From the NCBI RefSeq assembly GCF_013141915.1, contig NZ_SROX01000001.1, forward strand, positions 1,054,001-1,118,000: DNA of 64,000 bases. The letters are read 5' to 3'. This DNA is from Cupriavidus necator (GTDB lineage: Bacteria; Pseudomonadota; Gammaproteobacteria; Burkholderiales; Burkholderiaceae). The notes under the pieces were generated by a model. It worked only from the letters and a program-made list of their open reading frames with translations. It was not told where the DNA came from and did no database searches. The translations under genes and the position numbers were made by a program. Of this stretch, positions 1-64,000 are shown piece after piece (position 1 is the stretch's first letter; the number at the start of each line of letters is the position of its first letter).

Positions 1-1036
1 GTCCGTTCTGCGCCTGCAGCACGCGGTAGGTCTGGCCCTTCAGCACATGGTCGTCCATGCGCTTGCCTTCCTCGTAGCGGCCTTTCAGGCCGGTACTGTA
101 GAAGGTCGCGGCGTTGCTGGACTCGTCGGCGCCGAACAGGTCGATGGTGACGCTGTAGTGGAAATTCAGATAGCGCTGCAGCGTCGGCAGGTCGATCACG
201 CCCGCCGCGCGCAGCCTGGCCGGATCGTCGGTCTTCAGTTCGTTCATCACCTGGCAGGTGCGCTGGATCACGCGCGACACGCCGGACTCGCCCACGAACA
301 TGTGGTGGGCTTCCTCGGTCAGCATGAATTTGGTCGTGCGCGCCAGCGGGTCGAACGCGCTCTCGGCCAGCGCGCACAGCTGGAACTTGCCGTCGCGGTC
401 GGTGAAGTAGGTGAACATGAAGAACGACAGCCAGTCGGGCGTCTGTTCGTTGAACGCCTGCAGGATGCGCGGGTTGTCCTGCTGCCCGCTGCGGCGCTCG
501 AGCAGCGCCTCGCCTTCCTCGCGGCCGTCGCGGCCGAAATACTTGTGCAGCAGGTAGACCATGGCCCACAGGTGGCGGCCCTCTTCCACGTTCACCTGGA
601 ACAGGTTGCGCAGGTCGTACATGCTGGGCGCGGTCAGGCCGAGGTGGCGCTGCTGCTCGACCGACGCAGGCTCGGTATCGCCCTGCGTCACGATGATGCG
701 GCGCAGGTTGGCGCGGTACTCGCCGGGCACGTCCTGCCACGCGTCCTCGCCCTTGTGGTCGCCGAAGTGGATCTTGCGGTTGGCCTCGGCCGGGTTCAGG
801 AAGATGCCCCAGCGGTAGTCCGGCATCTTGACGTGGCCGAAGTGGGCCCAGCCCTGCGGGTCCACGCTGATCGCAGTGCGCAGGTAGATGTCATGCTGGT
901 GCGAGCCTTCCGGGCCCATGTCGTTCCACCAGCTCAGGTAGTTGGGCTGCCATTGCTCGAGCGCGCGCTGCAGGGTGCGGTCTTCGCTGAGGTTGACGTT
1001 GTTGGGGATCTTGTCGCTGTAGTTGATGCCGGACAT
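1..1036 (-). CDS. boxB: Benzoyl-CoA 2,3-epoxidase oxygenase subunit BoxB (3' end cut by window edge)
   Basis: BoxB is the di-iron oxygenase that, with the reductase BoxA, epoxidises benzoyl-CoA to its 2,3-epoxide in the aerobic box pathway. The visible 345 residues begin MSGINYSDKIPNNVNL and run off the left edge, so the C-terminus is missing. Two carboxylate/histidine pairs expected of the di-iron site are visible: EEGRH at residues 151-155 and EEAHH at 241-245. The ATG at 1036 follows a GGAGACC ribosome-binding site. It lies 47 bases downstream of boxC in the same direction, so the two are probably co-transcribed; boxA is not in the window. The identification rests on remembered family sequence and gene context and is strong. 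Confidence 0.93.
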   Translation of the reverse strand, partial: MSGINYSDKIPNNVNLSEDRTLQRALEQWQPNYLSWWNDMGPEGSHQHDIYLRTAISVDPQGWAHFGHVKMPDYRWGIFLNPAEANRKIHFGDHKGEDAWQDVPGEYRANLRRIIVTQGDTEPASVEQQRHLGLTAPSMYDLRNLFQVNVEEGRHLWAMVYLLHKYFGRDGREEGEALLERRSGQQDNPRILQAFNEQTPDWLSFFMFTYFTDRDGKFQLCALAESAFDPLARTTKFMLTEEAHHMFVGESGVSRVIQRTCQVMNELKTDDPARLRAAGVIDLPTLQRYLNFHYSVTIDLFGADESSNAATFYSTGLKGRYEEGKRMDDHVLKGQTYRVLQAQNG

Positions 1037-1083
1037 GGTGGTCTCCGTGGTGCGGGCGATTCGGTATGCGTTCAGGGGGGCGG

Positions 1084-2742
1084 TCAGACCCGGTTCCAGT
1101 CGAAGGCGGCCTTGTCGCCCTTGCCGTAGACTTTCAGGGCGCCCTTGTCGCCGACCGCGTTGGGGCGCTGGAAGATCCAGTTCTGCCACGCGGTCAGGCG
1201 GCCGAAGATGCGGGTGAACATGTTTTCCTGGCCGTTGAAGCGCAGGTTGGCTTCCATGCCGGTCAAGGCATCGGGCGACATCGCCACGCGCTCTTCCAGC
1301 GCGATGCGCACTTCGTCGGCCCAGTCGATGTCATCCGGGTTGGCGGTGACCAGGCCCAGTGCGTAGGCGGCGTCGGCGTCGAGCGGCTGGCCTGCCCTGG
1401 CGCGTACCGCGTCCAGCGCGGGCTGCTCGTCGTAGAAGCGGCGGCCCAGGCGGCTCTGGCCGGTGGCCATCGGGTACAGGCCGAAGTTGACGTCGGCTAC
1501 GGTGATCTTCGGCGCGCGCGCCTCGTCGTCGGGCAGCGCCAGGTGGTAGCTGCGGTCGCAGGCCAGCGCCAGCTCCAGGAAGGTGCCGGCAAAGCATGAC
1601 TGCGGCTCGATCAGCGCGAACAGGCTGCGCGACGACACGTCCAGGCGGCTCAGCGTGCGGCGCAGCAGGCCGATGGTTTCGCGCACGAGCCAGTGGTCCT
1701 GGTGCGCCAGCAGCGTGGCGTCGTTGGCGAGCACCGCGGCGGCGTCGCCTGCGGTCTTGATCAGCCAGGTGCCGATTTCCAGCTCATTGGTGCGCATCGA
1801 CAGGATCGCGTCTTCCAGCTCGCGCGCCAGTTGCAGCGGGTACCAGGCGGCGCCGGCAGCGACGATCGCTTCAATGTCTTGCGGCTGCGCACCGGTGGGC
1901 GCGTTCACCGTGAAGGTGGCGGTGCGGCCGCCGCGGTCGATTTCGACCGTGACATACGTATAGCGCAGCGCATCGGCCTCGATGGTGCGCGCGATCGGCA
2001 CGAGCGCCACGCCCTGCGCATCGGCCGGACGGTCGCTCTGCGCGGCCAGCGCCAGCGCGCGTTCCCGGACCTTCTGCGCGAACACCGCGGGCTTGGCGAT
2101 ATCGTCGACCAGGCGCCAGTCCTTGGCGCGCTGGCCGCGCACGCCTTCGGTGGTGGTGCAGAAGATGTCGGCGAGGTCATGACGCACATGGCGCTTGTCG
2201 GTCACGCGGGTCAGGCCGCCGGTGCCCGGCAGCACGCCCAGCAGCGGCACTTCCGGCAGGCTGACGGCCGACGAGCGGTCGTCCACCAGCAGGATCTCGT
2301 CGCAGGCCAGCGCCAGTTCATAGCCGCCGCCGGCGCAGGCGCCATTGACCGCGGCCAGGAACTTCAGGCCGCTGTGCGCCGACGAATCCTCGATGCCGTT
2401 GCGGGTCTCGTTGGTGAACTTGCAGAAGTTGACCTTCCACGCATGGCTGCTGACGCCGAGCATGAAGATATTGGCGCCGGAGCAGAACACCTTGTCCTTG
2501 CCGCTGGTGACGACCACGGTGCGCACTTCCGGATGCTCGAAACGGACGCGGTTGAGTGCGTCGTTCAGTTCGATATCGACGCCGAGGTCGTAGCTGTTGA
2601 GCTTGAGCTTGTAGCCGGGGCGCAGGCCGGCGTTCTCGTCGATGTCCACCGCCAGCGTGGCGACGGGACCGTCGAAGGCCAGCTTCAGGTGCTTGTATTG
2701 GGAAGGATCGGTCTGGTAGTCGACACGGGGGGCGGTGGTCAC
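1084..2742 (-). CDS. boxC: 2,3-epoxybenzoyl-CoA dihydrolase BoxC
   Basis: BoxC hydrolyses the ring of 2,3-epoxybenzoyl-CoA to 3,4-dehydroadipyl-CoA semialdehyde and formate. The 552-residue product has a crotonase-type N-terminal half with GACAGGGYELALACDE and a second degenerate crotonase-like half containing GTFLELALACDRSYHL, as expected for the family (about 550 residues). I chose the GTG at 2742, which reads VTTAPRVDYQTDPSQYKH and follows a GAGGAG ribosome-binding site; an open frame continues upstream to 2832, but it would cover the promoter and operators. The gene follows boxR and precedes boxB on the same strand, and has its own promoter between 2803 and 2832. Confidence 0.95.
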   Translation of the reverse strand: MTTAPRVDYQTDPSQYKHLKLAFDGPVATLAVDIDENAGLRPGYKLKLNSYDLGVDIELNDALNRVRFEHPEVRTVVVTSGKDKVFCSGANIFMLGVSSHAWKVNFCKFTNETRNGIEDSSAHSGLKFLAAVNGACAGGGYELALACDEILLVDDRSSAVSLPEVPLLGVLPGTGGLTRVTDKRHVRHDLADIFCTTTEGVRGQRAKDWRLVDDIAKPAVFAQKVRERALALAAQSDRPADAQGVALVPIARTIEADALRYTYVTVEIDRGGRTATFTVNAPTGAQPQDIEAIVAAGAAWYPLQLARELEDAILSMRTNELEIGTWLIKTAGDAAAVLANDATLLAHQDHWLVRETIGLLRRTLSRLDVSSRSLFALIEPQSCFAGTFLELALACDRSYHLALPDDEARAPKITVADVNFGLYPMATGQSRLGRRFYDEQPALDAVRARAGQPLDADAAYALGLVTANPDDIDWADEVRIALEERVAMSPDALTGMEANLRFNGQENMFTRIFGRLTAWQNWIFQRPNAVGDKGALKVYGKGDKAAFDWNRV

Positions 2743-2764
2743 GGCGTGGTCTCCTCGGCGGAAC

Positions 2765-2778
2765 TGCACTATCGTGCA
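2765..2778. promoter_or_regulatory. Candidate BoxR operator 1 (TGCA-N6-TGCA)
   Basis: TGCACTATCGTGCA has perfect arms TGCAC/GTGCA around TATC. It lies between the boxC -10 and start codon, where a bound repressor would block transcription. BzdR/BoxR-type regulators are known to use TGCA-containing operators. Confidence 0.6.
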
Positions 2779-2802
2779 TGAACTGGAATCTGGCTTGAAA
2801 GA

Positions 2803-2832
2803 ACTATAGTTCATCATGCAGATTTCGCGCAA
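2803..2832 (-). promoter_or_regulatory. Predicted sigma-70 promoter of boxC-boxB
   Basis: On the minus strand, TTGCGC (2832-2827) and TATAGT (2808-2803) are separated by 18 bases. The -10 lies inside the perfect palindrome GAACTATAGTTC (2801-2812). BoxR-like operators lie immediately upstream (2832-2845) and between the promoter and the boxC start (2765-2778). This is inferred from sequence only. Confidence 0.55.
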
Positions 2833-2845
2833 GCATTATTGTGCA
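2832..2845. promoter_or_regulatory. Candidate BoxR operator 2 (TGCA-N6-TGCT)
   Basis: Read on the minus strand this is TGCACAATAATGCT. Thirteen consecutive bases are identical to the operator at 3895-3907 in the divergent boxR control region, in inverted orientation. It abuts the predicted boxC -35. Confidence 0.65.
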
Positions 2846-2902
2846 GATTTCAGAAGATGTGATCAGCCGTGCTCCCCGCGTCGGCTGATTGCGCCAGACC
2901 CA

Positions 2903-3865
2903 TCACAACGGCATCCGCAATGCCTGCCGCACCAGTTCGCGCAGGGCGGCAAAAGTGGGCTCGAGCGGCTGCGCGCTGGTGTCCAGCGCGAACTCGGCCT
3001 TGGAATAGAAAGCGGCGCGGCCCGCCAGGATGTGCCGCAGGTCTTCCATGGCTTCCTTGCTGGCCGCCATCGGGCGGAAGTCACCCTGCGCCCGCACCCG
3101 TTCCATATGGTCTTCCGGCTCGGCCCGCAACCAGACCGTGGTGCAGTGGGCCAGCAGCAGGTTGAAGGTGGCCGGGTCCGAAACCAGGCCGCCGGGGGTG
3201 GCAATCACGGCCTCGGGATAGATCTGGATGGCCTCCTCCAGCGCGCGCCGCTCGTAGCGGCGATACGCATTCATGCCGTACAGGCCCTGGATCTCGGAAA
3301 TACTGCAGCCGGCGAATTTCTCGATCTCGCGGCTCAGTTCGACAAAGGGAAAATCGAGATCCTCGGCCAGCATGCCGCCCAGCGTAGTCTTGCCGGCGCC
3401 GCGCAATCCGATCAGCGCCACGCGCGGGCTGCGCGCCGCCTGCGCCGCATTCTCGCCTCCGGTGCCCAGCATCTCGCCCACGGCAATGCGTACGCGCCGC
3501 AGCGTGGCTTCGTCGCGGTGCTCCAGCAGTTCGCGCAACAGGATCCATTCCGGCGACGACGTGGTGACGTCGCCCAGCAGCCCGGCCAGCGAGCACTGCA
3601 GCGCATCGGCAACGTGCTGCAGCACCAGGATCGAGGCGTTGCCGGAACCGTATTCGAGGTTGGCGAGGTGACGCTCGGAGACGCCAGCCGCCTGCGCGGT
3701 GGCCTTGCGGGTCAGCCCGCGGCAAGCACGGAGTTCGCGCACACGCTCGCCCAGGGAAACCAGAAAGGGATTTTTATCGTGCCCGTTCACGGCGCCGTTG
3801 TCTGAACCATGCTGCAGTTCCGCCTCCGGGGTTAACCCAGGCTCATGCAATATAGTGCTTGACAT
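2903..3865 (-). CDS. boxR: BoxR/BzdR-type regulator: XRE helix-turn-helix fused to a shikimate-kinase-like domain
   Basis: The 320-residue protein has a Cro/C1 helix-turn-helix at about residues 38-97 (LGERVRELRACRGLTRKATA) and a shikimate-kinase-like domain with a Walker A motif GLRGAGKTT at 153-161. This is the architecture of BzdR and BoxR, repressors that sense benzoyl-CoA through the kinase-like domain and release their operators. The ATG at 3865 follows GGAGA. It is divergent from the DUF4863/boxD/ligase arm and upstream of boxCB on the same strand, so it is well placed to control both. One TGCA-N6-TGCT site overlaps its first codons. Confidence 0.93.
   Translation of the reverse strand: MSSTILHEPGLTPEAELQHGSDNGAVNGHDKNPFLVSLGERVRELRACRGLTRKATAQAAGVSERHLANLEYGSGNASILVLQHVADALQCSLAGLLGDVTTSSPEWILLRELLEHRDEATLRRVRIAVGEMLGTGGENAAQAARSPRVALIGLRGAGKTTLGGMLAEDLDFPFVELSREIEKFAGCSISEIQGLYGMNAYRRYERRALEEAIQIYPEAVIATPGGLVSDPATFNLLLAHCTTVWLRAEPEDHMERVRAQGDFRPMAASKEAMEDLRHILAGRAAFYSKAEFALDTSAQPLEPTFAALRELVRQALRMPL
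3846..3859. promoter_or_regulatory. Candidate BoxR operator 3 (TGCA-N6-TGCT)
   Basis: TGCAATATAGTGCT overlaps by one base the -35 hexamer (TTGACA, 3859-3864) of the plus-strand promoter and lies inside the 5' end of boxR. It has the same TGCA-N6-TGCW layout as the other sites. Confidence 0.5.
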
Positions 3866-3887
3866 GATTTCTCCGTGGCTCTATTTT
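3859..3887 (+). promoter_or_regulatory. Predicted sigma-70 promoter of the DUF4863-boxD-ligase-transporter arm
   Basis: TTGACA (3859-3864) and TATTTT (3882-3887) are spaced by 17 bases. The TGCACAATAATGCA operator begins eight bases downstream, over the expected start site. The promoter overlaps the boxR start codon region. Confidence 0.65.
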
Positions 3888-3894
3888 TCATACA

Positions 3895-3908
3895 TGCACA
3901 ATAATGCA
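3895..3908. promoter_or_regulatory. Candidate BoxR operator 4, shared by the divergent promoters
   Basis: TGCACAATAATGCA covers the likely start of the plus-strand transcript and the -10 (TATTGT, minus strand 3903-3898) of the predicted boxR promoter. A single bound dimer could repress both directions. Confidence 0.65.
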
Positions 3909-3926
3909 TGATGCCAGTGATGGCAA
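3898..3926 (-). promoter_or_regulatory. Predicted sigma-70 promoter of boxR
   Basis: On the minus strand TTGCCA (3926-3921) and TATTGT (3903-3898) are spaced by 17 bases, followed 32 bases later by the boxR start codon. The -10 sits inside operator 4, which suggests autoregulation. Confidence 0.5.
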
Positions 3927-3955
3927 CTGGCGAATCAGACGGAGCCCCTTTTCAT

Positions 3956-4420
3956 ATGTCCCCCACTGAATTCCGCAGCCAGATCGCGCATCTCACCGCG
4001 CAACTGGCCGGCCGCCCGCTCGATGCCGCGCTCGATGCCTGGCTCAATGCCGAACATGGCCCCGGCAGCCCTACTTACCAGCAACTGAAGGCGTCATGCC
4101 AGGCCGGCGTGGCCGAAGGCTGGCTGTGCGACCGCGGAGGCGGCGGCATTCGCTACGGCCGCATCTTCAAGCCCGCCGACGACCTGCACGGCTTTTCGGT
4201 CGACGTGGTCGACATGCAGGATGTGGCCGGTCCGCACCACACCCACCCCGAGGGCGAGATCGACCTGATCATGCCGCTCGAAGGCGAGGCGCAGTTCGAC
4301 GGCCGCCCGGCCGGCTGGCTGGTGTGCCCGCCCGGCAGCGCCCATCGCCCTACCGTCAGCAACGGCCGCGCGCTGGTGCTTTACCTGCTGCCGCAAGGCC
4401 GCATCGACTTCACGCGCTGA
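3956..4420 (+). CDS. DUF4863 family protein (cupin-like), box cluster
   Basis: The 154-residue protein (start MSPTEFRSQIAHL) has the look of DUF4863 proteins, a cupin-like fold with a His-rich PHHTHPEGEIDL segment and a later CPPGSAHRP segment that could bind metal. The family includes 4-hydroxylaminobenzoate lyase (PnbB), and its members recur in box clusters, but the role here is not established. I chose the ATG at 3956 behind GGAG; the frame extends to 3908, which would place translation across the operator. It is the first gene of the plus-strand arm, 9 bases before boxD. Confidence 0.8.
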   Translation: MSPTEFRSQIAHLTAQLAGRPLDAALDAWLNAEHGPGSPTYQQLKASCQAGVAEGWLCDRGGGGIRYGRIFKPADDLHGFSVDVVDMQDVAGPHHTHPEGEIDLIMPLEGEAQFDGRPAGWLVCPPGSAHRPTVSNGRALVLYLLPQGRIDFTR

Positions 4421-4429
4421 GATTCCCCA

Positions 4430-5977
4430 ATGACTGAACTCCTTTCCAATTACCTTGGCGGCACCTGGCAACGCGGCAGCGGTGCCGGCACCGCACTGTT
4501 CGATCCGGTGCTGGGTGACGAACTGGTGCGCGTCGACGCCACCGGCCTGGACCTTGCTGCCGGCTTCGCGTTCGCCCGCGAACAAGGCGGTGCCGCGCTG
4601 CGCGCGCTGACCTACCAGCAACGCGCCGCGCTGCTGGGCGAGGTGGTCAAGGTACTGCAGGCCAATCGCGATGCGTATTACGACATCGCCACCGCCAACA
4701 GCGGCACCGTGCGCAACGACTCCGCGGTCGACATCGACGGCGGCATCTTCACGCTGGGCACTTACGCAAAGCTGGGCGACGCGCTCGGCGAGCGGCATTA
4801 CCTGCCGGACGGCGACGCGGCGCGGCTGGGCAAGGATCCGCTGTTCCAGTCGCAGCACGTGCTGGTGCCCACGCGCGGCGTGGCACTGTTCATCAATGCC
4901 TTCAATTTCCCGGCCTGGGGCCTGTGGGAGAAAGCCGCGCCGGCACTGCTGGCGGGCGTGCCGGTGATCGTCAAACCCGCTACCGCCACCGCCTGGCTGA
5001 CCCAGCGCATGGTGCGCGACGTGATCGAGGCCGGGATACTGCCGGCAGGCGCGTTGTCGGTGGTGTGCGGCAGTTCCGCTGGCCTGCTCGACGCGCTGCA
5101 GCCCTTTGATGTGGTGTCGTTCACCGGCTCGGCTGATACCGCGGCGGTGATCCGCTCGCATCCGGCCATTGCCCAGCGCTCGGTGCGCGTCAACATTGAA
5201 GCGGACAGCATCAATGCCGCCGTACTGCTGCCGCAGGATGGCCACGACAGTGCCGCCTTCGACCTGCTGGCAAAGGAAGTCGTGCGCGAGATGACGGTCA
5301 AGTCCGGCCAGAAATGCACCGCGATCCGGCGCGTGTTCGTCCCCGAGGCCGTGTACGCGCAGGCCGCCGAGGCCATCGGCGCACGGCTGGCGAAGGTGAC
5401 GGTGGGCAACCCGCGCAACGACACGGTACGCATGGGCGCACTGGTCAGCCGCGCACAGTTCGACGCCGTGCAGTCGGGCCTGACCCACCTGCGCCGTCAT
5501 GCGCAAGTGCTGCACAACGGTGCGCGCCAGCCGCTGGTCGATGCCGACGCGGCGGTGGCCTGCTGCATCGGCCCGACGCTGCTCGGCGTGGCCGATGCGG
5601 ACGCGGCCGGCGCGGTGCACGACACCGAAGTGTTCGGCCCGGTCGCCACGCTGCTGCCCTACCGCGACACGGCCCATGCGCTGGCGCTGGTGCGCCGTGG
5701 CCAGGGGTCGCTGGTGGCCTCGCTCTATGGCAGCGACGCCGGTGCGCTCGGCGCCACCGCACTGGAGCTGGCCGACAGCCATGGCCGCGTGCATGTGATT
5801 TCGCCCGACGTGGCGCAGCTGCATACCGGCCACGGCAATGTCATGCCGCAATCGCTGCACGGCGGCCCGGGTCGCGCCGGCGGCGGCGAGGAACTGGGCG
5901 GCCTGCGCGCCCTGCACTTCTATCATCGCCGCAGCGCCATCCAGGCCAGCACCGCGGTGCTCGCCACCTTCGCCTGA
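4430..5977 (+). CDS. boxD: 3,4-dehydroadipyl-CoA semialdehyde dehydrogenase BoxD
   Basis: This 515-residue aldehyde dehydrogenase oxidises 3,4-dehydroadipyl-CoA semialdehyde, the product of BoxC, to the free acid with NADP+. The catalytic cysteine is C296 in KSGQKCTA, with the general-base glutamate E257 in VNIEAD and the FTGS cofactor motif at 231-234. It resembles the PaaZ-type N-terminal ALDH domain, but without a hydratase domain. It is the second gene of the plus-strand box arm; the ligase starts 84 bases after its stop. Confidence 0.9.
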   Translation: MTELLSNYLGGTWQRGSGAGTALFDPVLGDELVRVDATGLDLAAGFAFAREQGGAALRALTYQQRAALLGEVVKVLQANRDAYYDIATANSGTVRNDSAVDIDGGIFTLGTYAKLGDALGERHYLPDGDAARLGKDPLFQSQHVLVPTRGVALFINAFNFPAWGLWEKAAPALLAGVPVIVKPATATAWLTQRMVRDVIEAGILPAGALSVVCGSSAGLLDALQPFDVVSFTGSADTAAVIRSHPAIAQRSVRVNIEADSINAAVLLPQDGHDSAAFDLLAKEVVREMTVKSGQKCTAIRRVFVPEAVYAQAAEAIGARLAKVTVGNPRNDTVRMGALVSRAQFDAVQSGLTHLRRHAQVLHNGARQPLVDADAAVACCIGPTLLGVADADAAGAVHDTEVFGPVATLLPYRDTAHALALVRRGQGSLVASLYGSDAGALGATALELADSHGRVHVISPDVAQLHTGHGNVMPQSLHGGPGRAGGGEELGGLRALHFYHRRSAIQASTAVLATFA

Positions 5978-6061
5978 CCATACCGCCCACCGCTTGCTCG
6001 CGCCGCTACATCCGCATGGCGGCGCGCGGCACACCGTACACCAGCAACGGGGAGACAACCC

Positions 6062-7666
6062 ATGAACGCCACGCCCGCAGCGCCAACCGTCCGGCCGCCC
6101 GGCACGATCTTCAACTTTGCCGCGCACCTGCTCGACTGCAACGCCGGGCGCGCCGGCAAGGTCGCCTATCTCGACGACGACGGCCAGCTCACCTACGGCG
6201 AACTGGCGCAGCAAGTGCGGCAACTGGCCGCGGCGCTGCTCGGCGCCGGCATCCGCCGCGAGGAACGCGTGCTGCTGCTGATGCACGACTGCACCGACTG
6301 GCCGGTGTGCTTCCTTGGCGCGATGTACGCCGGCATCGTCCCGGTTGCCGTCAATACCCTGCTGACCGCCGACGACTACGCCTACATGCTGCAGCACAGC
6401 CGCGCGCAGGCGGTGCTGGTGTCGGCGGCGCTGCTGCCAGTGTTGCAGGACGCGCTGGCGCGGCCCGGGCATGAGGTGCGGCAGGTGCTGGTATCGCGCG
6501 CGCAGGCAGCGCTGCCCGAGGGCATGGCTGCGCTGCAGACGGCGCTTGCCGCGCATGCGCCGCTGCAGGCGCCCGCCGCCACCGGTTGCGACGACCCCGG
6601 CTTCTGGCTCTACTCGTCCGGCTCGACCGGCCAGCCCAAGGGCGTGGTGCACAGCCACGGCAACCCCTACTGGACCGCGGCGCTCTATGCCGGGCCGGTG
6701 CTCGGCCTGCGCGAGCACGACATCTGCTTCTCCGCGGCCAAACTGTATTTCGCTTACGGGCTGGGCAACGGCCTCAGCTTTCCGCTCAGCGTCGGCGCCA
6801 CGGTGGTGCTGACGGCCGAGCGGCCCACGCCCGAGGCCACCTTCCGCCGCTGGCTGCAGCACCAGCCCACGGTGTTCTTCGGCGCGCCGACCGGATACGC
6901 CGGCCTGCTGGCGTCGCCGGCGCTGCCGGCACGCAACGAGGTGGCGCTGCGGCTGTGCTCGTCGGCCGGCGAAGCGCTGCCGGCGGAGATCGGCGAGCGT
7001 TTCACCGCGCATTTCGGCTGCGAGATCATCGACGGCATCGGTTCCACCGAGATGCTGCACATCTTCCTGTCCAACCGTCCCGGCCAGGTCCGCTACGGCA
7101 CCACCGGCTGGCCGGTGCCGGGCTACACCATCGAGTTGCGCGACGAAGACGGACGCCCCGTGCCCGACGGCGAAATCGGCGACCTGTATATCCAGGGCCC
7201 CAGCGCCGCGATGATGTACTGGGCCAACCGGGAGAAGTCGCGCGAGACCTTCCGCGGCGGCTGGACCAAGAGCGGCGACAAGTACGTGCGCAACCCGGAC
7301 GGCACCTACAGCTACGCCGGACGCAGCGACGACATGCTCAAGGTCAGCGGCATCTACGTATCGCCGTTCGAAGTCGAGGCCACGCTGGTGCAGCACCCCG
7401 CCGTACTGGAGGCCGCGGTGATCGGCGTGCCCGACCAGGACGGGCTGGTCAAGACCAAGGCCTTCGTGGTGCTGAAGGCGGGCGCGCAACTGGATGAAAG
7501 CGAGCTGAAGGCCTTCGTCAAGGAACGGCTGGCCGCCTACAAGTACCCGCGCGCGATTGCGTTCGTCGAGGCACTGCCCAAGACCGCCACCGGCAAGATC
7601 CAGCGCTTCATGCTGCGCGAACAAGAACTGCAGGCCGCCGCAGAGCGCGCCGCGGCGGTGGCGTGA
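6062..7666 (+). CDS. bclA: Benzoate-CoA ligase
   Basis: The enzyme activates benzoate to benzoyl-CoA with ATP, the entry step of the box pathway. The 534-residue product carries the ANL adenylation motif YSSGSTGQPKGVVHSH at 184-199, an acyl-substrate region with FSAAKLYFAYGLGN, the YAGRSDDMLKVSGIYVSP hinge segment and the catalytic lysine K512 in ATGKIQRFM. These segments match benzoate-CoA ligases rather than acetyl-CoA synthetases. The ATG follows GGGGAGACAACCC. 4-Hydroxybenzoate or other substituted benzoates cannot be excluded as substrates. The next gene is a likely aromatic-acid importer. Confidence 0.9.
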   Translation: MNATPAAPTVRPPGTIFNFAAHLLDCNAGRAGKVAYLDDDGQLTYGELAQQVRQLAAALLGAGIRREERVLLLMHDCTDWPVCFLGAMYAGIVPVAVNTLLTADDYAYMLQHSRAQAVLVSAALLPVLQDALARPGHEVRQVLVSRAQAALPEGMAALQTALAAHAPLQAPAATGCDDPGFWLYSSGSTGQPKGVVHSHGNPYWTAALYAGPVLGLREHDICFSAAKLYFAYGLGNGLSFPLSVGATVVLTAERPTPEATFRRWLQHQPTVFFGAPTGYAGLLASPALPARNEVALRLCSSAGEALPAEIGERFTAHFGCEIIDGIGSTEMLHIFLSNRPGQVRYGTTGWPVPGYTIELRDEDGRPVPDGEIGDLYIQGPSAAMMYWANREKSRETFRGGWTKSGDKYVRNPDGTYSYAGRSDDMLKVSGIYVSPFEVEATLVQHPAVLEAAVIGVPDQDGLVKTKAFVVLKAGAQLDESELKAFVKERLAAYKYPRAIAFVEALPKTATGKIQRFMLREQELQAAAERAAAVA

Positions 7667-7715
7667 GCGGCGACGCCGCCCGCCCCCGCCATCCCACCCA
7701 TCCCGGAGACAAACC

Positions 7716-9083
7716 ATGCGTCAGATCGATGTCCACCAGTTGGCCGACTCGGCCCGCTTCAATCGCTTCCATGCGCTCATCCTGTTCTGGTGCGCGCTGA
7801 TTATCATCTTCGACGGCTATGACCTGGCGGTGGCGGGCATCGCCCTGCCATCGATCATGAAGGAAATGGGCGTGACCGCCACCAGCGCGGGCTTCATGGT
7901 CAGCTCGGCGCTGTTCGGCATGATGTTCGGCGCCATCTTTCTCGGCACCGTGGCCGACCGCATCGGGCGCCGGCGCGCCATCGCCATCTGCATCGCGCTG
8001 TTCAGCGTGTTCACCGCGATCGCCGGTCTGACCAGCGACCCGGTCAGCTTCAGTGTCACGCGCTTCCTGGCGGGGCTGGGCATCGGCGGGGTGATGCCCA
8101 ACGTGGTGGCACAGATGACCGAGTACTCGCCACGCAAGCTGCGCGGCACGCTGGTGACGCTGATGTTCAGTGGCTATTCGGTCGGCGGCATGCTGGCCGC
8201 GCTGCTGGGCAAGGGGCTGATCGAAAGCTACGGCTGGCAGTCGGTGTTCCTGGCCGCGGGCCTGCCAGTGGTGCTGATTCCGCTGGTGCTGCGCGGGCTG
8301 CCGGAGTCGATGCCTTACCTGATCCGCACTGGCCAGAGCGCGGCGCTGCAGGCGGTGGTGTCGCGGCTCGCGCCGTCGCATCGCGCGCAGGCCGGCGACG
8401 TCTTTGTCCTGCCCGCGGACGAGGGCGCTGCCAGCGCAGCCGGCAGCGCGCCCATCCGCCGTTTGTTTCAGGACGGCCGCGGCGTCAGCACGGTGATGTT
8501 CTGGGTCGCGTTCTTCATGTGCCTGTTCATGGTGTACGCGCTCAGTTCGTGGCTGGCCAAGCTGATGGCGGGCGCGGGCTACAGCCTGGGCTCGGCGCTG
8601 ACCTTCGTGCTGGTGCTGAACTTCGGCGCGATGCTCGGCGCCATCGGCGGCGGCTGGCTGGCCGACCGCCTGCCGATCAAGCACGTGCTGATCGGCATGT
8701 ATGCACTCGCGGCGGTGTCGATCACGCTGCTGGGCTATCCCATGCCCAGCGCCGCGCTGTTCGTGGTGGTGGGCCTGGCGGGCGCTTCCACCATCGGCAC
8801 GCAGATCGTCACCTATGCCTACGCGGGCCAGTTCTACCCGATGGCGGTGCGCGGCACCGGTATCGGCTGGGCCTCCGGCGTGGGACGCAGCGGTGCCATC
8901 CTGGCGCCGATCGTGATTGGGGTGCTGGTGGGGATGTCGCTGCCGCTGCAGCAGAACTTCATGGCGATGGCGATCCCGGCGGTGATCGCGGTGGGGGCGG
9001 TGTCGATGATCAACCCCCGCAGGTCGGCGTCGGCGCAGGCGCAAGCGGTTGCGCCGGTGCGGGCGGCTGTGAGGGAAGCCTGA
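7716..9083 (+). CDS. Aromatic acid:H+ symporter, MFS (probable benzoate importer)
   Basis: This 455-residue MFS protein belongs to the aromatic acid:H+ symporter family of PcaK and BenK. Near the N-terminus it has FDGYDLAVAGIALP, the family signature in TM1, followed by the MFS loop 2-3 motif GTVADRIGRRRAI and a repeat-like GGGWLADRLP between TM8 and TM9. Twelve hydrophobic segments are visible. I chose the ATG at 7716 behind CGGAGAC; the frame is open much further upstream, overlapping the ligase. As last gene of the box arm it probably brings benzoate into the cell. Confidence 0.85.
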   Translation: MRQIDVHQLADSARFNRFHALILFWCALIIIFDGYDLAVAGIALPSIMKEMGVTATSAGFMVSSALFGMMFGAIFLGTVADRIGRRRAIAICIALFSVFTAIAGLTSDPVSFSVTRFLAGLGIGGVMPNVVAQMTEYSPRKLRGTLVTLMFSGYSVGGMLAALLGKGLIESYGWQSVFLAAGLPVVLIPLVLRGLPESMPYLIRTGQSAALQAVVSRLAPSHRAQAGDVFVLPADEGAASAAGSAPIRRLFQDGRGVSTVMFWVAFFMCLFMVYALSSWLAKLMAGAGYSLGSALTFVLVLNFGAMLGAIGGGWLADRLPIKHVLIGMYALAAVSITLLGYPMPSAALFVVVGLAGASTIGTQIVTYAYAGQFYPMAVRGTGIGWASGVGRSGAILAPIVIGVLVGMSLPLQQNFMAMAIPAVIAVGAVSMINPRRSASAQAQAVAPVRAAVREA

Positions 9084-9123
9084 GGGAACTGGCTTGCTGC
9101 TCGGGTCCACCCGCGTGCCATCT

Positions 9124-9163
9124 GTTTGCGCTCTCTCCCGCACGCGAGAGAGAGAGCGCAAAC
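9124..9163. terminator. Dispersed hairpin copy A between convergent genes
   Basis: Arms GTTTGCGCTCTCTC (9124-9137) and GAGAGAGCGCAAAC (9150-9163) are perfectly complementary. It lies between the convergent MFS and isochorismatase genes and belongs to the family of six hairpins in this window. There is no clear T-run, so the role as a terminator is an inference from location. Confidence 0.6.
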
Positions 9164-9187
9164 CAGCGGCGTGCCGCCGGGCGTGGC

Positions 9188-9814
9188 CTACTTGCTGCCC
9201 TTCACCGTCGTATAGGCCGTGATCAGGTTCCGGTAATCCGGGATATGGTTCGAGAACAGCGTGCCCAGGCCCTCGATGTCATTGCGCCAGTCGCGGTGCA
9301 GTTCGCACGCCACGCCGAACCACGTCATCAGCTGCGCGCCGGCGTCCGACATCCGCTGCCAGGCCGAGTCGCGCGTGATTTGGTTGAAGGTGCCCGAGGC
9401 ATCGGTCACGACGAACACTTCAAAGCCCTCTTCGATCGCCGCCAGCGCCGGGAAGGCGACGCACACTTCGGTGACCACGCCGGCGATCAGCAGCTGCTTC
9501 TTGCCGGTGGCGCGCACCGCCGCGACGAAGTCTTCGTTATCCCAGGCATTGATCTGGCCGGGGCGCGGAATAAACGGCGCATCCGGGAACATGGCCTTGA
9601 GCTCGGGCACCAGCGGCCCGTTGGGGCCGTCCTCGAAACTGGTGGTCAGCACCGTCGGCAGCTTGAAGTACTTGGCCAGGTCGGCCAGCGCCAGCACGTT
9701 GTTCTTGAACTTGTCCGGCTCGATGTCCCGCACCAGCGACAGCAGGCCGGCCTGGTGGTCGACCATCAGCACGGCAGCCTGGTTCTTGTCCAGGCGCTTG
9801 TAGGGCTTACTCAT
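9188..9814 (-). CDS. Isochorismatase-family cysteine hydrolase (YcaC-like), copy 1
   Basis: The 208-residue protein has the YcaC-type isochorismatase fold: an Asp in VLMVDHQAGL near residue 19, the Lys in RATGKKQLLI and the cysteine in GVVTEVCVAF form the Asp-Lys-Cys triad. The family contains nicotinamidases, N-carbamoylsarcosine amidases and many enzymes of unknown substrate, so no substrate is assigned. It lies 86 bases downstream of a clearly homologous gene on the same strand. The ATG at 9814 follows GGAGCACGCC. Confidence 0.85.
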   Translation of the reverse strand: MSKPYKRLDKNQAAVLMVDHQAGLLSLVRDIEPDKFKNNVLALADLAKYFKLPTVLTTSFEDGPNGPLVPELKAMFPDAPFIPRPGQINAWDNEDFVAAVRATGKKQLLIAGVVTEVCVAFPALAAIEEGFEVFVVTDASGTFNQITRDSAWQRMSDAGAQLMTWFGVACELHRDWRNDIEGLGTLFSNHIPDYRNLITAYTTVKGSK

Positions 9815-9900
9815 GGCGTGCTCCTGTGGAGAAATTGCGGGTGCGGCCAGGGGTCCCTTGCCGCGCCCATGTTGAAATGCAGTGGCTGCAGCTCAGGAGG

Positions 9901-10578
9901 TTAACGCTGGGAGTCCAGCACCTCGTGCTTCTTCTCGACTTCCTGCGCCTTCATGTAGCTCTCGATCAGCAGCTGGTATGCGGGGAAGATCTTGGTGTAG
10001 ACCTCGGCCCATTGCTGCGCGTCCGGGCGGTTCCAGCTCTGCTGCAGCTCCGAGGCCACGGCCGCGGTATCCATCGGCACCACGCCGGCCTGGACGATGC
10101 GCGCCAGGGTGATCTCCTGCGCCATCTTGGAATAGGTGCCCGAGGCGTCCACCACCGCGAATACCTTGTAGCCGTCAGCCACCGCGCTGATCGACGGGAA
10201 CGCCATGCACACGCTGGTGATGGTGCCGGCGATGATCAGGGTCTTCTTGCCGGTTTCGCGCACCGCGGCGACAAAGTCGGGGTTGTCCCAGGCGTTGATC
10301 TCGCCTTTGCGGGCGACGTATTTGGCATGCGGGGCGTTCTCATGGATCTCGGGGATCAGCGGGCCATTGGGGCCTTGCGGCACCGAAGCGGTGGTGATCA
10401 CGGGCAGCTTGCACAGCGTCGCCATCTTGGCCAGCGCGGCGGCGCGCAAGCGCAGCTCTGGCATCGGCATGTCGCCCACGGTCTGGAACAGGCCACTCTG
10501 GTGGTCGATCAGCAGCATTGCCGTATCGGCGGGATCGATGGCCGGACGCTTGCCGTTGAAATTGGCGGGTGTGGTCAT
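9901..10578 (-). CDS. Isochorismatase-family cysteine hydrolase (YcaC-like), copy 2
   Basis: This 225-residue paralogue of the next gene has the same triad: Asp in [10 protein letters not shown], Lys in [10 protein letters not shown] and Cys in TITSVCMAF. Shared blocks such as GPNGPL and INAWDN show a tandem duplication followed by clear divergence, including a longer C-terminal tail. I chose the ATG at 10578, read [10 protein letters not shown], behind GGAGAATGCCCC; the frame is open upstream. It is divergent from a LysR regulator, which is the likely controller of the pair. Substrate unknown. Confidence 0.85.
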
Positions 10579-10614
10579 GGGGCATTCTCCTATGCGGTTG
10601 GCAAAACCGGCGGA

Positions 10615-10627
10615 CCGGATCATCCGG
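10615..10627. promoter_or_regulatory. Perfect palindrome CCGGATCATCCGG in the divergent control region
   Basis: CCGGAT-C-ATCCGG lies between the isochorismatase pair and the LysR gene. It is a candidate operator, but not the T-N11-A layout usual for LysR proteins. Confidence 0.35.
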
Positions 10628-10727
10628 AACCGACCGTGTTGGGAAAGCATAGGACTTGGCAAATGCCACCGGTAGGCCGGAAAATCTGCCTTCAGCGTCC
10701 TACTGGCAGGACGACAGGAGCCACCTT

Positions 10728-11636
10728 TTGCATCCGGACTTCAATGACCTGTACTACTTCGCGCAGGTAGTCGACCACCAGGGTTTTGCGCCGGCCGGGC
10801 GCGTGCTGGGCGTTCCCAAGTCCAAGCTCAGCCGGCGCGTGGCCCTGCTGGAAGAGCGTCTGGGGGTGCGCCTGATCCAGCGCTCGACGCGGCGCTTTTC
10901 GGTAACGGAACTGGGGCAGACCTATTACGCCCATTGCAAGGCCATGCTGGTCGAGGCCGAGGCCGCCGAAAGCGCGATCGAGCAAAGCCGCGCCGAGCCC
11001 AGCGGCCTGGTGCGCATGACCTGCCCGGTGGCCCTGCTGCACGCGCGCGTGGGCGAGATGGTGGCAGACTTCATGGCGGCCAATCCCAAGGTCATCGTGC
11101 ACCTGGAGGCCACCAACCGGCGCGTCGACGTGGTCGCCGAGGGCATCGACCTGGCCGTGCGCGTGCGCGTGCCGCCGCTGGAAGACAGCGACCTGGTGAT
11201 GCGGGTGCTGGCCCAGCGCGCCTGGTGCTTTGTCGCAAGCCCGGCGCTGCTGGCCGGACACGGGCCGCTGCTGGCGCCGGCGGACCTGAATGCCTTGCCC
11301 ACGCTGGACCTGGGTCCGCCCCGGCCGTCGCACACGTGGTCGCTGTACGGGCCCGGCGGCGCCAGCGCCGAACTGCACCACAAGCCGCGGCTGGTGACTG
11401 ACGACATGATCATGCTGCGCACCGCCGCGGTGGCCGGCGCCGGCATCGTCCAGCTGCCGGTGATGATGATGACCGACGAACTGCGCGATGGCCGCCTGGT
11501 GAAGGTGCTGCCGGAATGGTCGGTCAAGGGCGGCGTGATCCATGCCGTGTTTCCGTCGCGGCGCGGGTTGCTGCCGTCGGTGCGGGAGCTGATCGATTTC
11601 CTGTCGCAACGCTTCGCGCAGCTCAACGAGCCCTGA
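10728..11636 (+). CDS. LysR-family transcriptional regulator
   Basis: The protein has a LysR winged helix at about residues 1-60 ([20 protein letters not shown], then [20 protein letters not shown]) and a substrate-binding domain after residue 90. I chose the TTG at 10728, which gives 302 residues, the usual LysR length, and is preceded by AGGAG (10716-10720) at seven bases. An ATG at 10656 would add 24 unrelated residues without a good ribosome-binding site. It is divergent from the two isochorismatase genes and probably regulates them. The inducer is unknown. Confidence 0.88.
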
Positions 11637-12084
11637 GCGCTGCAGCGCACCCGCGCCAGGGACACCGCCCGTCATGCGGGCAGGCTTGGCCCGGAAGTGG
11701 TATGATGCGGGGTCGCAGATCAGATCGGCAACGCCAGACTCCTGCACGTCTGCCGCAGATCTCTCCACTGCAAGCACTTCAGCAGCGGCATATCAGGCGC
11801 AAACCCGGACCGATACCCGGTGCGTCTTCGGGCCAGACGGCCCATCACCCTTTTCCGACCGGCGGCTGGTCCGCTCCGCAACGATGGCCCGTACCCTGCA
11901 CCGGTACGCCGGCGCATCGGCTTGCGCAGGCATGGTCCACTTCACGCCAGAGGCAACGCCCGTGCTGCCGCGCGGGCCAGACCCTGGCACATCGCAACGG
12001 CTGACGGCCACCACCGCGCCACCCGCCGCATCGGCATGCCGATGCAGCGTGCCGCCACGGCCGCGCCCATGAACGGGTAACCCA
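11637..12084. other. Intergenic stretch, no recognised gene
   Basis: About 450 bases between the LysR gene and the next small gene. Open frames on both strands lack ribosome-binding sites and family resemblance. A TATGAT at 11702-11707 resembles a -10 but has no matching -35. I see nothing else in it. Confidence 0.5.
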
Positions 12085-12318
12085 TTGAATCGAGTCAACA
12101 CCATCCAGCACAGCCCCTATACCGTTTCCGTCTATCCGATCGAGCAGGAACCCGGCCTCTGGTTCGCGACCTACATGATTGCGGAATACCGCAATGGCGC
12201 CGAACGCATCGTGGCCAACGTGTCCATGCGCCACGACACCCACCGCTCCGAAGCCCGCGCCAGGCAGGCTGCCCGCCGCGCTGGCGAACATGCCGCAGCG
12301 CGGCTGCGCCTGCAGTAA
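12085..12318 (+). CDS. Small hypothetical protein
   Basis: The 77-residue product is not recognised. It reads from a TTG ([20 protein letters not shown]) and ends in an Arg/Ala-rich helix ([21 protein letters not shown] region). The N-terminal part looks like a beta-rich domain with [10 protein letters not shown]. The codon pattern and composition fit a real gene, but the start is weak: no clear Shine-Dalgarno sequence precedes it. It lies 106 bases upstream of infA in the same direction. Confidence 0.55.
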
Positions 12319-12424
12319 GCGGCGGCGAGCCGCACTCAGCCCCACCCCCTCGGTCCGCCGCCATCGGCTGGCCGCCACCCCCCAAGCACGCGCACAAGCC
12401 GCGTGGCTACAGCAAGGAGTCCCC

Positions 12425-12646
12425 TTGGCAAAAGAAGAACTGGTCGAATTTGGCGGCAAGGTGTCGGAAGTACTGCCCGACAACCGCTTTCGCGTGATCC
12501 TGGAGAACGGCTTCGAAGTCTGGGCGTATTCGTCCGGCCGGCTGAAGAAGAACCGCATCCGCGTGCTGGCGGGCGATCGCGTCACGCTGGAGATGTCGCC
12601 CTACGACCTGACCAAGGGCCGCATCAACTATCGGCACAAGTCGTAG
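12425..12646 (+). CDS. infA: Translation initiation factor IF-1 (TTG start)
   Basis: IF-1 binds the A site of the 30S subunit during initiation. The 73-residue product, (M)[18 protein letters not shown], is an S1/OB-fold protein of normal length; [20 protein letters not shown] and [19 protein letters not shown] are typical. The start is a TTG at 12425 with AAGGAG (12414-12419) five bases before it. It is not in a ribosomal-protein operon, which suggests it is an additional infA copy of the kind common in Burkholderiales, near a cold-shock gene; whether another copy exists cannot be told from this window. Confidence 0.93.
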
Positions 12647-12731
12647 CCGCACGCGCCCTTCGCCATGGCATGCGCCGCAGCGGCGCGTGCCATCCCGCAA
12701 CGCCTCATCCCTCAATCAAGGAGAACCGATC

Positions 12732-12986
12732 ATGTCCGTCATCGAAGAATGGGAAGCCCTGCACCTGACGCCGGAAGGCTGGCAGCCGGGCAGCTACCGG
12801 CATGCGCCTTGGCAGGCCGTTGAAGTCGCGCCGCCCGCGGCGGGCGTGCTGACGGTCAGGCGGCACGTGACCGCCACCTATTGCGGGCCGTCGCGCGCGG
12901 TGGAAGACCGCACCCCCGAGATCACCGACATGGCGCTGATCGAAGCGCTGCTTGAGCGCCACGGCGACCCGGTATTCAAGATCTGA
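12732..12986 (+). CDS. Small hypothetical protein
   Basis: An unrecognised 84-residue protein beginning MSVIEEWEALHLTPEGWQPG. The ATG at 12732 follows a strong AAGGAG ribosome-binding site. There is no signal peptide or membrane segment. The middle part (GVLTVRRHVTATYCGPSR) looks beta-stranded and the end (ALIEALLERHGDPVFKI) helical. It lies 85 bases after infA and could be co-transcribed with it. Confidence 0.7.
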   Translation: MSVIEEWEALHLTPEGWQPGSYRHAPWQAVEVAPPAAGVLTVRRHVTATYCGPSRAVEDRTPEITDMALIEALLERHGDPVFKI

Positions 12987-13032
12987 GCCGGGTGCGGGTC
13001 GGCGCTACCGTTGCGGCTGGCGCACTGACACG

Positions 13033-13407
13033 TCAGCCAAGCACGCGCACATGCGGCCGGGCCGTCCTGAGCCCGGCCCCGACCGACCGCAATTCGCCGT
13101 CCCATGAGGCGGCGGCCAGATCCAGCACGTAGTCGCCCTCGCGCGCCTTGTCATGCAGCTGGTCGCGCACCACCTGGCCGATGGCCAGGCGGCACAACGC
13201 CTCGCCGCTGGTGGCAAGCTCGCCGCGCAATGTCGCCGGGTCGGTCAGCACGCCGAACGAACGCCGCCCCACGCCCACGAAGCTGGTGAACAGCACGCCG
13301 GTGGGACGCTCCGCATCGATAAAGCAGATGGCCACGTGGTAGGTGATGCCTTTGCCCTCGCCGGGCAACGTGCACAGAAAACCGGATGATCCCGTACGCA
13401 TGTCCAT
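13033..13407 (-). CDS. Hypothetical protein
   Basis: An unrecognised 124-residue soluble protein. The ATG at 13407 (MDMRTGSSGFLC) follows AAGGAG at a good distance and is preferred over upstream codons in the open frame. Segments ITYHVAICFIDAERPTGVLF and GDYVLDLAAASWDGELRSV look like beta strands. It is convergent with the preceding plus-strand gene and follows two homologous small genes on the same strand. Confidence 0.65.
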   Translation of the reverse strand: MDMRTGSSGFLCTLPGEGKGITYHVAICFIDAERPTGVLFTSFVGVGRRSFGVLTDPATLRGELATSGEALCRLAIGQVVRDQLHDKAREGDYVLDLAAASWDGELRSVGAGLRTARPHVRVLG

Positions 13408-13509
13408 GAACGGACTCCTTGCAGTCTGACGGATGACGCCGCGCGCCTCCGGTTGTGCAGCGGGCCGGAAGGACCGGCACGCTGCAAACACCGGCGCCTG
13501 GAGCGGCGC

Positions 13510-13854
13510 CTACAGCGACGCCACCGATTCGCCGGCAACCAGCCCGTTGATGATGTCTTCGCCGAACTGCAGCGCGCCGCGGCGCGCCGAGCCGATATTC
13601 TCCCAGCGCGACTCGCCCACGGGAAACACGCGCGCATGGTCTTCGCCGGGGCGATAGCCTTCGCGGCAAATCACGATGGAAGCCAGGAAACTGTTGTCGG
13701 GCTTGATGCGCGGCCAGCCTTGCGTAGGCCGGTGGCGGTAAACCAGGGGGTACAGATCAAAACCCTTGTAGCTGGCAAAGGGCGTGCTGCCGGGAACATT
13801 GTTGCCGGGACTGCGGCTGGGACTGCTGTCGCTCACGACGGCTCCATGCGGCAT
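13510..13854 (-). CDS. Hypothetical protein, tandem paralogue 1
   Basis: The 114-residue product is unrecognised, but its core closely matches the neighbouring gene at 13904-14203: KGFDLYPLVYRH against KGYDLYPLVYKH, IVICREG against VVICLEG, and GSARRGALQFGEDIING against GGARRGVLRYAEAIING. The start at 13854 (MPHGAVVSDSS) is uncertain because no strong ribosome-binding site precedes it; the first 30 residues are Ser/Pro-rich and may not be translated. No signal peptide. Confidence 0.7.
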   Translation of the reverse strand: MPHGAVVSDSSPSRSPGNNVPGSTPFASYKGFDLYPLVYRHRPTQGWPRIKPDNSFLASIVICREGYRPGEDHARVFPVGESRWENIGSARRGALQFGEDIINGLVAGESVASL

Positions 13855-13903
13855 CGTGCCGCGTTGATGGGGAAGAAAATCCAGGACTGGCGCCAGGCCT
13901 GAC

Positions 13904-14203
13904 TCAGGAGGCAGGCAAAGCGGACGATGCCACCGAAAGCCCCGGCACCGCGCCGTTAATGATGGCCTCGGCATAGCGCAGCACACCACGGCGTGCACCA
14001 CCGACGTTGTCCCACGGCGTGGCGACCAGGCGGAACGTGCGCGCTTGCGCGCCTTCCGGCGACTCGCCTTCGAGGCAGATCACCACCGCCGCATCGAACG
14101 AGCGGTCGGGCCGCGGCTCTGGCCACACGCGTGTGATGGTGTGCTTGTACACCAGGGGGTAAAGGTCATACCCCTTGTAAGTCGCAGCCGGATAGATATC
14201 CAT
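13904..14203 (-). CDS. Hypothetical protein, tandem paralogue 2
   Basis: The 99-residue product MDIYPAATYKGYDLYPLV is unrecognised. The ATG at 14203 follows GGAGG. It shares a core of about 85 residues with the gene at 13510-13854, with a Tyr-Asp-Leu-Tyr-Pro-Leu-Val motif at the front and an Ala-Arg-Arg-Gly motif near the end. The pattern (tyrosine-rich start, conserved W-x-N-x-G) suggests a small alpha/beta domain. It sits just downstream of cspA on the same strand, beyond the cspA terminator. Confidence 0.72.
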   Translation of the reverse strand: MDIYPAATYKGYDLYPLVYKHTITRVWPEPRPDRSFDAAVVICLEGESPEGAQARTFRLVATPWDNVGGARRGVLRYAEAIINGAVPGLSVASSALPAS

Positions 14204-14309
14204 GGCAGCCTCCGCCGGGATGGTGGTGTTGCCCCCACTCTACGCCTGTTGAAGGGTGCGCAGTGGCTTTATTTCGCCATCGGCGAGCCTCATGGCGGCC
14301 AAAATAAAA

Positions 14310-14331
14310 AAGCTCCGCCATGGCGGAGCTT
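14310..14331 (-). terminator. Intrinsic terminator of cspA
   Basis: AAGCTCCGCCA/TGGCGGAGCTT forms a perfect 11-bp stem without loop padding. On the minus strand it is followed by TTTTTATTTT, so it terminates the cold-shock gene 52 bases after its stop. Confidence 0.9.
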
Positions 14332-14382
14332 CTTTTCATCGAACTGGCGCTGGGGCGCTCAGCTCAACAGGTTCGGTGCAAT

Positions 14383-14586
14383 TCAGATCGGCTCGATCTT
14401 GGTTGCGGCCGGGCCCTTCTGGCCGACGCCGGCAACGTAACGCACCTTCTGGCCTTCTGCCAGCGACTTGAAGCCGTTGCCCTGGATTTCGGAGAAGTGC
14501 GCGAACAGGTCGTTGCCGCCTGCATCAGGCGTAATGAAGCCAAAACCCTTCGAATCGTTGAACCACTTGACGGTACCGGTTTCCAT
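14383..14586 (-). CDS. cspA: Cold-shock protein, CspA family
   Basis: The 67-residue OB-fold protein [20 protein letters not shown] carries both RNA-binding motifs, KGFGFI at 13-18 and DLFAHF at 26-31. CspA-type proteins bind single-stranded RNA and prevent secondary structure, in cold shock or in normal growth. It has its own promoter (14730-14758) with an untranslated leader of about 137 bases, and its own terminator, so it is a single-gene unit. The long leader is a feature of cold-regulated csp transcripts, but regulation by cold is not shown. Confidence 0.95.
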
Positions 14587-14729
14587 GTTGGATTCCTCAA
14601 TAAGTTTTTCTCACCGGCAAAAGCGCCGGCAAGGCATGACGATCAAGGAAGACACAAGGAGAAAAAGTGGCGCCGTGTGGGCAAGCACCTGGACTTCTAG
14701 ATTGCTGCTTGAAAGATCCTGCATCCACC

Positions 14730-14758
14730 CTTATACAGGTCGCCCCCTGCCATGTCAA
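14730..14758 (-). promoter_or_regulatory. Sigma-70 promoter of cspA
   Basis: On the minus strand, the consensus -35 TTGACA (14758-14753) and TATAAG (14735-14730) are separated by exactly 17 bases. The start site would lie near 14723. Confidence 0.8.
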
Positions 14759-14847
14759 TAAACTTCACCCGAAAGTGCGGATTGAGGGTCTCCCCGCCCG
14801 ATTGCGGCAGCGTGCTACAGTGGCCCATCGAACGGAACCACACACGG

Positions 14848-15075
14848 ATGACACTCTGCACTGCCTGCCAGGCTATCGAACGCCATGTGCGCGGCGCCCC
14901 CGGGCACGCCGCGCTGCGCATCACCGATACCCAACGCATCAAGCCGCCGCGCTCTGCGGCCGTCACCATCAGCAGCTTTGTCTGCCAGGACTGCGGCGCC
15001 CTGTGGACTTACCGCGACCAGAAGAGCGGCCCGGAACAGGGTTGGGACATCGTTACGGAAACACAGCAGCCATAG
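14848..15075 (+). CDS. Small zinc-ribbon-like hypothetical protein
   Basis: The 75-residue product MTLCTACQAIERHVRG has two CxxC pairs, CTAC at residues 4-7 and CQDC at about 51-54, which would form a zinc ribbon. The C-terminal half, SSFVCQDCGALWTYRD, resembles zinc-ribbon domains of small bacterial proteins. The chosen ATG at 14848 follows GGAACCACACACGG; the open frame extends upstream. A bidirectional terminator follows. Function unknown. Confidence 0.7.
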   Translation: MTLCTACQAIERHVRGAPGHAALRITDTQRIKPPRSAAVTISSFVCQDCGALWTYRDQKSGPEQGWDIVTETQQP

Positions 15076-15096
15076 GCGGACTTGCCGCGCAAAGAA

Positions 15097-15124
15097 AAAA
15101 CCCCGGACGAGGGTCCGGGGTTTT
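15097..15124. terminator. Bidirectional intrinsic terminator between convergent genes
   Basis: AAAACCCCGGAC-GAGG-GTCCGGGGTTTT is a perfect 12-bp stem with A/T tracts on both sides. It serves the small zinc-ribbon gene (plus) and icd (minus). Confidence 0.92.
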
Positions 15125-15158
15125 GGGTTAGTGCCGGCCCGCAAGGCGGACCGACAGC

Positions 15159-17396
<2,238 letters not shown>

Positions 17397-17744
17397 TGGT
17401 TCTCTCAGATCCTCTATCGGTGGGTAGGACTTCTGCCTGCCGGGTCACGGTCAGGGCAACAAACTCGGCGAAAAGTAGAATTTTGCCTCAGTTTGCTTTC
17501 AGGAATCTGAAAACCAACGCATTTTGCGCGGCAATCGGAAAGAAAATCGGGCCGGCGTCCAGCCTGGCGGCGCCAGCTTTCGCCCATTGCACCCGAACGG
17601 TGCCGGTCCAGCATTCGATTTGACACTTCGGGACAAGTTGGTGCCAAGCGGGTCATGCTTGAAGTGCGCCCGACGGATCACAGAGCTGTCAAACTGGGCG
17701 CCGACAATGTTGGCTTTTGTCCTCTCAACGCCAAGGAACCGTTC
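17397..17744. other. Divergent intergenic region, icd and the esterase-like gene
   Basis: About 350 bases that must hold the promoters of icd (minus) and the following plus-strand gene. I could not assign hexamers with confidence, and no short gene is supported. Confidence 0.45.
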
Positions 17745-19115
17745 ATGTCCCACCCTTTGCCTGCCCTGCCGCTTGCCCGGCTCACCGTGGCCGCGGCGCT
17801 GCTTGGCGCGCTGCCCGCATGGGCCGATGCGCCCGAAGCCTTCCCCGCCACGCTCGCCGGCCATGCGGTGCTGCCCGCGCAAACCTTGCTGGCCGCGCCC
17901 AAGGATGCTCCGGCAGATCTGCAGGTCAGCGGCAAGTTCACCACCGCGCAGCGCACGGAGGCGCCGGGCACGATTGAAGGCAAGTCCAACGGCCGGCCCA
18001 CCGGCGTCTCGCTGCCATTCCGCGGCCAGCCGGCGCAGGGACATTCCGGCATCAAGCGCATGGCCGACGGCAGCTTCTGGCTGCTGACCGACAACGGCGC
18101 GGGCGCCAAGGCCAACTCGCCTGACTTCATGCTGTACCTGAACCACTATCAGGTGGATTTCGGCACCGGCCAGTTCCGGCGGCTGAAGACGATCTTCCTG
18201 CACGATCCGGACAAGAGGGTGCCGTTCCGCATCGTCCATGAGGGCACGAAGCAGCGCTACCTGACCGGCTCGGACTTCGATACCGAGAGCTTTCAGTTCG
18301 CGGGGGGCGCCATCTGGATCGGCGATGAGTTTGGCCCGTTCCTGATCAAGGCCGACATGGACGGCAAGGTGCTGGCGGTGTTCGAAACCATGGTCGACGG
18401 CAAGGTGGTGCGCTCGCCCGATCATCCGGCGGTGACCACGCCCGCCGCGCCGGACGCCGGCATCAAGTTCCAGGTGAAGCGTTCGAAGGGCTTCGAGGGC
18501 ATGGCCGCGTCGCCCGACGGCAGCAAGCTGTATGCGCTGCTGGAAGGCTCGCTCTGGAACGACGCCGCGAAGCGCTACGAGAGCGAAGCCGGCAAACCCT
18601 ACCTGCGCGTGCTGGAATTCGACGTGAAGCAGCAGGCCTGGACCGGCCGCCACTGGAAGTACGTGCCTGAAGACGCGAGCCACGCCATCGGCGACTTCAA
18701 CATGATCGACGCCAATACCGGCCTGATCATCGAGCGCGACAACGGCGAGGGCACACCCGACAAGGCCTGCCCCGCCGGGCAGAAGCGGCCGGATTGCTTC
18801 GATGAGGTGGCGAAGTTCAAGCGGGTCTACAAGGTCGAACTGACCGACGCCAATGCCGGCGGGCCGTTGCGCAAGATCGGCTATGTCGACCTGCTGCGCA
18901 TTGCCGACCCGCGCAAGCTGGCGCGCAAGCCACTGACCGATGGGATGCTGGCGTTCCCGTTCTTTACCATCGAGAACGTCGAAGTGGTCGACGCCACGCA
19001 CATCGTGGTCGGCAACGACAACAACCTGCCCTTCAGCAGCAGCCGCGAACCCAATCGCGCGGATGACAATGAACTGGTGTTGCTGGAGGTCGGGGAGTTT
19101 TTGCAGGCGCGGTAG
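17745..19115 (+). CDS. Exported esterase-like protein of the phytase family
   Basis: The 456-residue protein has an N-terminal signal peptide (LPLARLTVAAALLGALPAWA, cleaved near residue 27) and the beta-propeller-like pattern of the 'esterase-like activity of phytase' family: GHSGIKRMADGSFWLLTDNG, then DTESFQFAGGAIWIGDEFGP, then SKGFEGMAASPDGSKLYALL. Such proteins are periplasmic and thought to act on phosphate or carboxyl esters; the substrate is unknown. The ATG at 17745 follows AAGGAACC; the frame is open further upstream. Hairpin copy B follows. Confidence 0.85.
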   Translation: MSHPLPALPLARLTVAAALLGALPAWADAPEAFPATLAGHAVLPAQTLLAAPKDAPADLQVSGKFTTAQRTEAPGTIEGKSNGRPTGVSLPFRGQPAQGHSGIKRMADGSFWLLTDNGAGAKANSPDFMLYLNHYQVDFGTGQFRRLKTIFLHDPDKRVPFRIVHEGTKQRYLTGSDFDTESFQFAGGAIWIGDEFGPFLIKADMDGKVLAVFETMVDGKVVRSPDHPAVTTPAAPDAGIKFQVKRSKGFEGMAASPDGSKLYALLEGSLWNDAAKRYESEAGKPYLRVLEFDVKQQAWTGRHWKYVPEDASHAIGDFNMIDANTGLIIERDNGEGTPDKACPAGQKRPDCFDEVAKFKRVYKVELTDANAGGPLRKIGYVDLLRIADPRKLARKPLTDGMLAFPFFTIENVEVVDATHIVVGNDNNLPFSSSREPNRADDNELVLLEVGEFLQAR

Positions 19116-19129
19116 CTTCCGCTCGGCTT

Positions 19130-19171
19130 GGTTTCCTCCCTTCTCCCGCCTGCGGGAGAAGGGAGGAAACC
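19130..19171. terminator. Dispersed hairpin copy B between convergent genes
   Basis: A perfect 20-bp stem, GGTTTCCTCCCTTCTCCCGC and its complement, with a two-base CT turn. It lies between the convergent esterase-like gene and the chemoreceptor gene. It is the longest member of the hairpin family. Confidence 0.7.
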
Positions 19172-19183
19172 AGCGGCTCGCGA

Positions 19184-20725
19184 TCAAGCCGCGAGCCTGA
19201 ACGTCGCCACCGCCTCCTTCAGCCGCTGCGCCTGCTCCTCCAGCGAACCCGCCGCCGCGGCCGCCTGTTCCACCAGGGCCGCGTTCTGCTGCGTCACCGT
19301 ATCCATCTGCGTCACTGCCTGGTTCACCTGCTCGATGCCCGAGCTCTGCTCAGCCGATGCGGCGCTGATCTCGCCCATGATGTCGGTCACGCGCTTGACC
19401 GCCGCGACGATCTCTTCCATGGTCTGGCCCGACTGCGTCACCAGCATGGAGCCCTTTTCGACTCGGTCCACCGAATCGCCGATCAGTGCCTTGATCTCCT
19501 TGGCCGCGGTCGCGCTGCGCTGCGCCAGCGTTCGCACTTCGCCCGCCACCACCGCAAAGCCCCGGCCCTGCTCGCCAGCGCGCGCCGCTTCCACCGCGGC
19601 ATTCAGCGCCAGGATATTGGTCTGGAACGCAATGCCCTCGATCACGGCGATGATGTCGACCACCTTCTTCGACGCGCCGTTGATCTCTGCCATGGTCTCG
19701 GCCACCTTGCCCGCGACTTCGCCGCCCTGCTCGGCGATATCCGAGGCATTGACCGCGAGCGTGCTGGCCTGGCGCGCGTTGTCGGCGTTCTGCCGCACAA
19801 TGCTGGTCAGCTCTTCCATGCTGGCCGCGGTCTGCTGCAGCGACGAAGCCTGTTCCTCGGTGCGCTGAGACAGGTCGGTGTTGCCAGCCGCGATCTGGCT
19901 GGTGCCCGATACGATCGATTCGGTGCCGTCGCGCACCTGACGCACGATGCGCAGGATATTGGCGTTCATGTCCGCCAACGCCTGCAGCAACTGGCCGGTT
20001 TCGTCGCGGCTGTCGACGTCGATGCGGCTGGTGAGGTCGCCGGAAGCGACGGTGCGGGCCACGGCCACGGCGCGATGCAGCGGGCGCGTAATGCCGCTGG
20101 TCAGCCAGACCGAGAAGGCAATGCCGATACCCAGCACCACCACGCCCAGCCCGATCAGGCTATTGCGCGCGTTGACGTAGATGCCGTTGATCTCGCGTGC
20201 GGTGGCGTCGATGCTGGCGCGCTGGATGTCGAGCAGCTTCTGGATCTCGGCCAGGTAGGCGTCGCCGGCGGGGACGAATTCTTTCTCCAGCACCTGGTTG
20301 GCCTCCTCGGTCAGGCCTTCCTGCTTGAGCCTGGTGATCTTGTCGCGGCCGTTGTTATACGGCTCGCGCACGCTCAGGATCTTCTGGAACGCGGCCTTTT
20401 CCTGTTCCGAGGCAAGCAGCGGCTGCAGCTTGTCGCGCAAGGCGGCAATGCCGTCGATCGAGGCCTTGGTCTCGGCCGCGAAGAACGCGCCCAGCGATGG
20501 GTCGGCACTGCGCGCCACGGCGGTGGTGCGGCGCACGCTGGTATGCATCAGGCGGTACCAGTCACTGACCAGTCGCTCCTTGGTCAGCGGCTGTTGCATC
20601 ATGGCGTGAGTGCGCTCGGCCACCTGCTGCAGCCGCAGCATGCCCAAACCCGTCATAAGCGCCGCCAGCAGCAATACCACCCCAAAACCGATGCCGAGGC
20701 GAACCCCGATACCTAGATTCTTCAT
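19184..20725 (-). CDS. Methyl-accepting chemotaxis protein
   Basis: The 513-residue chemoreceptor has TM1 at about residues 10-30, a four-helix-bundle type periplasmic domain, TM2 near 185-205, a HAMP domain and a cytoplasmic signalling hairpin with the highly conserved tip [20 protein letters not shown]. It signals to CheW/CheA. It lacks the C-terminal CheR-tethering pentapeptide. I chose the ATG at 20725 ([15 protein letters not shown]) behind AGGTAGAAG rather than the ATG at 20752, which has no ribosome-binding site. Ligand unknown; no other chemotaxis gene is near. Confidence 0.92.
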
Positions 20726-21008
20726 ATCTTCTACCTGATTAGCATTGGTCATGGCGAAGTGCTGCCGCGCACGAGACGGCTCGGCGCAGCGCTCTTCGCT
20801 CTCATCGTCCGCGGGGCGCGGGCCGGGTCGGGCCGACGCACAGGCGGGCTATGGATGCCAACGGCATGGGGGGCGCTAACTTTAGGGTCTTCCTCGATTG
20901 ACGGCCAGAAGTGTGCGGATACCGGCTATAGTGGACAGGATCCCGGCCAAAGGACATGCCATCCCAGCCGCCGGCCGACCTGCCAGTCCTTCCCCCAGGA
21001 GACCCAGC

Positions 21009-21437
21009 ATGGCCACGCCTCCCAACCCCTTTGCAGATTTCACCAGGATGATGGAACAGTTCCGCCTGCCGGGCGTGGACATGAGCGCGGTAATCGAAGC
21101 ACGCCGCAAGGATATCGAGGCCCTGACCGAGGCCAACCGGCTGGCCTATGAAGGCATGCAGGCCGTCGTGAAGAAGCAGCAGGAGATCTTCGCCCAGACC
21201 ATGCAGCAGCTGCAGGCGGCCGCCCAGCAGTATGGAACGGCGGGCAATCCGGCCGAGGCCATGGCCCGGCACAGCGAGTTCGTGCAACAGCAACTGCACC
21301 AGGCGCTGGAAAACATGCGCGCGCTGGCCGAGACCGCGCAAAAGGCGCAAGCCGAGGCGCTTGCGGTCATCAGCAAGCGCGCCGAGCAGAACGTGAAGGA
21401 GGCTGGCGAACTGCTCCAGCCGAAATCCAAAGGCTAG
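21009..21437 (+). CDS. Phasin family protein
   Basis: Phasins coat polyhydroxyalkanoate granules and control their number and surface. The 142-residue product (MATPPNPFADFTRMMEQFRL) is almost entirely helical with the phasin-type pattern: NPFADF start, EALTEANRLAYEGMQAVVKK and a Gln/Ala-rich coiled coil. The ATG at 21009 follows AGGAG. Its stop overlaps by four bases the stop of the convergent DUF1272 gene. Several paralogous phasins are usual in Cupriavidus, so no number is assigned. Confidence 0.88.
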   Translation: MATPPNPFADFTRMMEQFRLPGVDMSAVIEARRKDIEALTEANRLAYEGMQAVVKKQQEIFAQTMQQLQAAAQQYGTAGNPAEAMARHSEFVQQQLHQALENMRALAETAQKAQAEALAVISKRAEQNVKEAGELLQPKSKG

Positions 21438-21739
21438 CGTCGCTCGGGCAGGACCTGGCCCACCGCCTCGACCAGGCGGGCATGCGCGGCAAGGTCCACC
21501 GGCCGGTGCTTCACCTTGGTACCGGCCGGGTCGTTGCCCAGGTAATTACCGTTCTTCCAGTCCCGCGCCGGTCGCACCGGCCGCGGCGCGAACCCACCCC
21601 CGCAATTCGGGCAGACGTTGGCGAGCAGCTCGACGCAGCCTGCGCAGAAGGTGCATTCGTATGAGCAGATGCGCGCTTCGGCGGAATCCGGTGGCAGGGG
21701 CTTGTTGCAGTGTTCGCAGCCTGGTCTGAGTTCCAGCAT
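21434..21739 (-). CDS. DUF1272 domain zinc-binding protein
   Basis: The 101-residue protein has the DUF1272 signature MLELRPGCEHCNKPLPPDS followed by SYECTFCAGC and CPNCGGGF; eight cysteines in CxxC-type pairs could bind two zinc ions. The C-terminal 40 residues (DWKNGNYLGNDPAGTKVKHR) are an extension. It is convergent with the phasin gene, overlapping it by four bases at the stop codons. Function of the family is unknown. Confidence 0.88.
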   Translation of the reverse strand: MLELRPGCEHCNKPLPPDSAEARICSYECTFCAGCVELLANVCPNCGGGFAPRPVRPARDWKNGNYLGNDPAGTKVKHRPVDLAAHARLVEAVGQVLPERR

Positions 21740-22191
21740 GGCGCTCGCTTCCTGTGCGGGTGAATGATCACCGCTATCGTAGCCGCATTCGCGTTCTCCG
21801 CATCGGTTCGTTCAGTGATCCCCCGCCTTCCGGCACCTAGCGCCACGCGTCCCGCTGGCCGCAGCCGGCATTGGCAAACCCATACACGCGTGCGATAACG
21901 CCGCCCACACCGGCGCGATGCCCTGCCACTCGCGCGGCGCCGGCCGATCAGCCACAACGCCAGCACCGCGGTGATGAGGGGCTGAACTATTCGCTACCGT
22001 CGCTTCGACCGCGAAGATTCTCCGGGGTCCGAAGACATGTCGCCGCACCAAGCAGCCACCGCTGCGTCAACTCGCAGAATCGGCCGTCTCGCCAGACCCG
22101 CTGGCGCCGCTAACCTGCAGCACATCCACAGCAACGAGAACCATTCTCATCTCAGCGCTGCACCTCGCGACTTGTCTCCAGACGCCCCAGC
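21740..22191. other. Divergent intergenic region upstream of the C39/beta-barrel cluster
   Basis: About 450 bases without a supported gene. Near the 3' end the palindrome GAGAA-CCA-TTCTC lies at 22136-22148, 44 bases before the C39 peptidase start, where an operator could act. It only loosely resembles a Fur box. Nothing else stands out. Confidence 0.45.
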
Positions 22192-22800
22192 ATGAAGCGC
22201 CGGCTTATTTCTATCCTCGCACTGACACTTGCCCAGGTCGCACAGGCCAACGTGGCAGGCACGCCTGCCATGCGTTCATGGAAGGCGATGCGCGATGACG
22301 GCGTGGTCAAGCAGCAGTTCGACTATTCCTGCGGTGCCGCCGCGCTGGCCACTCTGCTGCAGCACTACTACGGCGACGCCGTTGACGAAGCTGCCATCCT
22401 GAAGCAGATCTCAGCCTGGGGCCCCGCAACGCTCAGCAGCCTGTCGGCCGCCGCCAGTCACTTCGGCTACGAAGCGCGCGGCTACGCGCTGTCGCTGGAG
22501 GCGCTGCGGCAACTCAGGCTGCCGGTCATCGTCTTTCTCCATACGGGCAACGACAACCACTTCTCCGTCCTGCGCAGCGTCGATGCGGACTCAGTGGCGC
22601 TGGCCGACCCATCGCTGGGCAACCGCATTTATGCCATCCCCGATTTCCTACAGCTGTGGACGACCCGTCCCAGCCGGCACTACCCCGGCCGCGTGCTGGT
22701 GGTCCTACCGCGCCGAGCGGGCCAGGCCGGCAATCCGGATTTCATGCGACCGATTCCCGCCAGGTTTGGCGGACTAACACTAAGACCCTTCCAGCCATGA
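22192..22800 (+). CDS. Exported C39-family cysteine peptidase (FapD-like)
   Basis: The 202-residue protein has a signal peptide (MKRRLISILALTLAQVAQA) and a single C39 peptidase domain. The catalytic cysteine is C47 in FDYSCGAAAL, with H123 in NDNHFSVLR and D139 in ALADPSLGN completing the triad. C39 peptidases usually form the N-terminal domain of ABC exporters and cut after double-glycine leaders. A free-standing, Sec-exported form like this one is typical of FapD in functional-amyloid operons and of related small systems. The next gene overlaps its stop as ATGA, so the two are translationally coupled. The likely substrate is the small protein at 23729. Confidence 0.85.
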   Translation: MKRRLISILALTLAQVAQANVAGTPAMRSWKAMRDDGVVKQQFDYSCGAAALATLLQHYYGDAVDEAAILKQISAWGPATLSSLSAAASHFGYEARGYALSLEALRQLRLPVIVFLHTGNDNHFSVLRSVDADSVALADPSLGNRIYAIPDFLQLWTTRPSRHYPGRVLVVLPRRAGQAGNPDFMRPIPARFGGLTLRPFQP

Positions 22801-23702
22801 TCCGCCGCCTGACCCGGATGGTCGCCGCCACTGCCGCCCTTGCCCCGTGTCCGGCGTCGGCACAAATCGTGCCAACACTGGAGGAATTGCTGACCGCACA
22901 GAATCGTTGGCGCGCCGACGCCGGTCTCTCCTACTTCAACCACAAAGCGACTGGCACGGCCGCGCGCGGCCCGATCTATATCCAGGTGGGCCAGAACGTC
23001 ATCCCGGTGGCAACCGGCGTAGTGCCGAAGACCCGCAATGTGGATTCGCTAGTGGCATATGCCGGCCTGCGCTACGGGCACTCGGCCAACACGGAGCTGT
23101 CGTTCTCAGGCACCGGGTCATATACCAACGAACGGACCTTACTGGAAGGCTTCAATCATCAGTCCAGCAACAGCACCAACTTCTCCAGCCTGTCGCTTGC
23201 CATCAGCCATCGCTTCCTGAAGGAGAGAGGCAGCCCCGGACTGGTGGCCTACCTGGAAACCGGCGCGGTGGAGCATAGTCACGATGCCACTTCGTACTTC
23301 AGCAGCTTCACTGCCGGCGGCACGCTCTATCGCACCATCGACCCGGTGGTGCTCAGCCTGAACGCTTCATATCGCCTGAACCTGCCGCGCCATGACAAGG
23401 CCGGCAGGCCAGGCAACGTGCTGATGCTGACGCCGCAGGTCGGCTTTGCCGCAAACGAGACCGTCACCCTCTACGGCGGCATCAACTGGCAATTGCAGCA
23501 AGCCGAGGACAGCTCGCGAAGCCTGCCGTCACAACGCAATACACAAACCGCACTGGTCTTCGGCCTGGGCTACCGAGCCAGCGACCGCACCACCATATCG
23601 CTCAGCGCCAACGCCAATATCAGCGGCTACGGCGGTGCACAGGTAACGCTCGGCACAGTGGTGAAGCTGGGCGCGATGCCCGAAAGGGAACGTCTGCAGT
23701 AA
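22797..23702 (+). CDS. Outer-membrane beta-barrel protein (FapF-like transporter candidate)
   Basis: The 301-residue product has a signal peptide ending near APCPASA (residue 22), a short helix (VPTLEELLTAQNRWRADAG) and then about a dozen amphipathic strands with alternating aromatic and polar residues (AGLRYGHSANTELSFSGTGS; VLMLTPQVGFAANETVTLYG), typical of an outer-membrane barrel of about 12 strands. It belongs with the transporter/phenol-degradation-MetA-like barrels. Coupling to a C39 peptidase gene recalls FapF, the trimeric channel that exports Fap fibre subunits, but this protein is shorter and lacks a long N-terminal coiled coil. It overlaps the previous gene by four bases. Confidence 0.75.
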   Translation: MIRRLTRMVAATAALAPCPASAQIVPTLEELLTAQNRWRADAGLSYFNHKATGTAARGPIYIQVGQNVIPVATGVVPKTRNVDSLVAYAGLRYGHSANTELSFSGTGSYTNERTLLEGFNHQSSNSTNFSSLSLAISHRFLKERGSPGLVAYLETGAVEHSHDATSYFSSFTAGGTLYRTIDPVVLSLNASYRLNLPRHDKAGRPGNVLMLTPQVGFAANETVTLYGGINWQLQQAEDSSRSLPSQRNTQTALVFGLGYRASDRTTISLSANANISGYGGAQVTLGTVVKLGAMPERERLQ

Positions 23703-23728
23703 CACTTTGATTTCAAGGAGAGGAATCG

Positions 23729-24160
23729 ATGCGAGTCATACCTGGAGTTTCGGTCGCCGTTGCGCTAGCTAGCCTGTGCTGCGCTGCGTGGGCCTCTACG
23801 CCCGTGACGTTCAGCGATATCGAGCAAATGGATAACACCGCGGGAATGCATATCAGCCAGTTGTCGGTGACCGAAATGGAATCGGTTGAGGGCTCGGTTG
23901 CGCCGGTGGTCATTGCCGGCGTTGCGGCAGTGAGCGGCGCGATTGCCAATGGCGCCACCTATTGGGTGAACACCCCCAACCCAACCGCAGGAGGCCTCGT
24001 CTGGACCGCCGGCACCGGCTTCACCGCGGGTGTCGTCGGAAGCATTGCGGCCACGATGCCGCCAGTAGGAGCCATGCTCGCCACCGGCGCCGCGACCTTT
24101 ATCCCCATGCTTCCCGAGCCGACGCGGACAAAATGCGGGGCCGCCGGCCTGGCTTGCTGA
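23729..24160 (+). CDS. Small exported Gly/Ala-rich protein with a double-glycine-like motif (candidate cargo)
   Basis: The 143-residue product has a Sec signal peptide (MRVIPGVSVAVALASLCCAA, cut near residue 23). At 45-56 comes LSVTEMESVEGS, which fits the bacteriocin leader pattern LSxxE(L/M)xx(V/I)xG(G/S/A), and then a small-residue, GxxxG-like hydrophobic stretch (APVVIAGVAAVSGAIANG and ending GAMLATGAATFIPML). It ends in two cysteines, C136 and C143. A strong AAGGAGAGG precedes the ATG. Following a C39 peptidase and an outer-membrane barrel, it is the obvious candidate to be processed after G55-S56 and exported. No family recognised. Confidence 0.75.
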   Translation: MRVIPGVSVAVALASLCCAAWASTPVTFSDIEQMDNTAGMHISQLSVTEMESVEGSVAPVVIAGVAAVSGAIANGATYWVNTPNPTAGGLVWTAGTGFTAGVVGSIAATMPPVGAMLATGAATFIPMLPEPTRTKCGAAGLAC

Positions 24161-24218
24161 AGGGTTAGACCACCACAAGGCCGGTGGCACCTGGCGCCGG
24201 CCAATCACAGGGGCGGCG

Positions 24219-24542
24219 ATGGAATATGGCATCACTGACTACGAGAAGCTCAAGGCAGTCTATTCCTGCTTTGTCTTCTTCTACTTTGTCCCGAGACTCC
24301 TGGTGTTTCCGTTCGTCTATGGCGAGCGTTATCTCTGGACGCTCATCTCACTGTGCGCGGTATTTGCCGCCAACTATTTTGTTCTCAGGGGCTTCTTCGC
24401 GGGCGACGGGGTGCCAACGCTCTACGAGGCGTGCTACGGCCCCGTCATGAGTGTCTGGTTTGCACTGCTGTGCTGCAAGGTCGAGAGGGACTATCCGGGC
24501 TACTACAACAACGAGGTTCGCCGCAGATGGCAGGGACGCTGA
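24219..24542 (+). CDS. Small membrane protein of the C39/beta-barrel cluster
   Basis: An unrecognised 107-residue protein with three likely membrane segments: about 16-34 (FVFFYFVPRLLVFPFVYG), 38-56 (LWTLISLCAVFAANYFVL) and 74-90 (SVWFALLCC). The C-terminus is charged (KVERDYPGYYNNEVRRRW). The ATG at 24219 has only a weak upstream GGGGCGGCG. It overlaps the next gene as TGATG. Its position after the candidate cargo would suit an immunity or accessory role; this is inference only. Confidence 0.6.
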   Translation: MEYGITDYEKLKAVYSCFVFFYFVPRLLVFPFVYGERYLWTLISLCAVFAANYFVLRGFFAGDGVPTLYEACYGPVMSVWFALLCCKVERDYPGYYNNEVRRRWQGR

Positions 24543-24829
24543 TGCTTTCCGATTTCCAAATCAATGCCTGCGGCATTGCCATGCTTTGCTACATAGCCAT
24601 CGTGCTCGGCATCCTGGCGCCGAAGTACTTGCTGGCACCATCGATCCTTCGGCGCCGGTACGGCCGGGCGGCCGGGGCAGTCGCCGGCCTCTTGCTGCTA
24701 AACCTTTGCATCTTCACCCTCCTGATGCCAGCCAGGCCGCGGGTGCCGTTCTACGAGGCCTTCGCAGGCGTGTTCCTGAGCCTGTGCCTGTCGTTTCTGC
24801 TATGCCAGCGGGCCGGGGAGCAAAGCTGA
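24542..24829 (+). CDS. Small membrane protein of the C39/beta-barrel cluster
   Basis: An unrecognised 95-residue protein (MLSDFQINACGIAMLCYIAI) with three likely membrane segments, near 9-28, 44-62 and 71-89. The start overlaps the stop of the previous gene by one base (TGATG), indicating coupled translation. No motif points to a function. It is the last gene of the cluster; a hairpin follows before the convergent gdhA. Confidence 0.6.
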   Translation: MLSDFQINACGIAMLCYIAIVLGILAPKYLLAPSILRRRYGRAAGAVAGLLLLNLCIFTLLMPARPRVPFYEAFAGVFLSLCLSFLLCQRAGEQS

Positions 24830-24872
24830 CCGATCCTGACGCCATCCGTCGCTTGCGCCGCAGGTATATGTC

Positions 24873-24891
24873 GGCCGGCATTGCGCCGGCC
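24873..24891. terminator. Hairpin between the small-membrane-protein gene and gdhA
   Basis: GGCCGGC-ATTGC-GCCGGCC is a perfect 7-bp GC stem between two convergent genes. No T-run follows, so it may be a Rho-independent terminator only in a loose sense. Confidence 0.5.
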
Positions 24892-24902
24892 GCTACTGCA
24901 GG

Positions 24903-26246
24903 TCAGATTACGCCTTGCGCCAGCATGGCGTCGGCCACCTTGACGAAGCCGGCGATGTTGGCGCCTTCCACGTAGTTGATGTAGCCATCCGCCTTCTGGC
25001 CGTGGTGAATGCAGTTCTGGTGGATGTCCTTAATGATCGCGTGCAGCTTCTCGTCGACCTCGGCATGGTGCCACGACAGGCGCATGGCGTTCTGCGACAT
25101 CTCCAGCCCCGAGGTGGCAACGCCGCCGGCGTTGCTGGCCTTGCCCGGCGCATACAGGATCTTCGCGTCGACAAAGCGATCCACCGCTTCCAGCGTCGAC
25201 GGCATGTTGGCGCCTTCGGCCACGCAGATCACGCCGTTGCCAAGCAGGGTCTCGGCGTCGTTGCCGTCCAGTTCGTTCTGGGTGGCGCACGGCAGCGCCA
25301 CATCGGCGGGCACGTGCCAAGGCGTCCGGCCGGCCTCGAAGGTCATGCCGTGGCGCGCGGCGAAGTCCGACAGGCGGCCGCGTTCTTCATTCTTGAAGGC
25401 CATGACTTCGGCCACCTGTTCGGTGGTCATGCCCTGCGGGTAGTGCAGCACGCCGCCGGAGTCGGACAGCGTCAGCACCCTGGCGCCCAGCTCGATGGCC
25501 TTCTCGGCCGCATACTGCGCTACGTTGCCCGAACCGGAAATCAGCACGCGCAGGCCGTCGAAGCCGCGCCCGCGGCGGTGCAGCATTTCCTGCGCAAAGT
25601 AGACCGTGCCGTAGCCGGTGGCCTCCGGGCGCATCAGGCTGCCGCCGTAGGCGAGGCCCTTGCCGGTAAAGACGCAGGCCGACTGGTTCGACAGCTTCTT
25701 CATCATGCCGGCCATGAAGCCGACTTCGCGCGCGCCCACGCCGATGTCGCCGGCCGGGATGTCGGTGTCGGGGCCCAGGTGGCGGTACAGCTCAGTCACC
25801 AGCGCCTGGCAGAAGCGCATCACCTCACCGTCGGACTTGCCCTTGGGATCGAAGTCCGAGCCGCCCTTGCCGCCGCCCATGGGCAGCGTGGTCAGCGCGT
25901 TCTTGAAGGTCTGCTCGAAACCCAGGAACTTCAGCACCGACAGGTTCACGGTCGGGTGGAAGCGCATGCCGCCCTTGAACGGCCCGATCGCCGAGCTGTG
26001 CTGCACCCGGAATGCGCGGTTGACCTGCACGCGGTTCTGGTCGTCGGTCCACGCCACGCGGAACTGGATCACGCGCTCGGGCTCCACCAGCCGCTCGAGC
26101 AGGGCCTGGTCGGCGTAGCGCGGGTTGCGCTCGACGAAGGGCCACAGCGTCATCATGACTTCCTTCACGGCCTGGAGGAATTCGGGTTGATTGGGGTCGC
26201 GGCGGGCAACCCCCGCCAGAAATGCGTCAAGGGAAGGAGAATTCAC
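24903..26246 (-). CDS. gdhA: NADP-specific glutamate dehydrogenase
   Basis: The enzyme aminates 2-oxoglutarate to glutamate. The 447-residue length is that of the hexameric NADP-GDH family. Motifs: GPFKGGMRFHPTVNLSVLKF with the substrate lysine, LPMGGGKGGSDFDPKGKSD with the catalytic lysine, and ISGSGNVAQYAAEKA for cofactor binding. I chose the GTG at 26246 (VNSPSLDAFLAGVARRD), which gives the standard length; the frame is open to 26357 but the extra residues are Arg-rich and unlike the family. It is a single-gene unit, convergent with the preceding cluster. Confidence 0.95.
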   Translation of the reverse strand: MNSPSLDAFLAGVARRDPNQPEFLQAVKEVMMTLWPFVERNPRYADQALLERLVEPERVIQFRVAWTDDQNRVQVNRAFRVQHSSAIGPFKGGMRFHPTVNLSVLKFLGFEQTFKNALTTLPMGGGKGGSDFDPKGKSDGEVMRFCQALVTELYRHLGPDTDIPAGDIGVGAREVGFMAGMMKKLSNQSACVFTGKGLAYGGSLMRPEATGYGTVYFAQEMLHRRGRGFDGLRVLISGSGNVAQYAAEKAIELGARVLTLSDSGGVLHYPQGMTTEQVAEVMAFKNEERGRLSDFAARHGMTFEAGRTPWHVPADVALPCATQNELDGNDAETLLGNGVICVAEGANMPSTLEAVDRFVDAKILYAPGKASNAGGVATSGLEMSQNAMRLSWHHAEVDEKLHAIIKDIHQNCIHHGQKADGYINYVEGANIAGFVKVADAMLAQGVI

Positions 26247-26541
26247 GAATGTCTCTTGCTGTGCTGGAGTGGCAGTGATCCGGCAGCCTTGCCGGCTGGG
26301 TGCCGGTCTGCGGTGCCGTCTGGCGTTGCGCCGATGGAAGGTGGGTCGCCTCCGCATTGTTAGGACAACCAGGGCGGGCCATGCCTGTCCGACAACTCAG
26401 CACTTTAGCACCGGTGTGGGGCACTCGACAGTCAAAACACCTGTGACAGCGGCGTCAAAGCCGCATTTTGGTGCGACAGCAAGGGGATTTCCGTGCGATC
26501 AGCGGACATAGACATGCCGCCGGGCTGAGGCAGCGACGTCG

Positions 26542-27297
26542 TTACGCAATCAGCAGCTTGTTGCCCCGTTCCTTCAGGGCCGCGCCCAGCTCAGGCTCCG
26601 GCGCCATGTCGGTGATGACCCAGGCCGCCAGTTCGGCGTGCTTGATCGTGATGCCGGTGTTGCGGCCGAACTTGGTATGGTCGGCCACCACGCAGGCCAC
26701 GTCCGCGGCCAGCAGCATGCGGCTGCGCAGCTCGGCCGCGGCGCGCGAGAAATCGCAGATTTCGCCGCGCGGCGTGATGCCGCCGATGCCGATAAAGGCA
26801 AAGTCGGTGTGGTAGCGCGACAGCTGCTCGATGGTGTCCCAGCCGTGCGTGGCGTCTTCGTTGTCCTGCAGCTCGCCGCCCAGCACGATCACGCGGTTGC
26901 CGTTGCGCCGCCCCAGCAGCTGGGCGATGGCGAGATCGTTGGTGTAGACCAGCAGGTTGTGGTGCCCATGCAGCGCCTGCGCCACCGCGTGCGTGGTGGT
27001 GCCGTAGTCCAGGATCAGCGAAGCACCGTCGCGCACCAGCTCGGCCGCGCGCACGCCGATGGCGCGCTTGCCTTCGGCATTGACCAGCGCGCGCGTCTGG
27101 GTATCGGGCTCGGTGCGGTCCGGCGCCAGCGCGCCGCCATGGGTCAGCACCAGCAGCCCGCGCGTGGCCAGCGCGTTGAGGTCGCGCCGGATGGTCTCGC
27201 GCGACACGTCGAGTTCGCTCACCAGCTCGCTGATGGCCAGCGCGCCGGTCGCGGAGAGCTGGTCGAGGATGTATTTCTGCCGTTGTTCGGCGAGCAC
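26542..27297 (-). CDS. DeoR/GlpR-family transcriptional regulator
   Basis: The 251-residue protein has a DeoR helix-turn-helix at about residues 1-57 (AEQRQKYILDQLSATGALAI and SRETIRRDLNALATRGLLV) and a sugar-phosphate-isomerase-like sensor domain with LDYGTTTHAVAQAL and GGITPRGEICDFSRAAAELR. Such regulators usually respond to phosphorylated sugars or related metabolites. I chose the GTG at 27297 behind GGAG. It lies downstream of phnY on the same strand, but hairpin copy C separates them, and a role in phosphonate use is not evident. Confidence 0.88.
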   Translation of the reverse strand: MLAEQRQKYILDQLSATGALAISELVSELDVSRETIRRDLNALATRGLLVLTHGGALAPDRTEPDTQTRALVNAEGKRAIGVRAAELVRDGASLILDYGTTTHAVAQALHGHHNLLVYTNDLAIAQLLGRRNGNRVIVLGGELQDNEDATHGWDTIEQLSRYHTDFAFIGIGGITPRGEICDFSRAAAELRSRMLLAADVACVVADHTKFGRNTGITIKHAELAAWVITDMAPEPELGAALKERGNKLLIA

Positions 27298-27390
27298 GGT
27301 GACTCCGGGAGGATCGGGAACTTGGGGGCTGATTCTAGCGCAGCCTATCCTTGGCGTGCCAAGGCGCCGTGCCCCGAACAACCGCTTGCA

Positions 27391-27424
27391 TGCTCCCCTC
27401 TCCCGCTTGCGGGAGAGGGGAGCA
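27391..27424. terminator. Dispersed hairpin copy C downstream of phnY
   Basis: TGCTCCCCTCTCCCGC-TT-GCGGGAGAGGGGAGCA is a perfect 16-bp stem followed by AACCGG. It lies between the phnY stop and the DeoR start. Confidence 0.65.
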
Positions 27425-27456
27425 AACCGGCCGTAGCTGTCACGCTTTCCGGCGCC

Positions 27457-28920
27457 TCACCCCCACGGCAGCGTAATCGTCTTCAGATTGGTAAAGCTCT
27501 TCGCCGCCTCCTGCACCCCCTCCTTGTACCCCAGCCCCGAATCCTTGATGCCGCCGAACGGCGTCAGTTCGATGCGGTAGCCAGGCACTTCCCACAGGTT
27601 GACCGTGCCCACATGGAGCGCATTGGCGATCTTGGTGAACGCCTCGATATTGTTGGTGCATACGCCGGACGACAGCCCGAACGCGGTGCCGTTGGAAATC
27701 CGGATGGCGTCGTCGACGTCGCGGAAGGTGATGATCGGCGATACCGGACCAAAGGTTTCCTCGCGCACCACCGTCATCGACGGATCGACGCGGTCCAGCA
27801 CGGTGGGCGAGTAGCTGGCCCCATTGCGCTGGTTGCCCGCCAGCAGGCGCGCGCCCTGCGCCACCGCCTCGTTGACGCGGGCTTCGAACAGCTGCGCGGC
27901 CTGTTCGTCGATCACGGTGCCCATGTCGACGCCGCGGTCCATCGGGTCGCCATACTTCCAGGCGCGGGTCTTCTCCACCACCAGCTCGGTGAAGCGACCC
28001 GCCACGGCCTGATGCACCAGCATGCGCTTGACCGCGGTGCAGCGCTGGCCCGAATTCTTGTACGAACCCTGCACCGCCAGGTCCGAGGCGCGCTCCAGGT
28101 CGGCGTCGTCCAGGACGATCAGCGGGTCGTTGCCGCCCAGTTCCAGCACCACGCGCTTGTAGCCAGCCTTGCTCGCAATGTACTTGCCGATCGCCACGCC
28201 GCCGGTAAAGGTGACGAGGTCCACCGCGGGGTGCGTGATCAGCTCGTCGGCGATCTCGCGCGGGTCGCCGGTGACCACCTGCAGCATCTGCGGCGGCAGG
28301 CCCGCCTCATACAGCAGGTCGGCCAGGTAGAACGCCGACAGCGGCACCTTTTCCGACGGCTTGAGCACCATGCGGTTGTTGGTGGCGATCGAAGGCGCCA
28401 CCTTGTGCGCGACCTGGTTCATCGGGTGGTTGAACGGCGTGATCGCGCAGATCACTCCCATCAGCGGCTCGCGCTGGGTCATCACGCGGCGCTTCTTGCC
28501 GTGCGGCGTCAGGTCGCACGAGAATAGCTGGCCGTCGTCGCGCAGCGCCTCGGTGGCGGCAAAGCCCAGCACGTCGGCGACGCGGCCGATCTCGTACAGC
28601 GAATCCTTCTTGGACAGGCCGGACTCGAGCGTGATCAGGTCCGACGCCTCCTCGGTACGCTCGCGCAGCAGGGCCGCGGCGCGGTTCAGGATGGCGGCGC
28701 GCTCATAGCGCGTCAGCGTGGCGCGGTAGGCCTGGCCCACCTCGAAGGCGCGGCGCACGTCCTCGAGCGTGGCCTTCGGCACGGTGCCGACCAGCGCGCC
28801 GTCAAACGGATTGCGCACTTCGATCACGCGCTCGCGCACGATCTTCTGGCCATCGATGCGCAGTGCCTCGGCGCGGAAGTGGGGGCTGACGGCGCCAGCG
28901 GGAAATTGGGGGGCGTTCAT
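27457..28920 (-). CDS. phnY: Phosphonoacetaldehyde dehydrogenase PhnY
   Basis: PhnY oxidises phosphonoacetaldehyde to phosphonoacetate with NAD+. The 487-residue aldehyde dehydrogenase has the catalytic C294 in [12 protein letters not shown]260 in LELGGNDP and FTGGVAIGK for cofactor binding. The assignment to PhnY rather than another aldehyde dehydrogenase rests on its position 89 bases downstream of phnA and beside the AEP importer and phnW, and on general resemblance to PhnY sequences. The ATG at 28920 follows GGAGGAGACTC. Confidence 0.88.
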
Positions 28921-29009
28921 GAGTCTCCTCCGGTCAATACAGGCTCAGACAGCGGCTCGAACAGCAGACTCAAGCTGCGTGCCCGAACCGCTCGATACGA
29001 TCCACGCGT

Positions 29010-31038
<2,029 letters not shown>

Positions 31039-31109
31039 GAAAACTCCCGTTTGTGACGGATTCAGCAATATCGAAAATCCTTATTGCCATTAAAGCAAGC
31101 GGTTTGTAT

Positions 31110-31121
31110 ATTGTCAACAAT
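31110..31121. promoter_or_regulatory. Candidate GntR operator 1 in the phn control region
   Basis: ATTGTCAACAAT has perfect arms ATTGT/ACAAT with a two-base centre, close to the FadR-subfamily pattern TnGT-n-ACnA. It lies 72 bases upstream of the GntR start codon. Confidence 0.5.
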
Positions 31122-31189
31122 CAAGACATCGGCGCAGAGCAACGGGTGGCACGCAGCCGGCAAGAAGTTGGGCATATGTTTTGCAAGTG

Positions 31190-31200
31190 TTGTAGCACAA
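31190..31200. promoter_or_regulatory. Candidate GntR operator 2 in the phn control region
   Basis: TTGTAGCACAA matches the FadR-subfamily consensus TnGTnnnACnA exactly, with full TTGT/ACAA symmetry. It lies 103 bases before the binding-protein gene. Confidence 0.55.
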
Positions 31201-31302
31201 GGGTTTTATGGTGATTCAATGTTGTGCAGCGCGCCCCATGGCATTGCAACAGATTCACCACATTGACACATTTCTCCACCTACAATGCCGGAAGGAGTCC
31301 CC

Positions 31303-32337
31303 ATGCAACCGTCCTTCACCAACACCCTGCGCACCGCCGCCGCCGTGCTTGCGCTAGCCGCCAGCGGCACCGCGCTGGCCCAGAAGACCACGCTGACCGT
31401 CTACACGGCGTGGGAGACCGAGACCCTCAAGCCCTATGCCGAGGGCTTTGCCAAGGTGGCGCCCGATATCGAACTGAAATACGTGCGCGACTCCACCGGC
31501 GTCATCACCGCCAAGGCGCTGGCCGAAAAAACCAACCCACAGGCCGACGTGATCGCCGGGCTGGCGGCGTCGAGCCTGGAACTGCTCAAGCAGGAAGGGA
31601 TGCTGACGCCGTACACCCCCAAGGGTTTCGAGAAGCTCACGCGCGACTACAGCGACAAGGCCAATCCGCCGTCATGGGTGGGCCTGGACGTCTGGGGTGC
31701 CACCATCTGCTTCAACACCGTCGAGGCCAAGAAGCGCAACCTGCCGCGCCCCGAAACCTGGAAGGACCTGGCCAAGCCGGTCTACAAGGGCGCCATCGTG
31801 ATGCCCAACCCGGCCTCTTCCGGCACCGGCTTCCTCGACGTGACCGCCTGGCTGCAGCTCTTCGGCGAGCAGGACGGCTGGAAATACATGGACGCGCTGC
31901 ACGAGAACATCGCGCAATACACGCATTCCGGCTCCAAGCCCTGCAAGCAGGCAGGCGCCGGCGAATTCCCGATCGGCGTTTCGTTCGAGCTGCGCGCGCA
32001 CAAGACACTGGCCTCGGGCGCGCCGATCGAGATGATCTTCCCGAAGGAGGGCCTGGGCTACGACATGGAGGCCGCCGGCATCGTCAAGGGCACCAAGAAG
32101 ATGGAGGCCGCGCAGCGCTACCTGGACTGGCTTGCCAGCAAGGAAGCCAACCAGCTGTTCGCCAGGGACTGGGCCATCGTGGCTTACCCGGGCGTGGCGC
32201 GCAAAGTGGAGACCATCCCGGCCAACTACGAGCAGATGCTGGTCAAGAACGATTTCAGCTACATCGCCAAGAACCGCGAGCGGGTGCTGACTGAATGGCA
32301 GAAGCGCTACGCCAGCAAGTCGGAAAAGCAGCCCTGA
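31303..32337 (+). CDS. phnS: 2-aminoethylphosphonate ABC transporter, periplasmic binding protein
   Basis: The 344-residue protein has a signal peptide (FTNTLRTAAAVLALAASGTALA) and the iron/AEP-type extracellular solute-binding fold; TLTVYTAWETETLKPYAEGF, VRDSTGVITAKALAEK and PNPASSGTGFLDVTAWLQLF are typical of the PhnS2 group. It captures AEP in the periplasm. The ATG at 31303 follows GGAAGGAG; the preceding in-frame ATG at 31285 is less well placed. It is the first gene of the phnS-T-U-W operon. Confidence 0.9.
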   Translation: MQPSFTNTLRTAAAVLALAASGTALAQKTTLTVYTAWETETLKPYAEGFAKVAPDIELKYVRDSTGVITAKALAEKTNPQADVIAGLAASSLELLKQEGMLTPYTPKGFEKLTRDYSDKANPPSWVGLDVWGATICFNTVEAKKRNLPRPETWKDLAKPVYKGAIVMPNPASSGTGFLDVTAWLQLFGEQDGWKYMDALHENIAQYTHSGSKPCKQAGAGEFPIGVSFELRAHKTLASGAPIEMIFPKEGLGYDMEAAGIVKGTKKMEAAQRYLDWLASKEANQLFARDWAIVAYPGVARKVETIPANYEQMLVKNDFSYIAKNRERVLTEWQKRYASKSEKQP

Positions 32338-32352
32338 GCGCCGTCCTGTACA

Positions 32353-32387
32353 GGCGCCGCCGGCCCGTTTTGCGGGCAGGCGGCGCC
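32353..32387. repeat. Long stem-loop between phnS and the ATPase gene
   Basis: A 15-bp stem (GGCGCCGCCGGCCCG and its complement with one mismatch) closes a TTTTG loop. Such structures between a binding-protein gene and its membrane genes often stabilise the upstream mRNA or partly terminate transcription, giving more binding protein than transporter. Confidence 0.6.
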
Positions 32388-32419
32388 GGGTCCCCTAACA
32401 GAACACACAGGCCCACGCC

Positions 32420-33562
32420 ATGCAGACCTCCACATCCACGGCCGAGACCTACCTCAGCCTGAAAGGCATCCACAAGCGCTTCGGCGGCAGCAGCGGTGCC
32501 TTTGTCGCGCTCCACCATATCGACCTCGACGTGCGCCAGGGCGAGCTGCTGTGCTTCCTGGGCCCGTCGGGCTGCGGCAAGACAACGCTGCTGCGCATCA
32601 TCGCCGGGCTGGAATCGCAGAGCGCCGGCACCATCCGCCAGGGCGGGCGCGACATTTCCACGCTGCCGCCGATGGAGCGCGACTACGGCATCGTGTTCCA
32701 GTCCTACGCGCTGTTCCCAAACCTGACGGTGGCCGACAACGTGGCCTACGGCCTGGTCAACCGGCGCATGCCGCGCGACCAGCGCCGCGCGCGCGTGGCC
32801 GAGCTGCTGACCCTGGTGGGACTGCCGGACCGCGGCAACCAGTACCCGGCGCAGCTGTCGGGCGGCCAGCAGCAGCGCGTGGCAATTGCCCGCGCGCTGG
32901 CCACCTCGCCCGGCCTGCTGCTGCTGGACGAGCCGCTGTCGGCACTCGACGCGCGCGTGCGGGTGCGGCTGCGCAGCGAGATCCGCGCGCTGCAGCAGCG
33001 GCTGAACATCACCACCATCCTGGTCACGCACGACCAGGAAGAGGCGTTGTCGATGGCGGACCGCATCGTGGTGATGAACCAGGGTGCGATTGAGCAGGTC
33101 GGCACTCCGGCGCAGATCTACCAGCGTCCGGCCACGCCGTTCGCGGCGGACTTCGTCGGCAAGACCAACATGCTGGGCGCGCGCATCTGCGGCGACGGCG
33201 AGCTGCACCTGGGCGGTGTGCGCATGCGCTGCGCCGCGCCCGTGGGCTGCTGCCCCGACGAGGACGTGCAGGTGTTCTTCCGCCCGGAAGACGTCTGCGT
33301 GCGCGGCATCGAACAGCATGGCCCCAATGTGCTCGAGGCCACCGTCGACAAGATCGAATTTCTCGGCGCGTTTTCGCGCCTGACGCTGCGGCTGCCGGAC
33401 GCCGCGCCCGCGGCACCAGGCGGCGCCGGCGCAACGGGCAGCGCGCTGTATGCCGACCTTTCGCTCAATGACCTGCATGAGCTGCGCCCGCACACCGGCG
33501 ACCGGCTGCGCCTGGCCATTCCCGCTGACCGACTTCGCATCTTCCGCCACGCATGCGCATGA
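32420..33562 (+). CDS. phnT: 2-aminoethylphosphonate ABC transporter, ATPase
   Basis: The 380-residue ATPase has Walker A GPSGCGKTT, the Q-loop in VFQSYALFPNL, signature LSGGQQQRVA, Walker B LLLLDEPLSALDARVR and the H-loop in VTHDQEEAL, followed by a C-terminal TOBE-type domain of about 130 residues. It powers the phosphonate importer. It overlaps the permease gene by ten bases. The family (PotA/PhnT-like) is also used for spermidine and iron; the AEP assignment follows from context. Confidence 0.9.
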   Translation: MQTSTSTAETYLSLKGIHKRFGGSSGAFVALHHIDLDVRQGELLCFLGPSGCGKTTLLRIIAGLESQSAGTIRQGGRDISTLPPMERDYGIVFQSYALFPNLTVADNVAYGLVNRRMPRDQRRARVAELLTLVGLPDRGNQYPAQLSGGQQQRVAIARALATSPGLLLLDEPLSALDARVRVRLRSEIRALQQRLNITTILVTHDQEEALSMADRIVVMNQGAIEQVGTPAQIYQRPATPFAADFVGKTNMLGARICGDGELHLGGVRMRCAAPVGCCPDEDVQVFFRPEDVCVRGIEQHGPNVLEATVDKIEFLGAFSRLTLRLPDAAPAAPGGAGATGSALYADLSLNDLHELRPHTGDRLRLAIPADRLRIFRHACA

Positions 33563-35370
33563 GCCTCACTGCGGCGCCGGCCACTACGTCTGCCACCATG
33601 CCGGCTACCGACACCGCCACCCCCGCCGCCAGCGTGCCGCCAGGGCCTGCCAGCCACGGCGCGCAGCCCGCGCCAGCGGCGCTGGCCGCCACCTCGGTGC
33701 GCGCGCACTGGACCGACCGCCTTGCCCACCTGCTGCTGGCGCTGGCCGCGCTGGCGCTGGCCTGCTTCGTGCTGGCGCCGATCGTGATGATCCTGGCCAA
33801 GAGCGTGCAGAACCGCGACGGCAGCCTGGCCGGCATCGCGCACTTCCGCGCCTACTTCAAGTCGCCCGCGCTGCTGCGCTCGGTGTGGAACAGCTTGTGG
33901 GTCTCGGCGCTTGCCACCTGCATCACGGTGCCGCTGGCGTTCGGCTTTGCCTACGCGCTCACGCGCAGCCGCATCGCCTGCAAGGGCCTGCTGCGCAACC
34001 TGGCGTTGATCCCGCTGCTGGCGCCTTCGCTGCTGGCGGCGATCTCGTTCATCTTCTGGTTCGGCAACCAGGGGCTGTTCAAGCCGTGGATGGGCAGCAC
34101 GCAGATCTACGGGCCGCTGGGCATCGTCGCCTCGCTGGTGTTCGCCACCTTTCCGCACGCACTGATGATCCTGATCACGGCGCTGTCGCTGACCGACGCG
34201 CGGCTGTACGAGGCCGCCGACGCGCTCGGCACCTCGACCGTGCGCAAGTTCGTCACCATCACCGTGCCGGGTGCGCGCTACGGCCTGGTCAGCGCCGCCA
34301 TGGTGGTGTTCACCTATGCGATCTCTGACTTCGGCATCCCCAAGGTGATCGGCGGCAACTTCCATATGCTGGCGACCGACATCTACAAGCTGGTGATCGG
34401 CATGCAGGACTTCTCGCAAGGCGCGGTGGTGTCGCTGATGCTGCTGGTGCCGGTGGCGGTCACATACTGGGTCGACGCACGCGTGCAACGCCGCCAGATG
34501 GCGCTGATGTCGGCGCGCTCGGTGCCCTATGTGCCGCGCCGCAGCCCGCGCTACGACCTGGCCATGGCGGTGTTCTGCTGGCTGATGGCGGCGCTGATGC
34601 TGGCGGTGATGGGCATGGCGGTGTACGCGTCCTTCGTCAAGCTGTGGCCGTACAACTTCTCGCTGTCGCTGAACCATTACCGGGTGGGCCTGGTCGAGGG
34701 CGGCGTGGTCGATTCCTACCTGAACAGCGTGCGCATGGCGGGCCTGGCCGCGGTGATCGGGCCGGTGTTCATCTTCGCCACCGCCTACTTGCTGGAGAAG
34801 AGCCGTGGCATGGACTGGCTGCGCAGCTTCGTGCGGCTGATGGCGGTGCTGCCGATGGGCGTGCCGGGGCTGGTGCTGGGGCTGGGCTACATCTTCTTCT
34901 TCGTGCCGCAGGCCAACCCCATGCACGGGCTGTACCAGACCCTGGGGATCCTGGTGCTGGTGACCATCGTCCACTATTACGCGTCGTGCCACCTGACGGC
35001 GGTGACCGCGCTCAAGCAGCTCGACAGCGAGTTCGAGGCCGTGTCGGCGTCGCTCAAGGTGCCGTTCTACAAGACCTTCTTCAAGGTCACGGTGCCGGCC
35101 TGCCTGCCCGCCATCCTGGAGATCTCGCGCTACCTGTTCATCAATGCCATGACCACGGTCTCGGCGGTGGTGTTCCTGTACGGCGCCGACACCAAGCTGG
35201 CTTCGGTGGAGATCGTCAACCTGGACGAGTCCGGCGACATCGGCCCGGCCGCGGCGATGGCCACGCTGGTGGTGCTGACCTCGGCCTTCGCCTGCCTGCT
35301 CTATTACCTGCTGCAACGCGTGCTCGATTGCAAGACCCAAGCCTGGCGCCAGGGCCAGGGCAACGACTGA
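33553..35370 (+). CDS. phnU: 2-aminoethylphosphonate ABC transporter, fused permease
   Basis: The 605-residue inner-membrane protein is two permease domains in one chain, each with about six membrane segments and an EAA-type cytoplasmic loop: [20 protein letters not shown] in the first half and [20 protein letters not shown] in the second. This tandem layout is that of the PhnU2 group and of iron FbpB-like permeases. An alternative start at 33559 would give a classical ATGA overlap with the ATPase gene. The N-terminal 50 residues are Ala/Pro/Thr-rich and of low complexity. Confidence 0.88.
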
Positions 35371-35408
35371 TCTTTACTCTTTCCCTCCTTCCCAATCAGG
35401 AGCTCACC

Positions 35409-36542
35409 ATGATCCGCGGCAACGACCCGATCCTTCTGACCCCCGGCCCCCTGACCACCTCGCTCGCGACCAAGCAGGCCATGCTGCGCGACTGGGGCTC
35501 GTGGGACGCCGCCTTCAACGCCATCACGCGCAGCCTGTGCGACGATCTGGTGCGCATCGTCCACGGCGAAGGCACCCATGTCTGCGTGCCGATGCAGGGC
35601 AGCGGCACCTTCTCGGTGGAAGCAGCGATCGCCAACGTGGTGCCGCGCGACGGCAAGGTGCTGGTGCCGCAGAACGGCGCCTACTGCCAGCGCATCCTGA
35701 AGATCTGCAAGGTGCTGGGGCGCCCCAGCGTGGAACTGCCGATTCCGGAAGACCAGCCCGCCAGCGCCGCGCTGATCGAAGAGGCGCTGCGGCGCGACCC
35801 GTCGATCACGCACGTGGCACAGGTGCACTGCGAGACCGGCGCCGGCGTGCTCAACCCGCTGCAGGACATCGCCCTGCTGTGCCAGCGGCTGGGCAAGGGC
35901 CTGATCGTCGATGCCATGAGCTCGTTCGGCGCGATCGAGATCGATGCCCGCACCATGCCGTTCGACGCGCTGGTGGCCGCCACCGGCAAGTGCATCGAGG
36001 GCGTGCCCGGCATGGGCTTCGTGCTGATGAGGCAGGACGTGCTGGAAGCCAGCCAGGGCAACAGCCACTCGCTGGCGCTCGACCTCTACGACCAGTATGT
36101 CTACATGCAGAAGACCACCCAGTGGCGCTTCACGCCGCCCACGCACGTAGTCGCGGCGTTCCGCGCGGCGCTGGACCAGTTCCTGGAGGAAGGCGGCCAG
36201 CCGGTGCGCGGCGCGCGCTACCGCCGCAACTGCGACACGCTGGTGCAAGGCATGGCGGCGCTGGGCTTCCGCGCCTTCCTGCCGGCGGCGGTACAGGCGC
36301 CGATCATCGTCACCTTCCATGCGCCGGCGGATGCGCGCTATGACTTCAAGACGTTCTACAGCAAGGTGCGCGAGCGCGGCTACATCCTGTATCCGGGCAA
36401 GCTGACCCAGGTGGAAACCTTCCGCGTGGGCTGCATCGGCGCCATCGACGACAACGAGATGCGCAACGTGGTGACGGCGATCGGGGAAGTGCTGCGGGAA
36501 ATGGGGATCGCAATGCAGGCGCCGCTGGCGGAGGCAGCATGA
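35409..36542 (+). CDS. phnW: 2-aminoethylphosphonate-pyruvate transaminase PhnW
   Basis: PhnW transfers the amino group of AEP to pyruvate, giving phosphonoacetaldehyde and alanine. The 377-residue fold-type I PLP enzyme starts with the family motif [10 protein letters not shown] (9-18), has the phosphate-binding region [13 protein letters not shown], the Asp in [11 protein letters not shown] and the PLP-binding K194 in [12 protein letters not shown]. The ATG at 35409 follows AGGAG. It is the last clear gene of the phnSTUW operon. Confidence 0.95.
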
Positions 36543-36573
36543 CAACAAGCTAGTTCTCCCACGCTAGCAGCAA

Positions 36574-36605
36574 GCTCTCCTCTCCCGCGCGCGGGAGAGG
36601 GGAGC
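36574..36605. terminator. Dispersed hairpin copy D downstream of phnW
   Basis: GCTCTCCTCTCCCGC and GCGGGAGAGGGGAGC pair over 15 bp with one mismatch and a GC turn, followed by AAACC. It lies just after the phnW stop. Confidence 0.65.
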
Positions 36606-36658
36606 AAACCGGTGGGGCGTGCCAACGCACCAGCAGACCACAAGAACAACCTCTTTTC

Positions 36659-37510
36659 ATGTCCCTCCCCCCCGATTTCCACGGCCTCGCCTTTGCCGCC
36701 GTGATGCTGTCGGCGCTGATGCACGCGTCGTGGAACGCCATCGTCAAGATAGGCGGCGACCGCCTCTCGTCGATGGCGCTGATCGACACCTTCTGCCTGC
36801 TGGTGGCCCTGCCCTTCCTGTTCCTGGTGCATCCGCCCGCGCCCCAGGTGTGGCCGTTCCTGCTGGCCACGGTGGCGCTTGAGGTGGTCTACAAGCTGTC
36901 GCTGGTGGCCGCCTACAACCGCGGCGACTTCAGCCAGGCCTATCCGCTGATGCGCGGCTCGGCGCCGATGATGGTGGCGATCCTGCTGTTGCTGACCGGC
37001 AGCGAACGGCTGGGGCCAGGCGGCTATGCCGGCATCGCGCTCATTTGCTGCGGCCTGGTCAGCCTGGTGCACTGGCGCCGGCAGCCGGCAGACCTGCTCG
37101 GCTTTGCGCTGCTGGCCGGGGCCTGCCTGGCGGGCGGCACCGTGATCGACGGCACCGCGGTCAAGCGCCATGGCGAGGTCCTGACCTACATCGTCTGGCT
37201 GCAGGCGATGTCGCATGTGTTCATGCCCAGCTATGCCTTTGCCCGGCGCGGCATGGCGCTGGTGGCGCTGCTGCGCACGGAGTGGAAGCGCGCGTGGATC
37301 GGCGGCGTCAACCGCGTGGGCTCTTATGCGCTGATGCTGTGGGCGATGACCATGGCACCGGTGGCCAAGCTGGCGGCGCTGCGCGAGTCGAGCGTGATTT
37401 TCGCCGCGCTGCTGGGATATTTCTTGCTGCGCGAGGCCTTCGACCGCCGCCGCGTGGTGGCGACCGCGTTCGTGCTGCTGGGCATCGTGACACTGCAATT
37501 GGCACGATAA
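36659..37510 (+). CDS. EamA/DMT-superfamily transporter
   Basis: The 283-residue inner-membrane protein has about ten hydrophobic segments and the two-repeat layout of EamA transporters, starting with AAVMLSALMHASWNAIVKIG and ending with VIFAALLGYFLLREAFDRRR, the typical last-helix motif. Such carriers export or import small metabolites such as amino acids. It follows phnW on the same strand beyond a hairpin, so a link to phosphonate use is possible but unproven. No ribosome-binding site is strong. Confidence 0.85.
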   Translation: MSLPPDFHGLAFAAVMLSALMHASWNAIVKIGGDRLSSMALIDTFCLLVALPFLFLVHPPAPQVWPFLLATVALEVVYKLSLVAAYNRGDFSQAYPLMRGSAPMMVAILLLLTGSERLGPGGYAGIALICCGLVSLVHWRRQPADLLGFALLAGACLAGGTVIDGTAVKRHGEVLTYIVWLQAMSHVFMPSYAFARRGMALVALLRTEWKRAWIGGVNRVGSYALMLWAMTMAPVAKLAALRESSVIFAALLGYFLLREAFDRRRVVATAFVLLGIVTLQLAR

Positions 37511-37601
37511 ACCGCATGTTGCTTTTTGCGTTGTTTATTGGCGTTTTGTGGCATACCATGGCACGCATCTCCCACCGCTTTCGCCCTGCGCGTTGACCAC
37601 C

Positions 37602-40100
37602 ATGTCCCCTGCCATTCCCTCCCAAACCCGCATCGTCATCATCGGCGGCGGCATCATCGGTTGCAGCGTGGCCTACCACCTGACCAAGCTGGGCTGGACC
37701 GATGTCGTGCTGCTGGAACAAGGGCAACTGTCGTGCGGCACCACCTGGCACGCCGCCGGCCTGGTCGGTCAGCTACGCTCGCAGGAAAGCATGACCCGGC
37801 TGATCCGCTACTCCACGCAGCTGTACAGCGAACTGGAAGCGGAAACGGGCTTGGGCACCGGCTGGAAGCAATGCGGTTCGCTGTCGGTGGCGCGCACCGC
37901 GGAGCGCATGACGCAACTGCGCCGCACCGCGGCGGTGGCGCGCGCCTATGGGGTGGAATGCGAGGTGATTTCGCCCGCCCAGGCCGGCGAGCTGTGGCCG
38001 GCGATGCGCACCGACGACCTGCTGGGCGCGGTGTGGCTGCCGGGCGACGGCAAGGCCAACCCGACCGACCTGACGCAGGCGCTGGCACGTGGCGCGCGCA
38101 GCCGCGGCGCCCGCATTGCGCAAGACACGAAGATTACCGCGGTCCATACCCGCGATGGCCGCGCCACCGGCGTCAGCTGGCGCAACAAGGCCGGCGACGA
38201 AGGCCGCATCGAAGCGGAGATCGTGGTCAATTGCGCGGGGCAGTGGGCGCGCCAGGTGGGGCAGATGTGCGGCGTGACCGTGCCGCTGCACTCAGCCGAG
38301 CACTACTACATCGTCACCGAGCGCATTGCCGGCGTGCACCCTGACCTGCCGGTGATGCGCGACCCAGATGGCTTTATCTACTTCAAGGAGGAAGTGGGCG
38401 GGCTGGTGATGGGCGGTTTCGAGCCGGACGCCAAACCGTGGGGCATGCAGGGCATTCCCGAACCGTTCGAGTTCCAGCTGCTGCCCGATGACTGGGACCA
38501 GTTCCAGATCCTGATGGAAAACGCGCTGGTGCGCGTGCCGGCGCTGGAAACCGCGCAGGTAAAGCAGTTCTACAACGGGCCGGAATCCTTCACGCCGGAC
38601 AACAACTTCATCCTTGGCGAAGCGCCCGAGCTGCGCAATTTCTACGTCGGCGCGGGCTTCAACTCGATGGGCATCGCCTCAGCCGGCGGCGCCGGCATGG
38701 CGCTGGCCGAATGGATCGTTGCGGGCGAGCCGACCATGGACCTGTGGCCGGTCGATATCCGCCGCTTCGCCGGCTTCAACGGCAACCAGCGCTGGCTGCA
38801 CGACCGCATCAAGGAAACCCTCGGGCTGCATTACGCGATGCCATGGCCGAATCGCGAACTGGAAACCGCGCGGCCATTCCGCCGCTCGCCGCTGTATGCG
38901 CACCTGCGCGATGCCGGCGCCAGTTTCGGCAGCAAGATGGGCTGGGAGCGACCCAACTTCTTCGCGCCGCCGGGCCCGTCGCCGCAGATCGCGCCGCAGA
39001 TCGAATACGCCTTCGGCCAGCAGAACTGGCTGCCATGGAGCGGCGCCGAACACCGCGCCTGCCGCGAAGGCGTGGCGCTGTTCGACATGAGCTCGTTCTC
39101 CAAGTACCTGGTCAAGGGCGCCGATGCCGAGGCGGTGCTGCAGTACGTGATGAGCAATGACGTGGCGGTGCCGCCGGGGCAAACCGTCTACACCGCCATG
39201 CTCAACGAGCGCGGCACCTATGAGTCCGACCTGACCGTGACCCGGCTGGCGCACGACCAGTACCTGGTGGTGACCGGCTCGGCGCAGGCCACGCGCGACT
39301 TCAGCTATATCGAGCGGCTGATCCCAGGCGACCAGCGCTGCGTGATCGTCGATGTCACCGGCCAGTACGCAGTGCTGGCGGTGATGGGGCCGCGCTCGCG
39401 CGAACTGCTGCAGCGGGTGTCGCGCGCGGATTTCTCCAATGACGGTTTTCCCTTCGGCAGCTCGCGCGAGATCGACCTCGGCTATGCCACCGTGCGCGCG
39501 ACGCGGCTGACCTATGTGGGCGAGCTGGGCTGGGAGCTGTACGTGCCGGTGGAATTCGCGGTGGGCGTGTACGAGACGCTGCACGAGGCGGGCCGCACGC
39601 TCGGGGTGGTCAACGCCGGCTACTACGCGATCGAGTCGCTGCGGCTGGAAAAAGGCTACCGCGCCTGGGGCCGCGAGCTGTCGCCATCGGTCAACCCGTT
39701 CGAGGCGGGACTGTCGTTCGCCTGCAAGCTGGCCAGCGGCATCGATTTCCGCGGCCGCGAGGCGCTGCTGCGGCTGCGCCAGGCGGGCGCGCCCGCGCGG
39801 CGCATGGTGGTGGTAACGGTGGACGGCGCCAGCGATGCCATGCTGTGGGGCGGCGAAGCCGTGCTGCGCACCGGCCCCGATGGCAGCACGCGCGCAGTGG
39901 GATCGCTCAGTTCCGCCGCGTTCGGCCATACCCTGGGCTGCCCCGTCGGCATGGCCTTGCTGGCTCGCGAGGACGGGCCGGCCGATGCGGCGTGGCTGGA
40001 AGCCGGCACCTATCACGTCGACCTGGCCGGCGCCCTGCTGCCCGCGCGCGTGCACCTGCGCGCGCCCTACGATCCGGCATCGGCGCGGCCGAAGGCCTGA
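37602..40100 (+). CDS. Dimethylglycine/sarcosine-dehydrogenase-like flavoprotein with GcvT domain
   Basis: The 832-residue protein has an N-terminal DAO-type FAD domain (IVIIGGGIIGCSVAYHLTKL), the TWHAAGL motif at about 50-56 whose histidine carries covalent FAD in dimethylglycine dehydrogenases, the FAO_M linker (FAGFNGNQRW) and a C-terminal GcvT-type folate-binding region (LTYVGELGWELYVP). These enzymes oxidatively demethylate N-methyl glycines and pass the one-carbon unit to tetrahydrofolate. The substrate here is unknown; its place after phnW and a DMT transporter raises the idea of an N-methylated aminophosphonate. The start at 37602 lacks a good ribosome-binding site; an in-frame ATG lies at 37548. 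Confidence 0.85.
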   Translation: MSPAIPSQTRIVIIGGGIIGCSVAYHLTKLGWTDVVLLEQGQLSCGTTWHAAGLVGQLRSQESMTRLIRYSTQLYSELEAETGLGTGWKQCGSLSVARTAERMTQLRRTAAVARAYGVECEVISPAQAGELWPAMRTDDLLGAVWLPGDGKANPTDLTQALARGARSRGARIAQDTKITAVHTRDGRATGVSWRNKAGDEGRIEAEIVVNCAGQWARQVGQMCGVTVPLHSAEHYYIVTERIAGVHPDLPVMRDPDGFIYFKEEVGGLVMGGFEPDAKPWGMQGIPEPFEFQLLPDDWDQFQILMENALVRVPALETAQVKQFYNGPESFTPDNNFILGEAPELRNFYVGAGFNSMGIASAGGAGMALAEWIVAGEPTMDLWPVDIRRFAGFNGNQRWLHDRIKETLGLHYAMPWPNRELETARPFRRSPLYAHLRDAGASFGSKMGWERPNFFAPPGPSPQIAPQIEYAFGQQNWLPWSGAEHRACREGVALFDMSSFSKYLVKGADAEAVLQYVMSNDVAVPPGQTVYTAMLNERGTYESDLTVTRLAHDQYLVVTGSAQATRDFSYIERLIPGDQRCVIVDVTGQYAVLAVMGPRSRELLQRVSRADFSNDGFPFGSSREIDLGYATVRATRLTYVGELGWELYVPVEFAVGVYETLHEAGRTLGVVNAGYYAIESLRLEKGYRAWGRELSPSVNPFEAGLSFACKLASGIDFRGREALLRLRQAGAPARRMVVVTVDGASDAMLWGGEAVLRTGPDGSTRAVGSLSSAAFGHTLGCPVGMALLAREDGPADAAWLEAGTYHVDLAGALLPARVHLRAPYDPASARPKA

Positions 40101-40417
40101 ACCCGCGGCCGGGCGGTAGACATTCGCGCCGGCTGATAACCATTATTCAAGGCCCCGCCTTGAGGTAAACCCTAGGCCACGGCGACAATCGCGGGGGTCA
40201 GCGCAGCCGTTCAGCGCCAGGACCATGACAACCATGCCCCGCCCCGATTCACCCGCGCCGCAGCCGTAGTGACTGGCGGCACGCCATGCCCTGCAGCGGC
40301 CGCACCATCGCGGCCGCGCTCCCTGAACACCTGAACCGTATCCGCGCCAGCTCACCCAGGCTGGCCCGCGGATGGCTGCCCTTGCCGCGCAATCTTGCGC
40401 AATCCCCAAGGAAACCC
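40101..40417. other. Intergenic region before the molybdenum hydroxylase operon
   Basis: About 320 bases without a supported gene. It contains the perfect palindrome TCAAGGC-CCC-GCCTTGA at 40147-40163, which could end the preceding transcript or act as an operator. The operon promoter could not be assigned. Confidence 0.45.
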
Positions 40418-43252
40418 ATGCCCAGCTTCAACCCTTCACGACGCACCTTTATCAAAGCCAGCGTCGTGGCCGGGGTGTCGGTCTATATCGCGCCCCTCGG
40501 CGGCAAGGCTTTCGCGGCCTTGTTCGAAGACAAGATCCTGACCCCCGTGCAGTGGGACGCCAAGGCCGGCGCCCCCAGATTCCGTATCGACGGCATCGCC
40601 AAGGTCACGGGCGCCAAGGTGTTCGCGCGCGATATCCGCTCGCGCGACATGCCGCACTGGCCCCAGCAGCAGTCGCACGCCTTCATCTTGCGCGCAACCC
40701 GGGCCGACCGCCGCTATGAAGGCTTCGACCTCGGCGTGCTGGGCGACGAACTCAGGCCAGACCGTGTCGTCACCGCCGCCGACCTGGCACGCGACGCCGT
40801 CGCCTTCCCCGCCTTCTACGGCGACGACATGCTGCTGCCCGCCGGCAAGACGCCCGCCTACCTCGGCCATGCGGTGGCGATCCTGATCTACCACGACTTC
40901 GCGCGCTTCCGCTTTGCCAAGGACAAGCTCAAGTTCCGCGACGATGTGATCCGCTACGGCGAGCCAACCGGCCCGCTGGAACGCGACCCGTGGGGCACCT
41001 TCCGATTCGTGCGCGTGGGCGGCGCCACGCCCTACGCGGACGACGTGTTTTCCAGCCTGAAAGACGCGCCGGTGTTCCCCAGCATGATGCGCAAGCACCA
41101 GCCGGTATGGCCGGACGGCAAGGACCACGGCCAGCTCGGCCAGCAGGGCATGTACCACGCCGGCCAGATCCGCGCGCAACTGGCCAGCCCGTCCGATGAC
41201 TGGCTGGTGCTGGAGCGCGAGTACCAGTCGCAGTCGGTCGACACCGCCGCGCTGGAACCCGACAACGCCAACTGCTGGTACGACCCGTCCACGCAGGCGC
41301 TGCACCTGGTGGTGCCGACGCAATCGCCGATCGAAGTCGGCGAGAGCGCGGCCGAGATGCTGGCGAAGGCCAAGGGCGCGTTCCCGGTGAAGCAGGTGTT
41401 CCTGCACCCCTGCTATACGGTCGGCTACGGCTCCAAGGACCACTACAACTTCCCGTTCTACGGCCTGGTCACGGCGCTTTACGCCGACGGCAAGCCGGTG
41501 CGGCTGGCCAACGACCGCTTCGAGCAGTTCCAGACTTCGATCAAGCGGCATGCCTTCAGGATGCGCTACCGCATCGCGGTCGACAAGAAGACCGGCCTGT
41601 TCCAGGCCTTCCAGGGCGACCTGGAGGCCAACGGCGGCGGGCGCGCCAACTTCTCGCCGTCGGTGGCGATGGTCGGCGCCACCGCGGCGCAATCGATCTA
41701 CTACTTCCCGAAGAACGACCTGACCGCCGTGGCGCTCGCCTCGCGCGCCGTCGACGCAGGCTCGGCGCGCGGCTACGGCACGCTGCAGAGCATGGCCGCG
41801 ACCGAGATGATGGTCGACGAGTTCGCCGAGCAGCTGAAGCTGGACCCGATCGAGTTCCGGCTGAAGAACGCGCTGCGCTCGGGCATGAAGAATACGCAAG
41901 GCGCGATTCCCGCCGGCGCGATCCGCGTCGACGAGGTGCTCGAAGCGGCCCGGGCCTATCCGCTGTGGACGCAACGCGCCACCAAGAAGACGGAATATGA
42001 GTCCGCCAACCCTGGCCGCCGCTATGGGGTGGGCTTTGCCTGCGTGCAGAAGGACTTCGGCACCGGCGCGGAAGCGTCGTTCGCCAAGGTCGAGCTGAAG
42101 GCCGACGGCAGCATCGTGCTGCATCACTCCGGCGCCGAGATCGGCACCGGCATGTCGACCTCGCAGGCCGCCGCGGTGGCGCGCTGGCTGGGCAAGCCGG
42201 CGGGCGAGGTGCGCACCTCCGTCACCGACTGGGCCGACCTGCCGGTGACCACCTCGGGCGATCCCTACCTGATGAGCCAGGCCGAGCAGGACAAGCTGTC
42301 GGCCAACCCGCGCTGGTCGCCGACCTATGCGTCGCCGGCCAGCGCCACCAACTCGGCCTACTACTTCACGCACAGCACGCGCGAGGCCGCGCGCGTCATC
42401 TTCATGCACGGCCTGTGGCCGGCGGCGCTGGCGATCTGGCGCCAGGGCATCGGCGGCGGCCAGGCGGCCTCGCTGGTGGTCCGCGTGGAAGACGCGCGCT
42501 GGGTCGACGGCAAGCTGAGCGCCGGCGGGCTGCAGGCGCTGCCGTTCGAACAGGTCGCCGCCAAGGCGCACGAGCTGGGCCTGGTGACCGGCGCCACCGT
42601 GCACGTGTTCAACCGCTGGCAGTGGAGTGAAGCCGATTTCGACATCAACGGGCAGGCCGCGCGCCTGCCGGTGGACGGCCTCTCGGTGCGCTACGGCGAC
42701 GGTGCCGATGCCGCGCGCAAGGCGCGCATGCGCACCCCGGGCGGCTGGCATGTGCTGGATCGCAGCAAGGTCTATATCGCCCCGACACAGCGCAACAACG
42801 CCGCGGTGACCTACTACAGCGCGGTGGGCACCTTCGTCGAGCTGTCGGTGCACGAGGCCAGTGGCAAGGTGGACATCCTGTCGCACCACTCGATCATGGA
42901 GTGCGGCACGCAGCTGTCGCCGCAGCTGGTGTCCGGCCAGCTGCAGGGCGGCATTGCCATGGGCATCGGCCACGCGCTGCATGAATACCTGCCGCTCTAC
43001 GAGGACGGTCCCGGCAACGGCACCTGGAACTTCAACCGCTACCACCTGCCGCGCGCCAGCGACGTGGCGGTGTGGACCCAGACCGGCACGGTGCTGCCGC
43101 CGGTCTCGGAAACCGACCCGCCCAAGGGCGTCGCCGAGGTGGTGATGATCCCGGTGGTGGGCGCCATCGTCAACGGCATTGCGCATGCCATCGGCCACCG
43201 CTTTACCGACCTGCCGGTGACGGCGGCCAAGATCCAGGAGGTACTGGCATGA
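40418..43252 (+). CDS. Xanthine-dehydrogenase-family molybdopterin subunit, TAT-exported (IorB-like)
   Basis: The 944-residue protein has a twin-arginine signal (SRRTFIKASVVAGVSVYI, residues 7-24) and the molybdopterin-binding domains of the isoquinoline-oxidoreductase/aldehyde-dehydrogenase branch of the xanthine dehydrogenase family; GSARGYGTLQSMAATEMMVD and a HHSGAEIGTGMSTSQAAAV segment are typical cofactor regions, and VAEVVMIPVVGAIVNGIAHA is the usual end region. It probably hydroxylates an aldehyde or N-heterocycle in the periplasm; the substrate is unknown. The ATG at 40418 follows AAGGAAACCC. Its stop overlaps the 2Fe-2S gene (ATGA). Confidence 0.88.
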   Translation: MPSFNPSRRTFIKASVVAGVSVYIAPLGGKAFAALFEDKILTPVQWDAKAGAPRFRIDGIAKVTGAKVFARDIRSRDMPHWPQQQSHAFILRATRADRRYEGFDLGVLGDELRPDRVVTAADLARDAVAFPAFYGDDMLLPAGKTPAYLGHAVAILIYHDFARFRFAKDKLKFRDDVIRYGEPTGPLERDPWGTFRFVRVGGATPYADDVFSSLKDAPVFPSMMRKHQPVWPDGKDHGQLGQQGMYHAGQIRAQLASPSDDWLVLEREYQSQSVDTAALEPDNANCWYDPSTQALHLVVPTQSPIEVGESAAEMLAKAKGAFPVKQVFLHPCYTVGYGSKDHYNFPFYGLVTALYADGKPVRLANDRFEQFQTSIKRHAFRMRYRIAVDKKTGLFQAFQGDLEANGGGRANFSPSVAMVGATAAQSIYYFPKNDLTAVALASRAVDAGSARGYGTLQSMAATEMMVDEFAEQLKLDPIEFRLKNALRSGMKNTQGAIPAGAIRVDEVLEAARAYPLWTQRATKKTEYESANPGRRYGVGFACVQKDFGTGAEASFAKVELKADGSIVLHHSGAEIGTGMSTSQAAAVARWLGKPAGEVRTSVTDWADLPVTTSGDPYLMSQAEQDKLSANPRWSPTYASPASATNSAYYFTHSTREAARVIFMHGLWPAALAIWRQGIGGGQAASLVVRVEDARWVDGKLSAGGLQALPFEQVAAKAHELGLVTGATVHVFNRWQWSEADFDINGQAARLPVDGLSVRYGDGADAARKARMRTPGGWHVLDRSKVYIAPTQRNNAAVTYYSAVGTFVELSVHEASGKVDILSHHSIMECGTQLSPQLVSGQLQGGIAMGIGHALHEYLPLYEDGPGNGTWNFNRYHLPRASDVAVWTQTGTVLPPVSETDPPKGVAEVVMIPVVGAIVNGIAHAIGHRFTDLPVTAAKIQEVLA

Positions 43253-43809
43253 GCATTGCCACCCAACCCATCACGCTCAACATCAATGGCAAGGACGTCG
43301 GCCCGGTCGACGTGCCCGAAGGCCTGATGATGATCGATTTCCTGCACGAGTACCTGGACCTGACCGGCTCGCGCCTGGGCTGCGGCCAGGGCATCTGCCA
43401 CGCCTGCGTGGTGATCCACGACAAGCCCGACGGCACCAGCGAGGAAGTGCGCAGCTGCATCACCGGCGCGCACTGGTTCCAGGGCCGCAAGGTCCGCACC
43501 GTGGAAGGCCACGGCAGGCGCAACGCGCAAGGCGAGGTGGTCGAGCTGACGCCGGTGCAGCAGAAGTTCCTGGAGCATTTCAGCTTCCAGTGCGGCTACT
43601 GCACGCCGGGCTTCGTCAACGGCGCCACCATCCTGGTGGAAAAGCTCCAGCGCAACCCGGTGCCGAAAGAACAGGTCGAGGCCACCATCACCGAGGCCCT
43701 GGACGGCCATATCTGCCGCTGCACCGGCTACGTGCGCTACTACGAGGCGGTGAAGGACGTGATCACCAGCACGCCTGGCCTGATCCGGGACAGCGGGAGC
43801 GACAAGTGA
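43249..43809 (+). CDS. 2Fe-2S subunit of the molybdenum hydroxylase (IorA-like)
   Basis: The 186-residue subunit carries two [2Fe-2S] clusters: a plant-ferredoxin-type set around LGCGQGICHACVV and a second set in CGYCTPGF and ICRCTGY. It moves electrons from the molybdenum centre to the acceptor. It has no signal peptide, as expected for a partner that is carried across the membrane with the TAT-tagged large subunit. It overlaps both neighbours (ATGA before, TGATG after), so the three genes form one tightly coupled unit. Confidence 0.93.
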   Translation: MSIATQPITLNINGKDVGPVDVPEGLMMIDFLHEYLDLTGSRLGCGQGICHACVVIHDKPDGTSEEVRSCITGAHWFQGRKVRTVEGHGRRNAQGEVVELTPVQQKFLEHFSFQCGYCTPGFVNGATILVEKLQRNPVPKEQVEATITEALDGHICRCTGYVRYYEAVKDVITSTPGLIRDSGSDK

Positions 43810-45092
43810 TGCAGCGCACGCCCCTGATGATGGCAACGCGCGCCGCGCTGGCAGCGATTGCCGCGGCCGCGATCATGGCCGGTTGCGGCAGCCGCACCGA
43901 AGCGATTCCTCCCGCCACCGACCACGCGCCCAAGGCGCAACTCTCCGCCACCGAGCAGATCGCGCGCGGCCGCTATCTGGTGCGCGCCGCGGACTGCGCC
44001 GCGTGCCATACCGCGCCGCAAGGCGCGCCGTTCGCCGGCGGCGTCGAGCTGGCCTCGCCGTTCGGCAAGTTCTACGGCACCAACATCACGCCGGACAAGA
44101 CCCACGGCATCGGCAACTGGAGCGCCGACGACTTCTACCAGGCGCTGCATGACGGCAAGGCGCCGGGCAAGCAGCTCTATCCGGCGATGCCATACACCTC
44201 GTACCGCGGCCTGTCGCGCGCGGATGCCGATGCTATGTACGCCTACCTGATGCAGGTGAAGCCGGCCGCGGTGGCCAACCGTCCGCACGACCTGCAGTTC
44301 CCTTACAACCTGCGTTTCGCGCTGGCGGGCTGGAACCTGCTGTTCCTCGAGGACAAGCTGCCCGACGCCTCCACCGGCAATTCGGCGTCATGGCAGCGCG
44401 GCCGCTACCTGTCCAACGCGCTCGGCCATTGCGCCGAGTGCCACACGCCGCGCGCGGCCTTCGGCCGCCTGGACCTGTCGAAGCCGCTGGCCGGGGCCGC
44501 GCTGGCGCGCGTCGGCGCGCCCGACATCACGCCCGCCGGACTGGCCGCGCGCGGCTGGACCGCCAGCGACCTGCAGCAGTTCTTCGCCACCGGCATCGCG
44601 CCGCAAGGCTCGGCCTTTGGCGAGATGTACCCGGTGGTGCATCTGAGCAGCCAGTACCTGAACCCGGGCGACCTGGCCGCGATGAGCACCTACCTGCTGG
44701 GTGACCAGCCGCCCGCGCCGCAACCCGTGAAGACGGTGCACGCCGATGCCGCGCAGCTCGCCCCGGGGCGCCGCCATTACGTGGCGGTCTGCGCCGGCTG
44801 CCATGGCCGCGAGGGCGAAGGCAAGCCGCACGTGGCGGTGTCGATGGCCGGCAATTCGACGGTGCGCAACGCCGATGCACGCAACCTGATCGTGTCGATG
44901 CTCGATGGCATCGAGGCGCAGCGCTTTCCCGGCGTGGAAGCGATGCAGGACATGCCGGGCTTTGCCGCGCGCATGAGCGATGAGGAGCTCGCGCAACTGG
45001 CCAATTACCTGCGGGCTACGTGGGGCGGGCAGCCGGCCGATGTAAAGCCAGGCGATGTGAAGGCGCTGCGCGCGGCAGGGCGGGGGCATTAG
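43809..45092 (+). CDS. Triheme cytochrome c, electron acceptor of the molybdenum hydroxylase
   Basis: The 427-residue protein has an N-terminal lipoprotein-like signal (AALAAIAAAAIMAGCGS) and three heme c motifs: CAACH at 63-67, CAECH near 208 and CAGCH near 329. This three-domain layout is that of the cytochrome subunits of periplasmic alcohol, gluconate and aldehyde dehydrogenases. It would take electrons from the 2Fe-2S subunit to the respiratory chain. There is no FAD subunit in the cluster, consistent with a cytochrome-linked enzyme. Confidence 0.92.
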   Translation: MQRTPLMMATRAALAAIAAAAIMAGCGSRTEAIPPATDHAPKAQLSATEQIARGRYLVRAADCAACHTAPQGAPFAGGVELASPFGKFYGTNITPDKTHGIGNWSADDFYQALHDGKAPGKQLYPAMPYTSYRGLSRADADAMYAYLMQVKPAAVANRPHDLQFPYNLRFALAGWNLLFLEDKLPDASTGNSASWQRGRYLSNALGHCAECHTPRAAFGRLDLSKPLAGAALARVGAPDITPAGLAARGWTASDLQQFFATGIAPQGSAFGEMYPVVHLSSQYLNPGDLAAMSTYLLGDQPPAPQPVKTVHADAAQLAPGRRHYVAVCAGCHGREGEGKPHVAVSMAGNSTVRNADARNLIVSMLDGIEAQRFPGVEAMQDMPGFAARMSDEELAQLANYLRATWGGQPADVKPGDVKALRAAGRGH

Positions 45093-45118
45093 GCGTACTG
45101 CCAGCCGCGCAAACCATC

Positions 45119-45148
45119 CCGCCCCTCTCGCTTAGCGAGAGAGGGCGG
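45119..45148. terminator. Dispersed hairpin copy F downstream of the cytochrome gene
   Basis: The core CTCTCGC-TTA-GCGAGAG is perfect and extends imperfectly to CCGCCC/GGGCGG. GCAAACC precedes it, so it is likely an inverted member of the same family. It lies 26 bases after the cytochrome stop. Confidence 0.5.
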
Positions 45149-45189
45149 CCATGGCATGCGCTATCGCATCGCGGCGGCAGTACAGCGAG

Positions 45190-45206
45190 TGTTCCAATAT
45201 GGAACA
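45190..45206. promoter_or_regulatory. Palindromic upstream activator site candidate for acoD
   Basis: TGTTCCAATATGGAACA has perfect six-base arms TGTTCC/GGAACA around AATAT. It lies about 86 bases upstream of the -24 element of the sigma-54 promoter, the usual place for an NtrC-type activator such as AcoR. Confidence 0.6.
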
Positions 45207-45291
45207 ACCACTGTCACGCACTGGCACACCTGCGGCCCGATTTCCCGGCCGATGCTCGCTTCATCCCGCTTTTCCGCCCCCCGCTCCCCCC

Positions 45292-45305
45292 GGCACACCT
45301 CTTGC
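45292..45305 (+). promoter_or_regulatory. Sigma-54 promoter of acoD
   Basis: GGCACACCTCTTGC carries the -24 GGCAC and -12 TTGC elements with exact spacing (12 bases between the invariant GG and GC). It lies 67 bases before the acoD start codon. Confidence 0.75.
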
Positions 45306-45372
45306 GATCTGCTCCCGTGCGCACGGCCCGGGCCGTGACGACACCACACAGATCCCTCGAACGGAGCGAGAC

Positions 45373-46893
<1,521 letters not shown>

Positions 46894-46895
46894 CC

Positions 46896-47297
46896 ATGGC
46901 GGGCCCGGACTCCGCGCGGGCTTCGGCGGCGGTCGCGCGCGTGGTGGCAACGCCGGCGGCGCTCGCGCTGATCGCCGAACTGGCCGCGCGGCACGGCCCA
47001 CTGATGTTCCACCAGTCCGGCGGCTGCTGCGACGGCAGCGCGCCGATGTGCTATCCCGCCGGCGAGTTGCTGGTGGGCCCGGGCGATGTCTGCCTGGGCG
47101 AGATCGGCGGCGCCGCGTTCTACATGACGCGCGCGCAGTTCGAATACTGGCGCCACACGCGGCTGGTGATCGACGTGGTGCCGGGCGCGGGCGGCATGTT
47201 TTCGCTGGAGGGACGCACCGGCAGGCGGTTCCTGACGCGCTCGGAGCTGTTCAGCGACACAGAGGCCGCGTGGCTGGCGGAACAGCCGGAACCGTAA
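46896..47297 (+). CDS. DUF779 protein, partner of the aldehyde dehydrogenase
   Basis: The 133-residue protein contains the DUF779 pattern FHQSGGCCDGSAPMCYPAGE followed by VCLGEIGGAAFYMTRAQFEY. Genes of this family are commonly found directly after acoD/exaC-type aldehyde dehydrogenase genes, as here (two bases after the stop), which suggests a role in the maturation or activity of the dehydrogenase; the mechanism is unknown. The cysteine pair CC plus a further C could bind a metal. Confidence 0.88.
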   Translation: MAGPDSARASAAVARVVATPAALALIAELAARHGPLMFHQSGGCCDGSAPMCYPAGELLVGPGDVCLGEIGGAAFYMTRAQFEYWRHTRLVIDVVPGAGGMFSLEGRTGRRFLTRSELFSDTEAAWLAEQPEP

Positions 47298-47303
47298 TGC
47301 CGG

Positions 47304-47340
47304 GCGGTTCAGCGCCGCGGTTCAGCGCCGCGGTTCAGCG
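47304..47340. repeat. Short tandem repeat, unit GCGGTTCAGCGCC
   Basis: Two full 13-base units and a third truncated to 11 bases. It lies between two convergent genes; the last unit supplies the TGA stop of the minus-strand gene. Confidence 0.8.
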
Positions 47341-47577
47341 TTTCTCGTCGAGCAGGTCGTTGAGGATTTCGTCGAACGCGCCCTGGGCATCCTCCAGCGC
47401 CTGCAGCGCCGCGTCGAAGGTCTGCAGCGCCAGCTTCGACGGCTTGCCGCTGCCCTGCGGCGGATAGTGGGCCTGCAGCGCCGTGAAGGCGACCTGCACC
47501 TGCCGCGTGGCAGCGACCACGCGCTCCATCGCCTGCGCCTCTTCGGCGCGGTACTGCTCATGCTTCTGTTCGTTCAT
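47335..47577 (-). CDS. Small helical hypothetical protein
   Basis: An unrecognised 80-residue protein (MNEQKHEQYRAEEAQAMERV), almost entirely helical with a probable coiled coil in the first half and an acidic end (DEILNDLLDEKR). It has no signal or membrane segment. The ATG at 47577 follows GGGAGCCAACCGGC. Its stop codon is provided by the tandem repeat. It is divergent from the alpha/beta hydrolase gene. Confidence 0.65.
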   Translation of the reverse strand: MNEQKHEQYRAEEAQAMERVVAATRQVQVAFTALQAHYPPQGSGKPSKLALQTFDAALQALEDAQGAFDEILNDLLDEKR

Positions 47578-47758
47578 GCCGGTTGGCTCCCTGAAGGCGC
47601 GTCGTCTCGGTGGGGTGCGCACGCCTGAATGAGGCATATCGTACAAGAACTGCGCCGGCCGGCTTGCGCCGCGGCCACGCCGCCGGCAAAAATAAGGTAG
47701 GCTGCGCGGCTGGGCGGCAAGGCCTGCGCACACGCGCAACGCCTGGCCGCGGCCACTG

Positions 47759-48718
47759 ATGAACGCCATGCCATTGAACACCCGCCGCGCGCTGGCAGCC
47801 GCGCTGATGACCGCCAGCGGCTTCGCCTGCTACTGGACCTACCTGACCCTGAACCAGGACCGGCTGCTGTTTGACGCGCGCCGGCGTCCGCCGCGCGACC
47901 TGCCCGACGGCATCATCGGCTATTCGCACCGGATCCCCGGTGGCGTGGTGCGCGGCTACATCTACCACGCCCCCGGCGATACCGTGCGCGACCTGTTGTT
48001 CTACCTGCCGGGCCGCGGCGAAGATGTGCTGGAAACGCTGCAATACGCGCGCTGGCTGCCTGCCGGCATGGCCTTCGCCACCTACGATTACCGCGGCCTG
48101 GGACATTCCGACGGCCGCCCGTCCGAGGGCGCCGCGGTCGCCGACGCCAGCCAGTTCCTGCTGCACGTGCGGCGTGTGTTTCCCGAAACCCGCGTGCACG
48201 TGGTGGGCCGCAGCCTGGGCACCGGCGTGGCGATCCAGCTGGCCGACCTGCAGGATTTCGAGAGCCTGCAGTTGATCACGCCTTACGACTCGCTGCTCGA
48301 ACTGGTGCGCAAGCGCTTTCCGCTGGTGCCGCTGCGCCAGTTGATGCGCCATCACTTCGACTCGATCTCGCATTGCAAAAAGGTCGTGCAAAGCACCAAG
48401 GTGCTGCTGGCCGCGAGCGACGAAGTGGTGCCCCACGTCTGCTCGGAGCGGCTCATGGCGGCCTGGCCCGGCCCGGTGGCGCTGCAGACCGTGCCGGATA
48501 CCGATCACTTCACCATCATCGAACGCGAGGAAACCTGGCTGGCGCTTTGCGAATTCGCCCGCCAGCACAGCCAGGCGCGCTTGCGCGTGGCGGCGGCCCA
48601 GCCCGAGCCGGCACCCGCGCAGCCCGCGGCGCGGCCGGCAGCGCCAGCCGCCGCGGCACCGCAGCCGGTCGACCATGATGAGCTGGGCAATCCGCTGCCG
48701 CTGGCTGCCAGCCGCTGA
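47759..48718 (+). CDS. Alpha/beta hydrolase, membrane-anchored
   Basis: The 319-residue protein has an N-terminal hydrophobic anchor (ALAAALMTASGFACYWTYLT) and an alpha/beta-hydrolase domain with the oxyanion region FYLPGRGEDVLE, the nucleophile elbow VVGRSLGTGVA (serine), an aspartate near LLAASDEVVPH and the histidine in TDHFTIIE. It resembles BEM46-like hydrolases of unknown substrate. The C-terminal 45 residues are Ala/Pro-rich and probably disordered. It precedes a penicillin-binding protein gene by 32 bases, so they may be co-expressed. Confidence 0.82.
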   Translation: MNAMPLNTRRALAAALMTASGFACYWTYLTLNQDRLLFDARRRPPRDLPDGIIGYSHRIPGGVVRGYIYHAPGDTVRDLLFYLPGRGEDVLETLQYARWLPAGMAFATYDYRGLGHSDGRPSEGAAVADASQFLLHVRRVFPETRVHVVGRSLGTGVAIQLADLQDFESLQLITPYDSLLELVRKRFPLVPLRQLMRHHFDSISHCKKVVQSTKVLLAASDEVVPHVCSERLMAAWPGPVALQTVPDTDHFTIIEREETWLALCEFARQHSQARLRVAAAQPEPAPAQPAARPAAPAAAAPQPVDHDELGNPLPLAASR

Positions 48719-48750
48719 TCCGGCCGGCCGCAGCGGGTAAAATGCGGCCC

Positions 48751-50853
48751 ATGAAAAAATTCGCAGTCAAGGCAGGCGGCGCCGTGCTGGCGCTGGCTGC
48801 CGCCGGTGCCTTGCTGGCCGGCTTTGCCGCCGTGGTCAGCCTGCGGCAGCTTCCCCCCGTCGATGCGCTGCGCGACTACCGGCCCGATGTCCCGCTGCGC
48901 ATCTACACCAGCGACAACGTCCAGATCGGCGAGTTCGGCAGCGAGCACCGCGAGTTCATCCCCTTCGAACAGATGCCGCGGCGCATGGTGCAGGCGCTGC
49001 TCGCGGCCGAGGACGACCAGTTCTACGAGCACGAGGGGGTCGACATCCCCGGCGTGTTCCGCGCCGCGCTGGCCAACCTCGGCCAGGGCTACGCCCAGGG
49101 CGCTTCCACCCTCACCATGCAGGTGGCGCGCGCCTTCTACCTGTCGCGCGAGAAGACGCTGGCGCGCAAATGGTATGAGATGCTGCTGGCCTGGCGCATC
49201 GACCACTCGCTATCCAAGGACCGCATCCTCGAGCTGTACATGAACCAGGTCTACCTGGGCGAGCATGCCTATGGCTTCGGCAGCGCCGCGCATGCCTACT
49301 TCGGCAAGCCGCTGGCTTCGCTGTCGCTGGCCGAGACCGCGATGCTGGCGGGCCTGCCGAAGGCGCCCTCGGCAATGAACCCGGTGGTCAATTTCGCGCG
49401 CGCCAAGCGGCGCCAGGAGTATGTGCTGGGACGCATGCTGGCGCTGGGCATGATCAGCCAGGACGATTACCGCGAGGCCCGCGCCGCGCGCCTGGCCATC
49501 ACCGACGACAGCCCCGGCAGCTTTGCCGGCCATGCGGAGCATGTGGCCGAACTGGCGCGCCAGCTGGCGCGCGAGCGCTTTGGCGACGAGGCCTACACGC
49601 GCGGCCTGAACGTCTATACCACGGTGTCGTCGGTGCGCCAGACCCTGGCCTACGATGCCGTGCACGGTGGGCTGGAAGGCTATGCGCGCCGCCACCGCAA
49701 GTTCGTCAAGGACCTGTCGCAGGGCCCGCAGGCCGCGCTGGTCTCGCTCGACAGCAGCACCGGCGCAATCGAGGCCATGGTCGGCGGCGCCGATTTCGCC
49801 GCCAGCCGCTTCAACCACGCCACCCAGGCGCAGCGCCAGCCCGGCTCGACCTTCAAGCCCTTCATCTATGCCGCGGCGCTGGAGCGCGGCGTGTCGCCCG
49901 GCACGCTGGTCAACGACGCGCCGCTGCCCAATGGATCGCGCTGGCAGCCGTCCAACGACGACGGCCGCTTCGTCGGCCCCATCACCGTGCGCCAGGCACT
50001 GGCCGAATCGCGCAACCTACCGGCGATCCGCACGCTGCAGGCGATCGGCATCCCCTATGCGGTGGAATTCGCCAGCCGCTTCGGCTTCTCGCCCCGACGG
50101 TTGCCGCGCTACCTGCCGCTGGCGCTGGGCAGTGGCACCACCTCGCCGCTGCGCCTGGCCGCGGCCTACGGCGTGTTTGCCAACGGCGGCCACCGCATCG
50201 AGCCCTACCTGATCGCGCGCATCACCGACAGCGAAGGCAACGTGCTTTTCACCGCCGATCAGGAGGCGGGGGATCGTCCCGCGCCACCGTCGGTGATCAG
50301 CGCGCGCAATGCCTTCGTCATGGACAGCTTGCTGCGCAGCGTGGTCGACACCGGCACCGGCGCCGGCGTGCGCCGCTACCTGCGCCGCGACGACGTGGCC
50401 GGCAAGACCGGCACCACCAACGACTCGGTCGACGGCTGGTTCGCCGGCTATGCCGGCGGCGTGGTCACGGTGGCGTGGATGGGCTATGACGACAGCCGCA
50501 GCCTGGGCGAGCATGAGTTCGGCGCGACCACCGCGCTGCCAGTGTGGGCCGCCTACATGGAGGGCCGCCTGGCCGGCGTGCCGGTGGCCGACGCGCACGC
50601 GCCCGCCGGCGTGGTGCAGGCGGGCGGCGACTGGATCTACGCCGAGCATGCCGATGGCAGCCACGGCATCGCCGCGATCGGCTTCCCGCCGCCGGCCGCG
50701 CCTGCGCCAGCCAGCCCGCCACCGAGTGATCCGGTCGCCAGCAACCTGGGCGGCCCAGCCCCGACGGCTGCGGACGCGGCCGCGCCAACCCCCGTTACCA
50801 GCAACGCGCCAGGCGCCGCCACGCCGGCAGCGCCGGCCGACGCGCCGCTGTAG
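48751..50853 (+). CDS. Class A penicillin-binding protein (bifunctional transglycosylase/transpeptidase)
   Basis: The roughly 700-residue protein polymerises and cross-links peptidoglycan. It has an N-terminal anchor (residues 8-30), a GT51 transglycosylase domain with AAEDDQFYEHEGVD (catalytic Glu) and GASTLTMQVAR, and a transpeptidase domain with STFK (GSTFKPFIY), SRN (AESRNLPA) and KTGT (AGKTGTTND) motifs. It belongs to the PBP1a/PbpC-like group but is shorter than E. coli PBP1a and ends in a 60-residue Pro/Ala-rich tail. The start is either 48742 or 48751; neither has a strong ribosome-binding site. Confidence 0.9.
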   Translation: MKKFAVKAGGAVLALAAAGALLAGFAAVVSLRQLPPVDALRDYRPDVPLRIYTSDNVQIGEFGSEHREFIPFEQMPRRMVQALLAAEDDQFYEHEGVDIPGVFRAALANLGQGYAQGASTLTMQVARAFYLSREKTLARKWYEMLLAWRIDHSLSKDRILELYMNQVYLGEHAYGFGSAAHAYFGKPLASLSLAETAMLAGLPKAPSAMNPVVNFARAKRRQEYVLGRMLALGMISQDDYREARAARLAITDDSPGSFAGHAEHVAELARQLARERFGDEAYTRGLNVYTTVSSVRQTLAYDAVHGGLEGYARRHRKFVKDLSQGPQAALVSLDSSTGAIEAMVGGADFAASRFNHATQAQRQPGSTFKPFIYAAALERGVSPGTLVNDAPLPNGSRWQPSNDDGRFVGPITVRQALAESRNLPAIRTLQAIGIPYAVEFASRFGFSPRRLPRYLPLALGSGTTSPLRLAAAYGVFANGGHRIEPYLIARITDSEGNVLFTADQEAGDRPAPPSVISARNAFVMDSLLRSVVDTGTGAGVRRYLRRDDVAGKTGTTNDSVDGWFAGYAGGVVTVAWMGYDDSRSLGEHEFGATTALPVWAAYMEGRLAGVPVADAHAPAGVVQAGGDWIYAEHADGSHGIAAIGFPPPAAPAPASPPPSDPVASNLGGPAPTAADAAAPTPVTSNAPGAATPAAPADAPL

Positions 50854-50886
50854 ACTGCCGCTTCCACGATTTCCCTGCTGAATCCA

Positions 50887-52143
50887 ATGTTGTCCAGCCA
50901 CAGCCCGCTGCTGATCTGGTCGGTCGCCGCGCTGACCACCGCGGGCGTCCTGTTCCGCCCGTTCCGCCTGCCTGAAGCCTTCTGGGCTGCCGCCGGCGCC
51001 CTGCTGCTGTGTGCCACCGGCCTGATGGCGCTGCCCGACGCGTTCGCCGCGGTGCTGCGCGGCTACGACGTGTACCTGTTCCTGGCCGGCATGATGCTGA
51101 TCTCGGAACTGGCGCGCAAAACCGGCCTGTTCGACCATGTAGCCGCGCTTGCGGTGCGGCAGGCGCGCGGCTCGGCGCCGCGGCTGTTTCTGCTGGTGTA
51201 CGGCTTTGGCACGCTGGTGACGGCGTTCATGTCCAACGACGCTACCGCCGTGGTGCTGACACCCGCGGTGCTGGCCGCCACCCGCGCCGCGCGCGTGCGC
51301 CAGCCGCTGCCCTACCTGTACGCCTGCGCGTTTATCGCCAACGCCGCCAGCTTCGTGCTGCCGATCTCCAACCCCGCCAACCTGGTGATCTTTGGCGAGC
51401 GCATGCCGCCGCTGGCCGGCTGGCTGGCGAGCTTCGCGCTGCCGTCGCTGGCCGCGATCCTGGCCACGCTGGCGGCGCTGTGGTGGACCCAGCGCGCGGC
51501 GCTGGCCGAGCCCATCGCCGATGACGTGCCGGTGCCGCCGCTGTCGCGGCAGGCGTGGCTCAGCGCACTGGGCATCGTGCTGACCGGGCTGGTGCTGCTG
51601 GTGGCCTCGCTGCGCGGCAACGCGCTGGGCTGGCCCACCTGCGCCGCGGGCGTGGCCACGCTGCTGCTGGTTTGCGCCACCCGGCGCGAACTGCTGCTGC
51701 CGACGCTGCGCGAGGTCTCATGGAGTGTGCTGCCGATGGTGGCGGGCCTGTTCGTACTGGTGGCGGCGCTGGAGCAGACCGCGGCGATCGGGCACCTTGC
51801 CGACGCGGTCGCGGCCGCCTCGCGCGATGGCGGCGCGCTGGCACTGCTGGGCGTGGGCGCAGTGGTGGCGCTGGCGGGCAATGTCGCCAACAACCTCCCG
51901 GCCGGGCTGATCGCGGCCTCGGCGCTGGCGGCCGGGCAGGCCTCGCACGCGGTCAGCGGCGCGGTGCTGGTCGGCATCGACCTGGGCCCCAACCTGTCCG
52001 TCACCGGCTCGCTCGCCACGCTGCTGTGGCTCACGGCGCTGCGGCGCGAGGGGCATATGGTCAGCGCCGGCCAGTTCCTGCGCGTGGGCGCGGTGGTCAT
52101 GCCGGCGGCAATGCTGCCGGCGCTGGCGCTGCTGCTGCTTTAG
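50887..52143 (+). CDS. ArsB-like/SLC13-type anion permease
   Basis: The 418-residue membrane protein has about eleven hydrophobic segments and resembles ArsB-type arsenite permeases of the ion-transporter superfamily: TAFMSNDATAVVLTPAVL and FVLPISNPANLVIFGERMP in the first half and GNVANNLPAGLIAASAL plus GIDLGPNLSVTGSLATLLWL in the second are the paired re-entrant signatures. It probably exports arsenite or carries a related anion. There is no arsR or arsC nearby, so an arsenic role is uncertain. Confidence 0.82.
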   Translation: MLSSHSPLLIWSVAALTTAGVLFRPFRLPEAFWAAAGALLLCATGLMALPDAFAAVLRGYDVYLFLAGMMLISELARKTGLFDHVAALAVRQARGSAPRLFLLVYGFGTLVTAFMSNDATAVVLTPAVLAATRAARVRQPLPYLYACAFIANAASFVLPISNPANLVIFGERMPPLAGWLASFALPSLAAILATLAALWWTQRAALAEPIADDVPVPPLSRQAWLSALGIVLTGLVLLVASLRGNALGWPTCAAGVATLLLVCATRRELLLPTLREVSWSVLPMVAGLFVLVAALEQTAAIGHLADAVAAASRDGGALALLGVGAVVALAGNVANNLPAGLIAASALAAGQASHAVSGAVLVGIDLGPNLSVTGSLATLLWLTALRREGHMVSAGQFLRVGAVVMPAAMLPALALLLL

Positions 52144-52640
52144 ACGCGGCCTTCAGCCGCTGGCGGGAACCTGGGCCGCGGCGCTGCGCGGCGCCGGTGA
52201 CAGGGGCCGTCGCAATCCGAGCGCGCCCTGGCGCACGGCGCTGGCGTGGTGTTCCGCCACGCCGGTTTCCACCGGCGTAGCCGGCACCGGCACTGTCACC
52301 ACAGGGAGCAACATCAGGCTGCTGCACGGAAAGGCGATCGGCATGATGAGGTGGGTCCCCGACAAAGCGTCAGGCCGCGCATGCCGCGGCCGGGTGCCGG
52401 CAGCCTGCAACGGGCTGCCTGGCGTTGTGCAGACATTATGTGGGCTTGTCGGCGCCGTGCGTTGCGGGCTTGAGCGATGTCATGAACTCTTCATGGAAGG
52501 CGCGTCGGTTGTGGCGTATCCGGCCTACCGCGAAGCTGGCTTCCAGCGCCAGTGCGGGTTGTGAGGCCCCGGCATCTGCCATATAGTGAATCCGGCACAC
52601 TCCCGCTGCGCCGCCATTCACGCCATCACCACGCCCATCC
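52144..52640. other. Intergenic stretch upstream of folE, with a weak minus-strand reading frame
   Basis: About 500 bases. A 63-codon minus-strand frame (52153-52344) could start MPIAFPCSSLMLLPVVTV, but it has only a weak ribosome-binding site and a biased composition, so I do not call it. The perfect inverted repeat ACGCCGGT-TTCC-ACCGGCGT lies at 52259-52278. The folE promoter was not resolved. Confidence 0.4.
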
Positions 52641-53387
52641 ATGACCAGCAAGGACGCCGCGCACCGCACCCAGGACAGTAACGCCGGCGCAGCAGCCAGC
52701 CATCCCGCCGGCAGCGTCTCCGCCCGCATCCGCGCGCGGCTGGAAGCCGCGCAGGAGCGCTTCCACGCCAACGACAATATCGCCCGCTACATCGAGCCCG
52801 GCGAAATGGAGCAACTGCAGGCCGAAGTCCAGGCCCGGCTGCAGGATGTGCTGCGGGCGCTGGTGATCGACGTCGACAACGACCACAACACGCAGGAAAC
52901 CGCGCGCCGCGTGGCCAAGATGTACCTGAAGGAAATCTTTGCCGGCCGCTATGCCAAGGCTCCGCCGGTGACGGAATTCCCCAACATCGGCCAGCTCAAC
53001 GAACTGATGATCGTGGGCCCGCTGCGCGTGCGCAGCGCCTGTTCGCACCACCTGTGCCCCATCATCGGCAAGCTCTGGATCGGGGTCATGCCGAACCAGC
53101 ATTCCAACCTGATCGGGCTGTCCAAGTACGCGCGGCTGGCCGAATGGATCATGTGCCGCCCGCAGATCCAGGAAGAGGCGGTGGCGCAGGTGGCCGACCT
53201 GCTGCAGGAAAAGATGAGCCCCGACGGCCTGGCCATCGTGATGGAGGCCGAGCACTTCTGCATGCACTGGCGCGGCGTGCGCGACACCGACGCCAAGATG
53301 ACCAACAGCGTGATGCGCGGCTCCTTCCTGAAGGACGACAGCCTGCGCCGTGAATTCCTCACGCTGCTGAACCATAACCGCGGCTAG
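52641..53387 (+). CDS. folE: GTP cyclohydrolase I
   Basis: FolE converts GTP to dihydroneopterin triphosphate, the first step of tetrahydrofolate and tetrahydrobiopterin synthesis. The 248-residue product has the type I pattern: LRVRSACSHHLCPIIGK with the zinc cysteine and histidine, the second zinc cysteine in AEHFCMHWRGV, and NDHNTQETARRVAKMYLKEI. The N-terminal 45 residues are a low-complexity extension. A BLUF photoreceptor gene starts 37 bases after the stop in the same direction. Confidence 0.95.
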   Translation: MTSKDAAHRTQDSNAGAAASHPAGSVSARIRARLEAAQERFHANDNIARYIEPGEMEQLQAEVQARLQDVLRALVIDVDNDHNTQETARRVAKMYLKEIFAGRYAKAPPVTEFPNIGQLNELMIVGPLRVRSACSHHLCPIIGKLWIGVMPNQHSNLIGLSKYARLAEWIMCRPQIQEEAVAQVADLLQEKMSPDGLAIVMEAEHFCMHWRGVRDTDAKMTNSVMRGSFLKDDSLRREFLTLLNHNRG

Positions 53388-53424
53388 CCGCCTGAGCCGG
53401 CCGCCACCACGGAGCGCCAAGACC

Positions 53425-53868
53425 ATGCTTGTCCGCCTGCTCTATGCCAGCCGTGCCCGCCAGGCCATCGATGCCGCCCTGCTCGATGCCATCCTGGTTA
53501 CCAGCCTGGAACGCAATCCGCGCCACGGCATCACCGGGTTGCTGTGCCATGGCAACGGCATCTTCCTGCAGGCGCTGGAAGGCGACCGGCTGGAGGTGTC
53601 GCAGCTGTTCCAGTCGATTGCACGCGACCCACGCCATCACGACGTGACCCTGCTGCATTTCGAGGAAACCTGCTCGCGCGATTTTGCCGGCTGGGCCATG
53701 GGGCAGGTCAATGCGGCGCGGCTCAATACCGCCACCCTGCTGAAGTTCTCGGCGCGCGCCGAGCTGGACCCCTTCCGCACCGGCGGCGCGGCCTCGCTGG
53801 CGCTGCTCAAGGAGCTGATCGCCGGCGCGTCGGTGGTGTCGCGCACCGGCGAGCGCGGACGGCACTGA
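53425..53868 (+). CDS. BLUF-domain blue-light photoreceptor
   Basis: The 147-residue protein is a stand-alone BLUF domain that binds FAD and senses blue light. The key residues are present: Y7 in VRLLYAS, N31 in ERNPRHGITG, Q49 in IFLQALEG, and the semi-conserved W90 and M92 in GWAMGQVN. The C-terminal 45 residues form the usual capping helices and carry no output domain, so it must act through a partner. It follows folE by 37 bases, so the two are probably co-transcribed. Confidence 0.92.
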   Translation: MLVRLLYASRARQAIDAALLDAILVTSLERNPRHGITGLLCHGNGIFLQALEGDRLEVSQLFQSIARDPRHHDVTLLHFEETCSRDFAGWAMGQVNAARLNTATLLKFSARAELDPFRTGGAASLALLKELIAGASVVSRTGERGRH

Positions 53869-53885
53869 GCCGCGCCGGCGCACCG

Positions 53886-54140
53886 CTAGACCGTGACCGG
53901 CCCGTACAGACCGCACTCCAGGTCGCTCTCGAACTCTTCCATCCAGGCCGTTCCGGTGCCGGCCTCATAGACGCTGGTCTTGTCGGTGCCGACGCGGCGC
54001 ACGCTGACGCGCCGCGCGTCGTCGCCGTCGCGCTCGTCGGTAATGTCGAACATCTCCGCCGCCAGCCCGACATGCCTGCATGCGTCCACGACCTGCTGCT
54101 GCTCGTCGGCGGGAAATTCAGTGAACGGTCTCGTTGCCAT
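53886..54140 (-). CDS. Small hypothetical protein
   Basis: An unrecognised acidic 84-residue protein (MATRPFTEFPADEQQQVVDA). The ATG at 54140 follows GGAGG at five bases. A beta-rich part (RRVSVRRVGTDKTSVYEAG) follows the N-terminal helix. It is convergent with the BLUF gene. Confidence 0.65.
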   Translation of the reverse strand: MATRPFTEFPADEQQQVVDACRHVGLAAEMFDITDERDGDDARRVSVRRVGTDKTSVYEAGTGTAWMEEFESDLECGLYGPVTV

Positions 54141-54284
54141 GGCATCCTCCGTCAAGGTTGAGATCGCCGCTTGCGCGCAGCGCGAACGTGCGTGGCACCG
54201 CAGGCGCCACGCATCAAGCAGGACGCGCCCCGGTATCCGGCCGGCGGCGCGTCCGTACCTTCCTGGGATCTTATTGTTCGAAAC

Positions 54285-54449
54285 TCAGCTCTTGCGCTGG
54301 GTCACCGCCACGAACGGGGCCGGCGCGTGCTGGACGGACTGGCTGCCGCAATTCGGGCACGGTGGATGGGCAGAGGCGTGTTCTGCGAGATGTTCGGATC
54401 TTTCGAACACATGGCCGCACTTCTCGCAGCGGTATTGATAGACGGGCAT
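54285..54449 (-). CDS. FmdB-type zinc-ribbon protein
   Basis: A 54-residue protein MPVYQYRCEKCGHVFER with the FmdB/CxxC regulatory-type zinc ribbon: CEKC near residues 8-11 and CPNCGS near 31-36. The start MPxYxYxCxxCGxxFE is diagnostic. The function of these small proteins is unknown; some are proposed regulators. The two-component gene pair lies divergently beyond 400 bases. Confidence 0.85.
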   Translation of the reverse strand: MPVYQYRCEKCGHVFERSEHLAEHASAHPPCPNCGSQSVQHAPAPFVAVTQRKS

Positions 54450-54856
54450 GGTTTTCCCCCACGCGGTGCACACGCCGCGGGGCGCGTGTCAGCTTCATTC
54501 TAGGACAGCGGCATGGTCCGCCAAGCGCCAAGATTCCGGTCCACCAGCATGCGGCCGCCGATGTCGTCGCAGCCGCACTTTACCCTGCATTGATCTCCCG
54601 CAATGGGTGTATCGCAAGACAAGCGCAGGTTTCCTGCACAAACCAGGGTCAAGCCGGTGCGGCATGCCGCCGATCTTCCAGACATGTCATGACATTGGCC
54701 ATAACCGGCCACCTGTGCGCCTCGCTGGGTTCCAGGAACTAGCGGAATTCCGATTCAGCGAGGCGCCGAATCTCGCCAGAATCCGAGTCTTGTGATAACG
54801 CCACCGCGCGGCGCCACCGGCACGCACCCGGTTGCCGTCTTACCCGGAGATTGCCC
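54450..54856. other. Intergenic region upstream of the response regulator
   Basis: About 400 bases without a supported gene. GCGCCTCGCTG (54717-54727) and its exact complement CAGCGAGGCGC (54756-54766) form a long inverted repeat around a 28-base spacer, about 90 bases before the response-regulator start. Confidence 0.55.
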
Positions 54857-55504
54857 ATGAACGAACCCATCCTGCGCGTTGCCCTGGCCGACGACCACCC
54901 GCTGGTGGTGGCCGCGCTGCGCGACTGCCTGCAGCGCAGCGCGCGCGTCCAGATCAGCGGCGAATGCCGCAACGGCACCGAGTTGCTGGGCACGCTGGCG
55001 CGGCATCCCGCCGATATCGCCATCACCGATTTCTGCATGGGCCACGGCGATGCGTCGCTGGACGGCTTCAATCTGCTCAGCCGCCTGGCGCGGCGCCATC
55101 CCGCCACGCGGGTGGTGGTGATCAGCGCCCGCTCCAACGCCGCCATCGTCCGCCGCGCCATGAAGCTGGGCGTGCGCGGCTTTGTCAGCAAGGAAGATCC
55201 GCTTGAGGAAGTGGTGCGCGCCTGCGCCCACGCTGCGTTCGGCCGGGGCTGCTTCTGCTCCCCCGCGGTGCAGGCGGCGCTGCAGCGCGCGGCGCTGGCC
55301 GGCACGCCAGCCCGGGAGCCGACCCAGCGCGAACTCGAGGTCATCCGCCTCTATGCGCAGGGCGCGCAGCTGACCGAGATTGCCGCCAAGCTGGGCCGCT
55401 CGGTCAGTACCATCTCCAGCCAGAAGACCGTGGCCATGCGCAAGCTGGGGGTGCAGACCAACACCGGCCTGATCCGCTACGCCTATGAAAACGGGTTGAT
55501 CTGA
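54857..55504 (+). CDS. NarL/LuxR-family response regulator
   Basis: The 215-residue regulator has a receiver domain (acidic pair in ADDHP, phospho-acceptor D58 in ITDFCM, lysine in FVSKED) and a LuxR-type helix-turn-helix near the C-terminus (EPTQRELEVIRLYAQGAQLT then GRSVSTISSQKTVAMRKLGV), similar to RcsB. The ATG at 54857 follows GGAG. It precedes the hybrid kinase gene by 13 bases, so the two form a pair. Target genes are unknown. Confidence 0.92.
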   Translation: MNEPILRVALADDHPLVVAALRDCLQRSARVQISGECRNGTELLGTLARHPADIAITDFCMGHGDASLDGFNLLSRLARRHPATRVVVISARSNAAIVRRAMKLGVRGFVSKEDPLEEVVRACAHAAFGRGCFCSPAVQAALQRAALAGTPAREPTQRELEVIRLYAQGAQLTEIAAKLGRSVSTISSQKTVAMRKLGVQTNTGLIRYAYENGLI

Positions 55505-55517
55505 CCGCCCGGGCACC

Positions 55518-58500
55518 ATGCAGCAAGCGCTCGACTACACCCGCGATACCCTGGCCAGCACCTTCGATGCGCTCGCCGACCACGCGCGCCGCCAGCAACG
55601 CCTGTACGCGGCCACCATCGCGGCCCTGATCGTCCTGGTGCTGTGCGCCGGCACACTGCTGGCGGGGCTGGCCGCGGACCAGCACCTGCACTATCGCCGC
55701 AGCCTGGTCTCGCACTACGTCAGCACGGTGTCACAGCTGTTGCATAACGAAGCGTCGTTCCTGCGCCGGACCGCGCTGAGCATCCGCTATCCGCAGGACG
55801 CCGCCGGGGACCCGTCGCGCGACAGCGGCCTCGCTGCCTTGCGCCGTACCGGCGCGGCCAGCGCCCATGTCGAGGCGGTGGGCAAGGACTACCACCTGCT
55901 GGCCGCCGGCGCCACCCGCCATGACTGGGGCGCGAGGTTGCCGGCGCAGTATGCGCGGCTGCGGCAGATCGCACTGGCCGCGGTGGCGGCGCAGCAGGCC
56001 TTCGACCTGGACCATGGCGCCTACGCGGTCTCGCTGGACGAGGACAGCGCGATCGTAATCCGCCAGCCGGACGCCGGCGCGCGCGCGCCGCTGGCGCTCG
56101 AGCCGACGCTGATCCCGCGCTTGCGCACGCAGCTGACCGGCGCGCTGCTGGACCGCACCGGCCACGCGGTGCCGGCGCGCGACCAGCAAGTCTGGCTAGG
56201 CCCGCTGCGCGACCCCGTCGATGACACCCCGATCATGGTCTTGGCCGGCGCCGCCTATGCCGGCGATACCCCCACCATGCTGGTGGCCGCCTGCGTGCCG
56301 GTGCAGGCGTTCCTGGCCGCGCTGCCGCCGCCAACTGACGACGCCGGCCTGGCGTTGCTGAACGACGCGGATCGCGTGATCGACGTGTGGCCGCATGCCG
56401 GCAGCTTCACCGCGGCCAGCGCCCGCGACATCGCCGCAGGGGTGCGCGGGCTGCCGCACCACGCGCTGCGCGTGACGCCCTCGGGCGTCGTGCTGGCGCA
56501 GCCGATGCAGCCCGGCTTCGGCCTGCTGGTCTACCACCTGCCATACCGGCTGCTGGGAACCGCGCTGGCGGCCGAACTGGCAGTGATCGGCGGCGCCATG
56601 CTGCTGCTGACCGGCGCCATCGTGCTGGCCGCGCGCTACTGGAGCCGGCAGCTGCTGCGGCGCTCGCATGCCGAAGCCCGGCGTGCGCTGGAAAGCGAGC
56701 TGATGAACCAGGTGCTGGTCAGTGCCACGCCGGTTGGCCTGTGCATCGTGCGCCAGCGCGACTACGGCGTACTGGCGTGCAATCCGCTGGCAGCAGCGCT
56801 GCTGCCAGCGCGGCAGCACCAACCGCTGCCCGCGGCGGTGGCCGAGGCGCTGGAGCGGCCGCCGTGCGGCACCGGCAGCGGGCCCGCATCCGTCTCCAGC
56901 GTCACCGTCGCGGCCCCTGAGCCGACCGGTCTTGCCGAAGCGGCACCACGCTTCCTGCAGGTCACCTATGCCGCCGCGCGCTACCGCGATGAAGCCGTGC
57001 TGTTCTGCGCGGTCCAGGATTGCACCGCGCAAGAGGCGCTGCAGCGGCAGCTGCGCTCCGCCCAGCAGGCCACCGAAGCGATGCTGCGGGTGCGCTCCAC
57101 CTTCTTTGCCGCGATGAGCCACGAGATCCGCACCCCCTTGAACGCGCTGCTGGGCAACCTGGAACTGCTGGCGCACAGTAGCGGCATGGCGCCGCATGCG
57201 GCGCGGCTGCGCGCGTTGGAGACCGCGGCCGGGTCACTGCGGCGCATCGTCAACGATGTGCTGGACTTCTCCAAGGTCGATGCGGGCCAGCTGGCGCTGG
57301 TCAATGCGCCGTTCCGTCCCGTCGAGGCCCTGGAAAGCCTGGCGCTGGCCTATGCGCCCATGGTGGCGGGCCGCCCGATCCGCTTCTGCCTGCAGCTGTC
57401 GCCAACGCTGGACACGGAAGTCGCGGGGGATCGCTCGCGGCTGGTGCAGGTCTTCAATAACCTGCTCAACAACGCCTTCAAGTTCACCGCCAGCGGCCGC
57501 ATCACGCTGAGCGGTGAACTGCGGGCCGATGCCCAGGGCATGCCGCGGCTGGTGTGCCGCGTCAGCGATTCCGGCATCGGCATGGCGCCAGCGCTGGCGG
57601 CGCGCGTGTTCCAGCCGTTCGTCCAGGGCGATGCCGCTGCCGCCAGCCGCTATGGCGGCACCGGCTTGGGACTGTCGATCTGCGCACGGCTGTGCGAACT
57701 GATGGGCGGCAGCATCGTGGTGGACAGCGTGCCCGAAGTGGGCAGCGCGTTCACGGTATCGGTGCCGCTGCTGCCGGCGGCCGATGCAGACTGGCAGGCG
57801 CCCACGGCGGCCAGCGTGGCGCGCAGCGGTCATGTGCTGGTGCTGTCCCAGGACCAACGCACCGGCACCTCGATCGAAGCGTGGCTCAAGACCGCGGGCT
57901 GGCGCACGGATGGGGTGGCGTCCCTGGCAGCGGCGCAGGACACCGTGCAGCGCGACGCGCCTGCAGCCGTAGTCGCCACCGAAGACTTTCCGCCGACGGC
58001 GCTGGATGCGCTGCGCCGCCCCACGCCGCTTGCGGTGGTGTGGCTGACGGCCGACGGCCCGCATCGCCCGCGCCAGCGCGGCCCTGGCATGGTGGAGACC
58101 TCGGCGTTCAGCCATCGCGCGCTGCTTGACGCCGTGGCGGCCGCCACCGGCGCGCCGCGGCAGGCGCCGATGCCTGTGCCGCCCGCCGCAACGCCTGCGC
58201 TGCCTGCGCCCGCGGCGTCGCCCCTGACCATCCTTGTCGCCGAGGACAACCCGCTGAACCAGTCCCTGATCGCCGAGCAACTGCAGGCGCTCGGCTGCCA
58301 CCCCATCGTCACGGGCAACGGCAGGCAGGCACTGGCGGTGCTGGAGCGCACGCGCGTCGACGCGCTGCTGACCGATCTGCATATGCCGGGAATGGACGGC
58401 CACGCGTTGCTGCGCGCCGTGCAGGCAAAGCACCCGGGCCTGCCGGTGCTGGCCTTCAGCGCCGTGGCCTGCAGCGAGCCCGAGCAGGACTGGCGCCTGC

Positions 58501-58922
58501 GCGGCTTCACCGGCTACCTCGCCAAGCCCGCGTCGCTGCAGGACCTGCAAGCCTGCCTGCGCGACCTGCCCCGCCGCGGCAACCGCGCCGCCCCAGCCGC
58601 GCATCATGGCGCGCCGGCCACCGCAGTGGAGGCCAGCCCGCGCCGCCGCTACGAAGACATGTTGCGCCAGCAACTGCGGGAAGACCTGCCAGGGCTGGCG
58701 CGCATCGTCGCGCACCAGGACCTGCCAGGCCTGCGGCACTGGGCGCACGCCGCGGCGGGCGCCTTCATGATCGTGCGGCGCCAGTCCATGGTCAGGGAAT
58801 GCCGGACGCTGGAGGCACTGTGCGAAGCGGCACCTGCCTGGACCCCGGCCATGACCGAGGCCGCCAACGCCCTGTACCGGCGGCTGCAGCGCTACGCACC
58901 GGGTGCCGCGGCCGTACCCTAG
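55518..58922 (+). CDS. Hybrid sensor histidine kinase (HisKA-HATPase-REC-Hpt)
   Basis: The 1134-residue inner-membrane kinase has TM1 near 30-52, a periplasmic sensor of about 300 residues, TM2 near 350-375, a PAS-like linker, HisKA with H535 in AAMSHEIRTPLN, and a HATPase with the N-box FNNLLNNAFKFT (about 646) and GGTGLGLSI. A degenerate receiver-like segment without a phosphorylatable aspartate follows (about 770-880), then a true receiver with D953 in LLTDLHMPGMDG and a C-terminal Hpt with a histidine near 1077 (RHWAHAAAGAF). It would phosphorylate the RcsB-like regulator encoded just upstream. The signal is unknown. Confidence 0.92.
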   Translation: MQQALDYTRDTLASTFDALADHARRQQRLYAATIAALIVLVLCAGTLLAGLAADQHLHYRRSLVSHYVSTVSQLLHNEASFLRRTALSIRYPQDAAGDPSRDSGLAALRRTGAASAHVEAVGKDYHLLAAGATRHDWGARLPAQYARLRQIALAAVAAQQAFDLDHGAYAVSLDEDSAIVIRQPDAGARAPLALEPTLIPRLRTQLTGALLDRTGHAVPARDQQVWLGPLRDPVDDTPIMVLAGAAYAGDTPTMLVAACVPVQAFLAALPPPTDDAGLALLNDADRVIDVWPHAGSFTAASARDIAAGVRGLPHHALRVTPSGVVLAQPMQPGFGLLVYHLPYRLLGTALAAELAVIGGAMLLLTGAIVLAARYWSRQLLRRSHAEARRALESELMNQVLVSATPVGLCIVRQRDYGVLACNPLAAALLPARQHQPLPAAVAEALERPPCGTGSGPASVSSVTVAAPEPTGLAEAAPRFLQVTYAAARYRDEAVLFCAVQDCTAQEALQRQLRSAQQATEAMLRVRSTFFAAMSHEIRTPLNALLGNLELLAHSSGMAPHAARLRALETAAGSLRRIVNDVLDFSKVDAGQLALVNAPFRPVEALESLALAYAPMVAGRPIRFCLQLSPTLDTEVAGDRSRLVQVFNNLLNNAFKFTASGRITLSGELRADAQGMPRLVCRVSDSGIGMAPALAARVFQPFVQGDAAAASRYGGTGLGLSICARLCELMGGSIVVDSVPEVGSAFTVSVPLLPAADADWQAPTAASVARSGHVLVLSQDQRTGTSIEAWLKTAGWRTDGVASLAAAQDTVQRDAPAAVVATEDFPPTALDALRRPTPLAVVWLTADGPHRPRQRGPGMVETSAFSHRALLDAVAAATGAPRQAPMPVPPAATPALPAPAASPLTILVAEDNPLNQSLIAEQLQALGCHPIVTGNGRQALAVLERTRVDALLTDLHMPGMDGHALLRAVQAKHPGLPVLAFSAVACSEPEQDWRLRGFTGYLAKPASLQDLQACLRDLPRRGNRAAPAAHHGAPATAVEASPRRRYEDMLRQQLREDLPGLARIVAHQDLPGLRHWAHAAAGAFMIVRRQSMVRECRTLEALCEAAPAWTPAMTEAANALYRRLQRYAPGAAAVP

Positions 58923-59057
58923 CAGCTGCCTTACCACAATTGGCGGATTTGCGAGCAGCCCCACGCGCGACCATAATGGCAACGCCGCGCCGTAGCCTGC
59001 CTGGCCAGGGCCGATCCGCTCCGCTCCGGGCGCGGCATTGTCTCCAATGTCTCCCCC

Positions 59058-60449
59058 ATGCAGCCAGAACAAGGCCTTCCCCAGCCCCAGCGCACCTGGG
59101 CGATCCTCACCGTTTTCTTCGGCCTGATCATGGCCGTGCTTGACGGCTCGATTGCCAACATCGCGCTGCCGTCGATCTCGCGCGAACTGCAGGCTGATCC
59201 GGCCAGCACCATCTGGGTCGTCAACGCTTACCAGCTGACGGTGACCGTGTGCCTGCTGCCGCTGTCGTCGCTGGGAGACATCCTGGGCTACAAGCGGGTC
59301 TACCGCGCCGGGCTTGCCACGTTCCTGGTGGGATCGCTGCTGTGCGCGCTGGCGGTCAACCTGCCGATGCTGGTGGCGGCGCGCGTGCTGCAGGGCATCG
59401 GCGGCGCCGGCATCATGAGCGTCAACACGGCGCTGGTGCGCTTTATCTACCCGCCCACGCGCCTGGGCCGCGGCATCGGCCTCAATGCCCTGGTGGTGGG
59501 CGTGACCATTGCCGTGGGACCGTCGCTGGGCGCGCTGATCCTGGCCGTGGCCAGCTGGCCCTGGCTGTTCGCGGTCAACGTGCCGGTGGCCATCGCCGCG
59601 CTGGCGCTGAGCCGCACCGCGCTGCCGGCAACGCCGCCGCAGCCGCGCGGTTTCGACTACCCCAGCGCGCTGCTGTCGGCGCTGGTATTCGGCATGTTTA
59701 TTCTTAGCGTCGACAGCCTCGGCCACGCCGGCTGGCGCCTCGCCGGCATCGCGGGCGTGGCCCTCGCGGTGGGGCTCGGCTGGCTGCTGGTGCGGCGCCA
59801 GCGCGGGCGCGTCGCGCCGCTGGTGCCGGTGGACCTGTTCGCCAGCCGCGCCTTTACGCTGGCGGTGGGCACGTCGTTCTGCTCGTTCATGACGCAGATG
59901 CTGTCCTTCATCGCGCTGCCGTTCTATCTCGAATACCAGCTCGGCCGCTCGCTGCAGGAGACCGGCTTGCTGATCACGCCGTGGCCGTTGATGGTGGCGG
60001 TGATGGCGGCAGTGTCGGGGCGTCTGTCGGACCGCTACCCGGCCAGCATCCTGGCCGGCATCGGCCTGGCCATGCTGGGCGGCGGGCTGGTCGGCCTGGC
60101 CACCCTGGGGCCCGATGCCGGCAGCTTCGACATCGCCTGGCGCATGGCCATGTGCGGCACCGGCTTCGGCTTCTTCCAGTCCCCCAACAACCGCGCCATG
60201 ATCGGCGCCACCCCGCCGGAACGCAGCGGCGGCGCCAGCGGCGCGCAGGCCACCACGCGGCTGCTGGGTCAGACCACCGGCACTGCCCTGGTGGCGCTGC
60301 TGTTCAGCTTGTCTCCGGCCGGTGCGGCGCGCATGGCGTTGTATGTGGCGGCGGGCGTGGCGGCGCTGGGGGCGATGATCAGCCTGAGCCGGCTGCGTGA
60401 GACCAGTGGCGAGACGTCGGTGCGGGGAGCGGTGGAGCCGGATGCCTGA
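59058..60449 (+). CDS. DHA2-type MFS drug:H+ antiporter
   Basis: The 463-residue protein has about fourteen hydrophobic segments and the DHA2 motifs: FFGLIMAVLDGSIANIALPS in TM1 and an RVLQGIGGAGIMSVNTALVR segment in TM4. Such antiporters (EmrB/QacA-like) expel hydrophobic drugs, dyes or bile acids; no substrate can be named. No membrane-fusion partner is adjacent. It is convergent with the Bug gene, separated by hairpin copy E. Confidence 0.88.
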   Translation: MQPEQGLPQPQRTWAILTVFFGLIMAVLDGSIANIALPSISRELQADPASTIWVVNAYQLTVTVCLLPLSSLGDILGYKRVYRAGLATFLVGSLLCALAVNLPMLVAARVLQGIGGAGIMSVNTALVRFIYPPTRLGRGIGLNALVVGVTIAVGPSLGALILAVASWPWLFAVNVPVAIAALALSRTALPATPPQPRGFDYPSALLSALVFGMFILSVDSLGHAGWRLAGIAGVALAVGLGWLLVRRQRGRVAPLVPVDLFASRAFTLAVGTSFCSFMTQMLSFIALPFYLEYQLGRSLQETGLLITPWPLMVAVMAAVSGRLSDRYPASILAGIGLAMLGGGLVGLATLGPDAGSFDIAWRMAMCGTGFGFFQSPNNRAMIGATPPERSGGASGAQATTRLLGQTTGTALVALLFSLSPAGAARMALYVAAGVAALGAMISLSRLRETSGETSVRGAVEPDA

Positions 60450-60507
60450 TCACGCGGCGTGCAGGCGAGGGCCAGCGGCACTGTTGACTATCTGATACCG
60501 CTTGGGT

Positions 60508-60533
60508 GCTCTCTCCCGCTTGCGGGAGAGAGC
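60508..60533. terminator. Dispersed hairpin copy E between convergent genes
   Basis: GCTCTCTCCCGC-TT-GCGGGAGAGAGC is a perfect 12-bp stem followed by GCAAACA. It lies between the MFS and Bug genes. Confidence 0.65.
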
Positions 60534-60574
60534 GCAAACAGCCGGCGCGCCAACACGGCGCGCCAGCGCTGCGA

Positions 60575-61552
60575 CTACTCCGCCTTCGCCCCCGACTCCT
60601 TCACCACCCTCGCCCATTTGGCGATTTCCTGCCGCTGGTACGCGGCCAGTTTTTCCGGCGTGCCCAGCACCGGATCGAGTCCCAGCGTCTTCAGCTTCGC
60701 CTGCACCTCGGGCAGCGTGAAGATGCGGTTGAGTTCGGCGTTCAGCTTGCCGACCACCTCTTTCGGCGTATTCGCCGGCGCGAACACCGCGAACCACGAA
60801 TCCGCCTCGAAGCCCGGCAGGCCCTGCTCGGCCAGCGTCGGGATATCCGGCGCCGACGCCGAGCGCTTGGCGCTGGTGATGCCCAGCGCGCGCAGCTTGC
60901 CCTCGCGCACCACTGGCAGGGCCGAGGGCAGGTTGTCGAACATCATGGTGATGTGGCCGCCGAGCAGGTCGGGGATGGCCATGGCGCGGCCCTTGTACGG
61001 CACATGCGTGATCTTGACACCCGCCATGGCATTGAACATTTCCCCCGCCACATGCGGCGAGGTGCCGATGCCCGGCGTGCCGAAGGTCAGGCCGCCCGGT
61101 TTTGCCTTGGCCAGTGCGATCAGCTCCGCCACGTTCTTCGCCGGCACGCCGGGGTTGACCACCAGCACGTTGGGCGTCGACGCGATCAGGACCACCGGCG
61201 CGAAGTCCTTGACCATGTCATACGGCATCTTGCTGTAGAGCGCGCCGTTGATCGAATGCGTGCCGACGGTGCCGAGCGCGAGCGTATAACCGTCGGCCGG
61301 CGCGTGGGCCACCGCCTCGGCGCCGATATTGCCGCCTGCGCCCGGCTTGTTGTCGACCACCACAGGCTGGCCCCAGGCGGGCGAGATCTTCTCCGAGACG
61401 ATGCGCGCCAGCGTGTCGGGCGCGCCGCCGGTAGGAAAGCCCACCACGATGCGGATGGGCTTGGCGGGATAGCCCTGTGCCTGCGCTGCGGGCGGGCTCG
61501 ACAGGATGGATGCGGCAAGCACTGTAGCCGCGGCAACGGTACCGAAACGCAT
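60575..61552 (-). CDS. Bug/TctC-type tripartite-tricarboxylate binding protein
   Basis: The 325-residue protein has a signal peptide (MRFGTVAAATVLAASILSSP, cut after AQA) and the Bug fold: YPAKPIRIVVGFPTGGAPDT is the family's hallmark N-terminus, and VVDNKPGAGGNIGAEAVAHA and GTPGIGTSPHVAGEMF line the pocket. Bug proteins bind carboxylates in the periplasm; large families occur in Burkholderiales and most ligands are unknown. No TctAB membrane genes are nearby. The ATG at 61552 follows GGAGGAGC. It is the last gene of an IclR-SDR-Bug unit. Confidence 0.93.
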   Translation of the reverse strand: MRFGTVAAATVLAASILSSPPAAQAQGYPAKPIRIVVGFPTGGAPDTLARIVSEKISPAWGQPVVVDNKPGAGGNIGAEAVAHAPADGYTLALGTVGTHSINGALYSKMPYDMVKDFAPVVLIASTPNVLVVNPGVPAKNVAELIALAKAKPGGLTFGTPGIGTSPHVAGEMFNAMAGVKITHVPYKGRAMAIPDLLGGHITMMFDNLPSALPVVREGKLRALGITSAKRSASAPDIPTLAEQGLPGFEADSWFAVFAPANTPKEVVGKLNAELNRIFTLPEVQAKLKTLGLDPVLGTPEKLAAYQRQEIAKWARVVKESGAKAE

Positions 61553-61647
61553 GGGATGCTCCTCCGGTTGCGCGCGGCTGCGTGGCCGCGCGCATTGTGA
61601 AGGCGGCGGCAATGCCGCCGCCGGAACCTGCCAGACGGCCCGCGGCT

Positions 61648-62460
61648 TCAGACCGCGATGCCGCCGAACTCCTGCATCACCTTGTCGTGCAGGCGGCGCA
61701 TGCCGCGCAGCCAGCGGTCATAGTCCTGGCCCTTGCGGCGATAGTACTCAAGCACCTCGGGGTGCGGCAAGATCAGGAAGCGCTCGTCCGCCACGCCTTC
61801 CAGCGTCACGGCCGCGACCTGCTCGGCGGTGACCGAGCCTTCCTGCAGGAAGCCCTTGCGCTCGCCGTTCTCGCCGAACAGCATGTTGGTCTGCACGCCT
61901 TGCGGACAGATGCAGCTGACCTTGATGCCGCGGTCGCCGTAGGTGATCGACAGCCACTCGGCAAAGCCAATGGCGGCGTGCTTGGTCACCGCATAGGGTG
62001 CCGAGCCGATCTGCGACAGCAGACCCGCAGCCGATACCGTGTTGACGAAATAGCCGTCGCCGCGCTCCAGCATCTGCGGCAGCACCGCGCGCGCCGCATG
62101 GATGTGCGCCATCACGTTGATTTCCCAGATGCGCTGCCAGTCGCCGGCGCTGGCGTCCAGGCCCTTGCGCAGGATGATGCCGGCGTTGGAACAGAAGATG
62201 TCGACCTGTCCGAAGCGCTGCGTGGCCAGATCGGCCAGCCCCTGCACGGCGGCCGCGTCGGCCACGTCGACCGGCTGGGCAAACACCTGGCATTCGGGCG
62301 CGGCGGCCTGGACCTCGGCGGCCACCGCGGCCGCGCCGGCCGCGTTTAGGTCAGCCACGGCCACGCCGCGTGCGCCGGCCTGCGCAAAGGCCAATGCCAG
62401 CGCACGGCCGATGCCGGTGGCCGCGCCGGTCACCACGACGGTCTTGTTGCGTACTTCCAT
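61648..62460 (-). CDS. Short-chain dehydrogenase/reductase
   Basis: The 270-residue SDR has the cofactor motif TGAATGIGRALA at 11-22, the structural NAG motif in CSNAGIIL, the catalytic serine in NTVSAAGLL, and YAVTK (Tyr and Lys) at about 153-157. It lies between an IclR regulator and a Bug binding protein on the same strand, so it probably acts on the compound that the cluster takes up. Substrate unknown. The ATG at 62460 follows GAGGAGACAACCC. Confidence 0.9.
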   Translation of the reverse strand: MEVRNKTVVVTGAATGIGRALALAFAQAGARGVAVADLNAAGAAAVAAEVQAAAPECQVFAQPVDVADAAAVQGLADLATQRFGQVDIFCSNAGIILRKGLDASAGDWQRIWEINVMAHIHAARAVLPQMLERGDGYFVNTVSAAGLLSQIGSAPYAVTKHAAIGFAEWLSITYGDRGIKVSCICPQGVQTNMLFGENGERKGFLQEGSVTAEQVAAVTLEGVADERFLILPHPEVLEYYRRKGQDYDRWLRGMRRLHDKVMQEFGGIAV

Positions 62461-62509
62461 GGGTTGTCTCCTCGTTGAATTGGGATGCCGGCGTCAGCGG
62501 CCAGGCATG

Positions 62510-63433
62510 TCAGGCGGGGTTCCCCGCACCGGGGTCGGGCTCAGGCTGCGCGGAGGCAAAGCGCGCGGTCGCGCGCGCGCCGCCGGGCTGCCATAGCCGT
62601 GCCTGCAGGGTCTGCGCCAGCTCGCGCACGCGCGGACCCAGGTTGGCTTCCAGGATTTCCGGCGACAGCCGCACCGCCGCGCCGCCGATATTCAGTGCCA
62701 GCACCTCGCTGCTGCCCGCCAGCCGCAGCGGCGCGGCGGCGCCACTGACGGTGCGGTCCCATTCGGCATGCGCCACGCAGAAGCCGCGCTGCGCATGGTC
62801 GCGCAGCGCGCGCTCCACGCCTGCGTGCACGGCCGGCCAGCGCGCGCCGTAGTGGCGCGCCAGCTCCGCCAGCGCAGCCTCGCGGTGATCGGCATCCAGG
62901 CCGGCCAGCCACGCGCGCCCGATCGCCGAAGTCGCCATCGGCAGGCGTGCCCCCGGCGCCAGCCGGATCACCAGCGCGCCGCGCGGCTGGCAGCTTTCCA
63001 GGTAGACCATGGCGTGGCGGTCCGGCATGGCCAGCGCAACCGTGCAATCCGTCGCGAACGCCAGCGACTGCATCAGCGGCTGCGCAATCTCGCGGATGCC
63101 GGCGCCCCCGACATAGCGGTGCCCGAGCACCATCGCGCCTTGCCCCAGCCGGTATTTCTCGGTCGCTTCGATATAGGTCAGGTAGCCCAGGGTGGCCAGC
63201 GTATAGGTCAGCCGCGACACCGTGGGGCGCGGAATGCCCGTGCGCCGCGACAGCTCGGCATTGCCCAGGTAATCGTCCTGCGGCCCAAATGCACGCAACA
63301 GCTCCATGCCGCGCGCCAGCGCCGTGACGAAGTTGCGGTCGTCGGCGCAGCCATTGCCGGCCGGCGCGTCGGCCGGCACCAGGAGGTGCGCGGCATCGGG
63401 CGGCGGCGTGGGAATGGTGGTGGTGCGTTTCAT
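62510..63433 (-). CDS. IclR-family transcriptional regulator
   Basis: The 307-residue protein has an IclR-type winged helix (ALARGMELLRAFGPQDDYLG and RRTGIPRPTVSRLTYTLATL) and an effector domain (MQSLAFATDCTVALAMPDRH; LPMATSAIGRAWLAG). A 30-residue Pro/Ala-rich extension precedes the winged helix. It is first in the same direction as the SDR and Bug genes and probably controls them. Effector unknown. Confidence 0.9.
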   Translation of the reverse strand: MKRTTTIPTPPPDAAHLLVPADAPAGNGCADDRNFVTALARGMELLRAFGPQDDYLGNAELSRRTGIPRPTVSRLTYTLATLGYLTYIEATEKYRLGQGAMVLGHRYVGGAGIREIAQPLMQSLAFATDCTVALAMPDRHAMVYLESCQPRGALVIRLAPGARLPMATSAIGRAWLAGLDADHREAALAELARHYGARWPAVHAGVERALRDHAQRGFCVAHAEWDRTVSGAAAPLRLAGSSEVLALNIGGAAVRLSPEILEANLGPRVRELAQTLQARLWQPGGARATARFASAQPEPDPGAGNPA

Positions 63434-64000
63434 CGGCAGGCGGTCCGGGCAGGCCCATTAGATTGCAGCAATCGCGGCTGCCCGAGGGGCGCTATGTAGC
63501 GAAAGCATGTGCGCTAGAAACGGTGTTTATGGACACCATTGGACCGCTTGGTGCGGGCGGCGGTCACATCGCTCACACCAGATTCGTCACTTGACGGATT
63601 GGTTAGGGCCTGGCAAAGAATCGCTGAATTGTGCGCGCCCTCGACCGGCGTCCGTGCCTGGCGGGTGGCCGCATTCGGCCACCGACGGACGTTCGTTCAG
63701 GCCCACGCCCGGACATTCGAACGTCGTCTTTACCGCTGACAGCGGCTCTTCGTTGGATGCTGCCATGCAGCTCATCGATGGTCATGCCATTCGGCAAGGA
63801 ACAGTAGCTCAAAGTCGATGACCGTCTTGCTGTCGCTAATGACCTGGGGGTCAAGCCATACATCGCGCGGGAGCTTCGCCCTCCTCGAACGAATGTAGGA
63901 AGCCGAAGCACGGAGAGGTGGAGCTCGTCACCAATTCACGCCGTTACAACCTTGCGCGTCGGGAGGCGGATCTGGTTTTCCACATCACGCCTTTCGACGA
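63434..64000. other. Right-edge stretch with no intact gene
   Basis: About 570 bases in which every frame is short or interrupted. Base composition is less biased than the surrounding genes. Short frames (for example on the plus strand from 63539 and on the minus strand from 63911) have no recognisable family or ribosome-binding site. Only the last 90 bases look coding; see the fragment at 63909-64000. Confidence 0.5.
63909..64000 (+). pseudogene. LysR-type effector-domain fragment, open at the window edge
   Basis: The plus-strand frame reads HGEVELVTNSRRYNLARREA followed by DLVFHITPFD, the pattern of the front of a LysR substrate-binding domain. Stops occur upstream in the same frame (63819, 63837, 63840), and no helix-turn-helix is found. 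It is probably the remnant of a truncated LysR gene, unless the gene continues in another frame through an indel. The right-hand part is outside the window. Confidence 0.4.

Follow-up and report, generated by a model that had tools for sequence, protein, structure and literature searches.

The question raised by this locus is what small cargo is exported by a compact gene cluster with a FapD/FapF-like peptidase and barrel, and what that cargo does. The window (the whole 64,000-nucleotide stretch of Cupriavidus necator DNA that was analysed) contains five ORFs at 22192-24829, all on the + strand, as a check of the ORF list confirmed. The first-pass annotation had read five same-strand genes with overlaps of 4 and 1 bases. 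The C39 peptidase and barrel genes, which share an ATGA, do overlap by 4 bases; the 1-base overlap, between the genes of two small membrane proteins (small1 and small2), exists only if small2 starts at 24542, and its homologues favor an in-frame ATG at 24527. Four terminator-like sites were found at the locus (1.9 +/- 1.6 in shuffles), and a promoter scan there found none (0.6 in shuffles). The features are listed below.

21791..24872, strand not given: most likely an inserted cassette, approximate limits (seven empty sites, GC3)
22192..22800, + strand: C39 peptidase, 202 aa (Pfam/NCBIfam matches, catalytic-residue alignments, C39 tree)
22797..23702, + strand: FapF-type 12-stranded outer-membrane barrel, 301 aa, without the FapF coiled-coil domain (profile, AlphaFold2, Foldseek)
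23729..24160, + strand: cargo precursor, 143 aa (Sec signal, pro-region/leader and 87-aa mature part)
23861..23896, + strand: double-glycine-type leader LSVTEMESVEG/S, with the cut marked between G and S, predicted C39 recognition site (leader scan)
23897..24157, + strand: predicted mature peptide, 87 aa (from the putative cleavage site)
24219..24542, + strand: small1, 107-aa membrane protein, candidate immunity/accessory (hydrophobic segments, homologues)
24527..24829, + strand: small2 membrane protein, candidate immunity/accessory (three hydrophobic segments; start possibly 24542)

Synteny across relatives, proposed earlier as a check, was found in two further genomes (G192 and G162), assigned to Cupriavidus by their named homologues, where all five genes are conserved in the same order. 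Alignment showed an empty site in seven other genomes of the genus; adjacency to gdhA could be judged in 10 of 30 loci, of which 3 were occupied and 7 empty, while the remaining 20 lacked a gdhA or C39 in reach. The insertion spans about 3.1 kb and holds only the five predicted genes between its limits. Their GC3 is 0.72-0.80, against 0.894 +/- 0.026 in 35 other genes of the window, and a search of the ends for repeats returned only short, imperfect ones. The cassette is most likely a self-contained, horizontally inserted unit. Neither its cassette character nor the empty site had been noticed in the first-pass annotation.

ORF1 matches Pfam Peptidase_C39 with 81.9 bits (cut-off 22), and the previously named residues C47, H123 and D139 are invariant in both a 5-row and a 16-row alignment. 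The protein is predicted to be a stand-alone, Sec-exported peptidase of the FapD/NapP-like kind. It does not reach the NCBIfam FapD equivalog NF058616 (77.8 bits against a cut-off of 330), for which L226 and L228 score 441.7 and 416 bits. In a C39 tree, which holds no ABC-type C39 outgroup, the short-barrel C39s split from the FapD/FilB-like C39s with branch support of 99/95, and the window C39 fell on the short-barrel side. Elsewhere in the same genome (G000:C48) a C39 lies in a 1045-aa frame, the size of an ABC transporter, and might have a part in the processing, a point against the cassette acting by itself. Among the five cassette genes no ABC transporter or membrane-fusion gene was found. 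A microcin of the PCAT/T1SS type was rejected, as the C39 ORF is 202 aa and no transporter is present in the cassette.

The earlier reading of ORF2 as an outer-membrane barrel was borne out by an AlphaFold2 model with 12 long strands (pLDDT 75.4, pTM 0.70). When a barrel profile was compared with PDB sequences, FapF was the sole match (E 1.1e-6, limit 10), and in a Foldseek search with the model, ranks 1-18 were all FapF chains (best E 1.6e-11). The window barrel, as modelled, has the FapF barrel fold, and the likeness of the pair to FapD/FapF holds at family level. Neither of the two refuting outcomes open to computation, absent synteny and an unrelated barrel fold, was therefore observed. 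The N-terminal periplasmic coiled-coil of FapF is missing in the model, which has a helix at 28-31 and its first strand at residue 38 (residues 13-30 are of low confidence). In 369 Gammaproteobacteria, 24 of 26 barrel-profile places among the matches listed have a C39 match no more than 3.5 kb away, in scans that scored a capped number of candidates per genome; the count used 50 of the 63 listed C39 places, the remaining 13 lying away from the two exceptions. Together with the five-gene order in G192 and G162, this shows clustering beyond chance.

The cargo begins with a Sec signal, placed by eye at about aa 1-22 and followed in tandem by the double-glycine-type leader LSVTEMESVEG / S, which ends in G-S and not in G-G or G-A. 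This tandem had been missed in the first-pass annotation. The predicted mature part has 87 aa (pI 8.0, net charge +1, 37% Gly+Ala, 2 Cys); it is Gly/Ala-rich, with a C-terminal Cys pair and Gly-zipper-like spacing. With a charge of +1 the peptide would be weakly cationic, unlike the gonococcal Naps as described. A protein-database search returned nine matches including the window's own. No Pfam or NCBIfam model matched the cargo at its cut-off, and TIGR03949, a class IIb bacteriocin model, aligned with residues 43-76 at 16.5 bits (E 0.0052), under its cut-off of 21.5. A Pfam scan of 10 cargos likewise found none over cut-off. Two assignments were rejected: a lipoprotein, no lipobox being visible by eye, and the JUQZ-1/BLB8 bacteriocin family, a Brevibacillus peptide by its listing, which no genome (0/339) matched over cut-off and to which the L129 cargo gave a weak match (13.3 bits, cut-off 40).

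Further analysis revealed the tandem of Sec signal and LSxxEMxxTxG-type leader in 19 of 20 peptidase and short-barrel clusters and in 7 of 95 control segments (Fisher p 5e-15), with a pattern shaped on some of the counted clusters, several of which are related. Six of the seven leader-positive controls are proteins of FapD/FilB-type C39 loci. The 20-cluster count leaves aside L131, in which a C39 but no barrel turned up, L151, whose C39 has none close by, L004, which has both genes but showed no leader cargo on a contig that starts just upstream, and the gonococcal L248/L249. In L248 no Nap peptide was picked up by the leader rule, and the frame of the barrel is short. No leader cargo was found in L130, whose barrel frame carries two stops. 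Behind the recurring leader, the mature parts of sister-cluster cargos are mostly unrelated: three cargos in p12SAAs474 (L152) and four of seven in G241 have the leader in common and differ in their mature parts. The rule of a fixed leader and a free mature part fails for the window cargo itself, because its identity to G192/G162 is 52-54% on the signal and leader side and 73% on the mature side. Across cargos, different residues follow the conserved leader G (A, E, S, R, G, K, Y, D), and therefore the exact cut is unsure.

These observations bear on the suggestion that the C39 cuts or gates the barrel instead of maturing the cargo, whose leader would then be a mere export tag. Cutting of FapF by FapD has been discussed as one option (PMC5557850). 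Here, however, the leader motif occurs in 19/20 clusters in proteins that otherwise mostly differ, and the window barrel, with strand 1 from residue 38, offers hardly any N-terminal periplasmic domain as a target, making this suggestion very improbable.

The cassette instead probably makes a bacteriocin-like peptide, handled by Sec, a periplasmic C39 and a FapF-type barrel, with its last two genes serving as immunity. Judged from the sequences, the 143-aa precursor would cross the inner membrane by Sec and lose its signal peptide. The periplasmic C39 would then recognize LSVTEMESVEG / S and cut at or just after G55-S56, which would free the Gly/Ala-rich peptide of about 87 aa with its C-terminal Cys pair. 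By homology to FapF, the peptide would exit through the 12-stranded barrel. It probably acts on the membranes of related cells or, as reported for the Naps of gonococci, on the population that produces it, and the two small membrane proteins probably protect the producer.

small1 (two hydrophobic segments) has homologues in G192 and G162 and two protein-database matches besides itself, one named Cupriavidus; small2 has three hydrophobic segments. Neither matched an immunity family in Pfam or NCBIfam. Between G192 and G162, identity is 97% for the barrel, 93% for the C39, 96% and 82% for the leader and mature sides of the cargo, 74% for small1 and 64% for small2, the least conserved of the five. 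Both are candidate immunity or accessory proteins.

Of the cargos first proposed, the bacteriocin-like peptide with immunity genes last is best supported, and the route is indeed minimal; the fibre or adhesin found no support, no Fap cargo or repeat family having been matched. According to the latter option, the cargo would form a surface amyloid or adhesive coat, and the small membrane proteins would be accessory. It draws on the FapF/FapD type of the machinery, the Gly-zipper-like spacing and the fapD-fapF homologue pairs reported in further phyla (PMC6173800). Compared with the Fap system, the barrel is homologous to FapF in sequence and fold and the C39 is exported, but the coiled-coil is missing and the C39 falls below the FapD cut-off, on the opposite side of the 99/95 branch. 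The five proteins gave no match to FapE or curli families or, in line with the first-pass annotation, to FapA or FapB/FapC repeats. Moreover, L043, a FapD/FilB-like locus, lies apart from the cassette in this genome, and sister-cluster cargos mostly share the leader alone. A fibre is accordingly a very unlikely product, and identity as a Fap operon was rejected, the FapD cut-off being missed and fibre families absent.

The closest relatives are the gonococcal nap island, as published in 2025 (NapF, NapP, NapA-C, NapI; PMC11798529), and hemocin-type clusters, not Fap operons. By that account and our own comparison, the nap island resembles the cassette in its FapF-type barrel, stand-alone C39, double-glycine peptides and small immunity-like/membrane genes, and in being a horizontally acquired island of about 3 kb (PMC11798529). 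Over 170 aa, the window C39 shares 42% identity with the presumed NapP, and over 286 aa the window barrel shares 34% with another gonococcal barrel. For the Naps the inner-membrane step was left open, with a NapH holin suggested (PMC11798529), whereas in the window cargo a Sec signal precedes the leader. The cassette also differs in having two small membrane genes after the cargo, no regulator gene and the peptidase first. Naps are reported to cause autolysis (PMC11798529). Homology does not prove antagonism, because the published nap peptides are described as lacking antimicrobial activity (PMC11798529). The same export route could serve a peptide that hits the producing population in stationary phase, with small1 and small2 as modulators. 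NapF/NapP, the closest characterized system, is reported to do this, but the window's Gly/Ala-rich 87-mer of net +1 contrasts with the 16-36-aa cationic helix described for Naps, and relatives are carried by small mobilizable plasmids or belong to an operon annotated as hemocin, as for bacteriocins. Autolysis of the producer is therefore rather unlikely.

Among those relatives, small mobilizable plasmids of Acinetobacter and E. coli carry the order barrel, cargo, small membrane protein, C39. Haemocin is a bacteriocin. In its operon on Avibacterium paragallinarum plasmid p250 (L150), HmcD belongs to the barrel family (83 bits, A3 profile) and adjoins a stand-alone C39; there is a dedicated immunity gene, and the precursor carries Sec and LSQKEMSEVKG / G. 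It differs in an extra AAA ATPase, a Cys-rich 40-aa mature peptide and a different, 118-aa immunity protein. The cassette layout offers a simple search rule for unrecognized bacteriocin-like genes, whether chromosomal or carried by small plasmids.

As described in PMC10233263, one-step ABC/TolC export is the usual assignment for double-glycine peptides of Gram-negative bacteria. Class II microcin type I secretion (PCAT, MFP and TolC; PMC10233263) shares the C39-cut double-glycine leader and the immunity gene, whereas the window C39 has its own signal peptide and the leader follows a Sec signal. This family suggests a second route, in two steps, in which the leader comes after a Sec signal and the C39 is periplasmic; the Naps and haemocin-type bacteriocins appear to use it too. 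Haemocin, the Naps, the Cupriavidus peptide and the Fap machinery may even represent one pathway and exporter, with the rule Sec plus L-x-x-x-E-[L/M]-x-x-x-x-G, a periplasmic stand-alone C39 and a FapF-type barrel, and with FapE as the FapD substrate; this is put forward tentatively, at somewhat less than an even chance. The FapD target is called unknown in two Fap papers (PMC5557850, PMC6173800), and the leader skeleton at the FapE position turns this question into a single-residue test. Beside FapD-type peptidases, most proteins at that position have an LKDxE[LM]-type leader directly behind the signal peptide, and the FapE-type leader was counted in 8 of 10 f162 loci.

All five ORFs reported by the first-pass annotation were present as it had described them in the window (G000:C11:1054001-1118000 of a 6.97-Mb genome). 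ORF1 encodes a stand-alone Peptidase_C39 with a signal (Pfam, 81.9 bits), and its residues C47, H123 and D139 are invariant in alignments of 5 and 16 rows. The 301-aa product of ORF2 matched no Pfam family above its cut-off. When the PDB sequence set was searched with a profile of 32 ORF2 homologues, FapF was the only match up to an E limit of 10, with 4 distinct sequences and a best E of 1.1e-6. The structure model of ORF2, of medium confidence (pLDDT 75.4, pTM 0.70), contains 12 long strands. FapF chains took ranks 1-18 in a Foldseek search with this model (E 1.6e-11 to 2.4e-8, TM 0.60-0.67 by query), followed by the COG4313 channel 4rl8. By profile match, 12-strand model and Foldseek ranking, ORF2 is a FapF-type barrel.

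The order of all five genes is conserved in two same-genus genomes, G192 and G162. A C39 at 74-100% identity occurs in 3 of 60 genomes of the genus, the window counted, and a 41% relative was found in a similar cluster in one more of the 60 (G002). In a sample of 150 genomes of the family, the cargo was found only in the one that contains the window. At the gdhA site, 30 loci carry the upstream neighbour and 10 could be judged, of which 3 are occupied and 7 have the neighbour directly adjoining gdhA. The insertion was placed as follows:

about 21791-24872: inserted segment

No clear end repeats were found at the cassette ends. GC3 is 0.72-0.80 in the five genes versus 0.894 +/- 0.026 (minimum 0.813) in 35 others. 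The cassette is real, conserved and inserted.

The barrel profile revealed at least 26 separate places in 369 Gammaproteobacteria; among those listed, 24 of 26 have a listed C39 match no more than 3.5 kb away. Weaker matches are pieces of longer proteins in FapD/FilB-like loci. Scored with profile A4, which was built from 16 of their number, 142 C39 ORFs fell into two sets (at least 181.9 bits versus at most 147.1 bits). A 99/95 branch split the high-scoring set from the other in an unrooted 53-row tree, which took in 23 ORFs of the high-scoring set and every fourth of the others (30), labelled by A4 score; the E. coli and Avibacterium rows have long branches in it. By A4 score FapD proper (L226 and L228, identified by 441.7 and 416 bits against the FapD model NF058616) falls with the other set, not the high-scoring one, which only the window and G002 reached among 398 sampled genomes of the phylum. 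One genome, G241, holds seven C39 and short-barrel clusters (L133-L138). A barrel and C39 pair was also seen on a contig titled Helicobacter cetorum isolate SulCav (L004), outside Proteobacteria by title; no cargo was seen beside it, on a contig that begins upstream.

The leader was examined in 20 clusters with a C39 and a short barrel: the window, G192, G162, G002, G021, four plasmids and, from the class scan, G468, G323, G398, G365 and the seven of G241. An exported ORF within 1.5 kb bearing [LIVM][STND]xx[EDQ][LMF]..[TVSIAE]xG was found in 19 of the 20 versus 7 of 95 control 5-kb segments (Fisher p 5e-15), a count in which some clusters are related and the pattern was shaped on part of the same clusters. 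Six of the 7 control matches are proteins of FapD/FilB-type loci. The 19 leaders have L at -10 in 16, E at -6 in 18 and M at -5 in 16; the G is set by the pattern itself and the residue behind it is variable. The mature parts (23-288 aa) look mostly unrelated. By eye, resemblance is confined to the three orthologues from Cupriavidus, to L045 and hemocin (L150), and to a C-terminus common to L134a and L135. One leader is common to three cargos of p12SAAs474. Of the 7 G241 cargos, 4 likewise have a leader in common, with near-identical signal and leader and different long mature parts. Two of these four G241 cargos share a C-terminal domain. In p12SAAs474, an Acinetobacter plasmid (L152:1447-5543), the mature parts of the three cargos differ, and two cargos are each directly followed by their own, different small ORF, resembling toxin-immunity pairs. 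Several cargos have a second recurring patch, for example DDLAFAFHG, DMAFAFDSG or NQVFDIEKF. It follows the signal peptide and precedes the LSxxEM leader motif by about 10-20 aa, and is possibly a barrel-targeting element.

Database matches to the window's cargo comprised nine proteins among 175 candidates scored, its own included; those with an organism name are from Cupriavidus, which points to this genus for the window. A 10-row alignment showed a Sec-type N-terminus, a Gly/Ala-rich body, two C-terminal cysteines and the common leader residues S43, E49, M50, E54, G55 and S56. The leader matches the class IIb bacteriocin model TIGR03949 below threshold. Of 10 further cargos, 3 also score below its cut-off of 21.5 bits, at 12.7-16.8 bits. 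G192 and G162 hardly differ in the machinery, with 97% identity in the barrel and 93% in the C39; their cargos are 96% identical on the signal and leader side and 82% on the mature side, and small1 and small2 are 74% and 64%. Between the window and these two, the barrel is 83-84% and the C39 74%; here the mature side of the cargo (73%) is better conserved than its leader side (52-54%), and the small genes again diverge most (small1 54-58%, small2 52-58%). Because of this greatest divergence, together with position and hydrophobicity, sequence comparison suggests that small1 and small2 may encode immunity proteins.

The cassette belongs to a recently described kind, and its function is one that we infer. 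PMC11798529 describes the gonococcal nap island. It encodes double-glycine peptides together with the FapF homologue NapF and the C39 peptidase NapP, and periplasmic cleavage and export via NapF are proposed for the peptides. In that paper the peptides were not found to have antimicrobial activity and were tied to autolysis; a bacteriocin-like use of the FapD-FapF pair already appears there. Three C39s of the high-scoring set and two barrels occur in a single gonococcal record. The C39 lying 2.7 kb from a barrel was taken to be NapP and is 42% identical to the window's over 170 aa. The other barrel, 34% identical to the window's over 286 aa, adjoins a 179-aa cargo with LSQKEMKETEG|A (both in L249:1069-2864). 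It is a second, NapF-like barrel at a distance from the presumed nap island; the island's own barrel has a short frame in the record.

Haemocin is a bacteriocin. Avibacterium plasmid p250 is annotated with HmcD, a C39 peptidase, an ATPase, and hemocin structural and immunity proteins; HmcD scores 83 bits as a member of the barrel family, and the tandem leader is present in the structural protein. No haemocin-FapF connection was found in the literature searched, mostly outside subscription journals. A barrel, a cargo, a small membrane protein and a C39 are also encoded together on small mobilizable plasmids, one of 6.3 kb from Acinetobacter and one of 5.9 kb from E. coli, and a near-identical copy of the E. 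coli barrel gene occurs in 1 of 5,426 E. coli genomes. In G021, of the same family as the window, L045:1514-4563 has a barrel, a C39, an ATPase-like gene and a cargo ending in a Cys-rich peptide much like p250 hemocin; judged by its genes, this cluster would be a chromosomal haemocin relative.

PMC5557850 and PMC6173800 call the FapD target unknown and suspect FapE; FapD-FapF pairs outside Fap are already noted in PMC6173800. By eye, a signal peptide and LxxxE[LM]xxxRG-type motif starts the ORF after the C39 in 13 of 17 FapD/Fap-like loci (as LKDxE[LM] in seven); it is missing from that ORF in L237 and L240, and L055 and L056 were scored on a distant ORF. The FapE-position proteins of L226, L228 and L230-L235 open with a Sec signal and a leader of the LxxxE[LM] type that ends in RG, a candidate FapD cleavage site. 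The skeleton [LIVMP]-x3-[ED]-[LM]-x4-G was found in an exported ORF within 1.5 kb in 43 of 116 long-type C39 loci, many of which end 1.3-1.5 kb from the C39; of the 41 control segments, 3 had such an ORF (p 1.3e-4). Forty of the 43 ORFs are on the C39 strand, and some of the 43 look accidental. In family f162, with two loci confirmed as FapD, 8 of 10 loci have a skeleton ORF. The second stand-alone C39 of the window's genome lies in a FapD/FilB-like locus (L043 on G000:C10, at about 5.4-10.8 kb within it). This locus also encodes an outer-membrane-type protein of 476 aa and exported Gly-rich proteins in which LDDMRGG/LDDVRGG occurs.
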